Shown here piece by piece: positions 1 to 64,000 of a stretch of 64,000 nucleotides of DNA. The notes under the pieces are model-generated. The model was not told the origin of the DNA, ran no database searches, and worked only from the letters and a program-made list of their open reading frames with translations. The stretch covers positions 132,640,385-132,704,384 of the forward strand of contig NC_079487.1 in NCBI RefSeq assembly GCF_020520425.1. Direction: 5' to 3'. The first letter of the stretch is position 1. Every line of letters begins with the position of its first letter. The stretch comes from Spinacia oleracea. Lineage: Eukaryota > Streptophyta > Magnoliopsida > Caryophyllales > Amaranthaceae. The translations under genes were made by a program, and so were the position numbers.

Positions 1-481
1 CCCTTCTTGAGTTCTTGGCTTATTATCCCCTTTCTTGGCTTTGATTTCGACAATATTAAAGCTCATGGCTTCATTTCTTGGCACCACAAGTGATGTTTCT
101 GTTATGAATCTTGCCTACCTCCTCCTAAAATGTTCTGACTTCTGAGTTACAGCCTCCTGTTTGTTATTAATGAACTCCTACATGTTTATTGTAAACTGAG
201 GGCTTTCTCGTCTAACAAATTCTTACGCATAAGCTATGCATCTGTGATATACGAAGTACTACGCATGTGACAAGAAGTGAAGACGGAAAATAATTTGCTT
301 GTTTGAAGAGCTTATACAGTTCATGTAAAAAGGAATTTCTGATTGAGTTTGCACATGTGATGCAAATGTTTCCACATTAATTTGTTCTTAACCAAATCCT
401 GGATACTTTTGAACAAAAGTCTGGCTTAAGTTATTTTGAAATATGGGAATCTGATACCTGGTTTACCTGTTTCCAGATAAA
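1..481 (+). promoter_or_regulatory. Upstream and 5' UTR region of the FAM32A-like gene
   Basis: No coding frame is supported. A good 3' splice acceptor (pyrimidine-rich, ending TTTCCAG at 476) lies six bases before the ATG, so the 5' UTR is probably interrupted by an intron whose 5' end is in this stretch or off the window. No clear core promoter was recognised. Confidence 0.4.
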
Positions 482-2070
482 ATGTCAGCATATGACAATG
501 TTATTGGGGGTAAGTTGAAACTTAAAGGAAAAGCCTTGGATGTGAAGACTGGTGGCGTAAAGAAGAAGAAGAAACAAAAGAAACAGTATGATGAAGTTTC
601 AGAAACAAAAGTGGATGAAACGTTGGACGGTTAGTTAACATAATAGTTTTAAAGTATATAAATTACGTTTCTGATTTGCTTGAAGTCTTAAACTTTGCTA
701 TCCATCTCTTGTATTGTTAAATATCATTGTCTTTGCAGTTTTTGCATTCAGGAGCTTTAATATTTCCTTTCAGGCCATCATTTGATTATAAGGTTTCTTG
801 TGTTGGTAGCCTCTATTAACAGGCTTTTCTTAGACTCATAGCCAGTATGTGTCATGCTGAAATAGAAGCAACCACTGTTAACTTTTTTTGTTTCTCTGGT
901 TTAACAAAGAAGAAATCTTATTTTTATACCTGAATTTTTTATTCGTCTTGTGGTTCTCTTTTAATCTTTACTACTACTTGTTATGTGCTGCATGACAGCA
1001 TTCTTGTTCGATTCAGACACTGCATACCACATTTTACACTAATACCCTGACTCCCTGAGAGAGTGAGAGTTACCTTTCCAACAATTGTCCATTTTCTGCT
1101 TATCATGACCTTGAAGTTTAATCGCAGCAGCTTCGAACCATCGGAATTGCCTGTGAAAGTGGTTCCATGAACATTATCACAATCATAAAGACGTTCTACT
1201 GGCTGCTGTAAGCCTGTAAGAAACCTAAATACCTAACATAAGAGTAAGTTCATTTCAATTCAGGTAAACAGCCCTGCTAGGGGATGCTACTGAATTATGA
1301 TAAGGTTGTGGTCAACTTGCTTTCCATGGCCTCACAGCCTTTTTGAGATGCTATATGATTACATGTTTTTCTGTTTCTGTCTGGTAACTGACAAGATAAC
1401 AACTTGTTGTACTGCTACTTGAGATTCATAGAGTTTATTGAGTTTTCTTGTCCTTTCTTGATAAACAAGGTAAATGAAATTGTGAGACTGATGAACTCCC
1501 TCCTGTTTCTAAAGATATCAAAGTTAGACCTCCCTCCTGTGAGAATGAAATTGTGAGAATGATGAACTCCCTCCTGTTTCTAAAGGCGTCACAAAATCTC
1601 TTTCCTGAGCTTATTACGGACTTACAACATTTGGCAAATGTTTGATTGATTGATCGACGTGTTCAATCCTCCTCACTTCCCTTAAAATTTGACAGAATAT
1701 TCTATTTTCTACTTATGACTTGGTTTCATTGTATTTTTGGGTTTGATTGATTGACATGTTCAATTTTGGATTTCATTACCTTATTTGGGTTTCGGGTGCA
1801 GGTGGAAGTGCCGAAGCTTTAACTCTTACTAATGAAGAGGAGAACGGTAACAACGAATCAGACAAGTCAACCGGGAAAGGGAAGGCCCCAAAATTTGCTG
1901 ATCATCTGACTCCAGCTGAAAAACGATACATAGAGCAGAGAGAGCAGCTTGATGTCCAGAAGTATTCTAAAATGTCTAAGAATTCCCACCGTGATCGTCT
2001 AGATGATTTCAATCAGTATTTAGCCAACTTGAGTGAGCATTATGACATTCCTAAAGTTGGCCCTGGCTAA
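482..2070 (+). CDS. FAM32A-like protein, two exons
   Basis: Exons 482-629 and 1802-2070 give 138 residues. The donor is GACG|GTTAGT and the acceptor TGCAG|GTGG; the split glycine codon (phase 1) joins perfectly. The N-terminus (SAYDNVIGGKLKLKGKALDV) followed by a lysine-rich stretch, and the C-terminus ending in RLDDFNQYLANLSEHYDIPK, are the two conserved ends of the eukaryotic FAM32A family. These are small basic nuclear proteins; human FAM32A is known as a late spliceosome component promoting exon ligation. The acidic Glu/Asn/Ser middle (about residues 40-75) is variable in the family. A longer reading starting inside the intron (ATG at 1747) is rejected because it lacks the conserved N-terminus. 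No transit peptide or membrane segment is visible. The length matches the family (about 110-140 residues). Confidence 0.9.
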
Positions 2071-2520
2071 GTATCTTCTTTATTTTCACATTGCAAAGCA
2101 GTTAAATGTCAACTCCTGTACATTGGGCAGTTAATTGTTTTTAGGTTTCTGGTTTAAAGATTAGTATTCAGAATTCTCCTGTAATCAGAACTTGTAGCCT
2201 TGTACCAAATATTGTCTTAATTTTACCGTGAGACTGTTACTGTCCTGCACTCTTGCATCTCTGTCGAGTTCAAACTATTTCTGCATCCAGGTGTGGGATG
2301 GGAACATTTTTATCAAGTTAATTTTACAAGTAGAATATTTCTTTATGTTGGGTGTTTCTGATCATTAAATTTCTGGATATTTTTCTTCACCTTTGTTCCT
2401 TTATATGGGAATGGCTTTTCATAGATTTGCCATGGTGGCTGAAGATTTTTCCAATTATCTGATATGAACATTGAGACATATTATACCCAAACTGTTAGAA
2501 TCTTTATCGATTTTGTGATG
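2071..2520. other. 3' flank of the FAM32A-like gene
   Basis: Probable 3' UTR followed by AT-rich spacer. No ORF, RNA gene or repeat was recognised before the LINE remnant begins near 2521. Confidence 0.4.
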
Positions 2521-3349
2521 TTGCGCAACAAGTTTGGAGGAGTGGATCACTAGCTATCCATTCAAAACATAACGAAACCATGTCTTTCAAGGAATGGTTT
2601 TTGTTTTACATCCGACTATTTCAACGTCAGGATGGTAAGAATAGCCCGAGAAGTGTTTATTTTATAAGCACACTTTGGGGTTTGTGGCTGGTTAGGAATA
2701 ACCGCATTTTTAGAGGGTAGGCGACAACTATTTCTATGGTCCACACTTTCATTAAGCAAGGACTAGACCAACATGGAATTTTGCAACAACAACGTATGCC
2801 TTTCTTAAGGGTTCTCCATCCTCCTGAAATGGATCTTGTCTTTCCTCCGGGTTTTTCAGGGTAATCTTAGCAGGGGACGAAAACCAAGGACCGACTACCA
2901 TAATTGTGATTGATGGATCTTGGCACAAGAGTACTAGGAATGCAGGTGTGGGTTGGTTTTTGGATAACCAACTTTTTCCGAGTCAAACAATTTTAGGCGG
3001 AGCAATGGCATGCTCTGCGGATTTAGCCCTTCACACAGAGGTTAGGGCCTGTCTTCTTAGCATGCGATGGGCGTCACTGGCAGGGTTTGGAAGAATCACA
3101 ATTCTTTCAGACTCCCAGCAACTGGTCGAATTGCTGAGATTGGCTGATGTGACTGACATTCAACTCATTTGGACGCTGGACGAAATTAGGAGGATTGGCA
3201 AGACCTTTAACTGGTGTTGCATCAACAAGGTGGACCGAGAGCCTATTCAACGCGCGCACGAGCTGGAAAAGGCGGCATCTACTTTACTTTTGTCTTTTAG
3301 TAATTTCCCTTAGTTTGTTCCTATAAGCTTATGTCAAAAAAAAAAAAAA
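2521..3349 (+). pseudogene. LINE (non-LTR retrotransposon) 3' remnant with RNase H domain
   Basis: A 5'-truncated plant LINE. About 2527-2718 reads as the segment after the reverse transcriptase (motifs FKEWFLFYIRLF and STLWGLWLVRNNRIFRG). It is followed by an in-frame TAG and a frame change near 2865, then an RNase H-like domain to the stop at 3313. The RNase H part shows the expected order: IDGSW (first Asp), a Glu in LHTEVRACLLSMRW, SDSQQL (Asp) and the C-terminal RAHELEKAA helix. It ends with TTATGTC and a run of A (about 3336-3348), the retroposed poly(A) tail. The catalytic reverse-transcriptase core is missing, so the copy is dead. No clear target-site duplication was found. Confidence 0.8.
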
Positions 3350-3529
3350 CATTCTTTTACTTGTATTTCTCTTTTCTATTGCTTTCTAGGATCTTTCTAA
3401 TAGTTTTCTAGGCTTTAGAGAGAATTATTATGTTACTGTAATTCCAGTGTTCACTGGCAAGTTTTAGCTAATTTAAAATAAACCTCTATGAGGGGTATGA
3501 ACCAATACCTCTCATCAGAAGTTGCCTTT

Positions 3530-3843
3530 GCTTAATTTATTTGTTGTTGCCAGCCTTTATAGATATTGTGTTGTCGCATGCTTTTAAGCTTTCTAAGACA
3601 TAACAAAGTCTCCCTCAAAACAGATACACTCTTGTCGACGGTCCCACTTGTCCTGCTGTGCGCAAACAAGCCCCTCGTTCGACCCTCATTCTTGTCGCCA
3701 ATAGGCAAGAGTGCCCATTCTGAAGCAAACACCTGCTCGTGTCCCGAGCCTTGAGATTCACTTTCCGCACAAGGCTTGCGCCCTTGCCGCCCCATAGGCA
3801 AGAGCACGCCGCACGATCTGGTGTCAAAACACCCGGGCCGTGA
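3530..3843 (-). mobile_element. GC-rich LTR-like fragment
   Basis: This patch is clearly more GC-rich than its surroundings. Read on the minus strand it begins TGTCACGGCCCGGG, which resembles the 5' end of plant Gypsy-type LTRs. It contains two related stretches with CTTGTCGCCAATAGGCAAGAG-like and CTTGCCGCCCCATAGGCAAG-like sequence. No partner LTR, PBS or internal domain was found in the window, so it could be a truncated or solo LTR. The overlapping short frames on both strands are not credible genes. Confidence 0.3.
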
Positions 3844-3995
3844 CAGTTGGTGTAATAGTCCTATATTTTATAATTTTATAAAATATATTTTATTATTCAA
3901 AATATAACTATTTTCGTTTTAATTAGTCCCCTTTAATATTTTCGGAAAGTTTAAAACCCTATTTTATTAGTTATATGACTCTATTATATGGAAAA

Positions 3996-4530
<535 letters not shown>

Positions 4531-5480
4531 GTTCATAAAAAGTAAGACTAATTTCACGCATGTATATTAATTGAACTCTGATCAATTCTAATTTGGTTTC
4601 GTGCTTGGGCTGGATAGAATTTAGGGGTAAGAGTGGCGGTAATACTCCCGCTTACAGACCTAGATGGCGCATTACACCAAAATTTCCCCCCCTTAAAAGC
4701 ACAACATTTTCCCCTAAAACTGAAATATTTATTGTTTACTCAGACCACTTAGATGGCAGGGTACCAGGGGCCAGTTACCCCCAGGGTTGTAGCATCTCCC
4801 TATAAAATTGCTACAAAAAGGGATAGAGAATATTATTACTAACTTTTCACAAAAAGACTAATCGGGTTTGTTTATGCTATTCAGATTTCGTCGACGTAGT
4901 CAACCAGTACTCTTCAACCTCTGGCAGCACGTCTTCATCAGGTTGCTCACAACAGAGCTGAACTTTCCTAGGCGGAAAGTTCCTCCGCTTAAACTTCCTC
5001 CGCTTAAACTGAAAGGTCATTTTCTCTGTCACCTTATGCACATCTGGTAGTATTTTGCCTGCAGGTCATTTAAACCTTCTATCTCAATAAATAAGTCTTT
5101 GTAATAAGATAGTCCTAGCATGCTGTTACCATATACAAAAAGCAAAAGCAGAAAATAGCATATAAAAACACTAACTTTCACAGAAAAATCAGCTAAAGTA
5201 TATAAAAACACACAAATTCAATGCAACAAACAAACACCCAGAATTCTGAATTCAACTCGCAATAATTAGAAATAATATTACCAAACAAAGTAAATGATAT
5301 TGAAGTAAAACTCGCAATAAATTAGCAAAAACAAAATAATCAACAACGTGAAATAGAAAACCAAGCTTTATCAAAATCAAATCCAAATAATGAACTTGAC
5401 AATCAAACTCAATAGATAATCCAAATAATAAGAGTTCAAGGTGTGATGGTCAGGCAAATGCCACAATTAAAGAACATGAA
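4531..5480. other. Unassigned intergenic stretch
   Basis: No convincing gene. Two short plus-strand frames (4593-4805 and 4868-5050) lack recognisable domains. A short tandem CTTCCTCCGCTTAAA occurs near 4980-5007. Probably old, eroded repeat DNA. Confidence 0.3.
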
Positions 5481-5789
5481 TACTCCCTCCGCCCTTAATA
5501 CTCGACCCGGTTTGACCGACACAAAGTTTAAGGGACTTGAATTGACTTATTAGTTTAATAGATAGTGGAGTATTATTTTAATGTAGTTAGTGGGAATTGT
5601 GTAAAGGGGTAGAGTATGAGTTGAATTTTTTTATTATTTTTTGTATGGAGTAAGGGGTAGGTGGGTTAATATGGGGGGAGTGAGAAATAATATAATATTG
5701 TTAAATATTTTCATTTTTAGAAACAGATCAAGTATTAAGGGACGACCCGATAAGGAAAACATGTCAAGTATTAAGGGAGAAAGGGAGTA
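5481..5789. mobile_element. Stowaway-type MITE
   Basis: Begins TACTCCCTCCGCCCTTAATACT and ends in the inverse, AGTATTAAGGGAGAAAGGGAGTA. This is the CTCCCTCCG-type terminal inverted repeat of Stowaway/mariner MITEs with the TA target at both edges. About 309 bp, no coding capacity. Confidence 0.85.
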
Positions 5790-6179
5790 GATAATAGACT
5801 ATAGATAAAATATTCAATTAATTATTCCATAGTCTAACAATATGAGTTCAGCTTTCACCATAAATATTGAGAAGATTTGGTATCAAACGCTGAAGGTTCT
5901 TTGTGATCAATCACATTATCCGACGGATATAATATTTAACAATTGACAAACTTGTAAGTAAAAAAACAGAAACATTATGCAGGACAGCACAAAATTCTCA
6001 CCTTCCTCTACTTCCCCTAGCGCCAGCAGTGCCTATAGGTAGCGAAACGGTTATATATACCATTTGATTGATATTTCTTTAACATTTTTTTAATTGGGTA
6101 CTTTCGAAACGCGTTCCTACCACGCAACAAAAAAGAGATTAAGAAGCAACATAAAAACAATATGTAAATATAACAATAA
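5790..6179. other. Spacer without recognised features
   Basis: AT-rich, with no ORF or structured repeat recognised. Confidence 0.3.
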
Positions 6180-7098
6180 TCTATTACTATATACTAAAAG
6201 ACACACCAGGAATGACACGTGTCACGTCCTGGTGAGTATTTAGTATTTTTTTTCTTTTTAAAAATAAATTAATTTAACAATCTTTTAAAATATTTGATTT
6301 CCTGATTTTTTTTATTTCTTATTCTTTCCTTCTATTAATATAACAGAAGTATATATGAAAAAATAAATTAAAGATTTCATGTATTATGACAAGGATAAAA
6401 AAAATATATTATTACTGATTTGAAGAACATATATGTTAGGAATGGAAAAAAAATCACAGTTTTTTTTTATATTACTGTTTCTATAATATACATAGTAAGC
6501 TATTACGAAAACTCCGTAAAAGAAAAATAGTAAAATATTTTTTTGATTTTCATTTAAAATTTTCAAACAAACGCATTATACTCTTAAACTACAATAGTTA
6601 ATAAATAAATAAACAAATTACACTTAAACAAAAAAACAATTGTTGATTTTTTATTTTATGTAAAAGAAGTGTTAAAAAGTGGGTCCAACAAAATTACTTA
6701 TAAACCTGAAAGTCTGCTATATATACCAAATCTAGAAAATAGAGTATTATAACTAATGTGGTTATCAAATCAATACCATATCCAAAAATTTGGATAGATC
6801 GAGAGTACGGGTATGATTACGGTTACGGATATCATTCAATTCCAAAAGAAAAAGATATCTAATAATTGTCTGATAAGTTTTTTTTCTTATAGTTTTCCAA
6901 CTTAAGTATTTTTATCAAAACGCTAAACTCCTAAAATCGCACTAATCACTATACAATCCAAACAAATAATAATATTCTCTTATTTTTCCAACAACCGTTG
7001 ATAAAAATTGATTTTATTTTATTAAAAACTTCTTTTAAATAAATTATTCAGAACAGAAAAAAAAATTTAGTCTCATCCATGCGTTGCACGGGACCTAA
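6180..7098 (+). mobile_element. Helitron-like element, copy 1 (decayed 3' end)
   Basis: Starts TCTATTACTATATACTAAAAG after an A, as plant Helitrons do. A subterminal palindrome around GACACGTGTC follows (about 6214-6223). Near the end (about 7079-7092) lies the short hairpin ATGCGTTGCACGGG, but the terminal CTAG is lost (CCTAAC). The same start is repeated at about 7099 in copy 2, so the two sit head to tail. No Rep/helicase frame, hence non-autonomous. Confidence 0.55.
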
Positions 7099-9521
7099 CC
7101 TATTAACTGTATACTAAAAGACACACCAGAAATGACACGTGTCATCTCCTGATGAATCTTTAGGTTTTTTTTTAAATTTAAAAAATGTTTATTAATAAAG
7201 CTTACAAAAATGGAGAAAATAATTTTTCGTAGCTATGAATTCTTATTGTAGAAAGTTAATTGTAGTCCATATCTCTCATATGCATTATATAAATTATTAT
7301 TTGAAAAAAAGTACTCTCTATTGATTAACTTAAATAAGAAATAATTTTTAAAACTTTGTAACAACATTTTAAAGTTCTTTGTAACCCTTATTTCAAAGAA
7401 TATAAGTTTAAATAAATTTAGTTAACTTAAGGCTTTGTTTTATTCGACTTATTTTGTCTGAATTTATATTGTCTCGACTTATTTTATCTGAAAAAAACTT
7501 ATTTTGACTGAAATAAACTTATTTATGTGTTAAAATGTCTAAAAAAATAATTTAATTTTGTTTTAACGGATTTTTCATGAAATACCCCCGAATTTTGGCG
7601 TAATTCACCAAATGCCCCTCGACTTTCAGAAATTCACCAAATGCCCCTCACAAATGACTTAATACCCAAAATACCCTTACTAATAATGCGCCGTTAGTCC
7701 TCCGTTAACCTAATTTTCAAATTCACCAAATACCCCTATTTTAATACTTATTTCACCAAATACCCTTATTCAGAAACTTAATTCACCAAATACCAATAAC
7801 TTAAAATTACTCATTTTGATGCTCAACGACTAGTTTTTGTGTTTGAAAATTAGCCGTTGCTTATTGTTTGCTTATAAATACTCTTTTTCTGACGGTTTAT
7901 TGTAGTTTTCCTATTGTTTTGTTAATTTCATATCATTTTTGTCATGAGTTTTCTTTCAAAATCATCATCCACACCCAATGAGTCCACATATGTAAGAGTC
8001 CCAAATAAATTTTGTTATCATGGGAGAAAATTTGACATCCGAATATCTGATACAACACTCAATCTGAAGCTCCGGTACAACACTAAAACAGAAAACACTC
8101 CTAAAAACACCTCAAAACGTCGCAACTCTTCAAGAAAATAGCTACTTCTTTTGTACCTTATTCTTTATGTGACCAATTAATTATATTTACCACGCAATCG
8201 GAAGGTATTCCTTTTTCAATATGGGAAATATCTTTAACATATGCAAACAGATTAAAAATAAAGCTCTTATTAATTTTATTCTAACGCATATGTTCCAGCT
8301 ACCTCGGCTTCTATTGCTTCCATGCCACATATTTAACGTTAACTCCCTTTTGTCTCCTGTCTCTACTGCCTCCAAACATCTTTCTTCAATCTCCTAACTT
8401 TCTCTCAACCTTACAGTCGAGGCATAAAGGTTTTCCCACTTTTCTTTTGAGCTAGGTCCTATTGACATGGTCAGATTTATGGACAAATGTCTATTTTTGG
8501 ATTTGAGGGAACAAGAAAAAAAAATGAAACTAAGGTATGTTCCAAAGCTCATGAACCAGTGAAAAAACATGAATCTTGGCACAAAGATTTGCCTCCAAAC
8601 TCAAGATTTTCACATCATGAATCCAAGTTGAAATCGAGGTTGTGATAAAAATGTATGTGTTATTGAACTTGATTTCTTAGTTTCTTTACCATTCGGACAA
8701 TAAGAAAATTAAGGTGTTAGCTTTAGATTGATTACTTCAGCTTCACTTACATAAGATCCCTTTGAAAATGGGGTTTTTTGGCCTTTTGCTCAGCTAAAGT
8801 GCATTGTCTTTACTGGATGAGGCCTGAACTTATTGGATCATAATTGAAACTTACTGAGTGTTGTATCGGAGCCTCAGATGGAAATTTCCTCCCATAATAT
8901 TAGAAATTGTTTGGGACTCTTACATATGTGGATTCATGGGTGTGGATGATGATTTTGAAAGAAAACTCATGACAAAAATGATATGAAATTAACAAAACAA
9001 TAGAAAAACTACAATAAATAGTCAGAAAAGGGGTTTTTATAAGCAAACAATAAGCAACGGCTAATTTTCAAACATAAAAACTAGCCGCTGAGCATCAAAA
9101 TGGGTAATTTTAAGTTATGTGTATTTGGTGAATTAAGTTTCAGAATAGGGGTATTATATGAAATAAGTAATAAAATAGGGGTATTTGGTGAATTTAAAAA
9201 TTAGGCTAACGGAGGACTAACGGCGCGTCATTAGTAAGGGTATTTTGGGTATTAAGTCATTTGTGAGGGGCATTTGGTGAATTTCTGAAAGTCGAGGGGC
9301 ATTTGGTGAATTACGCCATAATTCGGGGGTATTTCATGAAAAATCCGTTGTTTTAATTATTTATTTAGGGAAAATTAAATCACTTGGTGTTGATGAACTC
9401 ATTTACGAAATATATTTTATTTAATTAACTTTTCTGTAAATTATTATGAAATTATTAATAGTATTACATAAAAATATTTACGGAGTAGTAATAATCGTGC
9501 GTTGCACGGGTACTAAACTAG
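7099..9521 (+). mobile_element. Helitron-like element, copy 2, carrying a MULE
   Basis: The 5' end repeats copy 1 (CTGTATACTAAAAGACACACC and the GACACGTGTC palindrome). The 3' end is well kept: hairpin CGTGCGTTGCACGGG at about 9496-9510, then TACTAAACTAG followed by T, the classical Helitron terminus. About 640 bp of Helitron sequence remain once the MULE at 7567-9347 and its extra target copy are removed. A decayed MITE-like stretch (repeated CTTATTTTGACTGAA-type motifs) lies at about 7435-7540. Confidence 0.6.
7558..9356. mobile_element. Long-TIR Mutator-like element with 9-bp target duplication
   Basis: The element body is 7567-9347. It starts CGGATTTTTCATGAAATACC and ends with the inverse, flanked by a perfect 9-bp duplication TTGTTTTAA (7558-7566 and 9348-9356). 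The inverted repeats run about 500 bp on each side (to about 8085 and back to about 8845), and 9-bp duplications with long TIRs are the Mutator hallmark. Both arms carry repeated phrases such as ATTCACCAAATGCCCCT. Each arm also carries a promoter-like region leading to ATGAGTTTTCTTTC. The left arm's frame (7944-8141, 65 codons) includes a CYHGRKF stretch reminiscent of GRF-type zinc fingers, while the right arm's copy stops after about 15 codons. No transposase is present, so it is non-autonomous. Confidence 0.85.
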
Positions 9522-11190
9522 TTAAAAATTATAAAAACATTCCAAAACGAGATTCTGCAAACTTCACCATAACAATAATTAAAAATTATTAAAACCTTCC
9601 ACCGCATATTTCATTTTGTATTAGAGAGGCTGTTGATTTAGCTATTCCTTCCTGATATATAAATATTATAAAAATTCAGATACTAGTGGAAATAAGTAAG
9701 TACCCATTCGAGGTCAGTTTCATAAATGTAACTGAATGTATGAATATTCTCGAGCAGAAAGGATATATCGTCTGGAACACAGCGAGAGATAATTATCTTG
9801 GTTGTGTATACTGCTTCTGGTCAATGCTCATTACCTATAAGGGCCAAAAGTTCTAAATAACATAAAAACCAAGAATTACTGAAGAACAAGAATCGAAATG
9901 CAGAAATGCAGCATGAAACTTATAAACAGTACAAACTACAACATCACTTTATTCAATTTTTTTAAAATATATTTTGACCTGAAACCTTATTCAACTAATA
10001 TGTATTAGAATAAAAGAAAGTGAATCTGATAGCTAAAATGGTAAGTCTTTTATTCCAATTCTTAGTGGTCAATTTAAACTCTACTGGATGATTCCAAATC
10101 AATAATGGTTATTACCGAATAGTACAAATTATATAGCATAAAACGTAATTAAATAGACTTTTAATATATACCTTTAACCTCAATTTTATTCATTTAAGTT
10201 CAAATTTTATTCACTTAATATCAAGTTTTATCATTTACGGAGTAATTCCCTTTTTTCGTCCCCTTTTTTATTTCTACATTTTTTTCAATTTATCTTACCG
10301 ATTTAATTACGAAAATGAGCCAGTACACCAAATTTTACCCGTCCGACATAAAAATAGAAGATATACTTGATACACACATGAAAACACATTCTAATACTAA
10401 TACTGATGCCATGGCCACTCAGATAGTCACACTCAATCCATCTTCAATTCGCTTGACATGCATGAAATACGGTACTATCACTAGTATATCAACTATATCA
10501 ACCATGTTTAGGAAGAATGACTCCAATAATAAACTATATCAACTATGAAATCCAAAGTTTGGGTTACGTGATCTGATGGTTAGACTATATCAACTATGTT
10601 TAGGAAGAATGACTTCAGTAATAAAGTATACATTTGATCTACTTTCCATTGAAGGGTGCATACGGAATTGTATGATACATCGAAGGGCCTAATTATCGTT
10701 TGTACGCATATTTACCTTCAAGTCCAAACTTGATCATTGAAAATATATTTGCATTTATCATACATTTTTGCACCAATCTTTTACATAAACCTATTTACAT
10801 AACATATTTTTCGTCTTGGGGGACCGTGTGCGCCAGCGCACGGGCCGACAACTAGTATGTACAAAATTTGAAAATTTGACGGGGGCCTAGGCCCCCCTAG
10901 GCCCTAGTGGGCTAGCTAGTGTACCTTTGTCCCTGACTGCGGTGCCATAAAGGTACAGTTACAGATATATGATTTTAGAGGTTATTTAGATATGTATGTT
11001 TGTAAATTATAATTTAAAACAACCTCGGTAAATATATAGGTGCTATCCCTAGAAACATCTAGTAACTAAAATGTCTAAAATTATCTACATAAATATCTAG
11101 TAGCTAAAAATATCCAGTAGCAATAACAATCTAGATGAAAGGAGTAGAAGAATCTAGAGCATATTAGAAAATGTAAGGTCACCTGCCTAG
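9522..11190. other. Intergenic stretch with a Helitron 3' end at about 10825-10855
   Basis: No gene is supported; the small frame at 10315-10548 has no recognisable domain. At about 10828-10855 a hairpin (GTGCGCCAGCGCAC) is followed by GGGCCGACAACTAG and T, which reads as a third, GC-richer Helitron terminus. Its 5' end was not located. Confidence 0.45.
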
Positions 11191-11690
11191 TAGGGATGGG
11201 CATGGGCCGGATCTGATCCAGGTCTGGTGAGACCCATACCCATATTTTTTAGGCGGGCCCAGACACGCCCCAGTTTCATTGGGTTTGAATTTTTCAGACC
11301 CATACCTAGATCCAATGGGGTCTCGGTTTAAAAATGGGTCTAGTGTTATTTTTTTAATTTTAATATTGTTGCCTTAGAAATATCCCGCGCCATTAATTTA
11401 ACCGTCATATACCATCACATATTCACATTTGATACATAAAATATCACAATTCGTAAATTAGTGCCAAAATACTAATGCATGCATGTATCTAATTAGACTA
11501 TTTCTAATTTCTAATAATTGACCGGGTCCATGGGCCGGATCTAGGTCTGAGAATATTAGACCCAGCCAATTTTTAAACACATGGATCCAAATCCGCCCCA
11601 AATCCATTGGGTCTCAAATAATTTGACCCAGACCTTAAAAATGGGCCGGATCCAACCGGGTCCTGGACCATGCCCATCCCTACTGCCTAG
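11183..11690. mobile_element. hAT-type MITE with 8-bp target duplication
   Basis: The body is 11191-11682 (492 bp). It starts TAGGGATGGGCATGG and ends CCATGCCCATCCCTA, flanked by the perfect 8-bp duplication CTGCCTAG (11183-11190, 11683-11690). Eight-base duplications and TAGGGATG-type ends are typical of hAT elements. Inside, GGGTC/GACCC-rich segments are mirrored, giving a large potential hairpin. No transposase. Confidence 0.9.
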
Positions 11691-11692
11691 TG

Positions 11693-12146
11693 ATTTTTGT
11701 TAAATACGGGTCTAGGCCGCACCTGTCATCAAGAGAGAGAACACACTTAACAAATTCAAAGGAGGTTCCACCTTAAAACCATAGCCCCTTGGCCTTATTA
11801 AGTGATTAACTCTCTTCTCTTTTGTCAATGTGGGTCAGATCTTAACACTAGAGTGTCTTTATCACTCTCCCTCACATGGATCCCGTTCAATCAGTTGGCC
11901 CAGAATACAGTACAGTAAGGTCCCAGCTGTGGGTCTGGCTCTGATACCATGTTAAATACGGGTCTGGGCCGCACCCGTCATCAAGAGAGAGAACACACTT
12001 AACAGGTTCAAAGGAGGTTCCACCTTAAAACCATATGGCAATAAGGGGAGTAGCCCCTTGGCCTTATTAAGTGATTAACTCTCTTCTCTTTTGTCAATAT
12101 GGGACTCTCACACGTGATGTTTCATGGGTCAGATCTTAACAATTTT
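11693..12146 (-). mobile_element. Complete TRIM (miniature LTR retrotransposon)
   Basis: Direct terminal repeats at 11698-11847 and 11950-12141 both begin TGTTAAATACGGGTCT and end GATCTTAACA; the first copy has internal deletions. About 100 bp lie between them. Just before the second repeat is GGCTCTGATACCA, the reverse complement of a tRNA-Met primer site (TGGTATCAGAGC), so the element runs on the minus strand. A 5-bp duplication ATTTT flanks it (11693-11697, 12142-12146). It has no coding capacity and would depend on another element's proteins. Confidence 0.9.
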
Positions 12147-12277
12147 AGCTACAGTTGAGGTCTTCTGCTTATGCAATTAGAAAGGGTGATTTCTTCTAGT
12201 GTATAAGCTTAAAAGATGATAATTATACCTGAATTTCGCATAATATAAGAATCGAAACCAGCCTATAGGAATCCTCT

Positions 12278-12689
12278 TGTTAGGAATAGTACGAGATAAC
12301 AATATAGACAAAAGACACACAAGATTAATAACGTGGTATACCCACGTCCCAACTTGTATTATTAATCAAAACTGTTATTAATAATACAATCAATCAACCT
12401 CACAGGTTTTTCTCTCAAACTTTGCTCAAGCTCATGATCTCAAGCATATCAATTATAATGGTATATAAATCCCTATTTATATACCCGAACTTCCTAACCC
12501 TAGCCCTAGTATTAGGAAACACAATATTACTAGAATATTACAATTTAGGAGAAACCAATATACTAACAAGTCTATCCCTAAAATACAACTCATAAAATAG
12601 GAATACAATAACATAATATATCTCCTAAATAAATATCTAGTAATACACCATAACTGAAACTCATTGCCATATTGGGTTTAATATTAACA
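12278..12689 (-). repeat. LTR of the Copia element (3' LTR in element orientation)
   Basis: Long terminal repeat with TG...CA ends. It nearly matches 15601-16012 and is adjacent to the polypurine tract. Confidence 0.92.
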
Positions 12690-13747
12690 ATTCCTCCCCT
12701 TCAACCCAATATGGCCACAACCGATTTAACAGTCACTATTGAAACACCGTCGTCCATCCGACAATGCCTCCCCTCGAACAAGAACATCTCCATCTAACAC
12801 AAATAGATTTCTTTTATTCTTCCAACCTTTGAGTATCACCAAACCCTTTTTAGTGACCTCCAAACTACTGTTTTTCACCATAACAGTATAACCCTAACCA
12901 TCTAATCTACCCAATGAAATTAGATTCCGTTCTAACTTTGGTACGTACCTCACTTCCGCTAACTTTCGAACACGACCATTGCAAAGTTTTACCACAACCT
13001 CACCAATGCCGTCAACTTTTACCTTCTTACCATCCGGCAAAGTAACCATCTTCCCTTCACACTCTTCATAGGATGAGAACCATTCCCTCCTAGCACATAT
13101 GTGATGAGAACTTCCCGAGTCAAACCCCAACTGTCTTTTGGCCCCTTATCTTCTTGCATCAAAAGAGCATCACCAACATCATCATCATCTCCTTCCGCAT
13201 ACGAAACACGTCCCTTCTCGCGAGTTTTCTTCAACTCCTTCAAGTCTTATTTTGCTTTAGGACACATAGTTTGTATATGACCCAACTCTCCACAATAGAA
13301 ACACTTAATATTAGGGTTATGTTTCTTACCAAATTTCTTTCTCTTGTCACGTGCATCTACCACGAATGCTCCTCCATCCGATGAGTCATTAGATCCTTGC
13401 TTCATCAATTTTTCGTTCTCTAGAAGAACAACAATAGTCTATTCCAAAGCCAACTTCGTTTTCCCTACCAACAAAGAAGTAATCACAGTATTATACTCCC
13501 TCCATTCCTTTTTGTTCTTCTCATTTCCTTTTTTGGCATTTCTTTTTGTTCTACCCACACTGAATCTTTACTATTTTTAGCCATTGTTTTTTTACCAATT
13601 TACCCTAAGATTCCCCATTATTTACCAAAAAACCCTAAGATTCTACCCTTTTTTCACCCTCTTTTTCCCCACCACCCTTATTTAATTATTTAACCATTCC
13701 CCATACCCCAAACCCACTCCCCGTCCCTTTCACCATCTCACCTCTTT

Positions 13748-13752
<5 letters not shown>

Positions 13753-13844
<92 letters not shown>
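13753..13844. repeat. (CT)n microsatellite
   Basis: Pure CT dinucleotide run of about 90 bp, continuing as a looser CT-rich stretch to about 13890. Confidence 0.97.
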
Positions 13845-13846
<2 letters not shown>

Positions 13847-14020
13847 ATTTTCTTACTCTCTCAGTCTCTCTCTTCATTCTCTTACTCCGTTTCTCTCCGC
13901 CTCTAACGTTTTTCACTCTTTCTCCTCCAAAACAACTCTCCGTTCTTCAGATCTAGAAACGAGATCGACACCACCACCGCAACCAAACCTCCACCGCATG
14001 TATTATGGCTTTAGATGGTG

Positions 14021-14068
14021 AAATTCGACCATAAAAACTCTAGATCTAGAGTTTTCATGGTCGAATTT
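14021..14068. repeat. Perfectly centred palindrome, 24-bp arms
   Basis: The left arm, AAATTCGACC through CTCTAGA, is mirrored with one mismatch and no loop by TCTAGAG through GGTCGAATTT. The centre is TCTAGATCTAGA-like. It could form a cruciform or hairpin; no function is known. Confidence 0.85.
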
Positions 14069-14129
14069 GACCTCTAAATCCACAAAATCGTGAGTGATAC
14101 TAAGGATCAAGTGGGTATTAATTTATTTT

Positions 14130-14890
14130 TGTGTGTTTTTTTGTCGATTTTTTTGGGTGATTTTTGTCGAAAATTTGGGTTGATTTTGGTCGTTATTTTG
14201 GCTGATTTTTTGGGTTAAATTTGGTCAAATTTGGTGGTTGATTTTGGGTATAATTTTCTCGAAATTCAAGGTTTAATTTTCTGTTTTTTGGTCGAATTTC
14301 TGGGTTTTATTTTCTCGAATGTGGTCGAATTTCTTGGTGTAATTTTGCTCCATTTTTTTGGGTAGATTTTTGGCAATTTTTTTGGATCGAAATTTGGTGG
14401 ATTTTGGTCGAATTCTGGGTTGTCATTTGTTGATTTTTTTGGGTTGATTTTGGCGATTTTCTGGGTTGATTTTTGGGTTCATAAAATTATTTTTGGGTTA
14501 ATAAATTATTTTTGGGTTGATTTTTGGGTCGATTTTTTGCCTTGATCTTGGTCGAATTTTCTGGGTTGATTTTTGTTGATTTTGGTCGAATTTCTTGTCG
14601 AATTTTGGGGTTGATTTGGTCGATTTTTTGCCTTGATCTTGTTGAATTTTTGGGTTGATTTGGTTGATTTTTTGTCGATTTTTTGGTTTGAATTTTCTGG
14701 GTTTGTCAATTTTTTGGGTATTTTGGTATTCTGGGCTTGTCGATTTTCTGGGTTTGTCGATTTTCTTGGTTTTTTTGGTTTGGTTTGTCGATTTCCTGGG
14801 TTTTTTTTGGTTAATTTTCTTGATTTTTCTGGTTTGATTTTTCTTGATTTTTTTGTTCGAAATTTGGTTGATTGTTCTGGTTTGAATTTA
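14130..14890. repeat. G/T-rich low-complexity tract
   Basis: Irregular reiteration of phrases such as GGGTTGATTTTTGG, TTGGTCGAATTT and TTTTTGGGTTGATTT for about 750 bp. Strongly strand-asymmetric (plus strand T and G, almost no C). Non-coding; looks like slippage expansion of a short unit. Confidence 0.8.
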
Positions 14891-15600
14891 ATATGTTTTT
14901 TTGGTTATTAATAATAAAATATCTCCCACTTATCTTATTTCTTTAATATTTTCTCTCTCCTTACTTTATTTTAAATATATAATCTCTTACAACCAATCAT
15001 TATTCTTACACCCAATCATTACTCATATCCCGATACAAACCAAGATTCCAGTTTTTTTAAACCACACCCAACATTCTTTAGGGGTAGAACAAAAGGGAAT
15101 GGAGGGAGTACTTCTTTGGTAGAGACACAAGTAGAAGAATAGCTTTGTCCTCATCCTTTAATTTTTCATCCAAATTATTAAGTTGGTTTATCAAGCCATT
15201 GAAACGATTCAGATGATCTCTCAAATCTCCATCTTCTTCCATCTCGAGTCTGAACAAATCTTTCTTGAGAAATAACTTGTTGGCCAAAGACTTTGACTGA
15301 TATTTCTTTGTCAACTTTTCCCACAAACTTTTAGGGTTATCTTCCTCACGAACATCATACTTAATTTCCGGTGCAAGGGCCAACCGGATTGTCGATGCCG
15401 CACGTAACTTCATGTCTTCCCACTTTGCCTTTTCTATTTCGGTAGGCTTCTTGTCTTCAAGGGTTCCATACAACCCTTGTTGGATTAGGAGATATTTCAC
15501 CGTGCTCTGTCATAAGGCAAAATTGTTCCTTCCATTGAACAATTGAATCTCGAACATTTCACCAAATTTCTCCATCACGAACCTTTGCTCTGATACCACT

Positions 15601-16012
15601 TGTTAGGAATAGTACGAGATAACAATCTAGACAAAGCACACACAATATTAATAACGTGGTATACCCACGTCCCAACTTGTATTATTAATCAAAACTGTTA
15701 TTAATAATACAATCAATCAACCTCACAGGTGTTTCTCTCAAACTTTGCTCAAGCTCAGGATCTCAAGCATATCAATAATAATGGTATATAAATCCCCATT
15801 TATATACCCCAACTTCCTAACCCTAGCCATAGTATTAGGAAACACAATATTACTAGAATATTACAATTCAGGAGAAACCAATATACTAACAAATTTATCC
15901 CTAAAATACAAATCGTAAAATAGGAGTACAATAACATAATATATCTCCTAAATAAATATCTAGTAATATACCATAACTGAAACTCATTGCCATATTGGGT
16001 TTAATATTAACA
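15601..16012 (-). repeat. LTR of the Copia element (5' LTR in element orientation)
   Basis: Long terminal repeat next to the tRNA-Met type primer site (about 15587-15597), followed by the CCTCT target duplication at 16013-16017. Confidence 0.92.
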
Positions 16013-16118
16013 CCTCTGAAATCAAATAAGAAGTATAGAAACTGGTGATCAAGCATGTTCATAAAATCACGAGGAATTATCTTTAGGTATTGTACACGCC
16101 AACTTATTTAAGAGTCTT

Positions 16119-16176
16119 CGAAATAAGGTAAATTTGTCAAAAAGGAACTTTAATAACCAAAATTTTGCGAGGAATG

Positions 16177-16267
<91 letters not shown>

Positions 16268-16723
16268 TTATTTTTTTGAGAAATTACACCTTAGTGTAAC
16301 TTTTTTTTGCGAAAGACAACATAAGAGAAGTTTCCGACATTGACTGAGCTTTTCAGGCCATTGACTTGCACGTGAACAACACGTGTGGCTTAAGTTGGCT
16401 AAATACTCTCATTTTCCCGAGTCTTGAATTTTCAAACTTGAATTTTTTTTTCGATCTTTTTTTTTTCAACTTTAGGTTTTAAAGCTTAGAATTTTGGAGG
16501 AAAATTGGGTGTGGTTAGCAAAATAAAACCATACGTACTGCCCACGTGCAAGTCAATGGTCGAAAAAATTCAGTCAATGCCGGAAACTTCCCTTTGGTTG
16601 TCTTTACCAAAAAAAATTATATTAAGGTGTCATTTCAGTATTTCCCAAAAAAATTATATAAGATCCTTTGTCGCAAAATTTGAGCTATAAAAGATCATTT
16701 CTCGCAAATTTGCCCCGAAATAA
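16119..16723. mobile_element. Foldback element with long inverted arms
   Basis: The body is 16127-16715. The left arm (about 16127-16375) is mirrored by about 16535-16715: GGTAAATTTGTC, AAAATTTTGCGA, GAAATTACACCTTA, GTTTCCGACATTGACTGA and CCATTGACTTGCACGTG all recur as inverse copies. An 8-bp duplication CGAAATAA flanks it (16119-16126, 16716-16723). Arms of about 200 bp suggest a Mutator-like or foldback MITE, though 8 bp would also fit hAT. The TA repeat at 16180-16261 has expanded inside the left arm only. Confidence 0.75.
16180..16261. repeat. (TA)n microsatellite
   Basis: Pure TA run of about 82 bp inside the left arm of the foldback element. Confidence 0.97.
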
Positions 16724-16805
16724 TTATCAAATTAATTTGCAAACCGACATACAGAGTACTCCGTAGTAGTTAAACAAGACCGTTTGGAGGAAAGTACTTG
16801 TAATG

Positions 16806-17071
16806 TACTCCCTCTGTTCCTAAATGTTCTATCAATTTCAATTTGACAGATTTACCAATGCACATTTTACATCATTAATATCTCTAATTACGTGTTATTA
16901 AAAATTATAAAATTTCATATTGTCAAAATGCTCATTGAGACGAATCAAACAAGACTCCACATGACTATATTTTTTTTATCTTATATATTGGTAGTAATTC
17001 AAGAGATTCTCTTCCATTGTGAATAATGTCAAGATTCCAAATAAATAGAACATTAAGGGACGGAGGGAGTA
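16806..17071. mobile_element. Stowaway/mariner-type MITE
   Basis: TACTCCCTCTGTTCCTAAATG at one end and CATTAAGGGACGGAGGGAGTA at the other; 266 bp between TA targets. It shares the internal core (TTATAAAATTTCATAT, GAGACGAATCAAACAAG, CCACATGACTATA) with the MITEs at 18259, 29445, 38052, 51991 and 52367. Its right end lies 131 bp before the probable start of the next gene. Confidence 0.88.
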
Positions 17072-17202
17072 ATTTGGAACCGGTAGAATTCAAAATTATG
17101 CTTGACTTTGACTTTCCTCAAGATAAGGCATCCAACAATCTAACATTATCCACACTTCCAACACAAAGTTTATCACTCTTTGATTTCTTTAGTTCATCAT
17201 TC

Positions 17203-17955
17203 ATGGCTTCTTTTCTTGGCCACAACTCTTTACAAACATTCCTCAAATCATCCAACATCCTATTCTCCCAAAAGCCCAAAACCTTAATCACCTATGCATC
17301 ATCATCATCATTCCCAGCAAGAGACAAAATCATAGACTTTGGTAAATTCAAAGGAAGAATGCTAGGAACTCTACCTTCAACCTACCTAAAATGGGTGTCC
17401 AACAATCTCAGAGCAAGGGACTTTGAAGAGTGGGCTAAGTTAGCTGATCAAGTACTCGAAGACCATGTATACAAAGACCGTATAGAGTGGGAGTATGCTG
17501 AAAAGCTTCTCAATGGAGATGTCTTAACCGCTAATTCTAAGTCTGAAGGTGTGGTTGCTGAACTGCTTGATATAAGTCAGAGGTTTGGGTGGGATAATGA
17601 TGATAAAGTTGGGTGGAGTAAGATTGATTATCAGCTTCTTGGAACCTCTAAAGGGAAGAGGATACCAAGGTTGAAGGAGAGGAATGATGGAGAGTTGCAG
17701 AATTTGAAGAGAGAAAAAGCTGACAGGAGTAGAGAGGTTGGTGTGAGGGATAAGAGAGTTGAGAGAAGAGAGAGGTTGAGGATTCAGAGAGGGTTGTTAA
17801 GCATGAATAATGATCATAATAATAGGTTTAACAATGTGGTTAAGGAAGGAGATGTGGGAAAAGAGAGTTCTGATCAAAATGCAGGGGTTTACAGTCCATT
17901 TCCTGGAAGAGAAACACTCCTAAGAAATGCTCTTAATCGGCGAAGAATTGTTTAG
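17203..17955 (+). CDS. Plastid-targeted-type protein with a DUF3820-like domain
   Basis: A single exon encoding 250 residues. The start at 17203 opens a Ser/Thr/Lys-rich, acid-poor stretch (residues 1-38) typical of a chloroplast transit peptide. The frame stays open 59 codons upstream, but the first part of that extension is the end of the MITE at 16806-17071, so it is rejected. Residues 42-80 (DFGKFKGRMLGTLPSTYLKWV and following) match the bacterial DUF3820 / QSregVF_b pattern, FGKxKGxxLxxLPxxYLxW. The remaining 170 residues are charged, with RIEWEYAEKLL and a long Arg/Lys/Glu segment (about 180-220) likely to be helical. Biochemical role unknown. The protein looks intact. Confidence 0.82.
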   Translation: MASFLGHNSLQTFLKSSNILFSQKPKTLITYASSSSFPARDKIIDFGKFKGRMLGTLPSTYLKWVSNNLRARDFEEWAKLADQVLEDHVYKDRIEWEYAEKLLNGDVLTANSKSEGVVAELLDISQRFGWDNDDKVGWSKIDYQLLGTSKGKRIPRLKERNDGELQNLKREKADRSREVGVRDKRVERRERLRIQRGLLSMNNDHNNRFNNVVKEGDVGKESSDQNAGVYSPFPGRETLLRNALNRRRIV

Positions 17956-18258
17956 AGGTGGTACATGGATTGTTCGGGTTTAATTAGTTTAGTTTGAGTA
18001 ATTTGATTCAGTTTTACTTTTTATTTAGGTAGGATCATATTCGAGTGTGTCATGATCGATCAATGTTAGTCCCGTGATTTTTTGAGTCAAGTAGTTTTGG
18101 ACCTGGTAATTGGGTGCGGGTTAGTTTTGCCAAGTCAATATTTGATAGACAAGCTATAACTCTTCCAAGATTTTGTGTTAAGAGCATAATTTCAGCAAAC
18201 TCACTGCTATTTATTATTTTAGTGTATGAAATTTACAAACCATAGTTTGAATAATACA
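17956..18258. other. 3' flank between convergent genes
   Basis: Probable 3' UTR of the DUF3820-like gene and spacer. No other feature seen. Confidence 0.4.
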
Positions 18259-18521
18259 TACTTCCTCCGTCTTTTAATACTCACAACGTTTGGACTTTTG
18301 CCACTATTCATAAAATCTACTTTGACTATTCGTAGTGTTTTTTATATAAGATAAAACATAGTCATGTGTGATCTTGTTAGATTCGTCTCAATGTGTATTT
18401 TCAAAATATCAACTTTTTATAATTTTTGCATAAAGAGAATTTAATATATAAATGATCAAAGTTGTGCATCGGCATGCGTGAAACTAACAAACGTTGCGAG
18501 TATTAAAAGACGGAGGAAGTA
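18259..18521. mobile_element. Stowaway/mariner-type MITE
   Basis: TACTTCCTCCGTCTTTTAATACT at the left and AGTATTAAAAGACGGAGGAAGTA at the right, 263 bp with TA at both ends. Nearly the same element, in opposite orientation, as 52367-52628. The frame at 18478-18795 on the plus strand starts in it and is spurious. Confidence 0.9.
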
Positions 18522-18647
18522 TAAGCAAATAGCCTTACAAATTGGTTATGTACAAAGGATACTTTATCAGTTTTCTGTATGTAGAAGTATAACTTTTTCT
18601 GTGAGAGACATATCAAGTGCCAACCTGAGGTGTGTGACCATATATGA

Positions 18648-20533
18648 TTATCTCAATTCTTCACAAGCTGAACATCTTTGTAGTTCACTGTCGTTGATCA
18701 GGGTACAGAATTTACACGACCAGGTGCTGAAACTCGGACTTTCTTCCTTGATTCTTGGTGTTTCGCATGCTTCACATGCAAGCGCTAGTTGCTGAAAATC
18801 AGTCATCAAACATAGTTTTTGTAAGGCTTATATGTAATTGAAACATCAACATCGGCATAAATCATATGAGCATAACGTTACGCATACTGCATATGGAACT
18901 TATAACAGTAGATGGCAAAATCTAGCTTACAGTGTTCGTTAAGGATTCTTAGAATTTAGAGGTTTACCTCATTGATCAATGTACAGACAGAGCATTGCCA
19001 TGTTTCCTGACTTTGTGGCAGAGATTGCAGACTTGATATGATATTTCGAGATTGTAGGCTCGAGATGGGATTTCGAGATTGTAGAGTACTCGAGATGGGA
19101 TTTCGAGATTCCATTGAGGAGGATGCATTATTACTTGTTTCCTGTCCATGGGTCTCCAAGGATTTGGTCCCACACCATAATTCATCACGACGTCTTCTTT
19201 CTGCAACAATGGCAGCAGCTTGAACTGGGTTGAGGTTAGCCTTACTAGAATCACCACCTGTGTTCCCCGTTCCTGATGGCAGCAAAGTTCCTCGATTTGC
19301 TCTTCTTTCAGCAGGTTTCAATGCTTTTTGATGGAGAAAAGGCAAAGGACCAGGTTGTGAGGATCCACCCATAGGTTTTTCTGATAGATCAAGTTCCATT
19401 CCAATGCCTTTAACTCCTTTTGCCATTAGCTCTTCATACTCCTAGAGATAGATCGAATATGGAAAAACTCTAAGTCATTTCACGTGGTAGAAGCAGTTTC
19501 CAGTTTTTTGTTGCCAGTTTTCAAAATATCAACATGATTACTATAAATATGCTTATTTTTTAGTTCATCATTCAATCTAAATCATATGACTTACAAAAAC
19601 AATAACCGGAAACTGACAGTGATGCCAAACGAGCCCAAAATATCAAATTTCATCAACAAGATGTTGAATAGAAGTTCCGAATGCAAATCAAACTTATGAA
19701 TGGTTTGATGATAGCCACTGCATATTTCTGTCCTGTTAATAGTTGCTGATGCAGATAATCTACTATGAACAACAGATAATTTTGGTTTTGCTGAATATGC
19801 AGACCTCACAATTGGAGTGACAACGAAAAAAAGTTACGTTTAAACTAAAATCCGGCAGAATAGAATTTGGAGACACCACAGATTTAAATGAGTACAATAT
19901 TAGACCAGAAAAGTTCGAAGGGATAACAGCATACGTTCAGTCATTATATGTTACGGCTGAAATGGACAACTTTTGCCAAAACAGAAAAGTAAAGAGGAGA
20001 AATTCAATTAAATCAGCCCAAAGAATCAAGTGTAAGCAGAAAAGATGTTCACGAAAGTACCAAATCAAGCAAAACAACAACAGCTAACCTGTTTAAGTTC
20101 ATCCAAGAGTTTGTAGAAATCAGCATTATGGGGACCATGTTTGTTGTGGCAAAGCTCATGCAGCATAGTATCAATAATTTCTTCATCAGGGAAAAAATCC
20201 CACTGTTTTTCTGGCCTCCGTAACCGTATCTTAATCTCTGCACCTCCATCTATGTTCAATCCCATGTGGGATGGATTAGATGGGCTGTGATTGGTACATT
20301 AATTACTAACCTTATCAGAAAAATAATGTTAATAAAACTAAGGTTAAGTAGAAAACATGTGCATTTGTATACCTGAATTCAGAAAGGGTCCGAACTTTCA
20401 ATTTACGGTTACGCATGATTGGCAGCACCTGTGTTGCCACATTCTCCAGAATTTTCCGAGCCTCATTTACACCAGTCGTCTTGAGAGGCTTAACTTCCCA
20501 GACCTTGTTAAGCTCATTCAGGTCTATTTGCAT
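18648..20533 (-). CDS. WLM-domain metalloprotease (Wss1-like) with two RanBP2 zinc fingers
   Basis: Minus-strand exons 20533-20373, 20284-20089, 19441-18968 and 18791-18648 give 324 residues. All junctions keep frame (the first splits an AGC codon; the others are phase 0). Residues 1-119 form the WLM domain with the zinc-protease motif HELCHNKHGPH (His96, Glu97, His100, His106). This is the active site of Wss1/SPRTN-type DNA-dependent proteases, which cleave DNA-protein crosslinks and SUMO- or Cdc48-linked substrates. Exon 3 is Ser/Pro-rich and has a repeated LQSRNPISS-type unit (three copies). The first RanBP2 finger (WQCSVCTLINE|QLALACEACETPR) is assembled across the last intron. The second (WSCKFCTL...CSACEELR) ends exactly at the C-terminus. 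Arabidopsis has related WLM proteins. Likely nuclear. Confidence 0.88.
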
Positions 20534-20595
20534 GGCTTTGGTTAAAAACGCAGCTGGCAGGATTGTTATCTGAAGAAATTAAAGACTACAATGAT

Positions 20596-20955
20596 GAGTG
20601 ATAGAGTATGAAACTAATCTTAGGGCTTCAATCATCAACTTAAGCTTTTGGTTGAGTTGATCATTTGATATGGTATTAGAACCAGCGTGGCACAAAGATC
20701 ACGGATTCAAATCTCATCCACACCTCCTTTTCAAGTGGAAAATTTAGCGCTGGTATAGGGAGGCCCATTATTGACCAAACTATGCTAAGGTAAACTAGAA
20801 TATTTGCAAAATATATTCTTGACTTAATTATTTTTGATTAAATAATTACATATTCTATCAGCAACCACACTTCAAGCCCAAAAGGGGCCTCATGTGAGGG
20901 GACGTGATAGAGTATAAAACTAATCTTGGGGCTTCAACCATCAACTTAAGCTCAG
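20596..20955 (+). mobile_element. Probable TRIM/LTR remnant
   Basis: A segment of about 48 bp (GATAGAGTAT-AAACTAATCTT-GGGCTTCAA-CATCAACTTAAGCT) occurs at about 20602 and again at about 20908. Soon after the first copy comes TGATATGGTATTAGAACC, like a decayed tRNA-Met primer site. Together this looks like a small LTR element about 360 bp long. Too decayed for certain borders. Confidence 0.5.
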
Positions 20956-21339
20956 CTGACGTGACCCATTCTCTCCATGACTTGACTGAAATGGCCCTAA
21001 TTTCTAAACTTCTAGTTAATATGGAGGTTATTATCATTAAACAGCAAAAAACAGCAATAATTTCGTCGCTGCAATACAAAATTGAGGTTCCAATATACAT
21101 AAAAGCTCCTAAAATGTTCATAAAAAACTTATGTGGAAAGAGTAAGGGCTACAATCCTGAAAATTTGTATCAGATCGTGTCCACAAGACCATAAGTAATC
21201 CAAAAAGGCAGTCTGTTACGATAAGGAAAGTTATGTTATGGAAAGTCCCATTTGTGTTATGGAAAGACATCAACCTGATGAACTGGAACTTGCCTTCATA
21301 CACCCTAATATATCCTCAATACATTCACACGAATGACTC

Positions 21340-21538
21340 TTAGGGGTGACATCAATTTTTTTGGGTGTAACACCCGGTTTACCCTTAGGGCTAATCCGAA
21401 TTCGGGGCGAGTTCTGAGTGGATAGGTTTCAGTCCTCTCCCGATTGTTGTTGTTGGGGGATCGAACACGGGTCCTCCCTACCAAATTCAGCCTCAATCAC
21501 CGCTGAACCAACAAGCAATTGGTTTAGGGGTGACATCA
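21340..21538 (-). mobile_element. SINE with 15-bp target duplication
   Basis: The body is 21355-21523 on the minus strand. Near its 5' end is a pol III box A-like TGGTTCAGCGGTG (minus strand, about 21496-21508), then box B GTTCGATCC (about 21459-21467). The 3' end is a short A run (TTTTTTT on the plus strand at about 21356-21362). The duplication TTAGGGGTGACATCA at 21340-21354 and 21524-21538 is perfect. This is a textbook tRNA-derived SINE of about 169 bp. Confidence 0.88.
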
Positions 21539-22330
21539 TGCCTGTTCGTGTGCCCAACCCCGTCCCTTTGAGATTAAGGCTAGGTATTGTTGTAGTTGTC
21601 ATGAATCTGATACACTAAAAGGGGTTGTGCAACATAAAACATCTAGCAAAGTCCCAATATTCTTTCTTTTTTGCAAAAGTAATACTCATCCTTGTTCATT
21701 ATTTTAGGCATTCCTATCTCTCTAAAATTTCCTCAAATTCTTCATATTCCTGCATTTTCTGGGGGAAACAGCCAATTCTTGATTGAATTTTGTGAAGTTG
21801 GAAACTGGTACAAAACCCCATTTTAAAAGAACTCCAATCAAAATCCCCAGATGTTGATTTTAATGTTATTAGGAAAACACAAATGATGATTAAACCCAAA
21901 TGAAAAAAATTGCACAATACCCAAATGAAAAAAAATTGCAAAATGGTCAAACCAATTCAAATTACAAACTTCTGATGACTCAAAACAACAGGTACTTCAT
22001 ATTTGACATCAATTTGATGCTTTTCTATATAAAAAGATTCAAACTTTAACTAATTACTTTCTAGTAATGACTAAAATTTTGTTTATTTTAACATTATTTT
22101 ACACAAGGAAAGGAAAGGAAAGTGATTTATCATTTATGTATAATCAAGCAAACATCCATAGTTGAGTAAAAAGCTCTGAAATCACAGCTGGAAAAAACAC
22201 AAGATTGCTTAACCCAATTCAGTTCGTAGGGATGGGAGTAGAATACATACCTGAAACAGAAGCTGAAGCAGAAGAAAATTGAAGATTGTGTTGTGTTTGG
22301 CCTTTGGCTAATTGGCTTACCAAACAAGAA

Positions 22331-24400
22331 AAATGAATGATTTGTTTGAAGGTTGGACTACCAACCTATAAGAGGAATATCAGAATATGGCCAATTAGGC
22401 AGATTGTAATAATATAAAATAATCCCTTTCTTAAGAATCTTGCCAAGTGTCATTTTGCGTTTTTGGGTTTTGAATTTTTCTATAGGCAATTTTTGTCTTT
22501 TACTGGTTTAAGCTTTTGATATTTTGCATATTAGACATTAGAGTATGATTTATTGAATAATATCTTTAGGCTTAGATTATCCCAAGTCTAAAGTGGAGTT
22601 TTGGAGTAAAGTCTTCACCCAAATTATTGGGATACATGTCATGAGGTGGTTTTGGAAATTCAAGACACTAACTCCACGTTTTTCTCCAACTAAATCAAAT
22701 AACGACACATCGTCTATTTAATTATGTGTGTTTAGGAGTTAGGTGAGTATGAGGATAATATGTAATTAGAATTTTATGTGGGTTTGAATGATTAAAAAAT
22801 ATGTAAAAGTTAGTGAAAAACTGATGTTGCAGAGTCTGGAGTTTGGGTTGAGTCTAAGGGATGTACTTACGCTTAGAATTTTAGATACTTGAACATGCTA
22901 AGCTTATCAAACTTTCGACTTTAAGTGTTGTTTGGTTGACATGAAAGAGAAAATTGACATCAACAGTCTCAGTTATGGGTAGTCCCGTGTCCGCTTTAAA
23001 AGGTATCAACTATTAGTTAACTTGGAGCAATTTTAATTTTTAAAGTAATATCTCAAAACGATCCTCACCCGTAATTAACCTGCTCATTCTTAATATAATC
23101 AAGTAACAAGGAGAAGGGGAATATAGTGAAAAAGAAACAAGGGCGGTCGGGTCATGTTTTCTGACTATATTAATTATTAACCGATTGAACAAGCTAGTTA
23201 TGCATGAGAACCGTTTGGAGATGACCCTCTAAAAGTTGGGACCATCGTGAGTTAATAAAAGAATTAGGGAGCTTTTAACGCAGAATGTCCATAGTTGGGA
23301 CGGTTGATGTCAATTTTTCCCATGGAAAATCAAGGGAAATATGCTTTCTTAGGAATTGGAAGGTTATGGTATTGTTTGGTTGATAAAAACAACACTTTTT
23401 TGGAAGTATCACATCCCACAAACATGAGGAACTGAAGAAAGTTGCTTATCTAGGTCATCGACATCTCCCTAGCTGACAAGTGGAACTTCCAATGAAATTT
23501 ATTTTTCATGTTCAACCAAATAACATTCCTTACTTCTTAAGAAATGTTTATATAGAAAAAACTTCTTTCTTAGAAGTTCTACGGAGTACTTTTAATGTCA
23601 ACCAAATTATCCCTTATTTTACTTGTAAACTTGTCTTGGTAGCCCTTTTATCTTTGAGGTACATGATACAATTCTGAAAAACTAGTGAATAGGGATACTA
23701 TTAAGAGAGAGCACACTTGTTTAACCCGTTAAATATATTTATTGTAGTATTTAGAAACCTAACATGAAATGTTATTTACCAATTATATATTTACCTAGAG
23801 GTTAAGATCGAGAACCACATATTTAAATCCCCCATTTCTCCATTTGTAAATTATAATATCCTTTTCTCATTCCCAACCAAAAAGATAATCAAATATAAAC
23901 CTTATTCGATCGCAACCTGACAAAAACTATAGTGACCATGACATTGAAAATATGACATGTTCAATCCTTACAGACAAAATATTCCCATCACAAACCATTA
24001 AATACTCTCTTTGTCTCTTCTTGTTTGCCCCATATACTAAAAGTGTTTTATTAAGAAGTGAGTTGAGTGAAATTGAGAATGACAAAGGTGATGAGACCAA
24101 TGCATCTTACTTTGAGAGTATTTCATGTTCGTTTTTAGAAATAGAGCAATCTTTTAGGAAAAAATTAAAACGACAAAAGAAAAAAAAAAGGACGAGAAAT
24201 AATTGAATAAAAGCATTAGTTAGACTCAATACATAACCGACTTCAAACCCGATTTGACACTCGTAACAAAGTAGAAAAAAACTTTGACAACAAACAACAT
24301 TTACCTCTCTAGCTCAAATTGTTTTGTTGCCACATCTTCTTGTTATACGGTACGGAGTACTAGTAGTTCTCTGTAGCAGACTAGCAGCCACTACCAAAGT
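22331..24400. other. Intergenic region between divergent genes
   Basis: Contains the promoter side of the WLM gene and that of the F-box gene. Several inverted GTTTGGTTG motifs (about 22925, 23375-23395, 23510, 23600) suggest one or two eroded hAT- or PIF-like MITEs. About 24003-24205 looks like a decayed TACTCTCTTTGTCTC-ended MITE. No gene is supported. Confidence 0.35.
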
Positions 24401-24402
24401 GG

Positions 24403-25593
24403 GAATATAATCAGCGGTGCCGGTGACCTCACACCTCATTTTTCTTCTTTAGCATCAATTCCTCCATCTCTTTCTTTTCCACACAGGTGTAAATTCTTTA
24501 ACTTCTTCACCAATTTCATTTTATTTTTGTATATTTCCAATTGTTGTTTCATAGTTTGCTTCAACTTGTAAGTAATTACTCTGTTGACTTCATTTATTCT
24601 TTGATGAATTCCTGAAGAATCTTAAATATTTTTTGTTTAAATCAAATTTCTGGGTAAATCCTGCTGTTATCTTGTAATTTTGTGTGTATGATCAACCGAT
24701 TCAAGCCCAATACAAGTAGAGTATAACTACTGATTTTCCTGAAATTACCTTGTGAATCTTGATGATTAATTACAAATACTAGAAATCTTTTGAGAAAAAT
24801 CACAAATTTCATGCTCAAATACGTATTATAATTGATTTCCCATGAAATTACCGTTGTTTTTGCTTAAGTTATTGGGGTTAGGCAGGTTGGGTAGCTAGGG
24901 TGAAGGGTTTATCAATCAGATTAGGAAATTTTGCCTAAATTAGCTGTTTGTTTAGATAACCTAGGTGTTAGTTAGTGTTGAACAAATTCTTAGCTTCTAG
25001 GGTGGTTTGGTGTTGATGCAATACTTTGTAAAAACTACAAAGTGAAGAAGAAAAGCAACAGTCGAGAAAGGCATTTTTCATGCCTGCTGCTATGGTGGAT
25101 GTAAAGTTTGGAGGTTAATGGATGTAACTAGTGGGGATATCAGACTTAATTGGGTCCTTGTAGCTATTGAATCTTCGACTAATGTGGTTGAACTTATGTA
25201 GAAGTTTAACCGGTTTTATAGAGGATTTGATCTTTGTTCTTAATTGGTCCAGTGAAATTATGTACAGCTTGATATATTAGTTTTCTATGCTTCTTTCCGT
25301 GGAAAATGGTAGTCGATACTCAAAGATATTGTTAATTACTATTGGAACGTTTGATCACACTGAAGGAAAGGCTTAAACATTCTAGACCAGATAAGTTGAC
25401 TACCAGCTTTGCTCACTACTTTCAATCCTGATTTTGGAAACTTTTAACAGGTCTTTTGTTGGTTAATGATCTTCCTCCCATGTACTTTTCCGTCATTCTT
25501 TCTCTTCGTTGTTTATACCGAGCTTGCTTATTTTCTCTTTTAATCATCTTTGGCCTCTTGATTTACAAAAATCAACTCTACTGCAGATATTCA
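24403..25593 (+). promoter_or_regulatory. 5' UTR exon and intron of the F-box gene
   Basis: A CT-rich leader (about 24430-24487) ends in CACACAG|GTGTAAA, a plausible donor. The acceptor CTACTGCAG at 25586 lies seven bases before the coding ATG. Splicing these would give a roughly 1.1-kb leader intron, a common arrangement in plants. Inferred only. Confidence 0.45.
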
Positions 25594-27323
25594 ATGACTA
25601 ATGCCAGAGAAACTGCAAGTTCATATGATAATTCAGTTGGGAAGCTTCCTGATCATTTGCTGGTTGAGATATTTATTCTAGTTCCTGTGAGTGACTGGAC
25701 TAATGTATCCTGCGTCAAGAAACAATGGGCCAATTTGTTTAAAGGAGAGTCTCTGTGGCGAGCTGCTCTTGAGAAGACATATCCTTTTGCTTGTCTGGCA
25801 AAAAGGTGGCCCGGACCAATTCCTCAAGGTTTAAGTAAAAGGTACTTCGGTATAGCCTTATACGGAGTAATTAATTATGAAATTAGTGTCAAGTCTTCCA
25901 ACATCAACTGTGTTTGTGTTGAGAAGATTAACCCACTTGTGACTATGTGAGTTGGGACTAATTGTCCCACGTGGAAGAAATAGAGAGAGATTGACTATCA
26001 TATAAGATTTAGGACGGAACTCTGTGAGACTTATATGCGGTCAATCTCTTCTCATGTACGGGCTTGTGTTAGGACCCCCGGCGAGTTTATCAGTTTGTCT
26101 CGGGACATAAGGATTTTAGATGCCAAATTACAGTTTGCGATCCCTGAATAACTATCCCTTAACTAAAGAACTTCCAAAGCATTTCATTTTCTAAATCACT
26201 TTATCTGAGGTTGCATCTTATTGCTGTCACAATCCTCAGTTTGAATGAGACCTTTGAAATAAGAAGTAGAGTTGGTCTCTTGGTCTTTCTGGAGTGAGGC
26301 GGAACTTGAATGAGCGATTTATCCTTGACATTTCCATGTCTATACGAACTTGAATGAACAAAATTTGGTGTTAATTACGACTATGGTAATGCTAAAAATG
26401 GCATATGTTAGCTTTTTACCGATTCCGCTTGTGTATGCAGGAGATTCACAGCTTTGTATATCAGTAGGCACATATTTTCTCTAGAAAATGGGATGGACGA
26501 GATTGTTGGACATACGTACCTTTTTCTGAAGGAACAACTTGAAATATCTACCATGCCAGCCCCTTCCACAATTCTTCATGGGACAATAATAGGTTAACAT
26601 CAGAGCTTTACCTATCTTCCTAATTCGTTATCAGTTTTTTTATTGTTTTTGGTTGAATAAGGTCTTAAATCACTGCTCTATGAAACCCCCATTACTGGTA
26701 TGTAAATTCTCTGTACCTAAAAAAAAAAAGAAGCAGCAGCACCATACATTGCTAACTGTTAAAGCTTGTTTAGTTTATGAGGACTTGGTGCTGTTAGGCT
26801 GATGGTTTAGGTCCTTTATCTTAATTATATACTAGGAAAACTCATGAAATCAGACTATCTAATGACGTTAAGCATGTAAAACAATCTCTCAATTTTCTTG
26901 TCAACAGATCAGTTCATATCATGCGGGAATACAAGAGAAAGAGCTCACGAGCTAGCTTCTCTGATTTGGCTCGCTGTTATCGACAATCTGGACGAAGAAG
27001 AGAGGACATTTTATTTACTGAAGCGTTTGGCACTGGAGGGAAATGTAAGAAATCATCATGATTTGTGCTCTAGGTTACAAAACAAGTACTTAAGTATGGT
27101 AACATGCAGATGCATTTTAGTGATTATCCTCGATCATTCTTATTTTGTGTCTCAGGTATTTCTTCCTTTCCCATATTCAAGATCAAACGAAGTGTTGTGG
27201 AGGATATTTGAGAAGCTTTTCACAGATTTCCGTGACTGTTTGAAAAATTCCGAGTACTATGACCTGTTGGCGAGCGCTAAGTCCAGATTTCAGCCAATAC
27301 CATCTACTTGGTTAGGTTACTAA
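25594..27323 (+). CDS. F-box protein
   Basis: Exons 25594-25841, 26441-26592, 26908-27044 and 27156-27323 give 234 residues, with all phases consistent. Residues about 17-60 (KLPDHLLVEIFILVPVSDWTNVSCVKKQWANLF and on to SLWRAAL) form an F-box, the Skp1-binding module of SCF ubiquitin ligases. The rest is not a Kelch or LRR domain. It contains FSLENGMDEIVGHTYLFLKEQLE, RAHELASLIWLAVIDNLDEE, and ends DLLASAKSRFQPIPSTWLGY, which looks like a plant-specific C-terminal domain I cannot name. A longer reading from 25456 uses intron sequence and is not preferred. The last intron (27045-27155, 111 bp) is a multiple of three and stop-free, so its retention would add 37 residues. Confidence 0.82.
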
Positions 27324-27674
27324 TCTTTGTTTCACCTGATTAGAATATAGAAGCGTATATGGTGCTGCAATTCAAATGCAGCTGTCTTGTTTTCTGTTAC
27401 ATAACAAAGTGAGCAATAGTATTTGACTAGTTACCCATCTTATGTGGTATATATTGATAGGCATATACAAAATTACAGAATAATAATGTAAGAAATGTTG
27501 CTGCAGTCTCTCAGCCACAATGTGTATTTGATTATCTGCAGAATAACTGTAGAAATGTCAGTAATGCAACTGATTAGTAAAGTAGACATTCAAACACTTG
27601 ATGATTGATCTGATATATTCATAAATATCAATGTCGGCATAGACGGTTATGCTGACAGTTCCTTATAACGGTTC

Positions 27675-27728
27675 ATGTTAGCTGACCCCAATCATTTTGG
27701 GACTAAGATTTGGTTGTTGTTGTTGTAT
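27675..27728 (+). mobile_element. SINE 3' end fragment with TTG tail
   Basis: CCCCAATCATTTTGGGACTAAG followed by TTTGG and (TTG)4-type tail matches the 3' terminus typical of plant Au-like SINEs. The 5' part with pol III boxes was not found. Confidence 0.55.
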
Positions 27729-28044
27729 CAATGTTCAAGTGCCAGTAAAAATAAGTAATGGTGAGCCCATTGTTACAGATTATGGAACTTGGTTAATACA
27801 GCAACTCTTTGGGTGGGGTTGCTACATGACTACATCAATACTTTTTATTTTTGGTCATGTAAATATGATTTATTTGAGAGTTGTTGTTGATAGTACATAC
27901 TCATAGAAGTAGTGTAGGACTCACTGGATCACATGACACAAAAGTGTAGGGCTATAGGGGTCACCCAAAAAATGTTCCAATAATGGGTCCTATTGCCCCA
28001 CTAGTTACTCTTCATAAAATGTCTTTGCAAGTTCAATTGCAATT

Positions 28045-28190
28045 CTTTTTTTAGTTGGTTCTAGGGTTGATAGTAAGCTTAGTAAATTTAGTTGAAATTG
28101 TCATTGCAAGGAGTCGAACCCAAGTTCACAGCTCTCAAGCCAACAAAAAATCATCTACCAACACGGCAACACCACTGCTTTAGAGTCATC
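28045..28190 (-). mobile_element. tRNA-derived SINE-like sequence
   Basis: On the minus strand a box A-like GTGTTGGTAGATG (about 28155) and box B GGGTTCGACTCC (about 28108-28119) are spaced as in a SINE. A short A run (TTTTTTT on plus, about 28046) forms the 3' tail. Target duplications are not evident. Confidence 0.55.
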
Positions 28191-28401
28191 CTTATTGTTT
28201 CAACTTACAACAATTAATTTTTGCATTCTTCTTATGTCTACCCACATCCCATGGTTCTAGACTTTCGGGTGCTCGTGAACATGCACGATTTTTGTCACAA
28301 GTTTGTACTTTACTTACATATAGTAAGATCTGACTTATAATTTGGTGTATAGAATTCGCAAAGTACTTGTGAGTACAAGTATAACTAACCTCAGCTCCTT
28401 A

Positions 28402-28745
28402 GGCCCTGTTCGGCAGTAATTTTTGGAGTAGCAGACCTAGTCTAAATATTAGTTAAAAAATTGTGAGTATTTGACAAGGTAGTGTTAGAGGTAGAAGTAG
28501 AGTTTGAGGAGCTTTTGTTAAACTTTAGAAATATTAACGTTTCATCCTGATAAGTAGCGGTACCAGTTATTTTCCGCATATTCCCGTATATCATGCTGCT
28601 CCCTCTCCTCTAAAATCCCCATCTCCTCCACAACTCCCCCGTCTCCATTGAACCTCTACCCTCTACTAATTGACCGCTACCCGCTACTCTGACCGCTACT
28701 CACCGCTAAAAACTACCAGTTACCGCTAGTTTGCCGAACTGGGTC
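28402..28745. mobile_element. PIF/Harbinger-like MITE
   Basis: GGCCCTGTTCGGCA at the left, TGCCGAACTGGGTC at the right, flanked by TTA and TAA. The imperfect 14-bp inverted repeats and T-A-rich trinucleotide flanks fit Tourist/Harbinger MITEs. Interior has CCGCTACT repeats. Confidence 0.7.
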
Positions 28746-29439
28746 TAAGGGTCATGAACATTTACTACTAGCAATCGCATATTATTAATCACAGAAAAAT
28801 TCAGATCGAACGAATCATCTTTTAGTACGGAGTAGTCTATTTTCCATCGTTGGATTAGATCCAAACCTCTGAAAGTGAATCATATGCTACAAACAGGGAC
28901 AATTATTCTCAATAAACATGGTTGCATATGAAGGGGGGGTGACAATGTGACAATTGACATAAAGCACATTGAACTCACTAGTCACTACCCACCTCATGCA
29001 AATATGCAATCCTTCTAATTCCGTTATTATTAAAAAATAAATAAGAATAAAGATTCAGAAAAGGATTTGACTACTTTGACCATGATAAATTACTCCAATT
29101 AATCAATTATATACATCTGGAGTAATAACAAATTTTGGGATCTAGGATGTGGGCCCTACAACCCACACATCCTTAGATCAGAAATTCAGAACATAATATG
29201 GGATCCAAAGTACCCAACCAACTTAAATTTAAAAAAAACAATAAAATAAAAGGTCACCCATTTCATTCAGTATATCCCAAAATGGCAAAATCCATGCAAT
29301 TCACTTATGCACACATTACCAATTAATAATAAAAATTAAAAAAACTTTAGTGATATCTTAAGAATAAAAATTGAACCAGCTTTGGTGATATCTTAAGCAA
29401 GGCTCGGCCTAGTAATATATACACTGTTTTTATTTATAT
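28746..29439. other. Intergenic spacer
   Basis: AT-rich, with no ORF, RNA gene or clear repeat structure. Confidence 0.35.
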
Positions 29440-29682
29440 GACAATTAATTAGTCACGTTCGCCAATGTATATTTTTAAACGTTAATATTTTTAATTATAG
29501 ATAAGAAAAAATTATAAAGGTTGATATTTAAAAATCATTTATTGAAACGAATCTAACAAGACCCCGCACGACTATATTTTTTATTGAGTATAAATCACAA
29601 AATGAAGTCAAATGAGTTTGTATGAATAGTGTCAAATATCCAATTGTGTCATACGGAGTATAAATCAGAATAGAGGAAGTAT
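29440..29682. mobile_element. Eroded mariner-type MITE
   Basis: Shares the core of the Stowaway-type family (AAAATTATAAAGGTTGATATTT, GAAACGAATCTAACAAGACCC, CGACTATATTTTT, GAATAGTGTCAAA). A right-end-like GAGGAAGTA lies at about 29672. The left inverted repeat is lost. Confidence 0.65.
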
Positions 29683-31210
29683 TTGGTTTATGACCTTATC
29701 AAAATTCTTAGTACTTGCTAAGAACTCTTTGGAAGTGGAGATTCCTATTTTCCTTACCATTCTCCCTCACTTTAATAAATTTGACTATCGAAGGTTATCA
29801 AATTAGACCAGAAAAAGAAAAAACACTCACAAAAAATATTCGGATTAGACAAAAAGTAAAAAAATAAGACCACAAGATAAGGTAGAGAGAACAAGACCTG
29901 AGTTTTATTGAAACAAAAAAGGGCAAAAATGTAATTTAAAAGGTTAATAACTCGAAAAATCTCTGCTTTCGCGGCCTTTCTGTTTTAGAGCTTGGGGTTT
30001 TCTCTGACAATATTCCTTTGCAACACTTCATTTTGGAGAGAGAAAATATGAAAAACAAAACACAAATGACATTGATTGTTAGTCCTAGGGTTCCTCAATA
30101 AATGTCAAAATAATCTTCTCTTTCTTCTCATAATCTAAGTTTTAAACCCCCCAAAACATCTAATTAAAACGTTTCTTAGCACTAATCAAATCTCCGAAGA
30201 AAAAAACAGCAAAACATAATTAGTGGAAGCAGTACAGAAAAACTGAGAAAAGGGGTTTTCTTGTACTTGGGCTACTGTTATCTTTCACGAGAAAATTGAG
30301 AGGAAAATAAAAGGTAAAGAAAGAAAAGTACGGAGTAGAAAATAAAATAAAAATGGAAGATGGGTTTTTAATGCTTGTATCTAATTAGCTCACTCACTCA
30401 CTCACACATTTGGTACTTTCTCAACTCCTTTCTCTCTGTTTTCTGTCTTTCTATTAAATTATATGGTTTCAGATTTCTGGGTTTCTCAGTTTTTGGGGTT
30501 TTTCTGGTTATTTTTAAGTTTCTGAAGCATGAAAAGAGGGTTTTTGGGTTTCATTTTGGGTTGATCTTCTGATTTTCATGTAAGTTTTTGTACTGTTTTA
30601 GTGTGTTTTTGCCTTATCTCTCTTGCATTTCCACAATGCTGCATTTCCTTTGTTTTGGTGTTCTTCTGTTTTTACCTTTTGGTTGTACTGTTCTTTGTGC
30701 ATATTCTGCTTCTGGAGAATTAAACCTTTTTGGGTCTTTGAAGTTTGATTTTTTTTTTCCTGGGGTTGTTTAAAGATGGGATCTTTACAGTCAGTTTCAT
30801 GGAGTTCTGTAGTTTGTTTTTGCTAATTTCTTAGTTCCTTGTCATTTCCATGAAATTGAAGTACTTTAAACCTTTTCACTTTTTCAGTCCTCATTTTAAC
30901 TCTTTTGATGGTTATATTAGATTTCTGTATAGTGTATAGTAGGAAACATGTTTGTTCGATAGATCTTCAACATTTTCTTGTTTTGGATACTTTTTTGCAG
31001 GGAATGTGGACTGATTTATGGTAATTTCTTTGCTTATTGGTATGCAGGTTTTATTTATGATTGGAAATTGATAACTACATACTACATTGTTGCTTTTTAC
31101 TGAAAGAAACCTGGGTACTACAAAGTGAGACCGTTATTGTTTAGTTGGGACCTTGGAAGAATCTAGTTAGTAGTATTGTTTTCGAGTTTGGTTGTTGGTT
31201 GTAAAGGGTG
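29683..31210 (+). promoter_or_regulatory. Promoter and 5' UTR region of the DUF1666 gene
   Basis: No coding frame is supported. Plausible UTR splice signals are a donor near 30570 (TTTTCAT|GTAAGT) and acceptors near 31001 (TTTTTGCAG|GGAATG) and 31048 (GTATGCAG|GTTTT). T-rich frames at 30375-30773 are leader-intron sequence, not proteins. Confidence 0.4.
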
Positions 31211-34200
31211 ATGGACTTCTTCAAAGTAAGGAAGTTTAGGAAAGCTCGAAAACCAAATTCGCAGGAAGATTTAGAGGAGAAGCCAATTCCACATCCTGGA
31301 GAACCAAACAATGAGAATGACAAGCCTAATGGAAAATCAGTTGCAATGGATGCACCTGTTGATGTGGATGAAGATGATGATGATGATTTTATCACAAATG
31401 AGGTGAAAAGGAGGTTGAAAGAATTGAGGAGAAACAGTTTCATGGTGCTCATACCTGAAGAGGAAGGTGCTGAAGAAGAAGACGAAGAAGAAGGTGAGAC
31501 AAGCTCAAGTGAGGGAAGAGATATGGGAACTCAAGTTGAACATCTGTATTGTGATTTTGAATCTATATATGAGAAGTATTGTGAGAGGATGCTCTTCTTT
31601 GATCGGATGAGTTCTCAGCAACTCAATGTGGCTGGTACGCGTTGTTCGTTATATATGCTCAAAAGTTATAATCATCCTTTTTCTTTGCAAGGGTTTCATG
31701 TCAAAGTTTTTAGCCTTTTAGATTGTATTTGCTCTTGTTTTTGGGGTATCTTTGTTGCCTTGCATCATGCTTGTTAAAATGATATGTTGGCTGCTAAAAA
31801 ATGTCCTGAAATCCGCTTTCTTGTTCCAACATGTTCCTGAGTGTAAATTGATTTTGGTTTTAGTCTGCAATCTTGAAGATTATGCATTAAGAGGTGTTAG
31901 AGCGGAATTTGATTGATCTTAAAAGATTACGGGTGCGTTCTATTCACCTGATTTTCACTTATTTTTTCTGAACTTATCTTATCTGAACGTATCTGAACTT
32001 AACTGAACTTATCTGAACTTATTAAAACTTATCAAAACTTATTTTAGTTATAAGTTGTACTTGGTCAACCCTTATTTTTCCTGAACTTATCTTATCTGAA
32101 CTTATCTGAACTTAACTGAACTTATCTGAACTTATTTTTCCTGAAATAAGTGGAAATAAGGTGAACAGAACAGGGCCTACATAATTTACCTTCATACTTA
32201 GCTAAAATTGGGTCTTATTACATAATGTACCTTCATCCTACTCAGCAGTCAGCACTTTGAGGAACTATTTCACAGTACCTAGCAATAATGCCACTGAAGT
32301 AAGAAAACAAGTTGGTGACCACATTTAATTTACATGCCTCTCACTTTCTCTTGAGAGCATTCAAATAGGAGTGTTATTTGAAATTTAGGATGTTGACACC
32401 CCAGTCAAAAATAGTAAGAAAAGGCCTTTTTCTTTTTTAAAGAAAAGGCTTTTGGCTGAACATGTACGTCCAGCCATTTGTTCCGTCTCTTGCATTTCTT
32501 TGTGCTCATCTTTGCTTGAGTTTAACTGTTAAAATATGTTTGTTTAGCAATTCGCATTCCCCTTCTTACCTGTTTAAAAGAGACATGATATTGAATCTCA
32601 GATGCCAAATGTATATACAAGTATATAGTATGGTCCTCCTATCAAGTCTGTGGCTAACTGGGATTTTATCAAGTTGTATTTTGCCGGCAATACCATATAA
32701 CAAGTCGCATAAACCTTGCACTTAGGTTGATTATGGCACACGGGTTACTGCTTCCTGTCTAAAAATGCCCTTCTGCTTCACTTTTGTATACGACTGTCTT
32801 CTTCTTTTTTTTTTTGGTGAAAACGGAAACATTTCATAAACTAAAATTCAGCCTCTTACAATCCGTCAAATGTAAGTTTAAACAATAACTAGGGAGAATG
32901 AAGTCAATGTAAATATGACTGTCTTCTGCTGTCCTCAATTTACAGTTATTACTTATTAGTGGAATATAATGCATGGTGGAAATGTTCTAGTTTTGTTGGT
33001 TGATCAGTCATGTTCTCTGATTCTGTCAGACTATCCAACACTGTTTTGCTCATATGTTGAGTGATATAATCCTTAAAAGTTTTTACTTGCTATCAGAAAT
33101 GGTTAGCCTTAGTGTTTTAACTCAATTTTACAAGTTTAAAAATCCTTGCCAACACCAACTGTTTTATAGGAAAAGATTAAACTTGACTCGTATGCTCTTG
33201 TACGTGATGCAGGCCCCAGGAGTCCTTCCACACAATCTCCAAGAGCTGCATCTAGAAAGCTTGTATCTTCTTTCCGATGCCTCTCTCTTAAAAAGATGGA
33301 AGAACCTGATAGTGACACTGAGCAACTGCAGCAACCAGATGATAGTCCTTCACAGGACCTCGAAACTGCATATGTAGCTCATATTTGCTTGACATGGGAA
33401 GCCCTTCACAGTCAGTACACACAGCTGAGGCAGAAGATATCATGCCAACCTGATAATCCTACTTGTTATAACCACTGTGCACAGCTATATCAGCAGTTTG
33501 AGGTGCTGTTGCAGAGATTTATTGAAAATGAGCCTTTTGAGCAAGGTTCAAGAGTTGAAAAGTATGCTCGAAGCCGAAATTCTTTGTCCAAGCTACTACA
33601 GGTTCCCAAGGTGCAAGGTAAGATCCCGTTTAGGAGAACCTCTGGCATGCTTCTTTTGTCCGGAACTAGTTATCACATCATTCCTACTCATAGTTAAGAA
33701 AATGCCACAAATTTACAAAAGACACCCTTTAATCCTTTATGATAGTTGAGTCATGTGGAAATCTAATCATAAACCATTAATTATTAGGAATCTGATAGTG
33801 TGTGATTACTAGTTCCAGACCGAGGGAGTACTAATTAAGTTGGACATGTCATCATTTTAATTTACATGTGTCAAAATGAATTATGATTAGTTATAGTGTT
33901 ACTGAATGGTTCAGGTACCTCTCAAAATGTGGTTGAAGACGAGGAGTCAGAGTACCGAATTCTTGCCCCTGACCTTCTTAAGTTGATTCAGACATCAATC
34001 TTGACCTTCTACACATTCTTGAGGATGGACAAGAAAAAAGCTGGTGGGGTTCGCAATCTGTTTGGAAACCAGAATCAAATGACTACGCCTCTTCAACAAG
34101 TTCAGTCAGTTGCAGACAAGGTAATTCCGTTGTCAGATTCAGGTTTTTTCTTGTCAGTGTCCTTGATAGTTTGATTCGCTGCATGATTATACATACAGTA

Positions 34201-34992
34201 GCATGTCTAGTGCATCTGAAAATTCTGTGATCCATTTCAATTCTCAGTTTGTTCCTGACCTTAGTAGTTAGTCCTAGGTTGCGATTGAGTTTGCATCAAT
34301 GCGTAAGGGCTCCGTTTTGGTTTGGTGTAAAACATTTTCAGTGAAAATGACATTTTCCAAAGGGAAAACACAATTCCAAAGTAGTTTTCCTTTGTTTGGT
34401 TTCTTAAAAGAAAATTAATATAAAAAGGAAAATGGGAGAAAATGGGTGAAGATAGAGGGGAAGAAGGAAGAAGAGGTAAGGTGGAAAAGTGATTTCCCTT
34501 CCTTTTTAAATGAAAAAGGTTTTTACGGCTTTGGAGGGGTGATGGAAAATTGTTTTTCATCCATTGTCAAACCAAACAACGTAAACTGATTAAAAAGGGA
34601 CAATCGTTTTCATGTACACCAAACCAAACGGAGCCCTAGAGGGATTTTTTTTTTTTTCTTCCTTTTGGTGGTGGCAATGTCAAAAGCACATCAAAGGGTG
34701 AAAGGAAAAAGGTCTAATGTATGCATTTATCATTGACAAATGATTGCAGAAAGGGTTGAAACTGAAGGAATTGCGCAAGAAGAAAAGCTTTAAAAAGAAG
34801 GCATGGCCATCAATGCAGGAAGAAGTGTTTCTGCTCTTAAGTCTCATTGATGCCAAAGTTGTGTCAAGGGTATTGAGAATGGCTAGGATAACCAAAGACC
34901 AATTGCTTTGGTGTGAAGATAAGATGAGAAAACTTGATTTAACAGACGGGAAGCTACACAGGGATCCTTCTCCCATTCTCTTTCCCTGTTGA
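31211..34992 (+). CDS. DUF1666 family protein (annotated in plants as ribosomal L34Ae-like)
   Basis: Exons 31211-31634, 33213-33617, 33915-34120 and 34750-34992 give 425 residues in continuous phase. The N-terminal 110 residues are charged, with Asp and Glu runs (DEDDDDDF, EEEGAEEEDEEEGE). The DUF1666 core follows: YCERMLFFDRM, ICLTWEALHSQYTQL, CYNHCAQLYQQFEVLLQRFIENEPFEQG, APDLLKLIQTSILTFYTFLRMDKKK, NLFGNQNQ, KKSFKKKAWPSMQEEVFLL and the C-terminus DGKLHRDPSPILFPC. This order and the exact C-terminal end are diagnostic of the plant family. Despite the database name there is no evident ribosomal protein fold, and the function is unknown. No signal peptide. Introns 1 and 3 hold MITEs at 31931-32178 and 34306-34637. 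Confidence 0.87.
31931..32178. mobile_element. hAT-like MITE, family A, in intron 1
   Basis: GGGTGCGTTCTATTCACCT at the left and AGGTGAACAGAACAGGGCCT at the right. The interior is made of repeated CTGAACTTATC units (at least ten). Copies of the same family lie at 37299, 41055 and 62265. No clear target duplication could be assigned. Confidence 0.75.
33770..33829. mobile_element. MITE end fragment in intron 2
   Basis: A lone CCGAGGGAGTA end of the Stowaway type (about 33819-33829). The other end was not found. Confidence 0.3.
34306..34637. mobile_element. PIF/Harbinger- or hAT-like MITE in intron 3
   Basis: AGGGCTCCGTTTTGGTTTGG at the left mirrors CCAAACCAAACGGAGCCCT at the right. The flanking trinucleotides TAA and TAG hint at Harbinger, but the superfamily is uncertain. 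332 bp. Confidence 0.7.
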
Positions 34993-36230
34993 TGATTCTT
35001 CGCCATTATGTTCAAACTCTCCTTCATTGGACTCTTCGTGTATAGCCTTTTTCCAATTCCTGCTTTTGAGGCACAATGCGGTGGAGATTTTGTGGAATGC
35101 TGCAAGTAATTAGAAGTTAATTAGTAGTTACTCGTATGTTCTACCGTCATTGAGATGCTGATTAATCCTTGGGTGTACGCGAGAAATAATCGCATAAAAT
35201 GTATTGGCTTCTGACTTATCATATGCTGGAAGAGTCATTAGATTATGGCACCCTTGACTAATTAAGTAATTATGTAGATGGGCATGAATATTTGGTGATC
35301 TGCTACTAGTAATTTCATAATCAATGGCTATGATCCCTTCTCTCCTGAAAGTATTGACAGGTTCTTGCTTGGCCATTTTGGAGGAGTGGAGGTCTTCACC
35401 TTTTTCTTCAATTTTTTGTTTTTCAAGTTTTCAAATTGAGGTAAGAGAAATTTCCTGCTTAAGAAGGAATTCCAGGAAAATTGAATTTGGCACATCTCTT
35501 TGTAAGTGAATCATAAAAAAAACTGTGCTTTCGTAGCGGTGTACCTAAAACAACTTCTGGTGTGCCAAAATCATTTTCCTCACTATATGACTAGGAAAAG
35601 TGTATTTTGAGATTATTGATGGTTTCATGCCAACAAAAATGTTATATTTAGAAGCATTCTATGCCTAGTTTTAAGATGAAGTTTCATGGAAGGACATATG
35701 GTCATAGATTTCTTGGTTCATACTATTACAAAAGATAATGACAATAAGAATGCTTATCACTCCACGGGCAACGCGGGCCACATGTTAGTAACAGTCAAAA
35801 CGACCACAGACAATTATTTAGAAATGCTAGTAACAGTCAAAACGACCGTAGACAATTATTTAGAAACGAAGGGAGTAAACAAGCCACAACCAAAATGAGT
35901 TTACTACGGAGTATACGGCGTCGTAAAATATTTTAATATTGGAAAGAATGTCAAGCACGTACTTAGTCAGGCTAGTCCAACATCAGGAGGAAGCTTTAAG
36001 AGTACAACTGAAGCCAACATGTTGACATTTTTGAACCTTTCTTTATCTTAGTTTTATTTAATGTTAATGGCAAAACTTCTATTTCGTGACGTGTAAGACT
36101 TCATGAATAAATTAAGTAACCAGTATTACTATTCAAAATTAAAAGGTATTATTTATTTTTCTTGCATCATTAAATACATTTTTAATTTATGTTCTTGCAA
36201 CAACCAGCAGCAAAAGTATTCATATTCTAT
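34993..36230. other. 3' flank of DUF1666 gene and intergenic region
   Basis: Probable 3' UTR to about 35100, then spacer. The short frames in both orientations lack domains. Contains the two-copy tandem repeat below and a decayed MITE end. Confidence 0.4.
35784..35877. repeat. Two-copy 42-bp tandem repeat in MITE-like sequence
   Basis: The unit T(T/C)AGTAACAGTCAAAACGACC followed by ACAATTATTTAGAAA occurs twice in a row (about 35786 and 35828). Right after it comes ACGAAGGGAGTA, a Stowaway-type end, suggesting duplication inside a MITE. Confidence 0.65.
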
Positions 36231-37437
36231 AGTTTTGGATATTATTTGATCAGAAGAGTTCTTCTTTTCTTGTTCTTCTCCTTCAAATTCCAAATTTCTG
36301 ATCAAAATTCCCAGAAAGTTGGGATTTTGACTGCTCTAATTAAAGGGGTTTAACTCTCTGCCCTTTCTGGTGGGAAGGTAAGTTAGTTTTCTTTTGACAA
36401 CCCTTTTTTTTTGACAAAAATTGTCTGCTAATTATTGTAATTTCTCATCATTTTGCTATTTCTTGTATTAATTTATAATAATTTCTTAGCCAAAAGTTGG
36501 ATTATGATGGATTAACATGCTTGAATTTTGCTTGTTGATGAAGTAAAGTGATTGTTGACATTTTGTATTGTGCTCTTATTGTTCTTGCTGAGACAATGTA
36601 ACTCTGATTATTGGATCAATTGAGACTTTTGGTTTGTTCAATAATGTTGGAATTTAATCCTGTGTGTAAATTTGATGAAGGACAGTGGACTTTTACATTT
36701 TAGCTACTTTAGCTGGTAAAGTCTAAGGAGACGTGTGTGGGGACGGGTTTTACACTTTTACCCTTGAAATTTGTTTTTGAAATCGGACGAGTTAATTTTA
36801 TTAGGCGCGCCCGGGAACATGTTAAAAATCCATGGAGGACAAGTAAGGGTTGCATGCCTTATATTTGTATACTGTTGGTCTGTTGGACCATTTACAAGGG
36901 ATGCCAAAGTTTAAGAACAGAAATTTACAAAAAGCAAATGAACTGTAATTTTCAGTGGCCCCTAATCAATTGGGACATCTATTTTAAGATGAAGGGTGTT
37001 GTTCTTGGATGATGATTGACCTCTTTATGTCGGGTTCTCGGATTTCTGTCAATAAACACATGTGGAAACTATTTTGTCCATTTTTCATGTATGATTTCAG
37101 AAGTTTTTTTGATTGTAATTTAGTCCGCGGTTTCAGAATTCACACTAGTTAACCATCATTCTATCACATACTAGTCATAGTTTGATAAATATGCGACTAA
37201 TTGTAAGTTAACTCTGTGATGAACAGAATGTGGGCTACAAAGGGCAGGCTGCAGTTTTGAAATTGTAGTTTCTGAGGGGTTGAGGAAGCTTCCTATTAAG
37301 GGTGCGTTCTAATTCACCTGATTTTCACATATTTTTTCCTGAACTTATCTTATCTGAACTTAACTTACCTGAACTTATTATTTTTTGCTGAAATAAGTGG
37401 AAATAAGGGAACAAAACAAAGCCTAAGTTTAACAAGG
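36231..37437 (+). promoter_or_regulatory. 5' leader of the Pumilio gene
   Basis: A CT-rich leader ends GGTGGGAAG|GTAAGT (donor at 36378). An acceptor GATGAACAG|AATG near 37228 would start a second UTR exon running to the ATG. If so, the hAT-like MITE at 37299-37424 lies inside the mature leader. The frame at 36737-37012 is intron sequence. Confidence 0.45.
37299..37424. mobile_element. hAT-like MITE, family A, in the Pumilio 5' leader
   Basis: AGGGTGCGTTCTAATTCACCTG at the left; the right end GGAACAAAACAAAGCCT is diverged. 126 bp, internally shortened. Ends 13 bp before the start codon of the Pumilio gene. Confidence 0.7.
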
Positions 37438-40400
37438 ATGACAACTGAGAGTCCAATCAGGATGTTAGAAAGTGATGACTCCAAAAAGTGGCTGCCTACT
37501 GTTGACTCTGGATTGTTTTCTTCACCTTTGCCTAGTAGAAGTGGTAGTGCTCCACCTACAATTGAGGGTTCCATTGCTGCATTTCAAGCTTTTATGGATC
37601 AAAGGAATTCAACTCTAACTAGCTCTAACAACGAGTTTTTGGACTGTGAGTCTGAAGAACAAATGCGAACTGATCCAGCATACATTGCTTACTACTACGC
37701 TAATGTTAACCTTAATCCAAGGCTTCCTCCTCCTTTAATCTCACGAGGGAGTCGTCATTTGGTGCAATTTATGGGAGGTTTTGGCAGTAAAAAAACTGAA
37801 GGTTTGTTGGCTACTCATAAGGAGGAACCTGAAGAATCCGTGTCACCACAACAAAGTTCTGGTGATCCGGAGGGTAGTTTTGTCCATGGTAAAAAGATGA
37901 CAACATTAGCTGATCTAAAGGAGGTTTGTCACTTAAACTTGGCCATATTTGTTGAGATTCATTTGACTGATTTTGTGATGTTTTGTGTTAAAACTTTACT
38001 CTTAAGAACTTGTTAGGGTAAAGAGGCTTTGAGGAGCTTCTTTGTTTCTGATACTACCTATGTTCCACAATACATGCAACATTTCTTTTTGCACGTATTC
38101 CAACACGCTTCTTTGGACATTAATAATCTCTAAATGCGTATAAGGAAAAAATTATAAAAAGTTGATATTTGGAATCCTCGCAATGATACACGCATTTAAC
38201 AAAATCTCACTTGACTATGTTTTTTCTTACATAATGGAGAAAGAAAGATTGTCAAAGTTGATTGATGAGTAGTGCACAAATGAGAAATGATGCATGTATT
38301 GTGAATTGGAGGTAGTATTAGCTAGCAGCTTTGGAGCCTGTTTTCATGCAGTGTTCATGGTTTTCCCTTATTGTTGGTGGTTTAGGGAGACTTTATTCAG
38401 GCTCCATACCCTGCATCATGATACTGGTGCTGTTTCAACAACTGATGATATTCTAAAAATGCAGGAATCACCATCTTCAGTTTCTGCTGATGTGCATAGC
38501 ACCATGAATTCTTCTACCAGTCCTGTATTAACTCCTTCAAACTGCAGAAATGTTGAACCAGAGGATAATTCATCTATCCAAAGTAACATTGGGTCAGATA
38601 ATTCTGTAGTAGAGTCAAGAATGAAATTACTGGATGTTTCAGGAGAATTACTGAGAGAGGATGACCAAAAGAGACGTGACTATCATCTACGCTTGATAGA
38701 GGAGAATAGGCTTCTTCCTCATCATCCTTCACAAGGCACGGCATACCAGCTTCCTGGATTCCATTCTTATACTGTTCCTCGAGGAATGTTTTCTGTTCAT
38801 CAGAAGCTACTACCAGTTCATCAGTCATTCATGCATAGCACAGGACTTGTACCAGTACCAGTACCACCATTATACACATCAACAGCTGCTAATTATATGA
38901 ATTCAGGAAACCTCTTTTACCCAAGTGTACCACTACCAGTCTTCCCTACTCCACAATCAGCTCATTTTGGCGGATTTCTTCAAGATAGTGCGTTTCCATT
39001 CCCAATTGATGCTTATTCCAAGGCTAGTTTCTTTAAGCAACAAATGGAAGCTTTACATGGAGGATTGAACCCATATACAAGTCAAGTTCTAAGGCCTTCT
39101 TTTGGTAGTCCTGTTCAAGGACAATCCTTTCAACAATTCCAACTGGATTCGCTTGCATCACGAAAAGACACTGTTGCAGGTTCTTCAGTAGGTGACAAGG
39201 AACTAAATCATCTTGCAAATAAACAGAACATAACAAGTGGGACCCACCTGAGATTCCCCGCCCATAGCTTAGCGGAGCCACAATTTGCAGTTCCTTCTGC
39301 ATTACCAGGATCTTCTGTAACCAGGAATATTAATCAAGGCCTAGGAAATGATCTGAGTGGTTCATCACAGCATTCATCAAAAAGCACAGTTGCATATCCT
39401 GGATGGAAAGAACAAAGAGGATCTGAGAGTTCTGAAAATAATACTAATTCTAAAAGACAAGCTTTTCTTGAGTTGCTCAAATCCTTCAGCACTAGGATGC
39501 TTGAATTATCAGATATTTCAGGCCAGATTGTCGAGTTCAGGTACTTTTTTAGAACACCTTTTTGCTATGAATTTGCACATTGAGTTCTCCTTTTAAATAA
39601 ATTGATGTGGTTGGATGTTTCACCTGGTGCAGCACTGATCAACATGGTAGTCGGTTTATCCAACAAAAGTTAGAGAGCTGTGGCAGTAAAGAGAAGGAAT
39701 CTGTTTTCGAGGAAGTTCTTCCACAAGCTTCAAAATTAATGACTGATGTATTTGGAAATTATGTTGTTCAAAAGGTGCAAACTTCAGAACTAACCTCTAT
39801 GTCTTGAAATGACAACATACATATTTAATTATTTGTGTAGGATTTCTGAATCGTGTTTCATCTGTCGTTAATTACTCATTACAGTTCTTTGAGCATGGAA
39901 CTGTTGAACAGAGGAGAAAGCTAGGGCAGAAACTTACTGGACAGGTTTTGACCTTAAGTTTGCAAATGTATGGCTGCCGTGTGATCCAAAAGGTATCATC
40001 TCATAATCTCAATTCTCAAATATGATATGTAGTGCTCATCAGTAATAAAATAATTGGATACAGATTGATTTTTATTTTTTTTGCCAATTTCTTGTTCTTG
40101 TAGTTCAGTCTCTACCATGACCGGAACTGACATCCGTTATGCATGAAACTCTGAAGCCTTTATAATCTTATATGCATGATTCACATGCAACTTCCTTTCC
40201 TTTTGGTTCAGAAGTGAAAAGTTGGTTGAAGTTATAACATACAGAAAACCAGTAGAAGCTGTAGTTTTTACTTTTTACCAACCAAATCATGGTATGTGGA
40301 ATTTGGAAAATATAGTATATTAGGAGTAAATGGTAATATGTTGTGTTGTAACTTGTAAGCCAGTTGTGAAAGGTTGATTGCTTGTTTTCTACATTCACCA

Positions 40401-42439
40401 ACTATACTAAGAAATTGTGGGTGTTACTAACTATTACTAAGTTTCTATTATCTGTCTTGTTAACCAAAAAGCTTAGCAAAAACTGTCATTTTAAATTTAG
40501 CATTACTATTTCATTCATGGCTGCAGGCACTGGAAGTAATTGAGCTTGATCAGAAAGTGGAGCTTATGAAGGAACTTGATGGGAATGTTATGAGATGTGT
40601 TCATGACCAAAATGGAAACCATGTGATACAGAAATGTATTGAATCTGTTCCAACTGAGAAACTCAAATTCATTGTTTCTTCATTTACTGGTCAAGTTGCA
40701 ACACTTTCATGTCACCCTTATGGTTGTCGTGTCATTCAGGTATCTTCAATTCGAACTTTAGTTTGTATGGATGTTATCTTGAATCAGAATCACCCTTTTT
40801 CATAAGATTTTAATGAGTTTGTTTGTATAGAGAGTTCTGGAACATTGTTCAGATCTGGAGATAAGTCAGTGGATAGTTGATGAAATCCTTGATTCTACTT
40901 CTGCCCTCGCTCATGACCCGTATGGTAACTATGTTACTCAGGTATTGACAGCTTACCATTATTAACACTCTTTCCTTGTTGCTGTTTTCATTTTTTGTGT
41001 TTATAGGAGCTTTCATGATACTCTTTGTTCTTTTCACCTCATTTCCACCTGTTTCAGATAAGATAAGTTCAGGAAAAATGAGGGTTGACCAAGTACAATT
41101 TATAACTAAAATAAGCTTTCATAAGTTCTAACAAGTTCAGATAAGACAAGTTCAGAAAAAATAAGTGAAAATCAGGTGAATAGAACGCACCCTATGACCA
41201 TCCCCTCCCCCAAAAAGCAAGAATTCCATTTTCTCATTTCCTGTAAAATGTCCTAGGATAAGGCTTTGTCTGTTAATTCTACTCTACGGAACATCTTCAT
41301 GAAAGAAGCCGCTCCTGGATGAATCATTTCCCAACTTTTTCTTGTAATTGTGTGATTCCTTGTCCACTTCAGGGTTTTATTTATGTGTACCTCAATACTT
41401 CATGCATCTTCATAATTTTACTCTTTATTTTCTGTTTTTATAAATCCTGATTGAACTTTTGACTTCTTGCAGCATGTTATGGAAATGGGAAAACCATATC
41501 AAAGAAGCCAAATCATTCACAAGTTAACTGGTCGATTTGTACAGCTGAGCCAGCATAAGTTTGCATCCAATGTTGTTGAAAAATGCATAATCTATGGCAA
41601 CGATTCAGAACGAGATCTCATAATTGAGGAAATCATCACACAGTCTGACAACAATGAATCTCTATTGGTAAGTACTAAGTTGGCAGAGATTTCTATTCAT
41701 GATTCAGAAACTTTATGCTCAAAGTAGAAAGTTGGTTTATTCTGTTTGCATCTTATATAATCTGAACTTATCTGAACTTTTTTATTTGAAAAAAACTTAT
41801 TTGTGTTGTTGAACTGTGTTACTTCAGATGATGATGAAAGACCAATATGCAAATTATGTAATTCAGAAGATATTCGAGATTGGCTCTGAGAAACAAAAGG
41901 ACATATTGCAAAACTGTATTCGATTACATCTTCCTGCACTAAAAAAAGTGACATACGCGAAGCACATTGTGTCTCGCTATGAGCAATTAGCAGCAGGTGG
42001 AGTCTTTCTTTCTCTAGTTTCTCTCTACCTTAACTCTTAATTAAAACTTTAATTTATTACTTCAAATTCAGTTGATATTTTTCCTGCACAAATTAGAAGG
42101 TGCACTTGGTTGTATGTAACTTTACATGCAACCGGGATAAACACACATTTTTTTGAATTTAAAAGCACATTTTACCGTTGAAAAGGGATGTGTTTTTTGT
42201 CTGTAATATGTGCTTTTAGTCGGTAAATATATGTTTTTAAACAATAAAAATGTGATTTTTGAAAGATTATATTACAAAATGACCCGGTTGCATGCAGAGA
42301 TACATTTAACCGGTGCACCTTCTACCAAATTTTTTTCCTGCATGTCGTTACCCTCGATTTTTGAATTGCAGAGGGCTCAGAACAGGGGAAAGAACAGTTT
42401 GTGAAGTTGTCTGACAACAATCCGAGCAATTCTGGATGA
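37438..42439 (+). CDS. Pumilio (PUF) RNA-binding protein, APUM5/6-like
   Basis: Nine exons: 37438-37923, 38465-39540, 39633-39774, 39885-39992, 40527-40739, 40831-40941, 41473-41667, 41828-41996 and 42372-42439. They give 855 residues with all phases agreeing. The N-terminal half is low-complexity but has the plant PUM marks [18 protein letters not shown] and [21 protein letters not shown]. The C-terminal third (about residues 500-833) is a complete eight-repeat PUM-HD. Base-contact helices read in order: SRFIQ, NYVVQ, CRVIQ, NHVIQ, CRVIQ, NYVTQ, SNVVE, NYVIQ. By the known PUF code this fits UGUAUAUA in target mRNA 3' UTRs. Such proteins repress translation or speed mRNA decay in the cytoplasm. 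Exons 2 and 9 could be misplaced only by alternative splice sites. Several introns carry MITEs. Confidence 0.93.
38052..38317. mobile_element. Stowaway/mariner-type MITE in Pumilio intron 1
   Basis: TACTACCTATGTTCCACAATAC at the left mirrors GTATTGTGAATTGGAGGTAGTA at the right; 266 bp, TA at both ends. It has the family core AAAATTATAAAAAGTTGATATTT and CTCACTTGACTATGTTTT. Confidence 0.85.
41055..41193. mobile_element. hAT-like MITE, family A, in Pumilio intron 6
   Basis: Intact right end AGGTGAATAGAACGCACCCT and AAGTTCAGATAAG interior units; the left end is lost. A smaller scrap of the same interior lies at about 41750-41805 in intron 7. Confidence 0.7.
42094..42324. mobile_element. MITE in Pumilio intron 8, superfamily uncertain
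   Basis: TAGAAGGTGCACTTGGTT at the left mirrors AACCGGTGCACCTTCTA at the right. A second mirrored block, CATGCAACCGGG with CCCGGTTGCATG, lies inside. 231 bp; target duplication unclear. Confidence 0.7.
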
Positions 42440-43325
42440 GCTAACTTAATTGAGACGGCAGGCTTTGATTATTTTCCCATGGTGTGAACATATATAATGC
42501 ATGGGGTTGATGACTCTGATCATCAAGTAAAAACACTGATGTTTGATTACTGTGCAGATTATCTTGTAAATCCAACCTTCTTTTGCTGTTTTCTTCTTCA
42601 ATCTTTACCTTAATTTACTATCCAACTGTATTTATTTTCAGTTGTCTATTCCCAACTCTGTTCATCTCTAAGACTTGTTTGTCATCATAGAATAATAATA
42701 TGTTAAATATTGTTACATATTTTGCGTTTATGAAGAAGTTTATGTGACAGGTGGGCTTGAATCTCCTACCTCACGTTTAGATCGATAATGAGGTGTTTAT
42801 CACTAAGCTATAACATATTATATGTTATCGTTGCAAAAACAAATACTCCGTACTAATAAATGTAATAAAAGGAGAATTGATTAATAACATTTTTCAAATA
42901 AGAATAATATAAATGTTACTAATACAATAACCTGGGGTGACGCCCGGACCTAAACACTAATTACTCCTTAATTGTTCGCAAGTCTATGTCAGACTATTGT
43001 GATTTTTGGGTTTGACCTAGACTTAATCAAAATATGGGTCAGGCTATGATAAAAATAAATAAATAAAAAGGCCATTCCATCATGTTGGATCGGTTAAAAT
43101 TCAGCCAATTTTTATGCTCAAAACCCATTATTTTGAGTAAAAATTGGGCTTATTGGTCATTTTTGGGTTGACGCAATTTTATGACTAAAATTGAATTTAT
43201 GAGTCACCAAAACCCACAAAGAAAGTAAAATTGGCCACGTGGCTCAAAAAAGGGCCTAAAACCAACTATTTTTCAGCAGTTGATATATATATATATATAT
43301 AAATATATATATATATGTATATATA
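42440..43325. other. 3' flank of Pumilio gene and spacer
   Basis: 3' UTR to about 42700. A tRNA-like SINE remnant on the minus strand follows at about 42740-42830 (box A TAGCTTAGTGATA, box B GAGATTCAAGCCC). Repeat-like sequence and a TA repeat (about 43285-43325) complete it. Confidence 0.45.
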
Positions 43326-44881
43326 GAGGAAGGCTCATGTGAGAACACCTCCTTTATGTGAGAACACTCTCCTATGTGAGAATAAATCTTGACCTTTGGA
43401 TCATTTCTAATCTAACAGCCGAAAATCAAGGGATTACTAATGGCATTTTTGTAAATTTGTTCAAGATATACCCAGCCCATATCCTTCACTTTTCACGTTT
43501 ATTTCTTTCTCTCTCTAACTTATGTTTTCTCGATCTCCCTGTTTTCTCTCCTCTCTCTTTTCTTTTGCCGCCATTACTGGACCTTAATCAAGGTCAAATT
43601 CATCTACAACTTGCTTCAGAATTCAATTATATTCTCGAATACATTCATCAAATTGCTTATTCCAAGGTATTTTATCAATTTTCGTTCAATTTTGCAATTC
43701 TGCTTTGTGTATTGTGTTTGATAATTTTTCGATTTCTGACCTAGTTTTGGTTGTCGATTTTGATTTCATTATTATCGAATTGCAATTATCTAATTATTGA
43801 TTACCAAATTGCTTATTCTTGATTTTTTGAATTTGTGACCTGCTTTTTTATTTTCAATTTTGCGAGTTGTTTTTTATTACTGGATTGTTGATTTCATAAT
43901 TGATTTGTTTTGTTTTTGATATTCTGATTTGTTTTCTATTTTGATTTTTGATTTTTGATTTTTGATTTGGATTTTTTTTGTTTTAGATTTTTTATTATCG
44001 AATGGTTCATGACAATTTGTTTTCTTAATTTATGTGTTCAAATTCGTATTTAATCATGTGTGTGTTTCATGCTTTTTGATTTACCGATCAGTACTCTTTC
44101 TCTGTGAGCAATGTCATCGAAAGTTCATCATAGTTCGTCCTCATCATTGACGGAATCAAGTGAGTTTTCTTATTAATGTGTCTGATGTTTAACGTTTTGA
44201 ATAATCGCTTTAAATGTTCTGCATTTTTAACCCTATGTACACATTATACATGTTCTGAATTGTTTGTTTTTTAAGTATTTCTCGATTTGTTGTGAATAAT
44301 GTACAATATGCAAGTTGTAAATTGTTTGTGATTTCTGAATTATTGCTTTACATCTTATGCATAATCGTTTAAAATGTTCCGAGTAATACTCATGTTTTTT
44401 AATAGTTGCTTCTAGTGTTCTGTATAGTTTTCTCTATTTTCCCGTGACATTGTTTTTGCTGTTCTGAATTATTGCTTTACATGTTCTGCATTTTTAACCC
44501 AATGTTCTATGGAAACGTTATATATGTTCTGAATTTTTTTTTGTTATTCTTTTCTAGATTTTGTTGTGAATAATGAACGATATGCAATTTGTTCTAATTC
44601 AAATGTAGTTGCTACTACTGAAGTAATTCCTATATTAAGTCCTGGAGTAACGAGAGAATGGATTTCGTGTTGAAATAACAAGAATTAGTGCTTGTGTTGT
44701 AGAAATGAGCTAGCGAACACACAAACTCAATATGAGCCCATAGTTAATGGCGTACTCCCGACTGCATTTATAAGTCCTACCTATATTACTATCCAGTTCG
44801 AAAAACCTAAATATCAGCTTCGCAGTGGTCCTTCGTTACATTCCAATTGTAAGGTGTATACTTCTGACTTCCATGTCGAGA

Positions 44882-44950
44882 TTGTGTGTGTGTGTTTGTG
44901 TGTGGGCGCGTGTGTGTGTGCGCGTGGGTGTGTGTGTGTGTGTGCGTGCT
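44882..44950. repeat. (GT)n microsatellite, interrupted
   Basis: GT run with GC interruptions. Overlapping Cys/Val-rich and Thr/His-rich frames on both strands are artefacts of it. Confidence 0.95.
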
Positions 44951-45933
44951 ATTGACTCTCCCATATTTGAGCTAGTTTTTGGGTTTGGTTGTATGGGAAG
45001 ACCTATATCAGTTGGTTTAGTATCTAGACAACACCTCCTCCAATCGTCATGCTTGGTTGAGGCCAACAAGGTCCAACAGAAGGTCTACTCATGAGTGCCC
45101 TTGGATGGTAGATTATAGTGGAAGCAACATATGAGATTTGAGTCCCCCGCCAATCTTACTTGGAGAGAAGCGTGTGTTTGATGGGGGTCTTCAATGTACA
45201 TTTTTTATCAGCAAAATACAAAATGGCGTGAAATAAGAGGAAGAAATTACCCTTGCTTATGTTCTAAATCACCCCTTCTTATGTTCTAAATCATCCTCGC
45301 TTATGTTCTAAACTAGGAACATCGCAAAAACCATCTTTTAGATATGTTAAGGTTTGTCCTGAAACCAACATTTTAATATTTCCGGTAGACGATTTGGATA
45401 CCTTAACTATTTTCTGATACTGAAATGCGGGGGAATCCTTTAGGTTTGTATTTTTCTTGCATCTTTGTGGCTTCCTCTGGTCTTACTAAGGAAGTTGTAG
45501 TAACTGTGATTGCTCATGTACCATCATAGGTTCGGCTCATGGAGAAGTCTCTTTTCTTGTTAATATTGCTTCTAAAGTAACTGTTGCTAATCTTGTATCA
45601 TCACGCGCCTTCATGTGCAACAGTAATGTTTTTTTTTTTGCTTCTGTATGTATATACTCCGTAGTATACATTAACCGTGTTCACCAATTAGTGTTAATAC
45701 CATACTACTCTGTATATTCTTTTTTCTTGATGAGTTAGGCTAATATTACTTAGTGGCATCAGATCAAAACCCACACAGTCTTGCCCTTTTCTTATGTTCT
45801 AAACTAGCGGTGCATATGTTCTGAATTAATGTTGCTTATGTTCTAAAGGTTTATATTTGTTTTGGGATTTCATTTCTATTTCTTTACATAAGTAGTTGTC
45901 AACAATGAATAACTTGTTTGAATATTTTGTTAA

Positions 45934-46003
45934 AACCTATTAGCTCAAATGGTAGAGCAATGTGCCATTGCACATGGATGTAGGTTCAAATCCTACATAG
46001 GTT
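45934..46003 (+). other. tRNA-like sequence 1 (probably not a functional tRNA)
   Basis: A 70-nt cloverleaf can be drawn: acceptor AACCTAT/ATAGGTT (7 bp), D arm GCTC/GAGC, anticodon stem ATGTG/CACAT, T arm GTAGG/CCTAC with loop TTCAAAT. The anticodon loop has only six bases (CCATTG), which argues against a working tRNA. A related copy lies in inverse orientation at 46567-46636. Confidence 0.5.
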
Positions 46004-46092
46004 GTTGAGCAAACACCACTTATCTCCGATGTATTTATAGGGATAAGTCCGATGAGAGATTTAACCCCTTTCGCTATGACATATTCATCCAG

Positions 46093-46106
46093 CCCCCCCC
46101 CCCCCC
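46093..46106. repeat. Homopolymer run of 14 C
   Basis: Uninterrupted C run, unusual in this AT-rich context. Confidence 0.95.
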
Positions 46107-46566
46107 AGCCAGTCAGTCAATAAAAACCAGTCATATTTATTTGTTTTTTCCACAGAAGGTTTGCTTAATTTATATTATGAGATGGGGCACATGTGACCAA
46201 AATTAAATAACAGATGCTCAAATGCACCTGTTAAATATCATCGTCCTCATCATCAAAATCATGAAATCCGATATTGTGTTTTGCGTGCATAGGCATTGGA
46301 GATCCTGTCTGCTGAAACCTCGGGGTTCTGCTGCATGAATTAAACCAGGCCCACAAGATGAACTCTAAAATGATAACTTAAGTTTCACGCCTCCTTCCGT
46401 TCAAGTGTAAGATTTCATGTTCTAAAGATCAAGGCTAGTGTTCTAAAAATGTATACATATGTTCTTAAATAAATAGAACATACTAAAAATTAAGCAGAAG
46501 TGATTCATAAGTAAAGAATCATCAAATATGAAAATTAATTAATATCATAAACAGAATACAAAGAGT

Positions 46567-46636
46567 TGCCTATGTAAGATTCGAACCTACATCATTGTGC
46601 AATTGCACAAAGCTCTACCGATTGAGCTAATGGGAA
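46567..46636 (-). other. tRNA-like sequence 2, inverted partner
   Basis: The minus strand reads TTAGCTCAATCGGTAGAGC (box A) and GTAGGTTCGAATCTTAC (box B), again 70 nt. The anticodon arm TTGTG-CAATTG-CACAA has the same six-base loop. The acceptor stem has decayed (TTCCCAT opposite ATAGGCA). Confidence 0.5.
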
Positions 46637-47439
46637 ATGTCTCAAAACAACAAGCATTGAAAACCACTACTTACAACAACACCACAGACACAAAACTGCT
46701 AGTAGCAGCTAAACATAGCAAAATAGCTGCCCAACAAAAACTACCAAAATAGTTCAAATATTGAATAAATATGCAAAAGCACATAGCAAATGTTCTAAAA
46801 ACCCATAGAAAATATTCTTAAAATCCATAGCATATGTTCTAAAACGCCTATTTTAAGGCAATGTATCCTTCTCTAGTAAAGACCTCAAACCCTAGTGAAG
46901 GCATCATAAAGTCACGAAGATAGTTAATTATTGAGATGTGAACTCAAGTCATTGTTGTAAAGGAATGCAAAAAAGAATATTTCCAGAGGTGTTTGGAAAT
47001 ATTACCAGAAGTTTGAGTATGATCAAGTACCAAAAATCGTGTTTTGGAACATTGAGGACTTTAAATGTGGTCCACCCACAACCAAGGGCACTTTCTTTAA
47101 CAGGTTGTTGACAATCAATGGTTTCTCCAGGTGCTTGTTTGCCTTCTGATAACTTTAGAACATCATGTTATATAACTCGGAACATCAAGTTATATAATTT
47201 AGAACATGAAGTTATATAATTTAGAACATCAAGTTATTGTTGACAATAGGCTTATTGTTCCTTAATGGCATCTCTCACCTTTCTTTGGATTGTTACCAAA
47301 GTACATTATTCCTATATGTTCTAGTCAGTTAAACTTCATGTTCTAAGCAGTTAAGCTATATGTTCTAAGTTCTAACATAATGAGAAATAGTAATTTCATC
47401 AAATTCAGAACATGTGCACTTATAATTAGAACATATGCA

Positions 47440-48510
47440 ATTATGATGTTCTACACAATAAGCTATGATGTTCTACACAGTGAGGTATCATGTTCTACAT
47501 TCTTAACCCTCATGTTCTATAGTATTGAGAGTATAAAATATTACTCTAAATTGTTCATGAGAGTATAAAATAGTATAATGCTAAGCTACTTCAAAAAAAT
47601 ATAATTTTTCAGCAAATGGTAATAGATGCTCAAAGTTAAACTAAGAAAACAAATAAACAATATGATGTCAGGCTTCCATCAACGTGAGTGATGGGAGAGA
47701 AAAACATATGTGCCAGGAATTCAACTTCTGCCTCGATTCAACAAAGACAACAAAACTACACTTTCTAAGTGCTAAAGAAATGGTAAAGACGACAAGAAAT
47801 GAACAAACCAATTCTATGACTGACTACCTAGTTCTAGTATTGAAACTTTATCCAAATGTACACTCTTCCATTAATTCATGAGCACAAAATCTCGTAGTCA
47901 GTCTGAAATGTGAATGCAGTGCAGTTTCATCTAAAATGTGAATGCGTTGACAAACCAAACGTGATCAAAACAAGCAACAAATCATATTTAATCTACAACC
48001 AGCATTCTACAAATACGATTTTGATTGACTTCCAAATTATATATTTTATATAATAAATACCAACATTTTCCATACAAAACGCAATTAAACATCATAAATT
48101 CTAGTATTAAGTGAAAATCAAATCAAAACAAACTCCCGCTTTGGTGAAAACTCTTTGGAGGGCGAAACTTATGGTATATATTGTCCAATCATAAACCGAA
48201 TAATGAGATTAAAAAACTAATCACAAATACACGATGGAAAGAGTGCACTATGTATCAATAACCAACGACAAAAATATTGATGACAAATACACAGATGGAA
48301 AGATATAAGACTAAAATGATCTAGATTCGTTCTAAACCTTAGTTAATATAAGATCATATATATTCTGTTTCTGAAATAATTAGAAATTTGATCATAATTC
48401 ACCACAAAAGCAATAAACTGGGAAAATCCAGTGTAGTTGTTCTACACAGTGAGCTATGATGTTCTACATTCTGAACTTTCATGTTCTAAAGTATTGAGAG
48501 TATAAAATTC
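47440..48510. repeat. Duplicated array of TGTTCT-containing units
   Basis: About 47448-47545 holds four units of 22-26 bp, each starting (G/C)ATGTTCTA(C/T). The last three, plus the TATTGAGAGTATAAAAT flank, recur at about 48435-48510 as a direct copy roughly 970 bp away. Confidence 0.7.
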
Positions 48511-49280
48511 GAAACATTCACGATTGTATTAAACATCAAATATAAGGAACATAATAAATCTTAAAAGCGCAATAAACATTCAAAACTTTGCAGACCAAAT
48601 AATCACAAAAATAAATTCCGGAAAATTTCGAAAAAATAAAAAATTAATCGAAAATTAATAAATAAATTTCGCTAAAATTCAAGCACCGAATTCTTACTCT
48701 TGTGTATCTTCTGGATTTTTTTGATGGTTTTTCATGTTATTTTTATTTTTTTTGCTGAAAATCAAAGGTTAACGAAAGGTAACTTCGATTAATGTATAAA
48801 AACAACGAAAGAAGTTCGAAATTAGGTTACAAATATGCTTACCTTCGTCGTTCGTATTGTTTTTCTTTTCCATTCATCTTCAATTGAATAAATTAGGTTA
48901 AAATTAGGAAAAATTGTAGAAGGAGAGAAGAAATGTAGAACAATTGAACTCAAATTTACCTTAAATCAACAATTGAAGCTGCAACGAAGGAGCGCTTGGC
49001 TGTTTTGTAGCTGTGATGGTGGTTTCCTTCAGAGGAGAGAGAAAACTGCGGGGAGAACAGAGAGTAGTCACAAAATCGCGTGAGAGGGAGAGAGTGAATA
49101 GGGAGGGTTTAGAGAGAGAAAGTTACGTGGGTTTAATGAAAGAGTGATTGTGTTTAACTGGAAGTTGGATGGTTTTTCTCATATAATCATAGCCATTAGA
49201 TTGAATCTAATCCTGCGGATTAGATTCATTCTCATATATAGTGCATACTCACATAAGGATGTATTTTCACATGATCCCTC

Positions 49281-49282
<2 letters not shown>

Positions 49283-49328
<46 letters not shown>
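49283..49328. repeat. (TA)n microsatellite
   Basis: TA run at the right border of the Mutator-like element, matching the TA-rich left border near 43290-43325. Confidence 0.95.
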
Positions 49329-49330
<2 letters not shown>

Positions 49331-49389
49331 AAGTTTTATTTTAACGTTACAATTTAATAGAAACGTGCATTACACGGACTAAAATCTAG
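49329..49389 (+). mobile_element. Helitron 3' end
   Basis: TTTAACGTTACAATTTAATAG, hairpin CGTGCATTACACG, then GACTAAAATCTAG followed by T. The same terminal sequence recurs at about 50254-50304. Confidence 0.55.
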
Positions 49390-49688
49390 TATATATATAT
49401 AAAGGGGAGGTTTTTTTGGTGAGCATTGGGAGCGTCCACGTAGGATTGTCCAGTCATTAGTTCTATTTAAATATTAAAATTTAGCAATTATAAAATAAAG
49501 TAAATAGGTTTAGGATAAGGTAATATGAATTTTTGAAAAGATAAGATTAAGTAAATATATAAAAGATATAATTTGATAATACTCCTTTTTTATCATTAAA
49601 ATCAAATATGAGTCAAATTTAATTACTACATAAACTTTTGTATCGGCCAAAACCATGAAAGTCGATGGATGGAGAAAAGGGTGAAAAA

Positions 49689-50304
49689 TCTAATATACAT
49701 ATATAAAGGAGGCATATTTTCTGAACTATTAGAGCGCCACTTAGGATTACTAATGGTTTCGGCCAATGAAAAATAAGATTTCTAATTTATTTTTGAATTA
49801 AAAAAATCGAGTGCCACGTAGATATTTAAATTAATTAATTAATTACTAATATATACAATTTCATCCAAAATCAAACGCTCTAATAATAAATAAAAAAATC
49901 TAAAATAAAATTCATCCAAAATCAAACACTAATCTAAAATAAAATTCAATCCAAAATCAAACATTAATTAATCTAATATTAGAGCGCAACGTAGGAAATC
50001 TAATGGTTTCAGACAATGAAAAATAAGACTTCAAAATTATTTTTGAATTAAAAAGTCGAATGCCGCGTAGATAAATAATTAGGTGCATGCCACGTAAATA
50101 TTTTCTTAAATAATTATTAATATTTCTCATATAAAATTTCATCCAAAATCAAATACTATAATAATTAAAAAATAAATCTAAAATGAAATTCAATCCAAAA
50201 TAAAAAAAAAACCAATTTAATCTAATATATAAAATATAGCAGTTGATATATGTAGGAGTTTTATTTTAACGTAACAATTTAATATAAACCGTGCTAAAGT
50301 CTAG
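49689..50304 (+). mobile_element. Helitron-like element, 616 bp
   Basis: Begins TCTAATATACATATATAAAGG after an A and ends AACCGTGCTAAAGTCTAG before a T, the expected A/T host dinucleotide. Two internal direct repeats (about 49722-49850 and 49979-50105) share TTAGAGCGC, TAATGGTTTC and AATGAAAAATAAGA, plus GCCACGTAGAT-like ends. No coding capacity. Confidence 0.55.
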
Positions 50305-50352
50305 TTAAATAATACAACAAACATAAATTAACCTGCACGGGCTTAAATCTAG
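50305..50352 (+). mobile_element. Helitron 3' end abutting the lipase stop codon
   Basis: CCTGCACGGGCTTAAATCTAG ends at 50352 and is followed by T. The next three bases (50353-50355) are the lipase stop codon on the minus strand. Probably the outer Helitron of the cluster. Confidence 0.5.
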
Positions 50353-50494
50353 TTATACATATTGGTAAGTCTTAGACTGCCAACGTGAATGCTGTTCCCA
50401 CCATTGACAAAGGCCATGAGCTACCAAAAGACCATGTTCCCTAACAATCATATTCTTCATATTCTTCGTAACTAAAGCCGATGGAATTAGAAAC

Positions 50495-51064
50495 GATGCT
50501 TCTAGAGCTGGCAAAAATTGACCCAACCCACCAACCCAACCCGAACCCAACCCAATAATAAAAGGTTGGGTCAAGATTTTCAACCCGTTTAATTAAATGG
50601 GTCAACCCAACCCAACCCGTTTAATTAAATGGGTTGGGTCAGGTTGAAATTTTCAACCCGAAAACAACCCGCCTAACCCGTTTAAGTTCAAGCAAGTATG
50701 TAATATAGATCTGTAGAATGTGATTTGAAAGATTTTATTTCTCATTTTCTCTTCAACATTGAATAATTATTTGACGTTTTGATTCATGTCAAATACATAT
50801 TGGAGTATTACTTTTTGCTATGAGATATGCCATAACAAAATCACCTCGCAATTCTATAGTCAAATCAATTTACACTTAAAAGTGGGGAAAAAATTAAGCG
50901 GGTCAACTTCAGGTCAACCCGTTTATAGTTGGGTTGGGTTGGGTTGAAAATCTCAACCCGTTTAATTAAACAGGTCGGGTTGGGTTGGGAAAATCTCAAC
51001 CCGTTTATAAATGGGTCGACCTGATTTCGACCCAACCCAACCCATTGCCAGCTCTAGATGCTTC
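50495..51064. mobile_element. hAT-type MITE with 8-bp target duplication, inside the lipase coding exon
   Basis: The body is 50503-51056 (554 bp). Ends are TAGAGCTGGCAA and TTGCCAGCTCTA. The duplication GATGCTTC is perfect (50495-50502, 51057-51064). The interior is rich in repeated AACCCAACCC/GGGTTGGGTT, mirrored across the element. Confidence 0.93.
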
Positions 51065-51990
51065 CCAATTATGTTTCCCTAATGCACCCGAAATCAAGCT
51101 GACGATCGAATTCTTGGTCGCAATTCTTTCGATCTTTCCCATTCCCCTTCTTTCCATCTTCTCTCTATGCTCAAAGTACTCAACATACTCGCAACAAATC
51201 GGGTCTTTCGGGTTGACAAACAAACATGGAATCCAATCACGGAGTATAGTAAACGGGTCATCTTCGCCATTTGTTGTTCGTTTCAAAGCAAGAGAAAGAC
51301 CAGCTGTTACGACGCTTTTAGCGAGACGAGTCCCACTTTTCAAAACTCGGGTTGGGAGTATTCCGATTGGGAAAGAGGCGAAAGGAGGGTTAAAGAGGTA
51401 AGTTTGTAAGTTATACCCTAATTTAAACATATCTCTTCCTGTTTGTAAAGCTATTGCCGCACCTAATGAATGCCCAATCAACCAAACATCTTTATTAGGG
51501 TTTAATAATTCTTTAATGTTTCCCCTTATTAAACCCTCTACTGCTTCGAATGCGATTTTGCATCGGGAACTGCAATTCAACTCGTTTAGGATTATCTTTG
51601 CATCTAAATACAAGTCTCGAATTTCAGTTTTCCGTTTGATGAGTGTGCCTCGAAATGCAATCGCGTATTTTGGAGGTGTGTGATCTTCGGATGTCACGGA
51701 CGAGTTGAATCGGTTTCCGGTGAAATAATTATTATCATGTTTGTACTCGAAAATAACTCCGATGACGGAGGAATCGACTTGATCTCGAAGGGTTTTTACG
51801 GGTTTGAAATGGAAAAACTCCCACCACCATGGGGCTAGTTCATTGCCACCTGTTCGGTTGTTTTGGCAGTCTCTTTCTAGAACATACACCCCTTTAACTA
51901 AACTAGCCGCAACAGATTGTCTGTGTTGTGGTCTTCTCCTGTTTCCAATCAAATTTGTAATGATAAGTGTTTATTTATTATAGAAATTAC

Positions 51991-52251
51991 TACTTCCTCC
52001 GTTCTTAAATAGTTGCACCGTTTTGACTTTTACGTTTGTCAACGCATAACTTTGACCATCAACACTTATAATTATGTATTAGTAAAATTATAAAAAGTTG
52101 ATATTTTTAAAATATATATTAAGACGAACCTAATAATGCTTTGTATAATAATTTTTAATTTTATTTATTAGTAGAAAATTGAGGTCAAAGCAAAACAAGT
52201 GAATAGTGTCAAAAGTCAAAATTGTGCAACTATTTAGGAACGGAGGAAGTA
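51991..52251. mobile_element. Stowaway/mariner-type MITE in lipase intron
   Basis: TACTTCCTCCGTTCTTAAATAG at the left mirrors CTATTTAGGAACGGAGGAAGTA at the right. It has the family core (AAATTATAAAAAGTTGATATTT, AAGACGAACCTAA). Confidence 0.9.
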
Positions 52252-52267
52252 TAAATTACCAAAATAC

Positions 52268-52842
52268 TACTCCATCCGTCCCAAAATTATAATTCAGGCG
52301 TCCCAGAATTATAGTCATGTTTCTGATTTTGGCTATCTAGGTCCCCACTTAATTTCTCATGTATTATACTTCCTCCGTCTTTTAATACTCTCAACGTTTG
52401 TTAGTTTCACGCATGCCAATGCACAACTTTGATCATTTATATCTTAAATTCTCTTTATGCAAAAATTATAAAAAGTTGATATTTTAAAAATACACACTGA
52501 GACGAATCTAACAAGATCCCACATGACTATGTTTTATCTTATATAAAAAATACTACTAATAGTCAAAGTAGATTATATGAATAGTGGCAAAAGTCTAAAC
52601 GTTGCGAGTATTAAAAACGGAGGAAATATTAATTAAAAATGTATTGAAAATCCCACCCATGTACTATATTCCACTTTTCTATATAATATATTGTCTTTTC
52701 CATGTACTTTATTCCACGTACTTTTCCATGCAACTCATTCATCATTTGTACTTTATTTCACTTTTCCATGTACTATATTCCATTTTTTTTAAAATCCGTA
52801 TTTTTTGTCAAACGGGACTATAAATATGGGACGGATGGAGTA
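52268..52842. mobile_element. Stowaway-type MITE, outer element of a nest
   Basis: TACTCCATCCGTCCCAAAATTATA at the left mirrors TATAAATATGGGACGGATGGAGTA at the right. It is split by the second MITE at 52367-52628; without it the element is about 310 bp. Confidence 0.85.
52367..52628. mobile_element. Stowaway/mariner-type MITE nested in the preceding MITE
   Basis: TACTTCCTCCGTCTTTTAATACT at the left; AGTATTAAAAACGGAGGAAATA at the right. Very similar to 18259-18521. Confidence 0.88.
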
Positions 52843-53273
52843 CTCGTAAACACCTGCTTGGTTGGGTGTAATATGATTTACAATGGAAATGACAATTTCT
52901 AAATTAGTTTTCCGTTATTTGGTTCCAGGTTAGGAAAATGATGAAACGACAGGAAAATAAAAGGGAAATTAAGTAAGCATATGGTGAGAGGAATGTACAA
53001 GAGGGATAAGGTTTTCCATAATTGGGAGAGCCGTTTTACTCCTATTGAATTTGGTTTTGCTACAAAAAACCGGCCAAAGGCCCTAGTCAACTAAACTTTT
53101 CTTGTTTTAGGTCACAAATTACCACTTTCGTTATAAAATGCCATTTCTCACAAAAACTCTCTTATAAAAGTCATTTATAACCAAAATTCCTATTTGTAAT
53201 TAGTCAATCACTTACTTTTATTTTCTTTTCTGAAATAACAATAATACCAATCAATAGGAAGAAATGTTACACA

Positions 53274-53632
53274 AACGGTAAACGAAAATGATAAAGGTCG
53301 CAACATGCGACCTTTAAGACGTGTCACAATGATGACATGACATGTTTACGTGTCATGATTTAAATTGGAAACTGAAATATTTAACTTATATATAATCTAT
53401 TATATATGTACAAAAAAGGTGGGAAAATCTTAATATTCTAATTTGTTTCCTTTTTTATATCGACTACCTTATTTACATATTTTCAAAATAAAAATATTGC
53501 ATTGGTAGTACAAATATTCGGATGACGCATAGCCTACGTGGCGCCTATATGTACCAATTAAACTGCGACACATAAGATTGCGACAACTAAATGTTGTCGC
53601 AACTTGCGACCTTTATCACCACCAACGGTAAA
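53274..53632. mobile_element. Mutator-like MITE with 9-bp target duplication
   Basis: The body is 53283-53623 (341 bp), with inverted GATAAAGGTCGCAA...TTGCGACCTTTATC ends. The duplication AACGGTAAA is perfect (53274-53282, 53624-53632). It contains further inverted GTCGCAA/TTGCGAC words. Lies in the lipase intron, just inside the first exon. Confidence 0.8.
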
Positions 53633-53774
53633 TATATATTGCAGGATGGTAATTTGGACCCGAAAAAATATGGACTTACCAATCGACACAAGTGAGGTGG
53701 CGAGGGCCACAGAATTCAAAAACCTCGCTCTCGGAAGGCCTTGCACCACCTTCATCCAGTGTTCCCCACTGCAT

Positions 53775-54120
53775 TGTGTATAAACCAAGAATGAAATTAA
53801 AAGTAGTAATTAATTAGTAGTAATTAAGAGAACTAATGGTTTAATTATTTATTATACATTGCAATAATTTTGGTTTGTTTTGGGATAGAGCGAGCCTTAT
53901 ATAGGCAATTAGGCATTAGGGACTAGGGAGTAACACATTTTGTTGAATCGTTTACTTTTGGATCGAGAGTGCCGACTTGACAACTTCCGTGATTGTACGG
54001 GGAAGGTTCTGGGTGGTAGACTGGTAGAGAGATTGACTTAATATCGTCTATCGTGATTGTACGGGGAAGGTTCTTGGCCATAAACAAAACTCACTATCCA
54101 AATATCGTCTATCGCTATGT
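53775..54120 (-). promoter_or_regulatory. Upstream region of the lipase gene
   Basis: No ORF of note. The phrase GTGATTGTACGGGGAAGGTTCT is repeated at about 53990 and 54054, and CTATCGTGA/CTATCGCTATG nearby, a short direct duplication. A TATA-like TTATATAGG/CCTATATAAGG sits at about 53895-53905, at a suitable distance (about 125 bp) upstream of the start on the minus strand. Confidence 0.45.
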
Positions 54121-54135
54121 AATTCCAACCCATTT

Positions 54136-54167
<32 letters not shown>

Positions 54168-55726
54168 GACATAGGCTTAATTTTACATAAATTAAAAAGT
54201 TTACACACTAAACAAAGTATTAGGGTCTTTATAGACCATTACACATACTACAAAACAAACTAAATGCATAGGCTCTTCTCCGTTGGATCCTCGATTGTTG
54301 ACTTGGCTTTGTTTACAACGCCAGACCACACATAGCGTGCCAAAGCCTTTTTTAGTGAGTTCCTTGAAGACTGATTTGCTGGGGAGGTAAACTATTGAAG
54401 GCGACCTTAAGAACCTGTAAAACTTGACATACAAGGAAAGAAGTAGAAGAGTAGTAACGACACGAGCCGGTTGCAAAGAGCCTGAGATTTGCTCACAAGC
54501 TATAAGAATCACCAAAAGTGACTCGGAAAGCATGCTATGAACCCCCGTAGAACGGGGAGCAGCGTTGAAATAAAAGTTTTTGAAAGCGATAAACAAAGTC
54601 ATCGCTAACCTAAATTGAGAATTAACATTAGTTAATCTCAACAGCGAACAGACAACCATGACCCATGAATACCAAAACCCCCTCCCACACATACCTTCTT
54701 CCCTCAACTTACATCCCAACCCCTCTCCTCCACATAATGACTTCCAATCTGTGAAAGAGGAAACAACATCTATTATCACTGCCTCCAACAACCTATTAAC
54801 TAATCCCAACTTTTCTCCATCAATCTTCCAACAAAGGCTATCCCACATAGGACACCTTAATACAACCCACACAACCAAAAACATGTGTTTAACAACAAAT
54901 GCAACAACCTCATATAGGAACACATCCAACGAAAATAAAGAGAACCAACACACTACAACCCACCAAAACCAACAAGAACTAAAGATAAACAAACTCAAAA
55001 ACGAATCAACCCTGTCGAAAAACAAGCAACACATGGAGAAAGCCACGCACATCCCTAAACCAATTAGGGACAACTAGGATTTCAAGAAAAACGACTACAA
55101 CTAATACCAATACAACCTAAATCTTTACCTTTACCGTCAAGATCGGGTTACTCCGACACCACAAGACGACGGCGACAAGGTTAAATCCGGTAAAGTAGTC
55201 AATCCAAAATCAGATCAAATAAGCCTCTAAACTAGCAAAATCCTAACCCAAACAAGAAACCCTAACCCTAAACTTTTACCTTTACCGGCGAGATTATCGT
55301 CGGCGGCGCTTGGGTTAGCTTTGGAGATAGGACGCCGAGGTTGTGAACTTTGATCTGATCAATAATTCCTTATTTGAACACAGCAACTCCACACTTGAAC
55401 ACGACAGAGATGACTAATTCTGAACAAGAAATCCGGCGAGATCGACGAACTAAGAGGATGGGGAAACTGCGAGACGGTGGCGGCTTGGTTCCTCTTTCAC
55501 TTCTCGGCCGGAAAACTACACGATCTACAAAGATTAACTCACTAGGAACGGTGAAGCGCTAAATTAGCAGGCTCGCCGGCGACCTGAGCGAGCAGAGGTG
55601 CTCCGGCCACCAACGAGCGTGCTAAGGGCGGTGGCGGCGGCTAGGGTTTGAGTTTTTGGGAGAAGGGGTTTTTAGAGAGAGTAATTTTTTTATCTATATT
55701 AGTTATTGACAATTCCAACCCATTTC
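54121..55726 (-). mobile_element. LINE-type retroposon with 16-bp target duplication and poly(A)
   Basis: The body is 54137-55710 on the minus strand. Its 5' side holds GC-rich, leader-like sequence (ACCCTAGCCGCCGCC at about 55640). The 3' end reads AAGCCTATGTC and a long A tail (T run at about 54138-54168 on plus). The duplication AATTCCAACCCATTTC is perfect (54121-54136, 55711-55726). The 3' end matches that of the LINE remnant at 3349 (AAGCTTATGTC-A), so it was probably mobilised by the same LINE family. No reverse transcriptase is present. The 290-codon minus frame (54201-55073) has no recognised domain. Internally deleted LINE or LINE-mobilised transcript. Confidence 0.8.
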
Positions 55727-56124
55727 ACGTTAAAAAATTATTGGCAAAAGTTAATAAATATTCGCATAATTTAATTAAAATTTTGGCAAAATTAAATTGA
55801 AGATACAATGAAATTAGAGAGAGAAACAATTATATAATATTCTCAATTTCATAGTAATATTGAAAATTTAGCCGTTGAAAACGAGATTTGATAAGTAATT
55901 TAAAGATGAAAAGTTTTCCGATAGTTGGATGAAAAATGGGGAAAAATGGGTTAATGTGTCAAAATTGTTGGCTCTCATAATCAATTGTACATAGGAATCT
56001 TTGTATTAAAAAAAAAATTAAAAAAAAGTTAAAGTACAGCTAGGTGCGTCGAACATAGATCTCCGTAATAAAAATAAGTAAAAAAAAATAACAATGAGTC
56101 AATGTACATATTGTTAGCTGTCAT

Positions 56125-56346
56125 ATACCCTTACCAATATACCAATTGAGGTTGGCATGAGTGGTTAAGGGTCTCTTGCTCCTTAACCAAGGTCTCGGGT
56201 TCGAGCCTTGGGAATGGAAAAAATCTCAACTGGGAGGGATGCTGCCCATCGAGGTAACCATGCAAACTCCCACGGGAGATTACCTCGCCAAAGGCGGTGG
56301 GAACTCCTCGTAGTAGAACCAAAAAAAAAAAAATACCCTAACCAAT
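56125..56346 (+). mobile_element. SINE with target duplication
   Basis: The body is 56139-56332. Box A TGGCATGAGTGG (about 56153), box B GGTTCGAGCC (about 56199-56208), then GGGAGGGATGCTGCC and GATTACCTCGCC, and a 13-A tail. The flanks ATACCCTTACCAAT (56125-56138) and ATACCCTAACCAAT (56333-56346) differ at one base. Confidence 0.9.
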
Positions 56347-57540
56347 GCTCCAACTTGGTATTTTTGTATATTTAGGAAGTTAATTACACTATATTTAAAA
56401 TTCAAATTTGGCGGCCCTATTCCTTAGCTCGCCCCAAAACCGGCCCTGCTATGTACGCCAACACTTCGTTTAATGCGTAATGCAAATACGTAGTACACGT
56501 ACCTCTCATCAAGTTGCTGCCGATTCTTGGCCATAAACAAAACTCACTATCCGATATAGACATATAGTCTATCGCAATTCCACCTCATTTCACGTAAAAC
56601 CAAATTACCTAGTACAATAATTCATCAGATGCAAACCAACAACAAGGAATACCCTTCAATGCAGCTGGCTACCCGTGCTAAGTCACGTTCGCCGGACCCA
56701 TCTCTTGCCCGTCCGACCATCTAGTTCTTGTCGGCTTAATCAAGTTTTGTTTAACTATTACTTTTTCCCTGTTTAATTAAAAGATATAGTTTACCTAAAA
56801 ATGATCGATTTTATATTTAAGTATATCGAGCTTATAGCCTTTTAGTATCTTATTGGTAAGGGCCAATATGTGTAAAGACTCACTTCTATATCTCTTGTTT
56901 TATGATTGGCTTAATAGGAGATATGGAAGATCCCTATATATATAGCATATAGGTGTTAGGTTTATGGTCTCTCAATAAATAAACTTCATATATATAGAAT
57001 TGGAAGATCTAAAACCCATCATTCATCGATCCGAGGGAGAAAGATACGCTTCCGCAATTATATTCTTCTGATAATACAATCTAGTACTACCTCTGTTTCG
57101 CAATAATTGCATCATTTCTCATTTGTACACTATTCAATTTTGACAATCATTCTTTCACCATTATGTAAGAAAAAATAGTCAGGTGAAATCTTGTTAAATT
57201 CATATCAATGAGAGGATTTCAAATATCAATTGTTTATAATTTTAACTTAAACGCAATTAGAGATATTAGCGTCCAAAGAAGCACATTGGATTACGTGTGT
57301 TTCTGTACAAATATAGGGGATCCTTGACTAATGAGTCGTCCGGTAGAGACGACGAGTTAGACAGAGGTTCTGGGCTCAAGTTCCAGAATTAGGATTTAGG
57401 TTTATTCAGACATTTTTCACACCTAAATTAGTGTATTCCAGACAAAATAATTTTTTTAGATAAAATAAATTCAGATAAATTTAGATAATATAAATTTAGT
57501 CAAACTAAGTCCAATAAAACTGATTCTTAGTATGACTCCA
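56347..57540. other. Intergenic repeat debris
   Basis: No gene. About 56870-57080 resembles LTR sequence (ends in CTTCCGCAATTATATTCTTC), but no partner exists. About 57085-57290 is a left-end-only mariner-type MITE (TACTACCTCTGTTTCGC, TCATTATGTAAG). About 57310-57420 has tRNA-like words (GTCCGGTAGAGACG; GGGCTCAAGTTCC). Confidence 0.35.
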
Positions 57541-57569
57541 GCTTAGATCACAGGGAAGAAAGAGAAAAA

Positions 57570-57588
57570 ATGGAAGACGACGTACAGT

Positions 57589-57619
<31 letters not shown>

Positions 57620-58267
57620 AGAACAAGAACAAGGAGGAAAGACAATGGTTTCTCTCCGACGTTTTCCTTGTCATCCTCTGCTCTCTTGCCATCCTCGGTT
57701 TCCTCTTCCGCCACTTCAACATTTCGTATGCATTCTTTTCTCCTTTAATTTTACTTTTATTATTCTTTAATGTTTTATACTAGTATTTATGATTTCCCCA
57801 TTTCTTTTTAGGGTTCTATTTTCCCCCAATTTTGTTTGCTTCAATCGGTTTCAAAATTGAATCTGGGTTTATTTTTCAGATTTTAAATACTCCGTTCTCT
57901 GTAGAAGTTTCTTTATTTATTTGGGTTTTGGCTGAATTTTGATTTTGAATTCAGCAAATGGTGTTTTGTTATGATGAAAATACTTAAAAGAGTAGAGTAT
58001 TTAATTCTGTCTATTGGATTACTGGAGAAATATAGAGTAATTAAATTCTGTTTATTGGGTTTGGATTGGGTTTTATTGTGCTGGGAATATGGAGATAATG
58101 ATTTTATTTGGTTGTCTTTGAAAATGCAGGGTACCTGTGAATCCATAATGGCAAATTTCACAAGATACTGCTAACAGCATCTTCGCATGTTTGGCTAATA
58201 CTGTTGGGGCTGCTGAGTCTGTTCTTCAAGTTGCGGCTGCGGGCCATGATAAGAGGCTCCTTTTTAG
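57570..58267 (+). pseudogene. Two-exon gene fragment, possibly reticulon-like
   Basis: The start at 57570 leads into a Gln run from a CAG repeat. A second frame then reads QWFLSDVFLVILCSLAILGF and on to HFNIS, a membrane segment ending at a GT donor (exon end 57725). Exon 2 (58130-58267) continues in phase as VPVNP, a TAA, then WQISQDTANSIFACLANTVG and AAESVLQVAAAGHDKRLLFR. Two faults break it: the frame changes near 57640 and the TAA at 58146. The order (membrane hairpin, helix, AAxGxDxxLFF) recalls the reticulon domain of plant RTNLB proteins, but I am not certain. Downstream exons are absent; a lipase fragment follows instead. Confidence 0.5.
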
Positions 58268-59165
58268 GTATATCATTTTAGTCATATATACCTCTATTGA
58301 TTTTGCTAATAGTAATTTACATTGATGTGCATTTTATGTAGTACTTTTACTCCTTGTGTTTCTTGCCAATTTGCACTGTTTGTAGTACTCTTACTACTTG
58401 TGTTTGTACCCGAAAATCGCCCCGAAAATGAAGAATTGGTTTTATCTATGAGGGTTTGGATGCATTTGAAATGGGAAAATTCCCACCACATCAGGGATAA
58501 AACATTGTACAAGTTTTCGGTTATTTATAAACAGTTAGTAAATAGTAATTAAATATCTAGTCAGTGGCAGTTTTCTCGTACCATCATCCACTGGTTGTAC
58601 CAACGAGAATAGTATAGGCAAAGCTATTTACCTGTCCATATACTTGGACTTTGAGAGCAAATGTGCCTGGAAATAGTTTTGGTTATACCTTTCAAGGTAA
58701 AACCGGTTGCACGTTTGAGTGATGTGTTCTCGCACTTGCAAATAACACTACTTTAGATGGCAAACAATGTATTTAAATTAGATTTCCCTCTAAAAAATCT
58801 ATTAGAGACAGAGTAGATAACTTAGATGGCTACCTACTCCATCACACATAGGCGACTTCTATTGACCAATGCCGCTCTGCATCACTTAAATTATCGCCTT
58901 ATCTGTGGTTTGTTAACTGAGTATTTAATTAATTAATTAATCTAATTAATTAATACTGTCTACTTCCAGTGTTCCAGTCAAGAAATCACATGCTGTTGTC
59001 GATTTAACTAATCAAATAGTGTTGGTTTAATATTTTCTACGTTGACTTCAACCATGTTGTTCAGCTTTAAATATGACGTAAATGAAGTTTAACAAGTGTC
59101 CATGAACACTCGCTGGAAAAACCATACACATAAATTGATTAACATAAATATAAAGTTTGCACACA
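58268..59165. other. Intergenic, promoter side of the ankyrin gene
   Basis: Apart from the lipase fragment, no features. TTAATTAATTAATTAA repeats near 58925-58955. No certain TATA element assigned. Confidence 0.35.
58390..58512 (-). pseudogene. Fragment of an At4g10955-like lipase
   Basis: The minus strand reads LSLMWWEFSHFKCIQTLIDK then TNSSFSG, aligning with PWWWEFFHFKPVKTLRDQVDSSVIG of the lipase at 50353-53774. No further lipase sequence is joined to it. An isolated exon fragment, too short to work. Confidence 0.7.
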
Positions 59166-62100
59166 ATGACATCCATATCTAAAGATGAGGGTGGTGAGGG
59201 TTATGCGTTTATTAACGCTGAGATGTACCGGTACGTGGTCACCGGAAAAGTTAACGACTTCCACAACACCGTCTCATCAGAAGTTAATGTACTTAAGCTT
59301 CAGTGTGCAATGGATAAGAGTAATGTTCTTCATATTGCTTCCAGATTTGGACAAGTAGATCTGGTTAATTACATTCTAAGAAAATGGCCAGCACTGATGC
59401 TTCAGGGGAACTTTCAAGGAGATCTTCCCATTCACTCGGCCTTGAAGACGGGTGAACTCGCCGCTGTCAAAGCCCTGACTTGCTGGATACAGAAAAACAA
59501 CAAAGCAGAACAAGTACTGGGGTGGAACAACAATGGTGGAAGGAACACTGCACTGCACATTGCCTTGGAATATGATGAAGAGCGAATAGCACAGGACTTG
59601 GTTGAACTGTATCCACCCGCGTCTTATGTTATGAACAAAGAGGGATTTTTTCCTTTGTACCTAGCCATCAAGAAAGAGCTTACAGATTTGGTCAAGGACA
59701 TGTTACAGAGGCTGCAACCTCTAAAATATGATGTCCTTGGCTGTTTGGCAAGAGGTCAGTCGGTACTACATGCTGCCGTTTCTGCCAAGAGAACAGGTGC
59801 ACTATTCCACTTTATTATTTGGTATCAGTTTGTTACTCTTAATTACTTGTAAACTAGATTTTTCTCGTGCTAATCCAGAGTATAGAAGAATGAATATTAT
59901 AATCTTAATTTGAAATATTATTTGATGAGATATGTAAGGAAAATTAAAGTTATGACTTATGAGGGATTTTGTTTGATTTATTTCAAAATACTTACTCGGC
60001 GGAGAGTTGAAATCGGATTGGATCTATTGACCACCGAGCCAAACTAGTTTCATGCTTTCATATATGTGTTGTTTGGAAACTGATTTTGGCACATCACATA
60101 AAGATTTCAGCACCACTCTATGTGACTATGTGAGTAGAGAACAGAAAACTGCACTCTCACAGTGGGTGTGCCAAAATCAACATTTGGTGTGTTAAAAACA
60201 TTTCCCGTATTGTTTTTATGGTGATCGATTTTTTATACCAACTCACTGCAGAAATGTTGGAGTACTTGCTTAGCTATGATGATGATAAGCTAATCGATTT
60301 AACAGACCAAGAAGGGTGGACAGCCTTAACTTATGCAGCTTGTAGGGGTTATTTGAAGAAAGTTGAAATATTTCAAAGAAAAGTTCCACATAGTGCATTT
60401 ATATGCAACAAAGATAAATCCTTTCCAATTCACCTGGCTGTTCTTGGGGGCCATATTAGTATCATCGATCAGCTAGCTAGCACAATGTTCCTGCTCAATG
60501 CGAAGGGTCAGAATATTCTTCATTTGGCAACATTGACAGCTGACTCTCAATTAGTCTCTCATCTGCTGAAAAACTTACCTGGTATGGACTCGTTAATCAA
60601 TCAGAAAGACGAAGATGGCAACACTCCGTTGCACTTGGCAACTCTAGCTAAGCATGTTGAGATTGTTGAATTCATTATTCAAGATGGACGGGTCAATATT
60701 CGACTGATGAACAAGGAAGGGTTCGCAGCAATTGGCTTGGCCAAGAAATTGAGGATTGAAGGTTTAGACAAAAATGTGGCGCAGAGACTAACTTTGATCT
60801 TAGAAAGGGCTAAAAGTAAAATTAAGAGTTTTCCAATTGATGACAAGATGTATCAAGTCTTGCTCCATGGGAAATTGAGTGAACTGAATCAAATGGTTTT
60901 AGACAAAGGGTTTAAGCTGAAGGACCTTGGATGCCCTGAAGACGGCAATACTATACTTCACATTGCAGCTAGTTTGGATCAGCATCAGCTTGCAGGTGAG
61001 CTTCTACAGCGGTATGGATGCGGCATACTAATGGAGCAAGCAAATAATAAGGGTAACCTACCAATTCATTCAGCTGCAAAGGCAGGCAAGTTGCAGTCCC
61101 TTGAAGCTCTTTTTCTGGGGTCAAACTTCCCTTTGGATCACGTATGTAAAAGGCCGAATATGGAAGGAAACACAGCACTGCATATTGCGGTGCTAAGAAA
61201 TCATAATGAATTGGCCAACTACTTGTATGAGAAATGTCCACAAGCAGCATACTGCTTAAACAAGAACGAGGTTTGCCCCTTGTTTCTGGCCATCATCAAT
61301 TGGGGTGAGAACGATCTAGTCAACCGTATGATCCATGGACTGCAAGGCAATATGCAACTTTATAACCTGATAAGGGGGAAATCAGTAGTCCACGTAGGAA
61401 TTTCTGCAAAGAAGTCGGGTAAGTGAATTAGACTTGCAAATTATTTGTGAAATTTCTTGTATGCGCACCCAGAAATAAGATAGACAAGCTTGATCATATG
61501 CTATGTTGCTTAGTTTGTGAGCAGGAAAATGTGTACGTGCACTCCAAAAGTCGTCAATTTGGATGACTTTTCAATAGCTGCCAGGAAACTGTAGCTATTG
61601 CAATTGAACTTTAGGCACGTTCCTAAACGCTGGACATATTGCGATTAATTGAATTCTAATCTAAATTCTTTTCAAATAATGCAGCTATATTAGAGAGCAT
61701 AATTGAAATAGCTCCGGAGCTGGTGGATTCATTCGACAGTGAAGGGAGGAACCCACTTTCTTACGCAGCTCACATTGGTTATGTTAAGGGGGTTAAATTA
61801 TTGCTAGCAAAATTTCCATCTATTAAATTTAAGCGTGATAAAGATGAGGATGGATCCTTTCCAATTCATCATGCTGCAAAAGAGGGGCATGTCAAGATCA
61901 TCAAATTGCTTCATCCCACAATATGTTTGCTGACTAACAGGGGCCAAAACATTCTACATGTAGCAGCAGACATAGGCAAATGGAGAGTTATTGCGTATTT
62001 GCTGAAATTGCAAGAGTTTAAGGAGCTAATCAATACAGGTGATGATGATGGTAACACTCCACTACATTTGGCTGTGAAAGGCTTTCATCTGAGAACTGTG

Positions 62101-63201
62101 GCTCGTTTGATGAAGGAAAAACATAATATCAACAGCAATGCAATCAACAACGAGTTGTCTATAGCTAGACAAATGTTTTGTGAAGACGAATATCCAAAGT
62201 GGAAGGTACATGCTCACCTTCTTTGCCTCCCATATATACCTTCACATTTTACATAATAACTTAAGCTCTGTTAAGTTCACCTTATTTCCCCTTATTTCAG
62301 GGAAAATAAGTTCAGATAAGTTAGGAAATAGGCTGACAAGTACAATTTATACCTAAAATAAGTTTTGATAAGTTCAGATAAGTTCAGAAAAAATAAGTGA
62401 AAATCATTAGGTGAATAGAACGCACCCTTAGTATACACATATTGCAAAACTCGAATTGTTGCAAATATTAAGAAATGAAGAAGCATTATACATGAGTAGA
62501 TCAAGTTTACAAGAATTGAATTGATCATAATGCAGATCCAACGTATGGACTCATTGTTGAGAAGAGTCGATGGGAAAAGAACTTGTCTTATTATAGAAAC
62601 AAGAAATGATGAGCATGGACATAAAAGTAAAGAAAAGAAGTACAACTTAAACAAGCAGCAGGAAGCTGAAGCAAGTGTAGCAACTAATAAGAACAACGAT
62701 TCATCATCCAACAACACCACGGAAATGGAAATGAAATCAAAGGCTATCAAGGAGAAAGCGAGTTTCCTGTTGGTGGTAGCAACACTAACAATCAGCGCAA
62801 CATTTTCCGCGACATTACACCCTCCTGGTGGCTACAATCATGACACAGGCTTGCCACTTTTGTCATCAAATAGAGGTTTCAAAGTGTTTTTACAGGCTAA
62901 CAGTCTAGCCTGTTTCTGTGCAATAACATCGGCTTTATTGCTGATTGTTACCATGTTTATGGAACATAAAGAGCACAGAAATTTCACCGTGAATACAGGA
63001 GGGATTTTCCTCTACCTAGGGCTCGTGGGCATGACAGTCGGTTTTTCTGCGGGGTTAACTTGTGTATTTACAGATATGCACTGGAATGCCCTGATGTTCA
63101 TAGGAATGGTTACCACAATTACTATGGTGTTTGTGGTGTATCCTATTTTTTATGGAGTTGCTTTGGGTGCTATGTCAAGATATTTTCAAAAGGTATTGTA
63201 A
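59166..63201 (+). CDS. Ankyrin-repeat PGG-domain membrane protein (ACD6/ITN1-like) with doubled ankyrin array
   Basis: Exons 59166-59796, 60252-61418, 61685-62205 and 62536-63201 give 994 residues, phases agreeing. Ankyrin units are many, e.g. NVLHIASRFGQVDLVNYIL, GNTPLHLATLAKHVEIVEF and GNTPLHLAVKGFHLRTVAR. Exon 4 carries the PGG domain (FLLVVATLTISATFSATLHP, then PGG at about residues 870-872) and four membrane segments (about 850-866, 895-914, 932-955, 962-984). The family acts at membranes in defence and salt or ABA signalling; ACD6 promotes salicylic-acid-dependent immunity. Usual length is about 450-700. The excess comes from an internal duplication (A-B-A-B), described under findings. 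The start at 59166 is preferred; the frame has no earlier ATG. Confidence 0.9.
60070..60195. mobile_element. Possible small MITE in ankyrin intron 1
   Basis: TGATTTTGGCACATCACA is mirrored by GGGTGTGCCAAAATCA. Weak, short inverted repeats only; target duplication not seen. Confidence 0.3.
62265..62428. mobile_element. hAT-like MITE, family A, in ankyrin intron 3
   Basis: Right end AGGTGAATAGAACGCACCCT intact; the left end CTCTGTTAAGTTCACCTTA is diverged. Interior AAGTTCAGATAAG units as in the other copies. Confidence 0.75.
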
Positions 63202-63441
63202 ATAAGGGGTTCGGACTTGTAATCTATGTAATCTATGTACACAGACCTTCAGTTTCAAAGACTAGATCAATACTTTGACTCTGTTTGGCAACACTAGCTG
63301 AAATAAAGGTGGAACTGATAAGTTTGCTAAAATGTAAAAAATTGTTGTAGTGGTTAATGCAAGACCTTACAAATGAAACAAAACAAACACTGATCCTGTG
63401 CCATGTACAACTTTTATTAAAATTTGTTTATTATTAAATAT

Positions 63442-63768
63442 TACTCCCTCCGTCTCTTTTTGTTTTTTACGTTTGGTATTTTACACGCGTTTTAATGACT
63501 AATTAATTTGCATTGAAATTACTCTACTTTTTTATTTAAACAATAAAAATTACGTTAATTTATAATGTTTTCACTTTTATCAAAAATCTGACATTGGGAA
63601 AATGAGAAATATTTAATATCCAATGGATTTAATTGGTTAAAATAATATTTGGGCACAAATTCTGATAGAATATTAATGTATTATGTGATAATATAAAAAG
63701 AAATGTAAAGAACAAAATGAGACACCCAAAATGGAATACGTAAAAAACAAAAAGAGACGGAGGGAGTA
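63442..63768. mobile_element. Stowaway-type MITE
   Basis: TACTCCCTCCGTCTCTTTTTG at the left mirrors CAAAAAGAGACGGAGGGAGTA at the right. The mirror extends to a further TTTTTTACG/CGTAAAAAA. 327 bp with TA at both ends. Confidence 0.9.
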
Positions 63769-64000
63769 GTATAGATGTGGGCATGTGTCCTATATTCGTT
63801 ATAAAATCATCGTTTTTTTAATGGTATGTATTGTTAAAAGATGAGAACATCAATATTAAATGTGTTGCAGATCGTTATCATAACGAATCACTAATCAATA
63901 TCAGTGTTTCAAAAAGCGCGCTTTTAAGCTCGAAGCTCTAGGGCAAACGGGCAAAACGCTTAATTAGGTTTGAGCGAAGCTCCTGTGATTAAGCTCGCCG
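63769..64000. other. Window-edge sequence
   Basis: From about 63910 a GC-richer stretch (AAAAAGCGCGCTTTTAAGCTCGAAGC, with repeated AAGCTC words) looks like the start of another repeat that continues off the window. Confidence 0.3.

Follow-up and report, generated by a model that had tools for sequence, protein, structure and literature searches.

Why does a transposable element of spinach that looks non-coding carry one hexamer, TGTTCT, dozens of times across its interior? The question arises in a 64,000-nucleotide stretch of Spinacia oleracea DNA (hereafter, the window), where positions 43326-49285 appear to be occupied by a Mutator-like element (MULE), non-coding and with its terminal inverted repeats (TIRs) set in (TA)n. 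The original prediction, made from this DNA by eye, was that a transposase-binding word present in the ends had spread through the interior. On our analysis, a different reading is favoured: with moderate confidence, we regard the element as a non-autonomous TIR MULE of a FAR1-type family, whose interior arrays would be binding sites for a trans-acting anti-silencing protein.

The Element and Its Ends

The inverted ends of the window element align over 133 bp at 79% identity, (TA)n counted in, and its termini read G[A/G]GGA[A/G]GG, with position 49283 the final base ahead of the 3'-side (TA)n. Among family copies, (TA)n borders 20 of 21 5' ends and nine of ten 3' ends, so that a target-site duplication of 8-11 bp is indistinguishable from the repeat. 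No transposase frame is retained in the window element itself; the 3' part of the region it has in common with coding copies appears to be a decayed piece of the first coding exon of the transposase. The first of two tRNA-like sequences in the interior has its anticodon arm replaced by a predicted 6-bp stem and 4-nt loop. The features outside the arrays are as follows:

43326..43400, + strand: 5' terminal inverted repeat, with three tandem ATGTGAGAAYA at 18-19 bp and (TA)n beside it
43401..44672, + strand: 5' region common to transposase-coding copies (blastn, 79-82%)
45934..46004, + strand: tRNA-like sequence (Rfam RF00005, 54.1 bits)
46566..46636, - strand: another tRNA-like sequence, running towards the first (RF00005, 39.6 bits)
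49209..49283, - strand: 3' terminal inverted repeat, without AGAACA, (TA)n beside it

The core word had been noted in both terminal repeats; it is found in the 5' repeat, where AGAACA occurs twice and GTGAGAACAC recurs at a spacing of 18-19 bp, and is absent from the 3' repeat.

Phased Arrays of a Short Word

The whole element (43326-49285) contains 29 TGTTCT and 10 AGAACA, 39 in total, against a mean of 5.4 (sd 2.3, maximum 14) in 1000 dinucleotide shuffles. Its interior (44200-48900) holds 29 and 6, exactly the 35 or so first estimated, against a mean of 4.1 and a maximum of 12 in 1000 shuffles, which bears out both the count and its excess over chance. The word occurs in both orientations, with + prevailing. 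Within the arrays, the repeated unit reads ATGTTCT[A/G]A; most units stand three or four in a row, 21-22 bp apart, about two helical turns. Counting ATGTTCTA on the same strand with at most one mismatch, we found 17 pairs at 21-22 bp in the element (13 at 22 and four at 21) and eight at 44 bp, and none at 21 or 22 bp in the remainder of the window. A rule requiring at least three units, with up to two mismatches and steps of 20-23, returned 11 runs, two of which re-read the DNA of other runs on the opposite strand, leaving nine distinct arrays; by this rule, there were no runs in the 58 kb of window flanks or in 20 first-order Markov sequences. The arrays, and one isolated pair, are:

44459..44531, + strand: array 1, four units, spacing 22, 21, 22
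45259..45310, + strand: array 2, three units, spacing 22, 22
45794..45845, + strand: array 3, three units, spacing 22, 22
46417..46466, + strand: array 4, three units, spacing 21, 21
46790..46841, + strand: array 5, three units, the middle one degenerate, spacing 22, 22
47156..47229, - strand: array 6, four units, one degenerate, spacing 22, 22, 22
47316..47367, + strand: array 7, three units, spacing 22, 22
47406..47434, - strand: unit pair at 21 bp
47446..47519, + strand: array 8, four units, spacing 22, 22, 22
48437..48488, + strand: array 9, three units, spacing 22, 22

The segment 47469-47597, which holds most of array 8, is duplicated, and array 9 sits in the duplicate (129 aligned bp, 77%).

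Coding Relatives and the Placement of the Arrays

Twenty other loci of the same 894-Mb genome were examined, chosen as the best matches to the element's 5' end and thus not a random sample. All 20 contain word pairs at 21/22 bp (counted across whole loci, flanks included), so the motif arrays are kept in other family copies. The Mutator affiliation proposed at the outset is supported by the relatives: FAR1-MULE-SWIM transposase sequence is present in eight of the 20 loci, while 12 have no transposase tag longer than four residues, and the coding copies L047 and L048 match the Pfam families FAR1 (E 5e-17), MULE (E 3e-21), and SWIM (E 6e-6). The search for a coding copy was partly successful, yielding three loci with both transposase exons open; the 5' end is common to the coding copies and the window element, both ends are paired in the window element, and for the two long coding copies followed, the sequence covered stops before their 3' ends.

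The coding relatives have a second gene, antisense to the transposase gene, with weak Pfam matches to PMD (E 0.008) and Ulp1 (C48; E 0.019), both under the curated cut-offs. Scanned in pieces, this gene gave no Pfam match to DUF1985 or DUF287. Genome-wide, DUF1985 had at least 149 matches with 150 of 893 candidates scored; none of those listed lies at L048 or L049, though a match among the other candidates could have been missed. The PDB held no useful relatives.

Placement was analyzed in seven elements against Markov controls; four of these end at a stretch end or an author-set bound, and their run counts include opposite-strand re-reads. In the long copy L048+L051, 86 of 108 words are array members, and none of the 86 lies inside the exons (4,875 bp, bounds set by us). 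These exons contain nine words against a Markov expectation of 5.0, compared with 99 against 8.6 in 7,633 bp of non-coding DNA; a GT-AG intron of ~215 bp alone contains eight. Open frames taken whole would also include nine words of this copy, at 1657, 1679, 11367, and 11389, with five at 2717-2800 inside the GT-AG intron.

The arrays are not confined to one kind of transposon. Three phased words matched 6,614 times genome-wide, against none for the reversed control, although matches overlap inside long arrays and the arrays are therefore fewer. In a second element type (L039 from 8855), three terminal copies of the AGAACA core are immediately followed by an array, and GAGAACAC followed by two phased words within 30 bp occurs at 108 places in the genome (reversed control, 0). 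Arrays occur in at least two types of element, whose ends are related yet distinct. The direct contact of end and array in the second type leaves room for a link between them.

Conservation of the Word between Copies

The word changes more slowly than the DNA around it, by a factor of two to four between copies and of about four between diverged ones. Comparing the window element with L039 and L041 (99.9% identical to each other, which doubles n), six of 288 word bases differ, against 88/1028 within 16 bp of words, 481/4765 farther off, and 66/790 in permuted words. For close copies, the corresponding figures are 3/936, 30/3550, 252/19251, and 51/3612. TGTTCT was intact at 888 of 1045 sites, versus 1764 of 3142 for 29 permutations (five of them containing CpG), ranking 1 of 30; this test used 54 ordered pairs of eight sequences, each pair in both directions, after dropping matches <200 bp, >96% identical, or out of order, and since the pairs are not independent, its Fisher value is no probability. 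Six single-pair tests without CpG words, on five pairs, gave p from 5e-5 to 0.022, with TGTTCT ranking third in two and first in four, one of these first ranks being trivial (1 of 1), as TGTTCT was the sole word with sufficient sites. Between the window element and L041, there are no indels in 406 array bp and 26 in 2679 other bp, where about four events would be expected in the arrays.

Enrichment, phasing, near-restriction to non-coding DNA (in one long copy), and conservation above the surroundings are what the computations show. We read the arrays as conserved, putative protein-binding sites, since in sequence comparisons they behave as such; this part of the original prediction fares well, and the spread of the word from the ends is unsupported.

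What Might Read the Arrays

An anti-silencing role is favoured over a transposase word because the closest precedent is found in the VANC-target arrays of Arabidopsis VANDAL MULEs. It had been thought that no plant MULE of such a layout was described, yet the accessible text of PMC5735166 reports that VANDAL21 has tandem arrays of YAGTATTAY, bound by VANC21, in introns and other non-coding DNA, and that VANC proteins consist of DUF1985 and DUF287. Tandem short-motif arrays in MULE non-coding DNA, a feature of the VANDAL/VANC system beside a protein that binds the motif and removes DNA methylation, are likewise found in the spinach family. As far as the available portions of PMC5735166 and PMC10398659 go, VANDAL21 and VANDAL6 also resemble it in belonging to the Mutator superfamily, in carrying arrays that differ among related elements and lie in non-coding DNA (intronic, intergenic, and terminal), and in having an extra gene beside the transposase gene. 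The differences are that the spinach family has TIRs, a FAR1-type transposase, and second-gene pieces lacking a DUF1985 or DUF287 match, and that its word is ATGTTCT[A/G]A rather than YAGTATTAY or AGTTGTMC; its spacing is 21-22 bp, whereas, figures and supplements aside, the term period does not occur in the 2017 text (PMC5735166), nor spacing in the 2023 text (PMC10398659).

By domain order alone, the family would be Jittery-like: the sections of PMC6446971 at hand describe an N-terminal FAR1 domain, a MULE core, a SWIM finger, and TIRs for the Jittery/FAR1-type MULEs of group 36, whose plant sub-group has one ORF in that paper's table, compared with the antisense second gene and arrays of the spinach family. 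Reverse-oriented Ulp1-/PMD-like second genes are likewise reported, in the parts consulted, for KI-MULEs and others (PMC2528002) and for MuDR groups (PMC6446971), although KI-MULEs are described as non-TIR, and the spinach PMD and Ulp1 matches fall below Pfam cut-offs. Our literature searches on spinach Mutator-like elements and on FAR1/Ulp1 showed no earlier report of this family.

On this reading, the window element would belong, as a non-autonomous copy, to a FAR1-type (Jittery-like) Mutator family of spinach that has TIRs. Predicted sites about two helical turns apart would let molecules of a trans-acting protein sit next to one another on the same face of the helix. That protein may be made by the coding relatives, most likely from their antisense second gene, the candidate effector with its weak PMD- and Ulp1-like matches, although the arrays might instead be bound by the transposase. 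Once bound, it might shield the element's non-coding DNA from silencing, as VANC does for VANDAL MULEs, and non-coding copies such as the window element may persist through keeping the sites.

Alternatively, the arrays may be accessory sites for the FAR1-type transposase, aiding synapsis or self-regulation, much like the TnpA sites of Spm/CACTA; we consider this less likely. The transposase has a FAR1 DNA-binding domain, the 5' TIR has two AGAACA cores, and the second element type joins three terminal cores to an array; against this, the 3' TIR has none, TIR spacing is 18-19 bp rather than 21-22 bp, and the arrays are interior, some inside an intron, and in the long copy reach as far as 12 kb from the 5' terminus, where they have no evident use for a transposase. 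The unlike unit (GTGAGAACAC versus ATGTTCT[A/G]A), the spacing, and the 3' TIR disfavour a spread of the TIR word. In Spm/CACTA, TnpA sites are subterminal, the termini are CACTA, and the transposase is of the Tnp2 type. A short word repeated within the transposon is common to both, whereas the spinach words fill the interior and an intron; membership in CACTA/Spm is rejected on the termini, the MULE transposase of the relatives, and the interior sites.

Less probable still is that the arrays serve a host DNA-binding protein, be it an activator, an insulator, or a factor that positions nucleosomes, and are carried by the elements as promoters or enhancers. Their position in non-coding DNA flanking transcription units and their presence in at least two element types would suit such a protein, but the 58 kb of window outside the element has no run of three units, and we know of no host factor recognising TGTTCT, which counts against it.

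Two further readings are very improbable. A function in RNA, through splicing or an RNA-binding protein, would fit the single orientation prevailing in most counted loci, and is disfavoured because the + orientation in L048 persists across both the + strand and the - strand gene, and orientations are near-equal in L034-L037. Neutral minisatellite growth through slippage accords with a slightly higher similarity between adjacent spacers than between random ones (0.44-0.53 vs. 0.34-0.37), which indicates that units arose through tandem duplication, and with the duplication common to arrays 8 and 9; it is disfavoured by words that are 0.84-0.91 identical while spacers are near background (units were chosen by word, which inflates the word figure), by the slower change of words than of their neighbourhood, and by the absence of array members from the exons as bounded here.

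Implications of a Proposed Anti-Silencing System

In the cited literature (PMC5735166 and PMC10398659, as far as their available text extends), VANC-type anti-silencing belongs to Arabidopsis and the Brassicaceae. More tentatively than the reading of the window element itself, we suggest a second sequence-specific anti-silencing system of plant transposons beyond VANDALs. An antisense PMD/Ulp1-like protein would read helically phased ATGTTCT[A/G]A arrays in two or more types of element and could in this way act for several transposon lineages at once. A 2017 paper (PMC5418596) speculates, in the part available, that MULE-captured PMD serves anti-silencing, and the arrays and second gene of spinach would offer a test case for that idea. 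The phased DNA address is potentially useful for targeted epigenome work. If the proposal is true, the same array placement with another word, another transposase type, and a two-turn spacing would suggest that systems of this kind have evolved repeatedly.

Excess and Phase of the Word

The window element (43326–49285), an apparently non-coding Mutator-like element (MULE), holds 39 copies of one hexamer by exact count (29 as TGTTCT, 10 as AGAACA), against a mean of 5.4 and a maximum of 14 in 1000 shuffles of its sequence, the comparison proposed in the original prediction. That prediction had also put about 35 hexamers at 44.2–48.9 kb by eye, and the exact count there is 35. The array unit is ATGTTCT[A/G]A, and phase is the element's most striking property: same-strand pairs of ATGTTCTA (≤1 mismatch) number 13 at 22 bp and four at 21 bp, and the same search of the rest of the window found none at either spacing. 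Nine distinct runs of three to four units are present (the run rule gave 11, of which two re-read another run's DNA on the opposite strand). The element's 5′ region also contains a direct repeat (43669–44318/43891–44592; offset ~220–275 bp, 61% over 717 aligned bp).

Two convergent tRNA-like sequences lie in the interior:

45934–46004, + strand, tRNA-like sequence 1 (Rfam tRNA, 54.1 bits)
46566–46636, − strand, tRNA-like sequence 2 (Rfam tRNA, 39.6 bits)

Each has a predicted 6-bp stem and 4-nt loop in the place of the anticodon arm (for the second, 11 of 200 shuffles score equal or better). The stems, ATGTGC..GCACAT and TTGTGC..GCACAA, are unlike in sequence, and pairing is retained in the window. 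By pattern search, the pair recurs in eight of 20 loci fetched for comparison (L031–L033, L039, L041, L042, L045, and L046), twice in L032, with one stem pair broken in the second copy of L045; L034–L037 have one copy only.

The Element and Its Relatives

The ends of the window element align as inverted copies of each other, and (TA)n adjoins 20 of 21 5′ ends and nine of ten 3′ ends examined, its own included. At a threshold of 110 codons, it has a single open frame, of 133 codons. The window's 894-Mb genome, probably that of spinach, with six large contigs, contains at least 42 matches to the 5′ end (best 40 of 191 candidates scored), from which the 20 loci were taken, the window's own locus excluded. 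L031, L032, L033, and L042 are full-length close relatives (97–99% identity), L042 missing its outermost bases; L034–L037 (~7.8 kb) and L039 and L041 (~8.3 kb) have interiors partly unlike that of the window element. Transposase sequence occurs in eight of 20 loci, with both exons open in L047, L048, and L050, and comprises FAR1, MULE, and SWIM domains (L047 and L048 scanned). Because its relatives' transposase is of this type, the window element, which retains the first 1.35 kb of the transposase-coding layout, belongs with FAR1-type MULEs.

The long copies L048 and L049 have antisense open frames besides transposase, pieces of which gave weak PMD (E 0.008) and Ulp1/C48 (E 0.019) matches, both under the cut-off. 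Followed for 15 and 13 kb, both stretches end before the element's 3′ end, so no copy is called autonomous. Copies stand head-to-tail with another relative, a short (TA)n between them, at L032 6455–6488 and L033 484–503 (beside the element of L046), as if new insertions pick (TA)n next to old ones. The L048 flank (1–383) is 99% identical, reversed, to an L047 stretch with the antisense (second-gene) frame; by this match, a further member of the same family seems to have been the insertion site of the L048 element.

Distribution of the Arrays

The original prediction had also proposed checking other family copies, and pairs at 21/22 bp occur in 20 of 20 loci (counted over the whole fetched stretch). 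Seven representative elements contain 11–22 runs each, versus a mean of at most 0.45 in Markov sequences. In the long copy L048+L051, arrays account for 86 of the 108 words, and none of the 86 falls within the 4,875 bp set as exons. Since these exons hold nine single words versus five expected, and non-coding DNA 99 versus 8.6, the exons are not depleted; rather, the non-coding DNA is enriched. Exon bounds here are our own reading, and taking whole open frames would add nine words inside, five of them intronic; the L048 transposase intron has eight.

Genome-wide, three phased words gave 6,614 matches and the reversed control none, the carrier elements having been read at few places. A second element type, seen in L039 from position 8855, bears a terminal GTGAGAACAC-like word in triplicate, directly followed by 33 words spaced at 21 bp in 29 of 32 steps. 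At 108 genome places, GAGAACAC and two phased words stand no more than 30 bp apart (control 0). Because of this element type and these places, the array is not confined to one element family, which recalls the VANC6 target words that a passage of PMC5735166 also places in AT9TSD1, a TE unrelated to VANDAL.

Conservation of Word and Spacing

Between the window element and L039/L041, 6 of 288 word bases differ, compared with 88 of 1028 bases within 16 bp of words, 481 of 4765 other sites, and 66 of 790 for permuted words; among close copies, the figures are 3/936, 30/3550, 252/19251, and 51/3612. Of 1045 TGTTCT cases in 54 ordered pairs, 888 are unchanged, versus 1764 of 3142 for its 29 permutations. 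With CpG words left out, all six single-pair tests point the same way, TGTTCT ranking third, not first, in two of them. Indels number 0 in 406 array bp versus 26 in 2679 bp elsewhere, the array expectation being ~4, and adjacent spacers share just 44–53% of bases. Slippage alone as the origin of the arrays does not fit the word conservation, indel, and spacer data. The pattern fits purifying selection on a putative protein-binding word, with its spacing maintained.

A Possible Anti-Silencing Role

Enrichment, phase, placement, and conservation of the arrays are shown by computation; a trans-acting protein would bind them cooperatively on one DNA face. The main rival to an anti-silencing factor in this part is the transposase itself as the binder. 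VANC domains (DUF1985/DUF287) had no Pfam match in the second-gene pieces, and genome-wide, DUF1985 was absent from L048/L049 among the matches listed (best 150 of 893 candidates scored); the element is thus not classed as a VANDAL/VANC system. Judged by its anatomy, the element behaves like a VANC target. The antisense second gene is the candidate source of an anti-silencing protein, and a 2017 paper includes the speculation that a MULE-borne PMD acts in anti-silencing (PMC5418596). By analogy, the arrays would likely serve anti-silencing in the manner of VANC.
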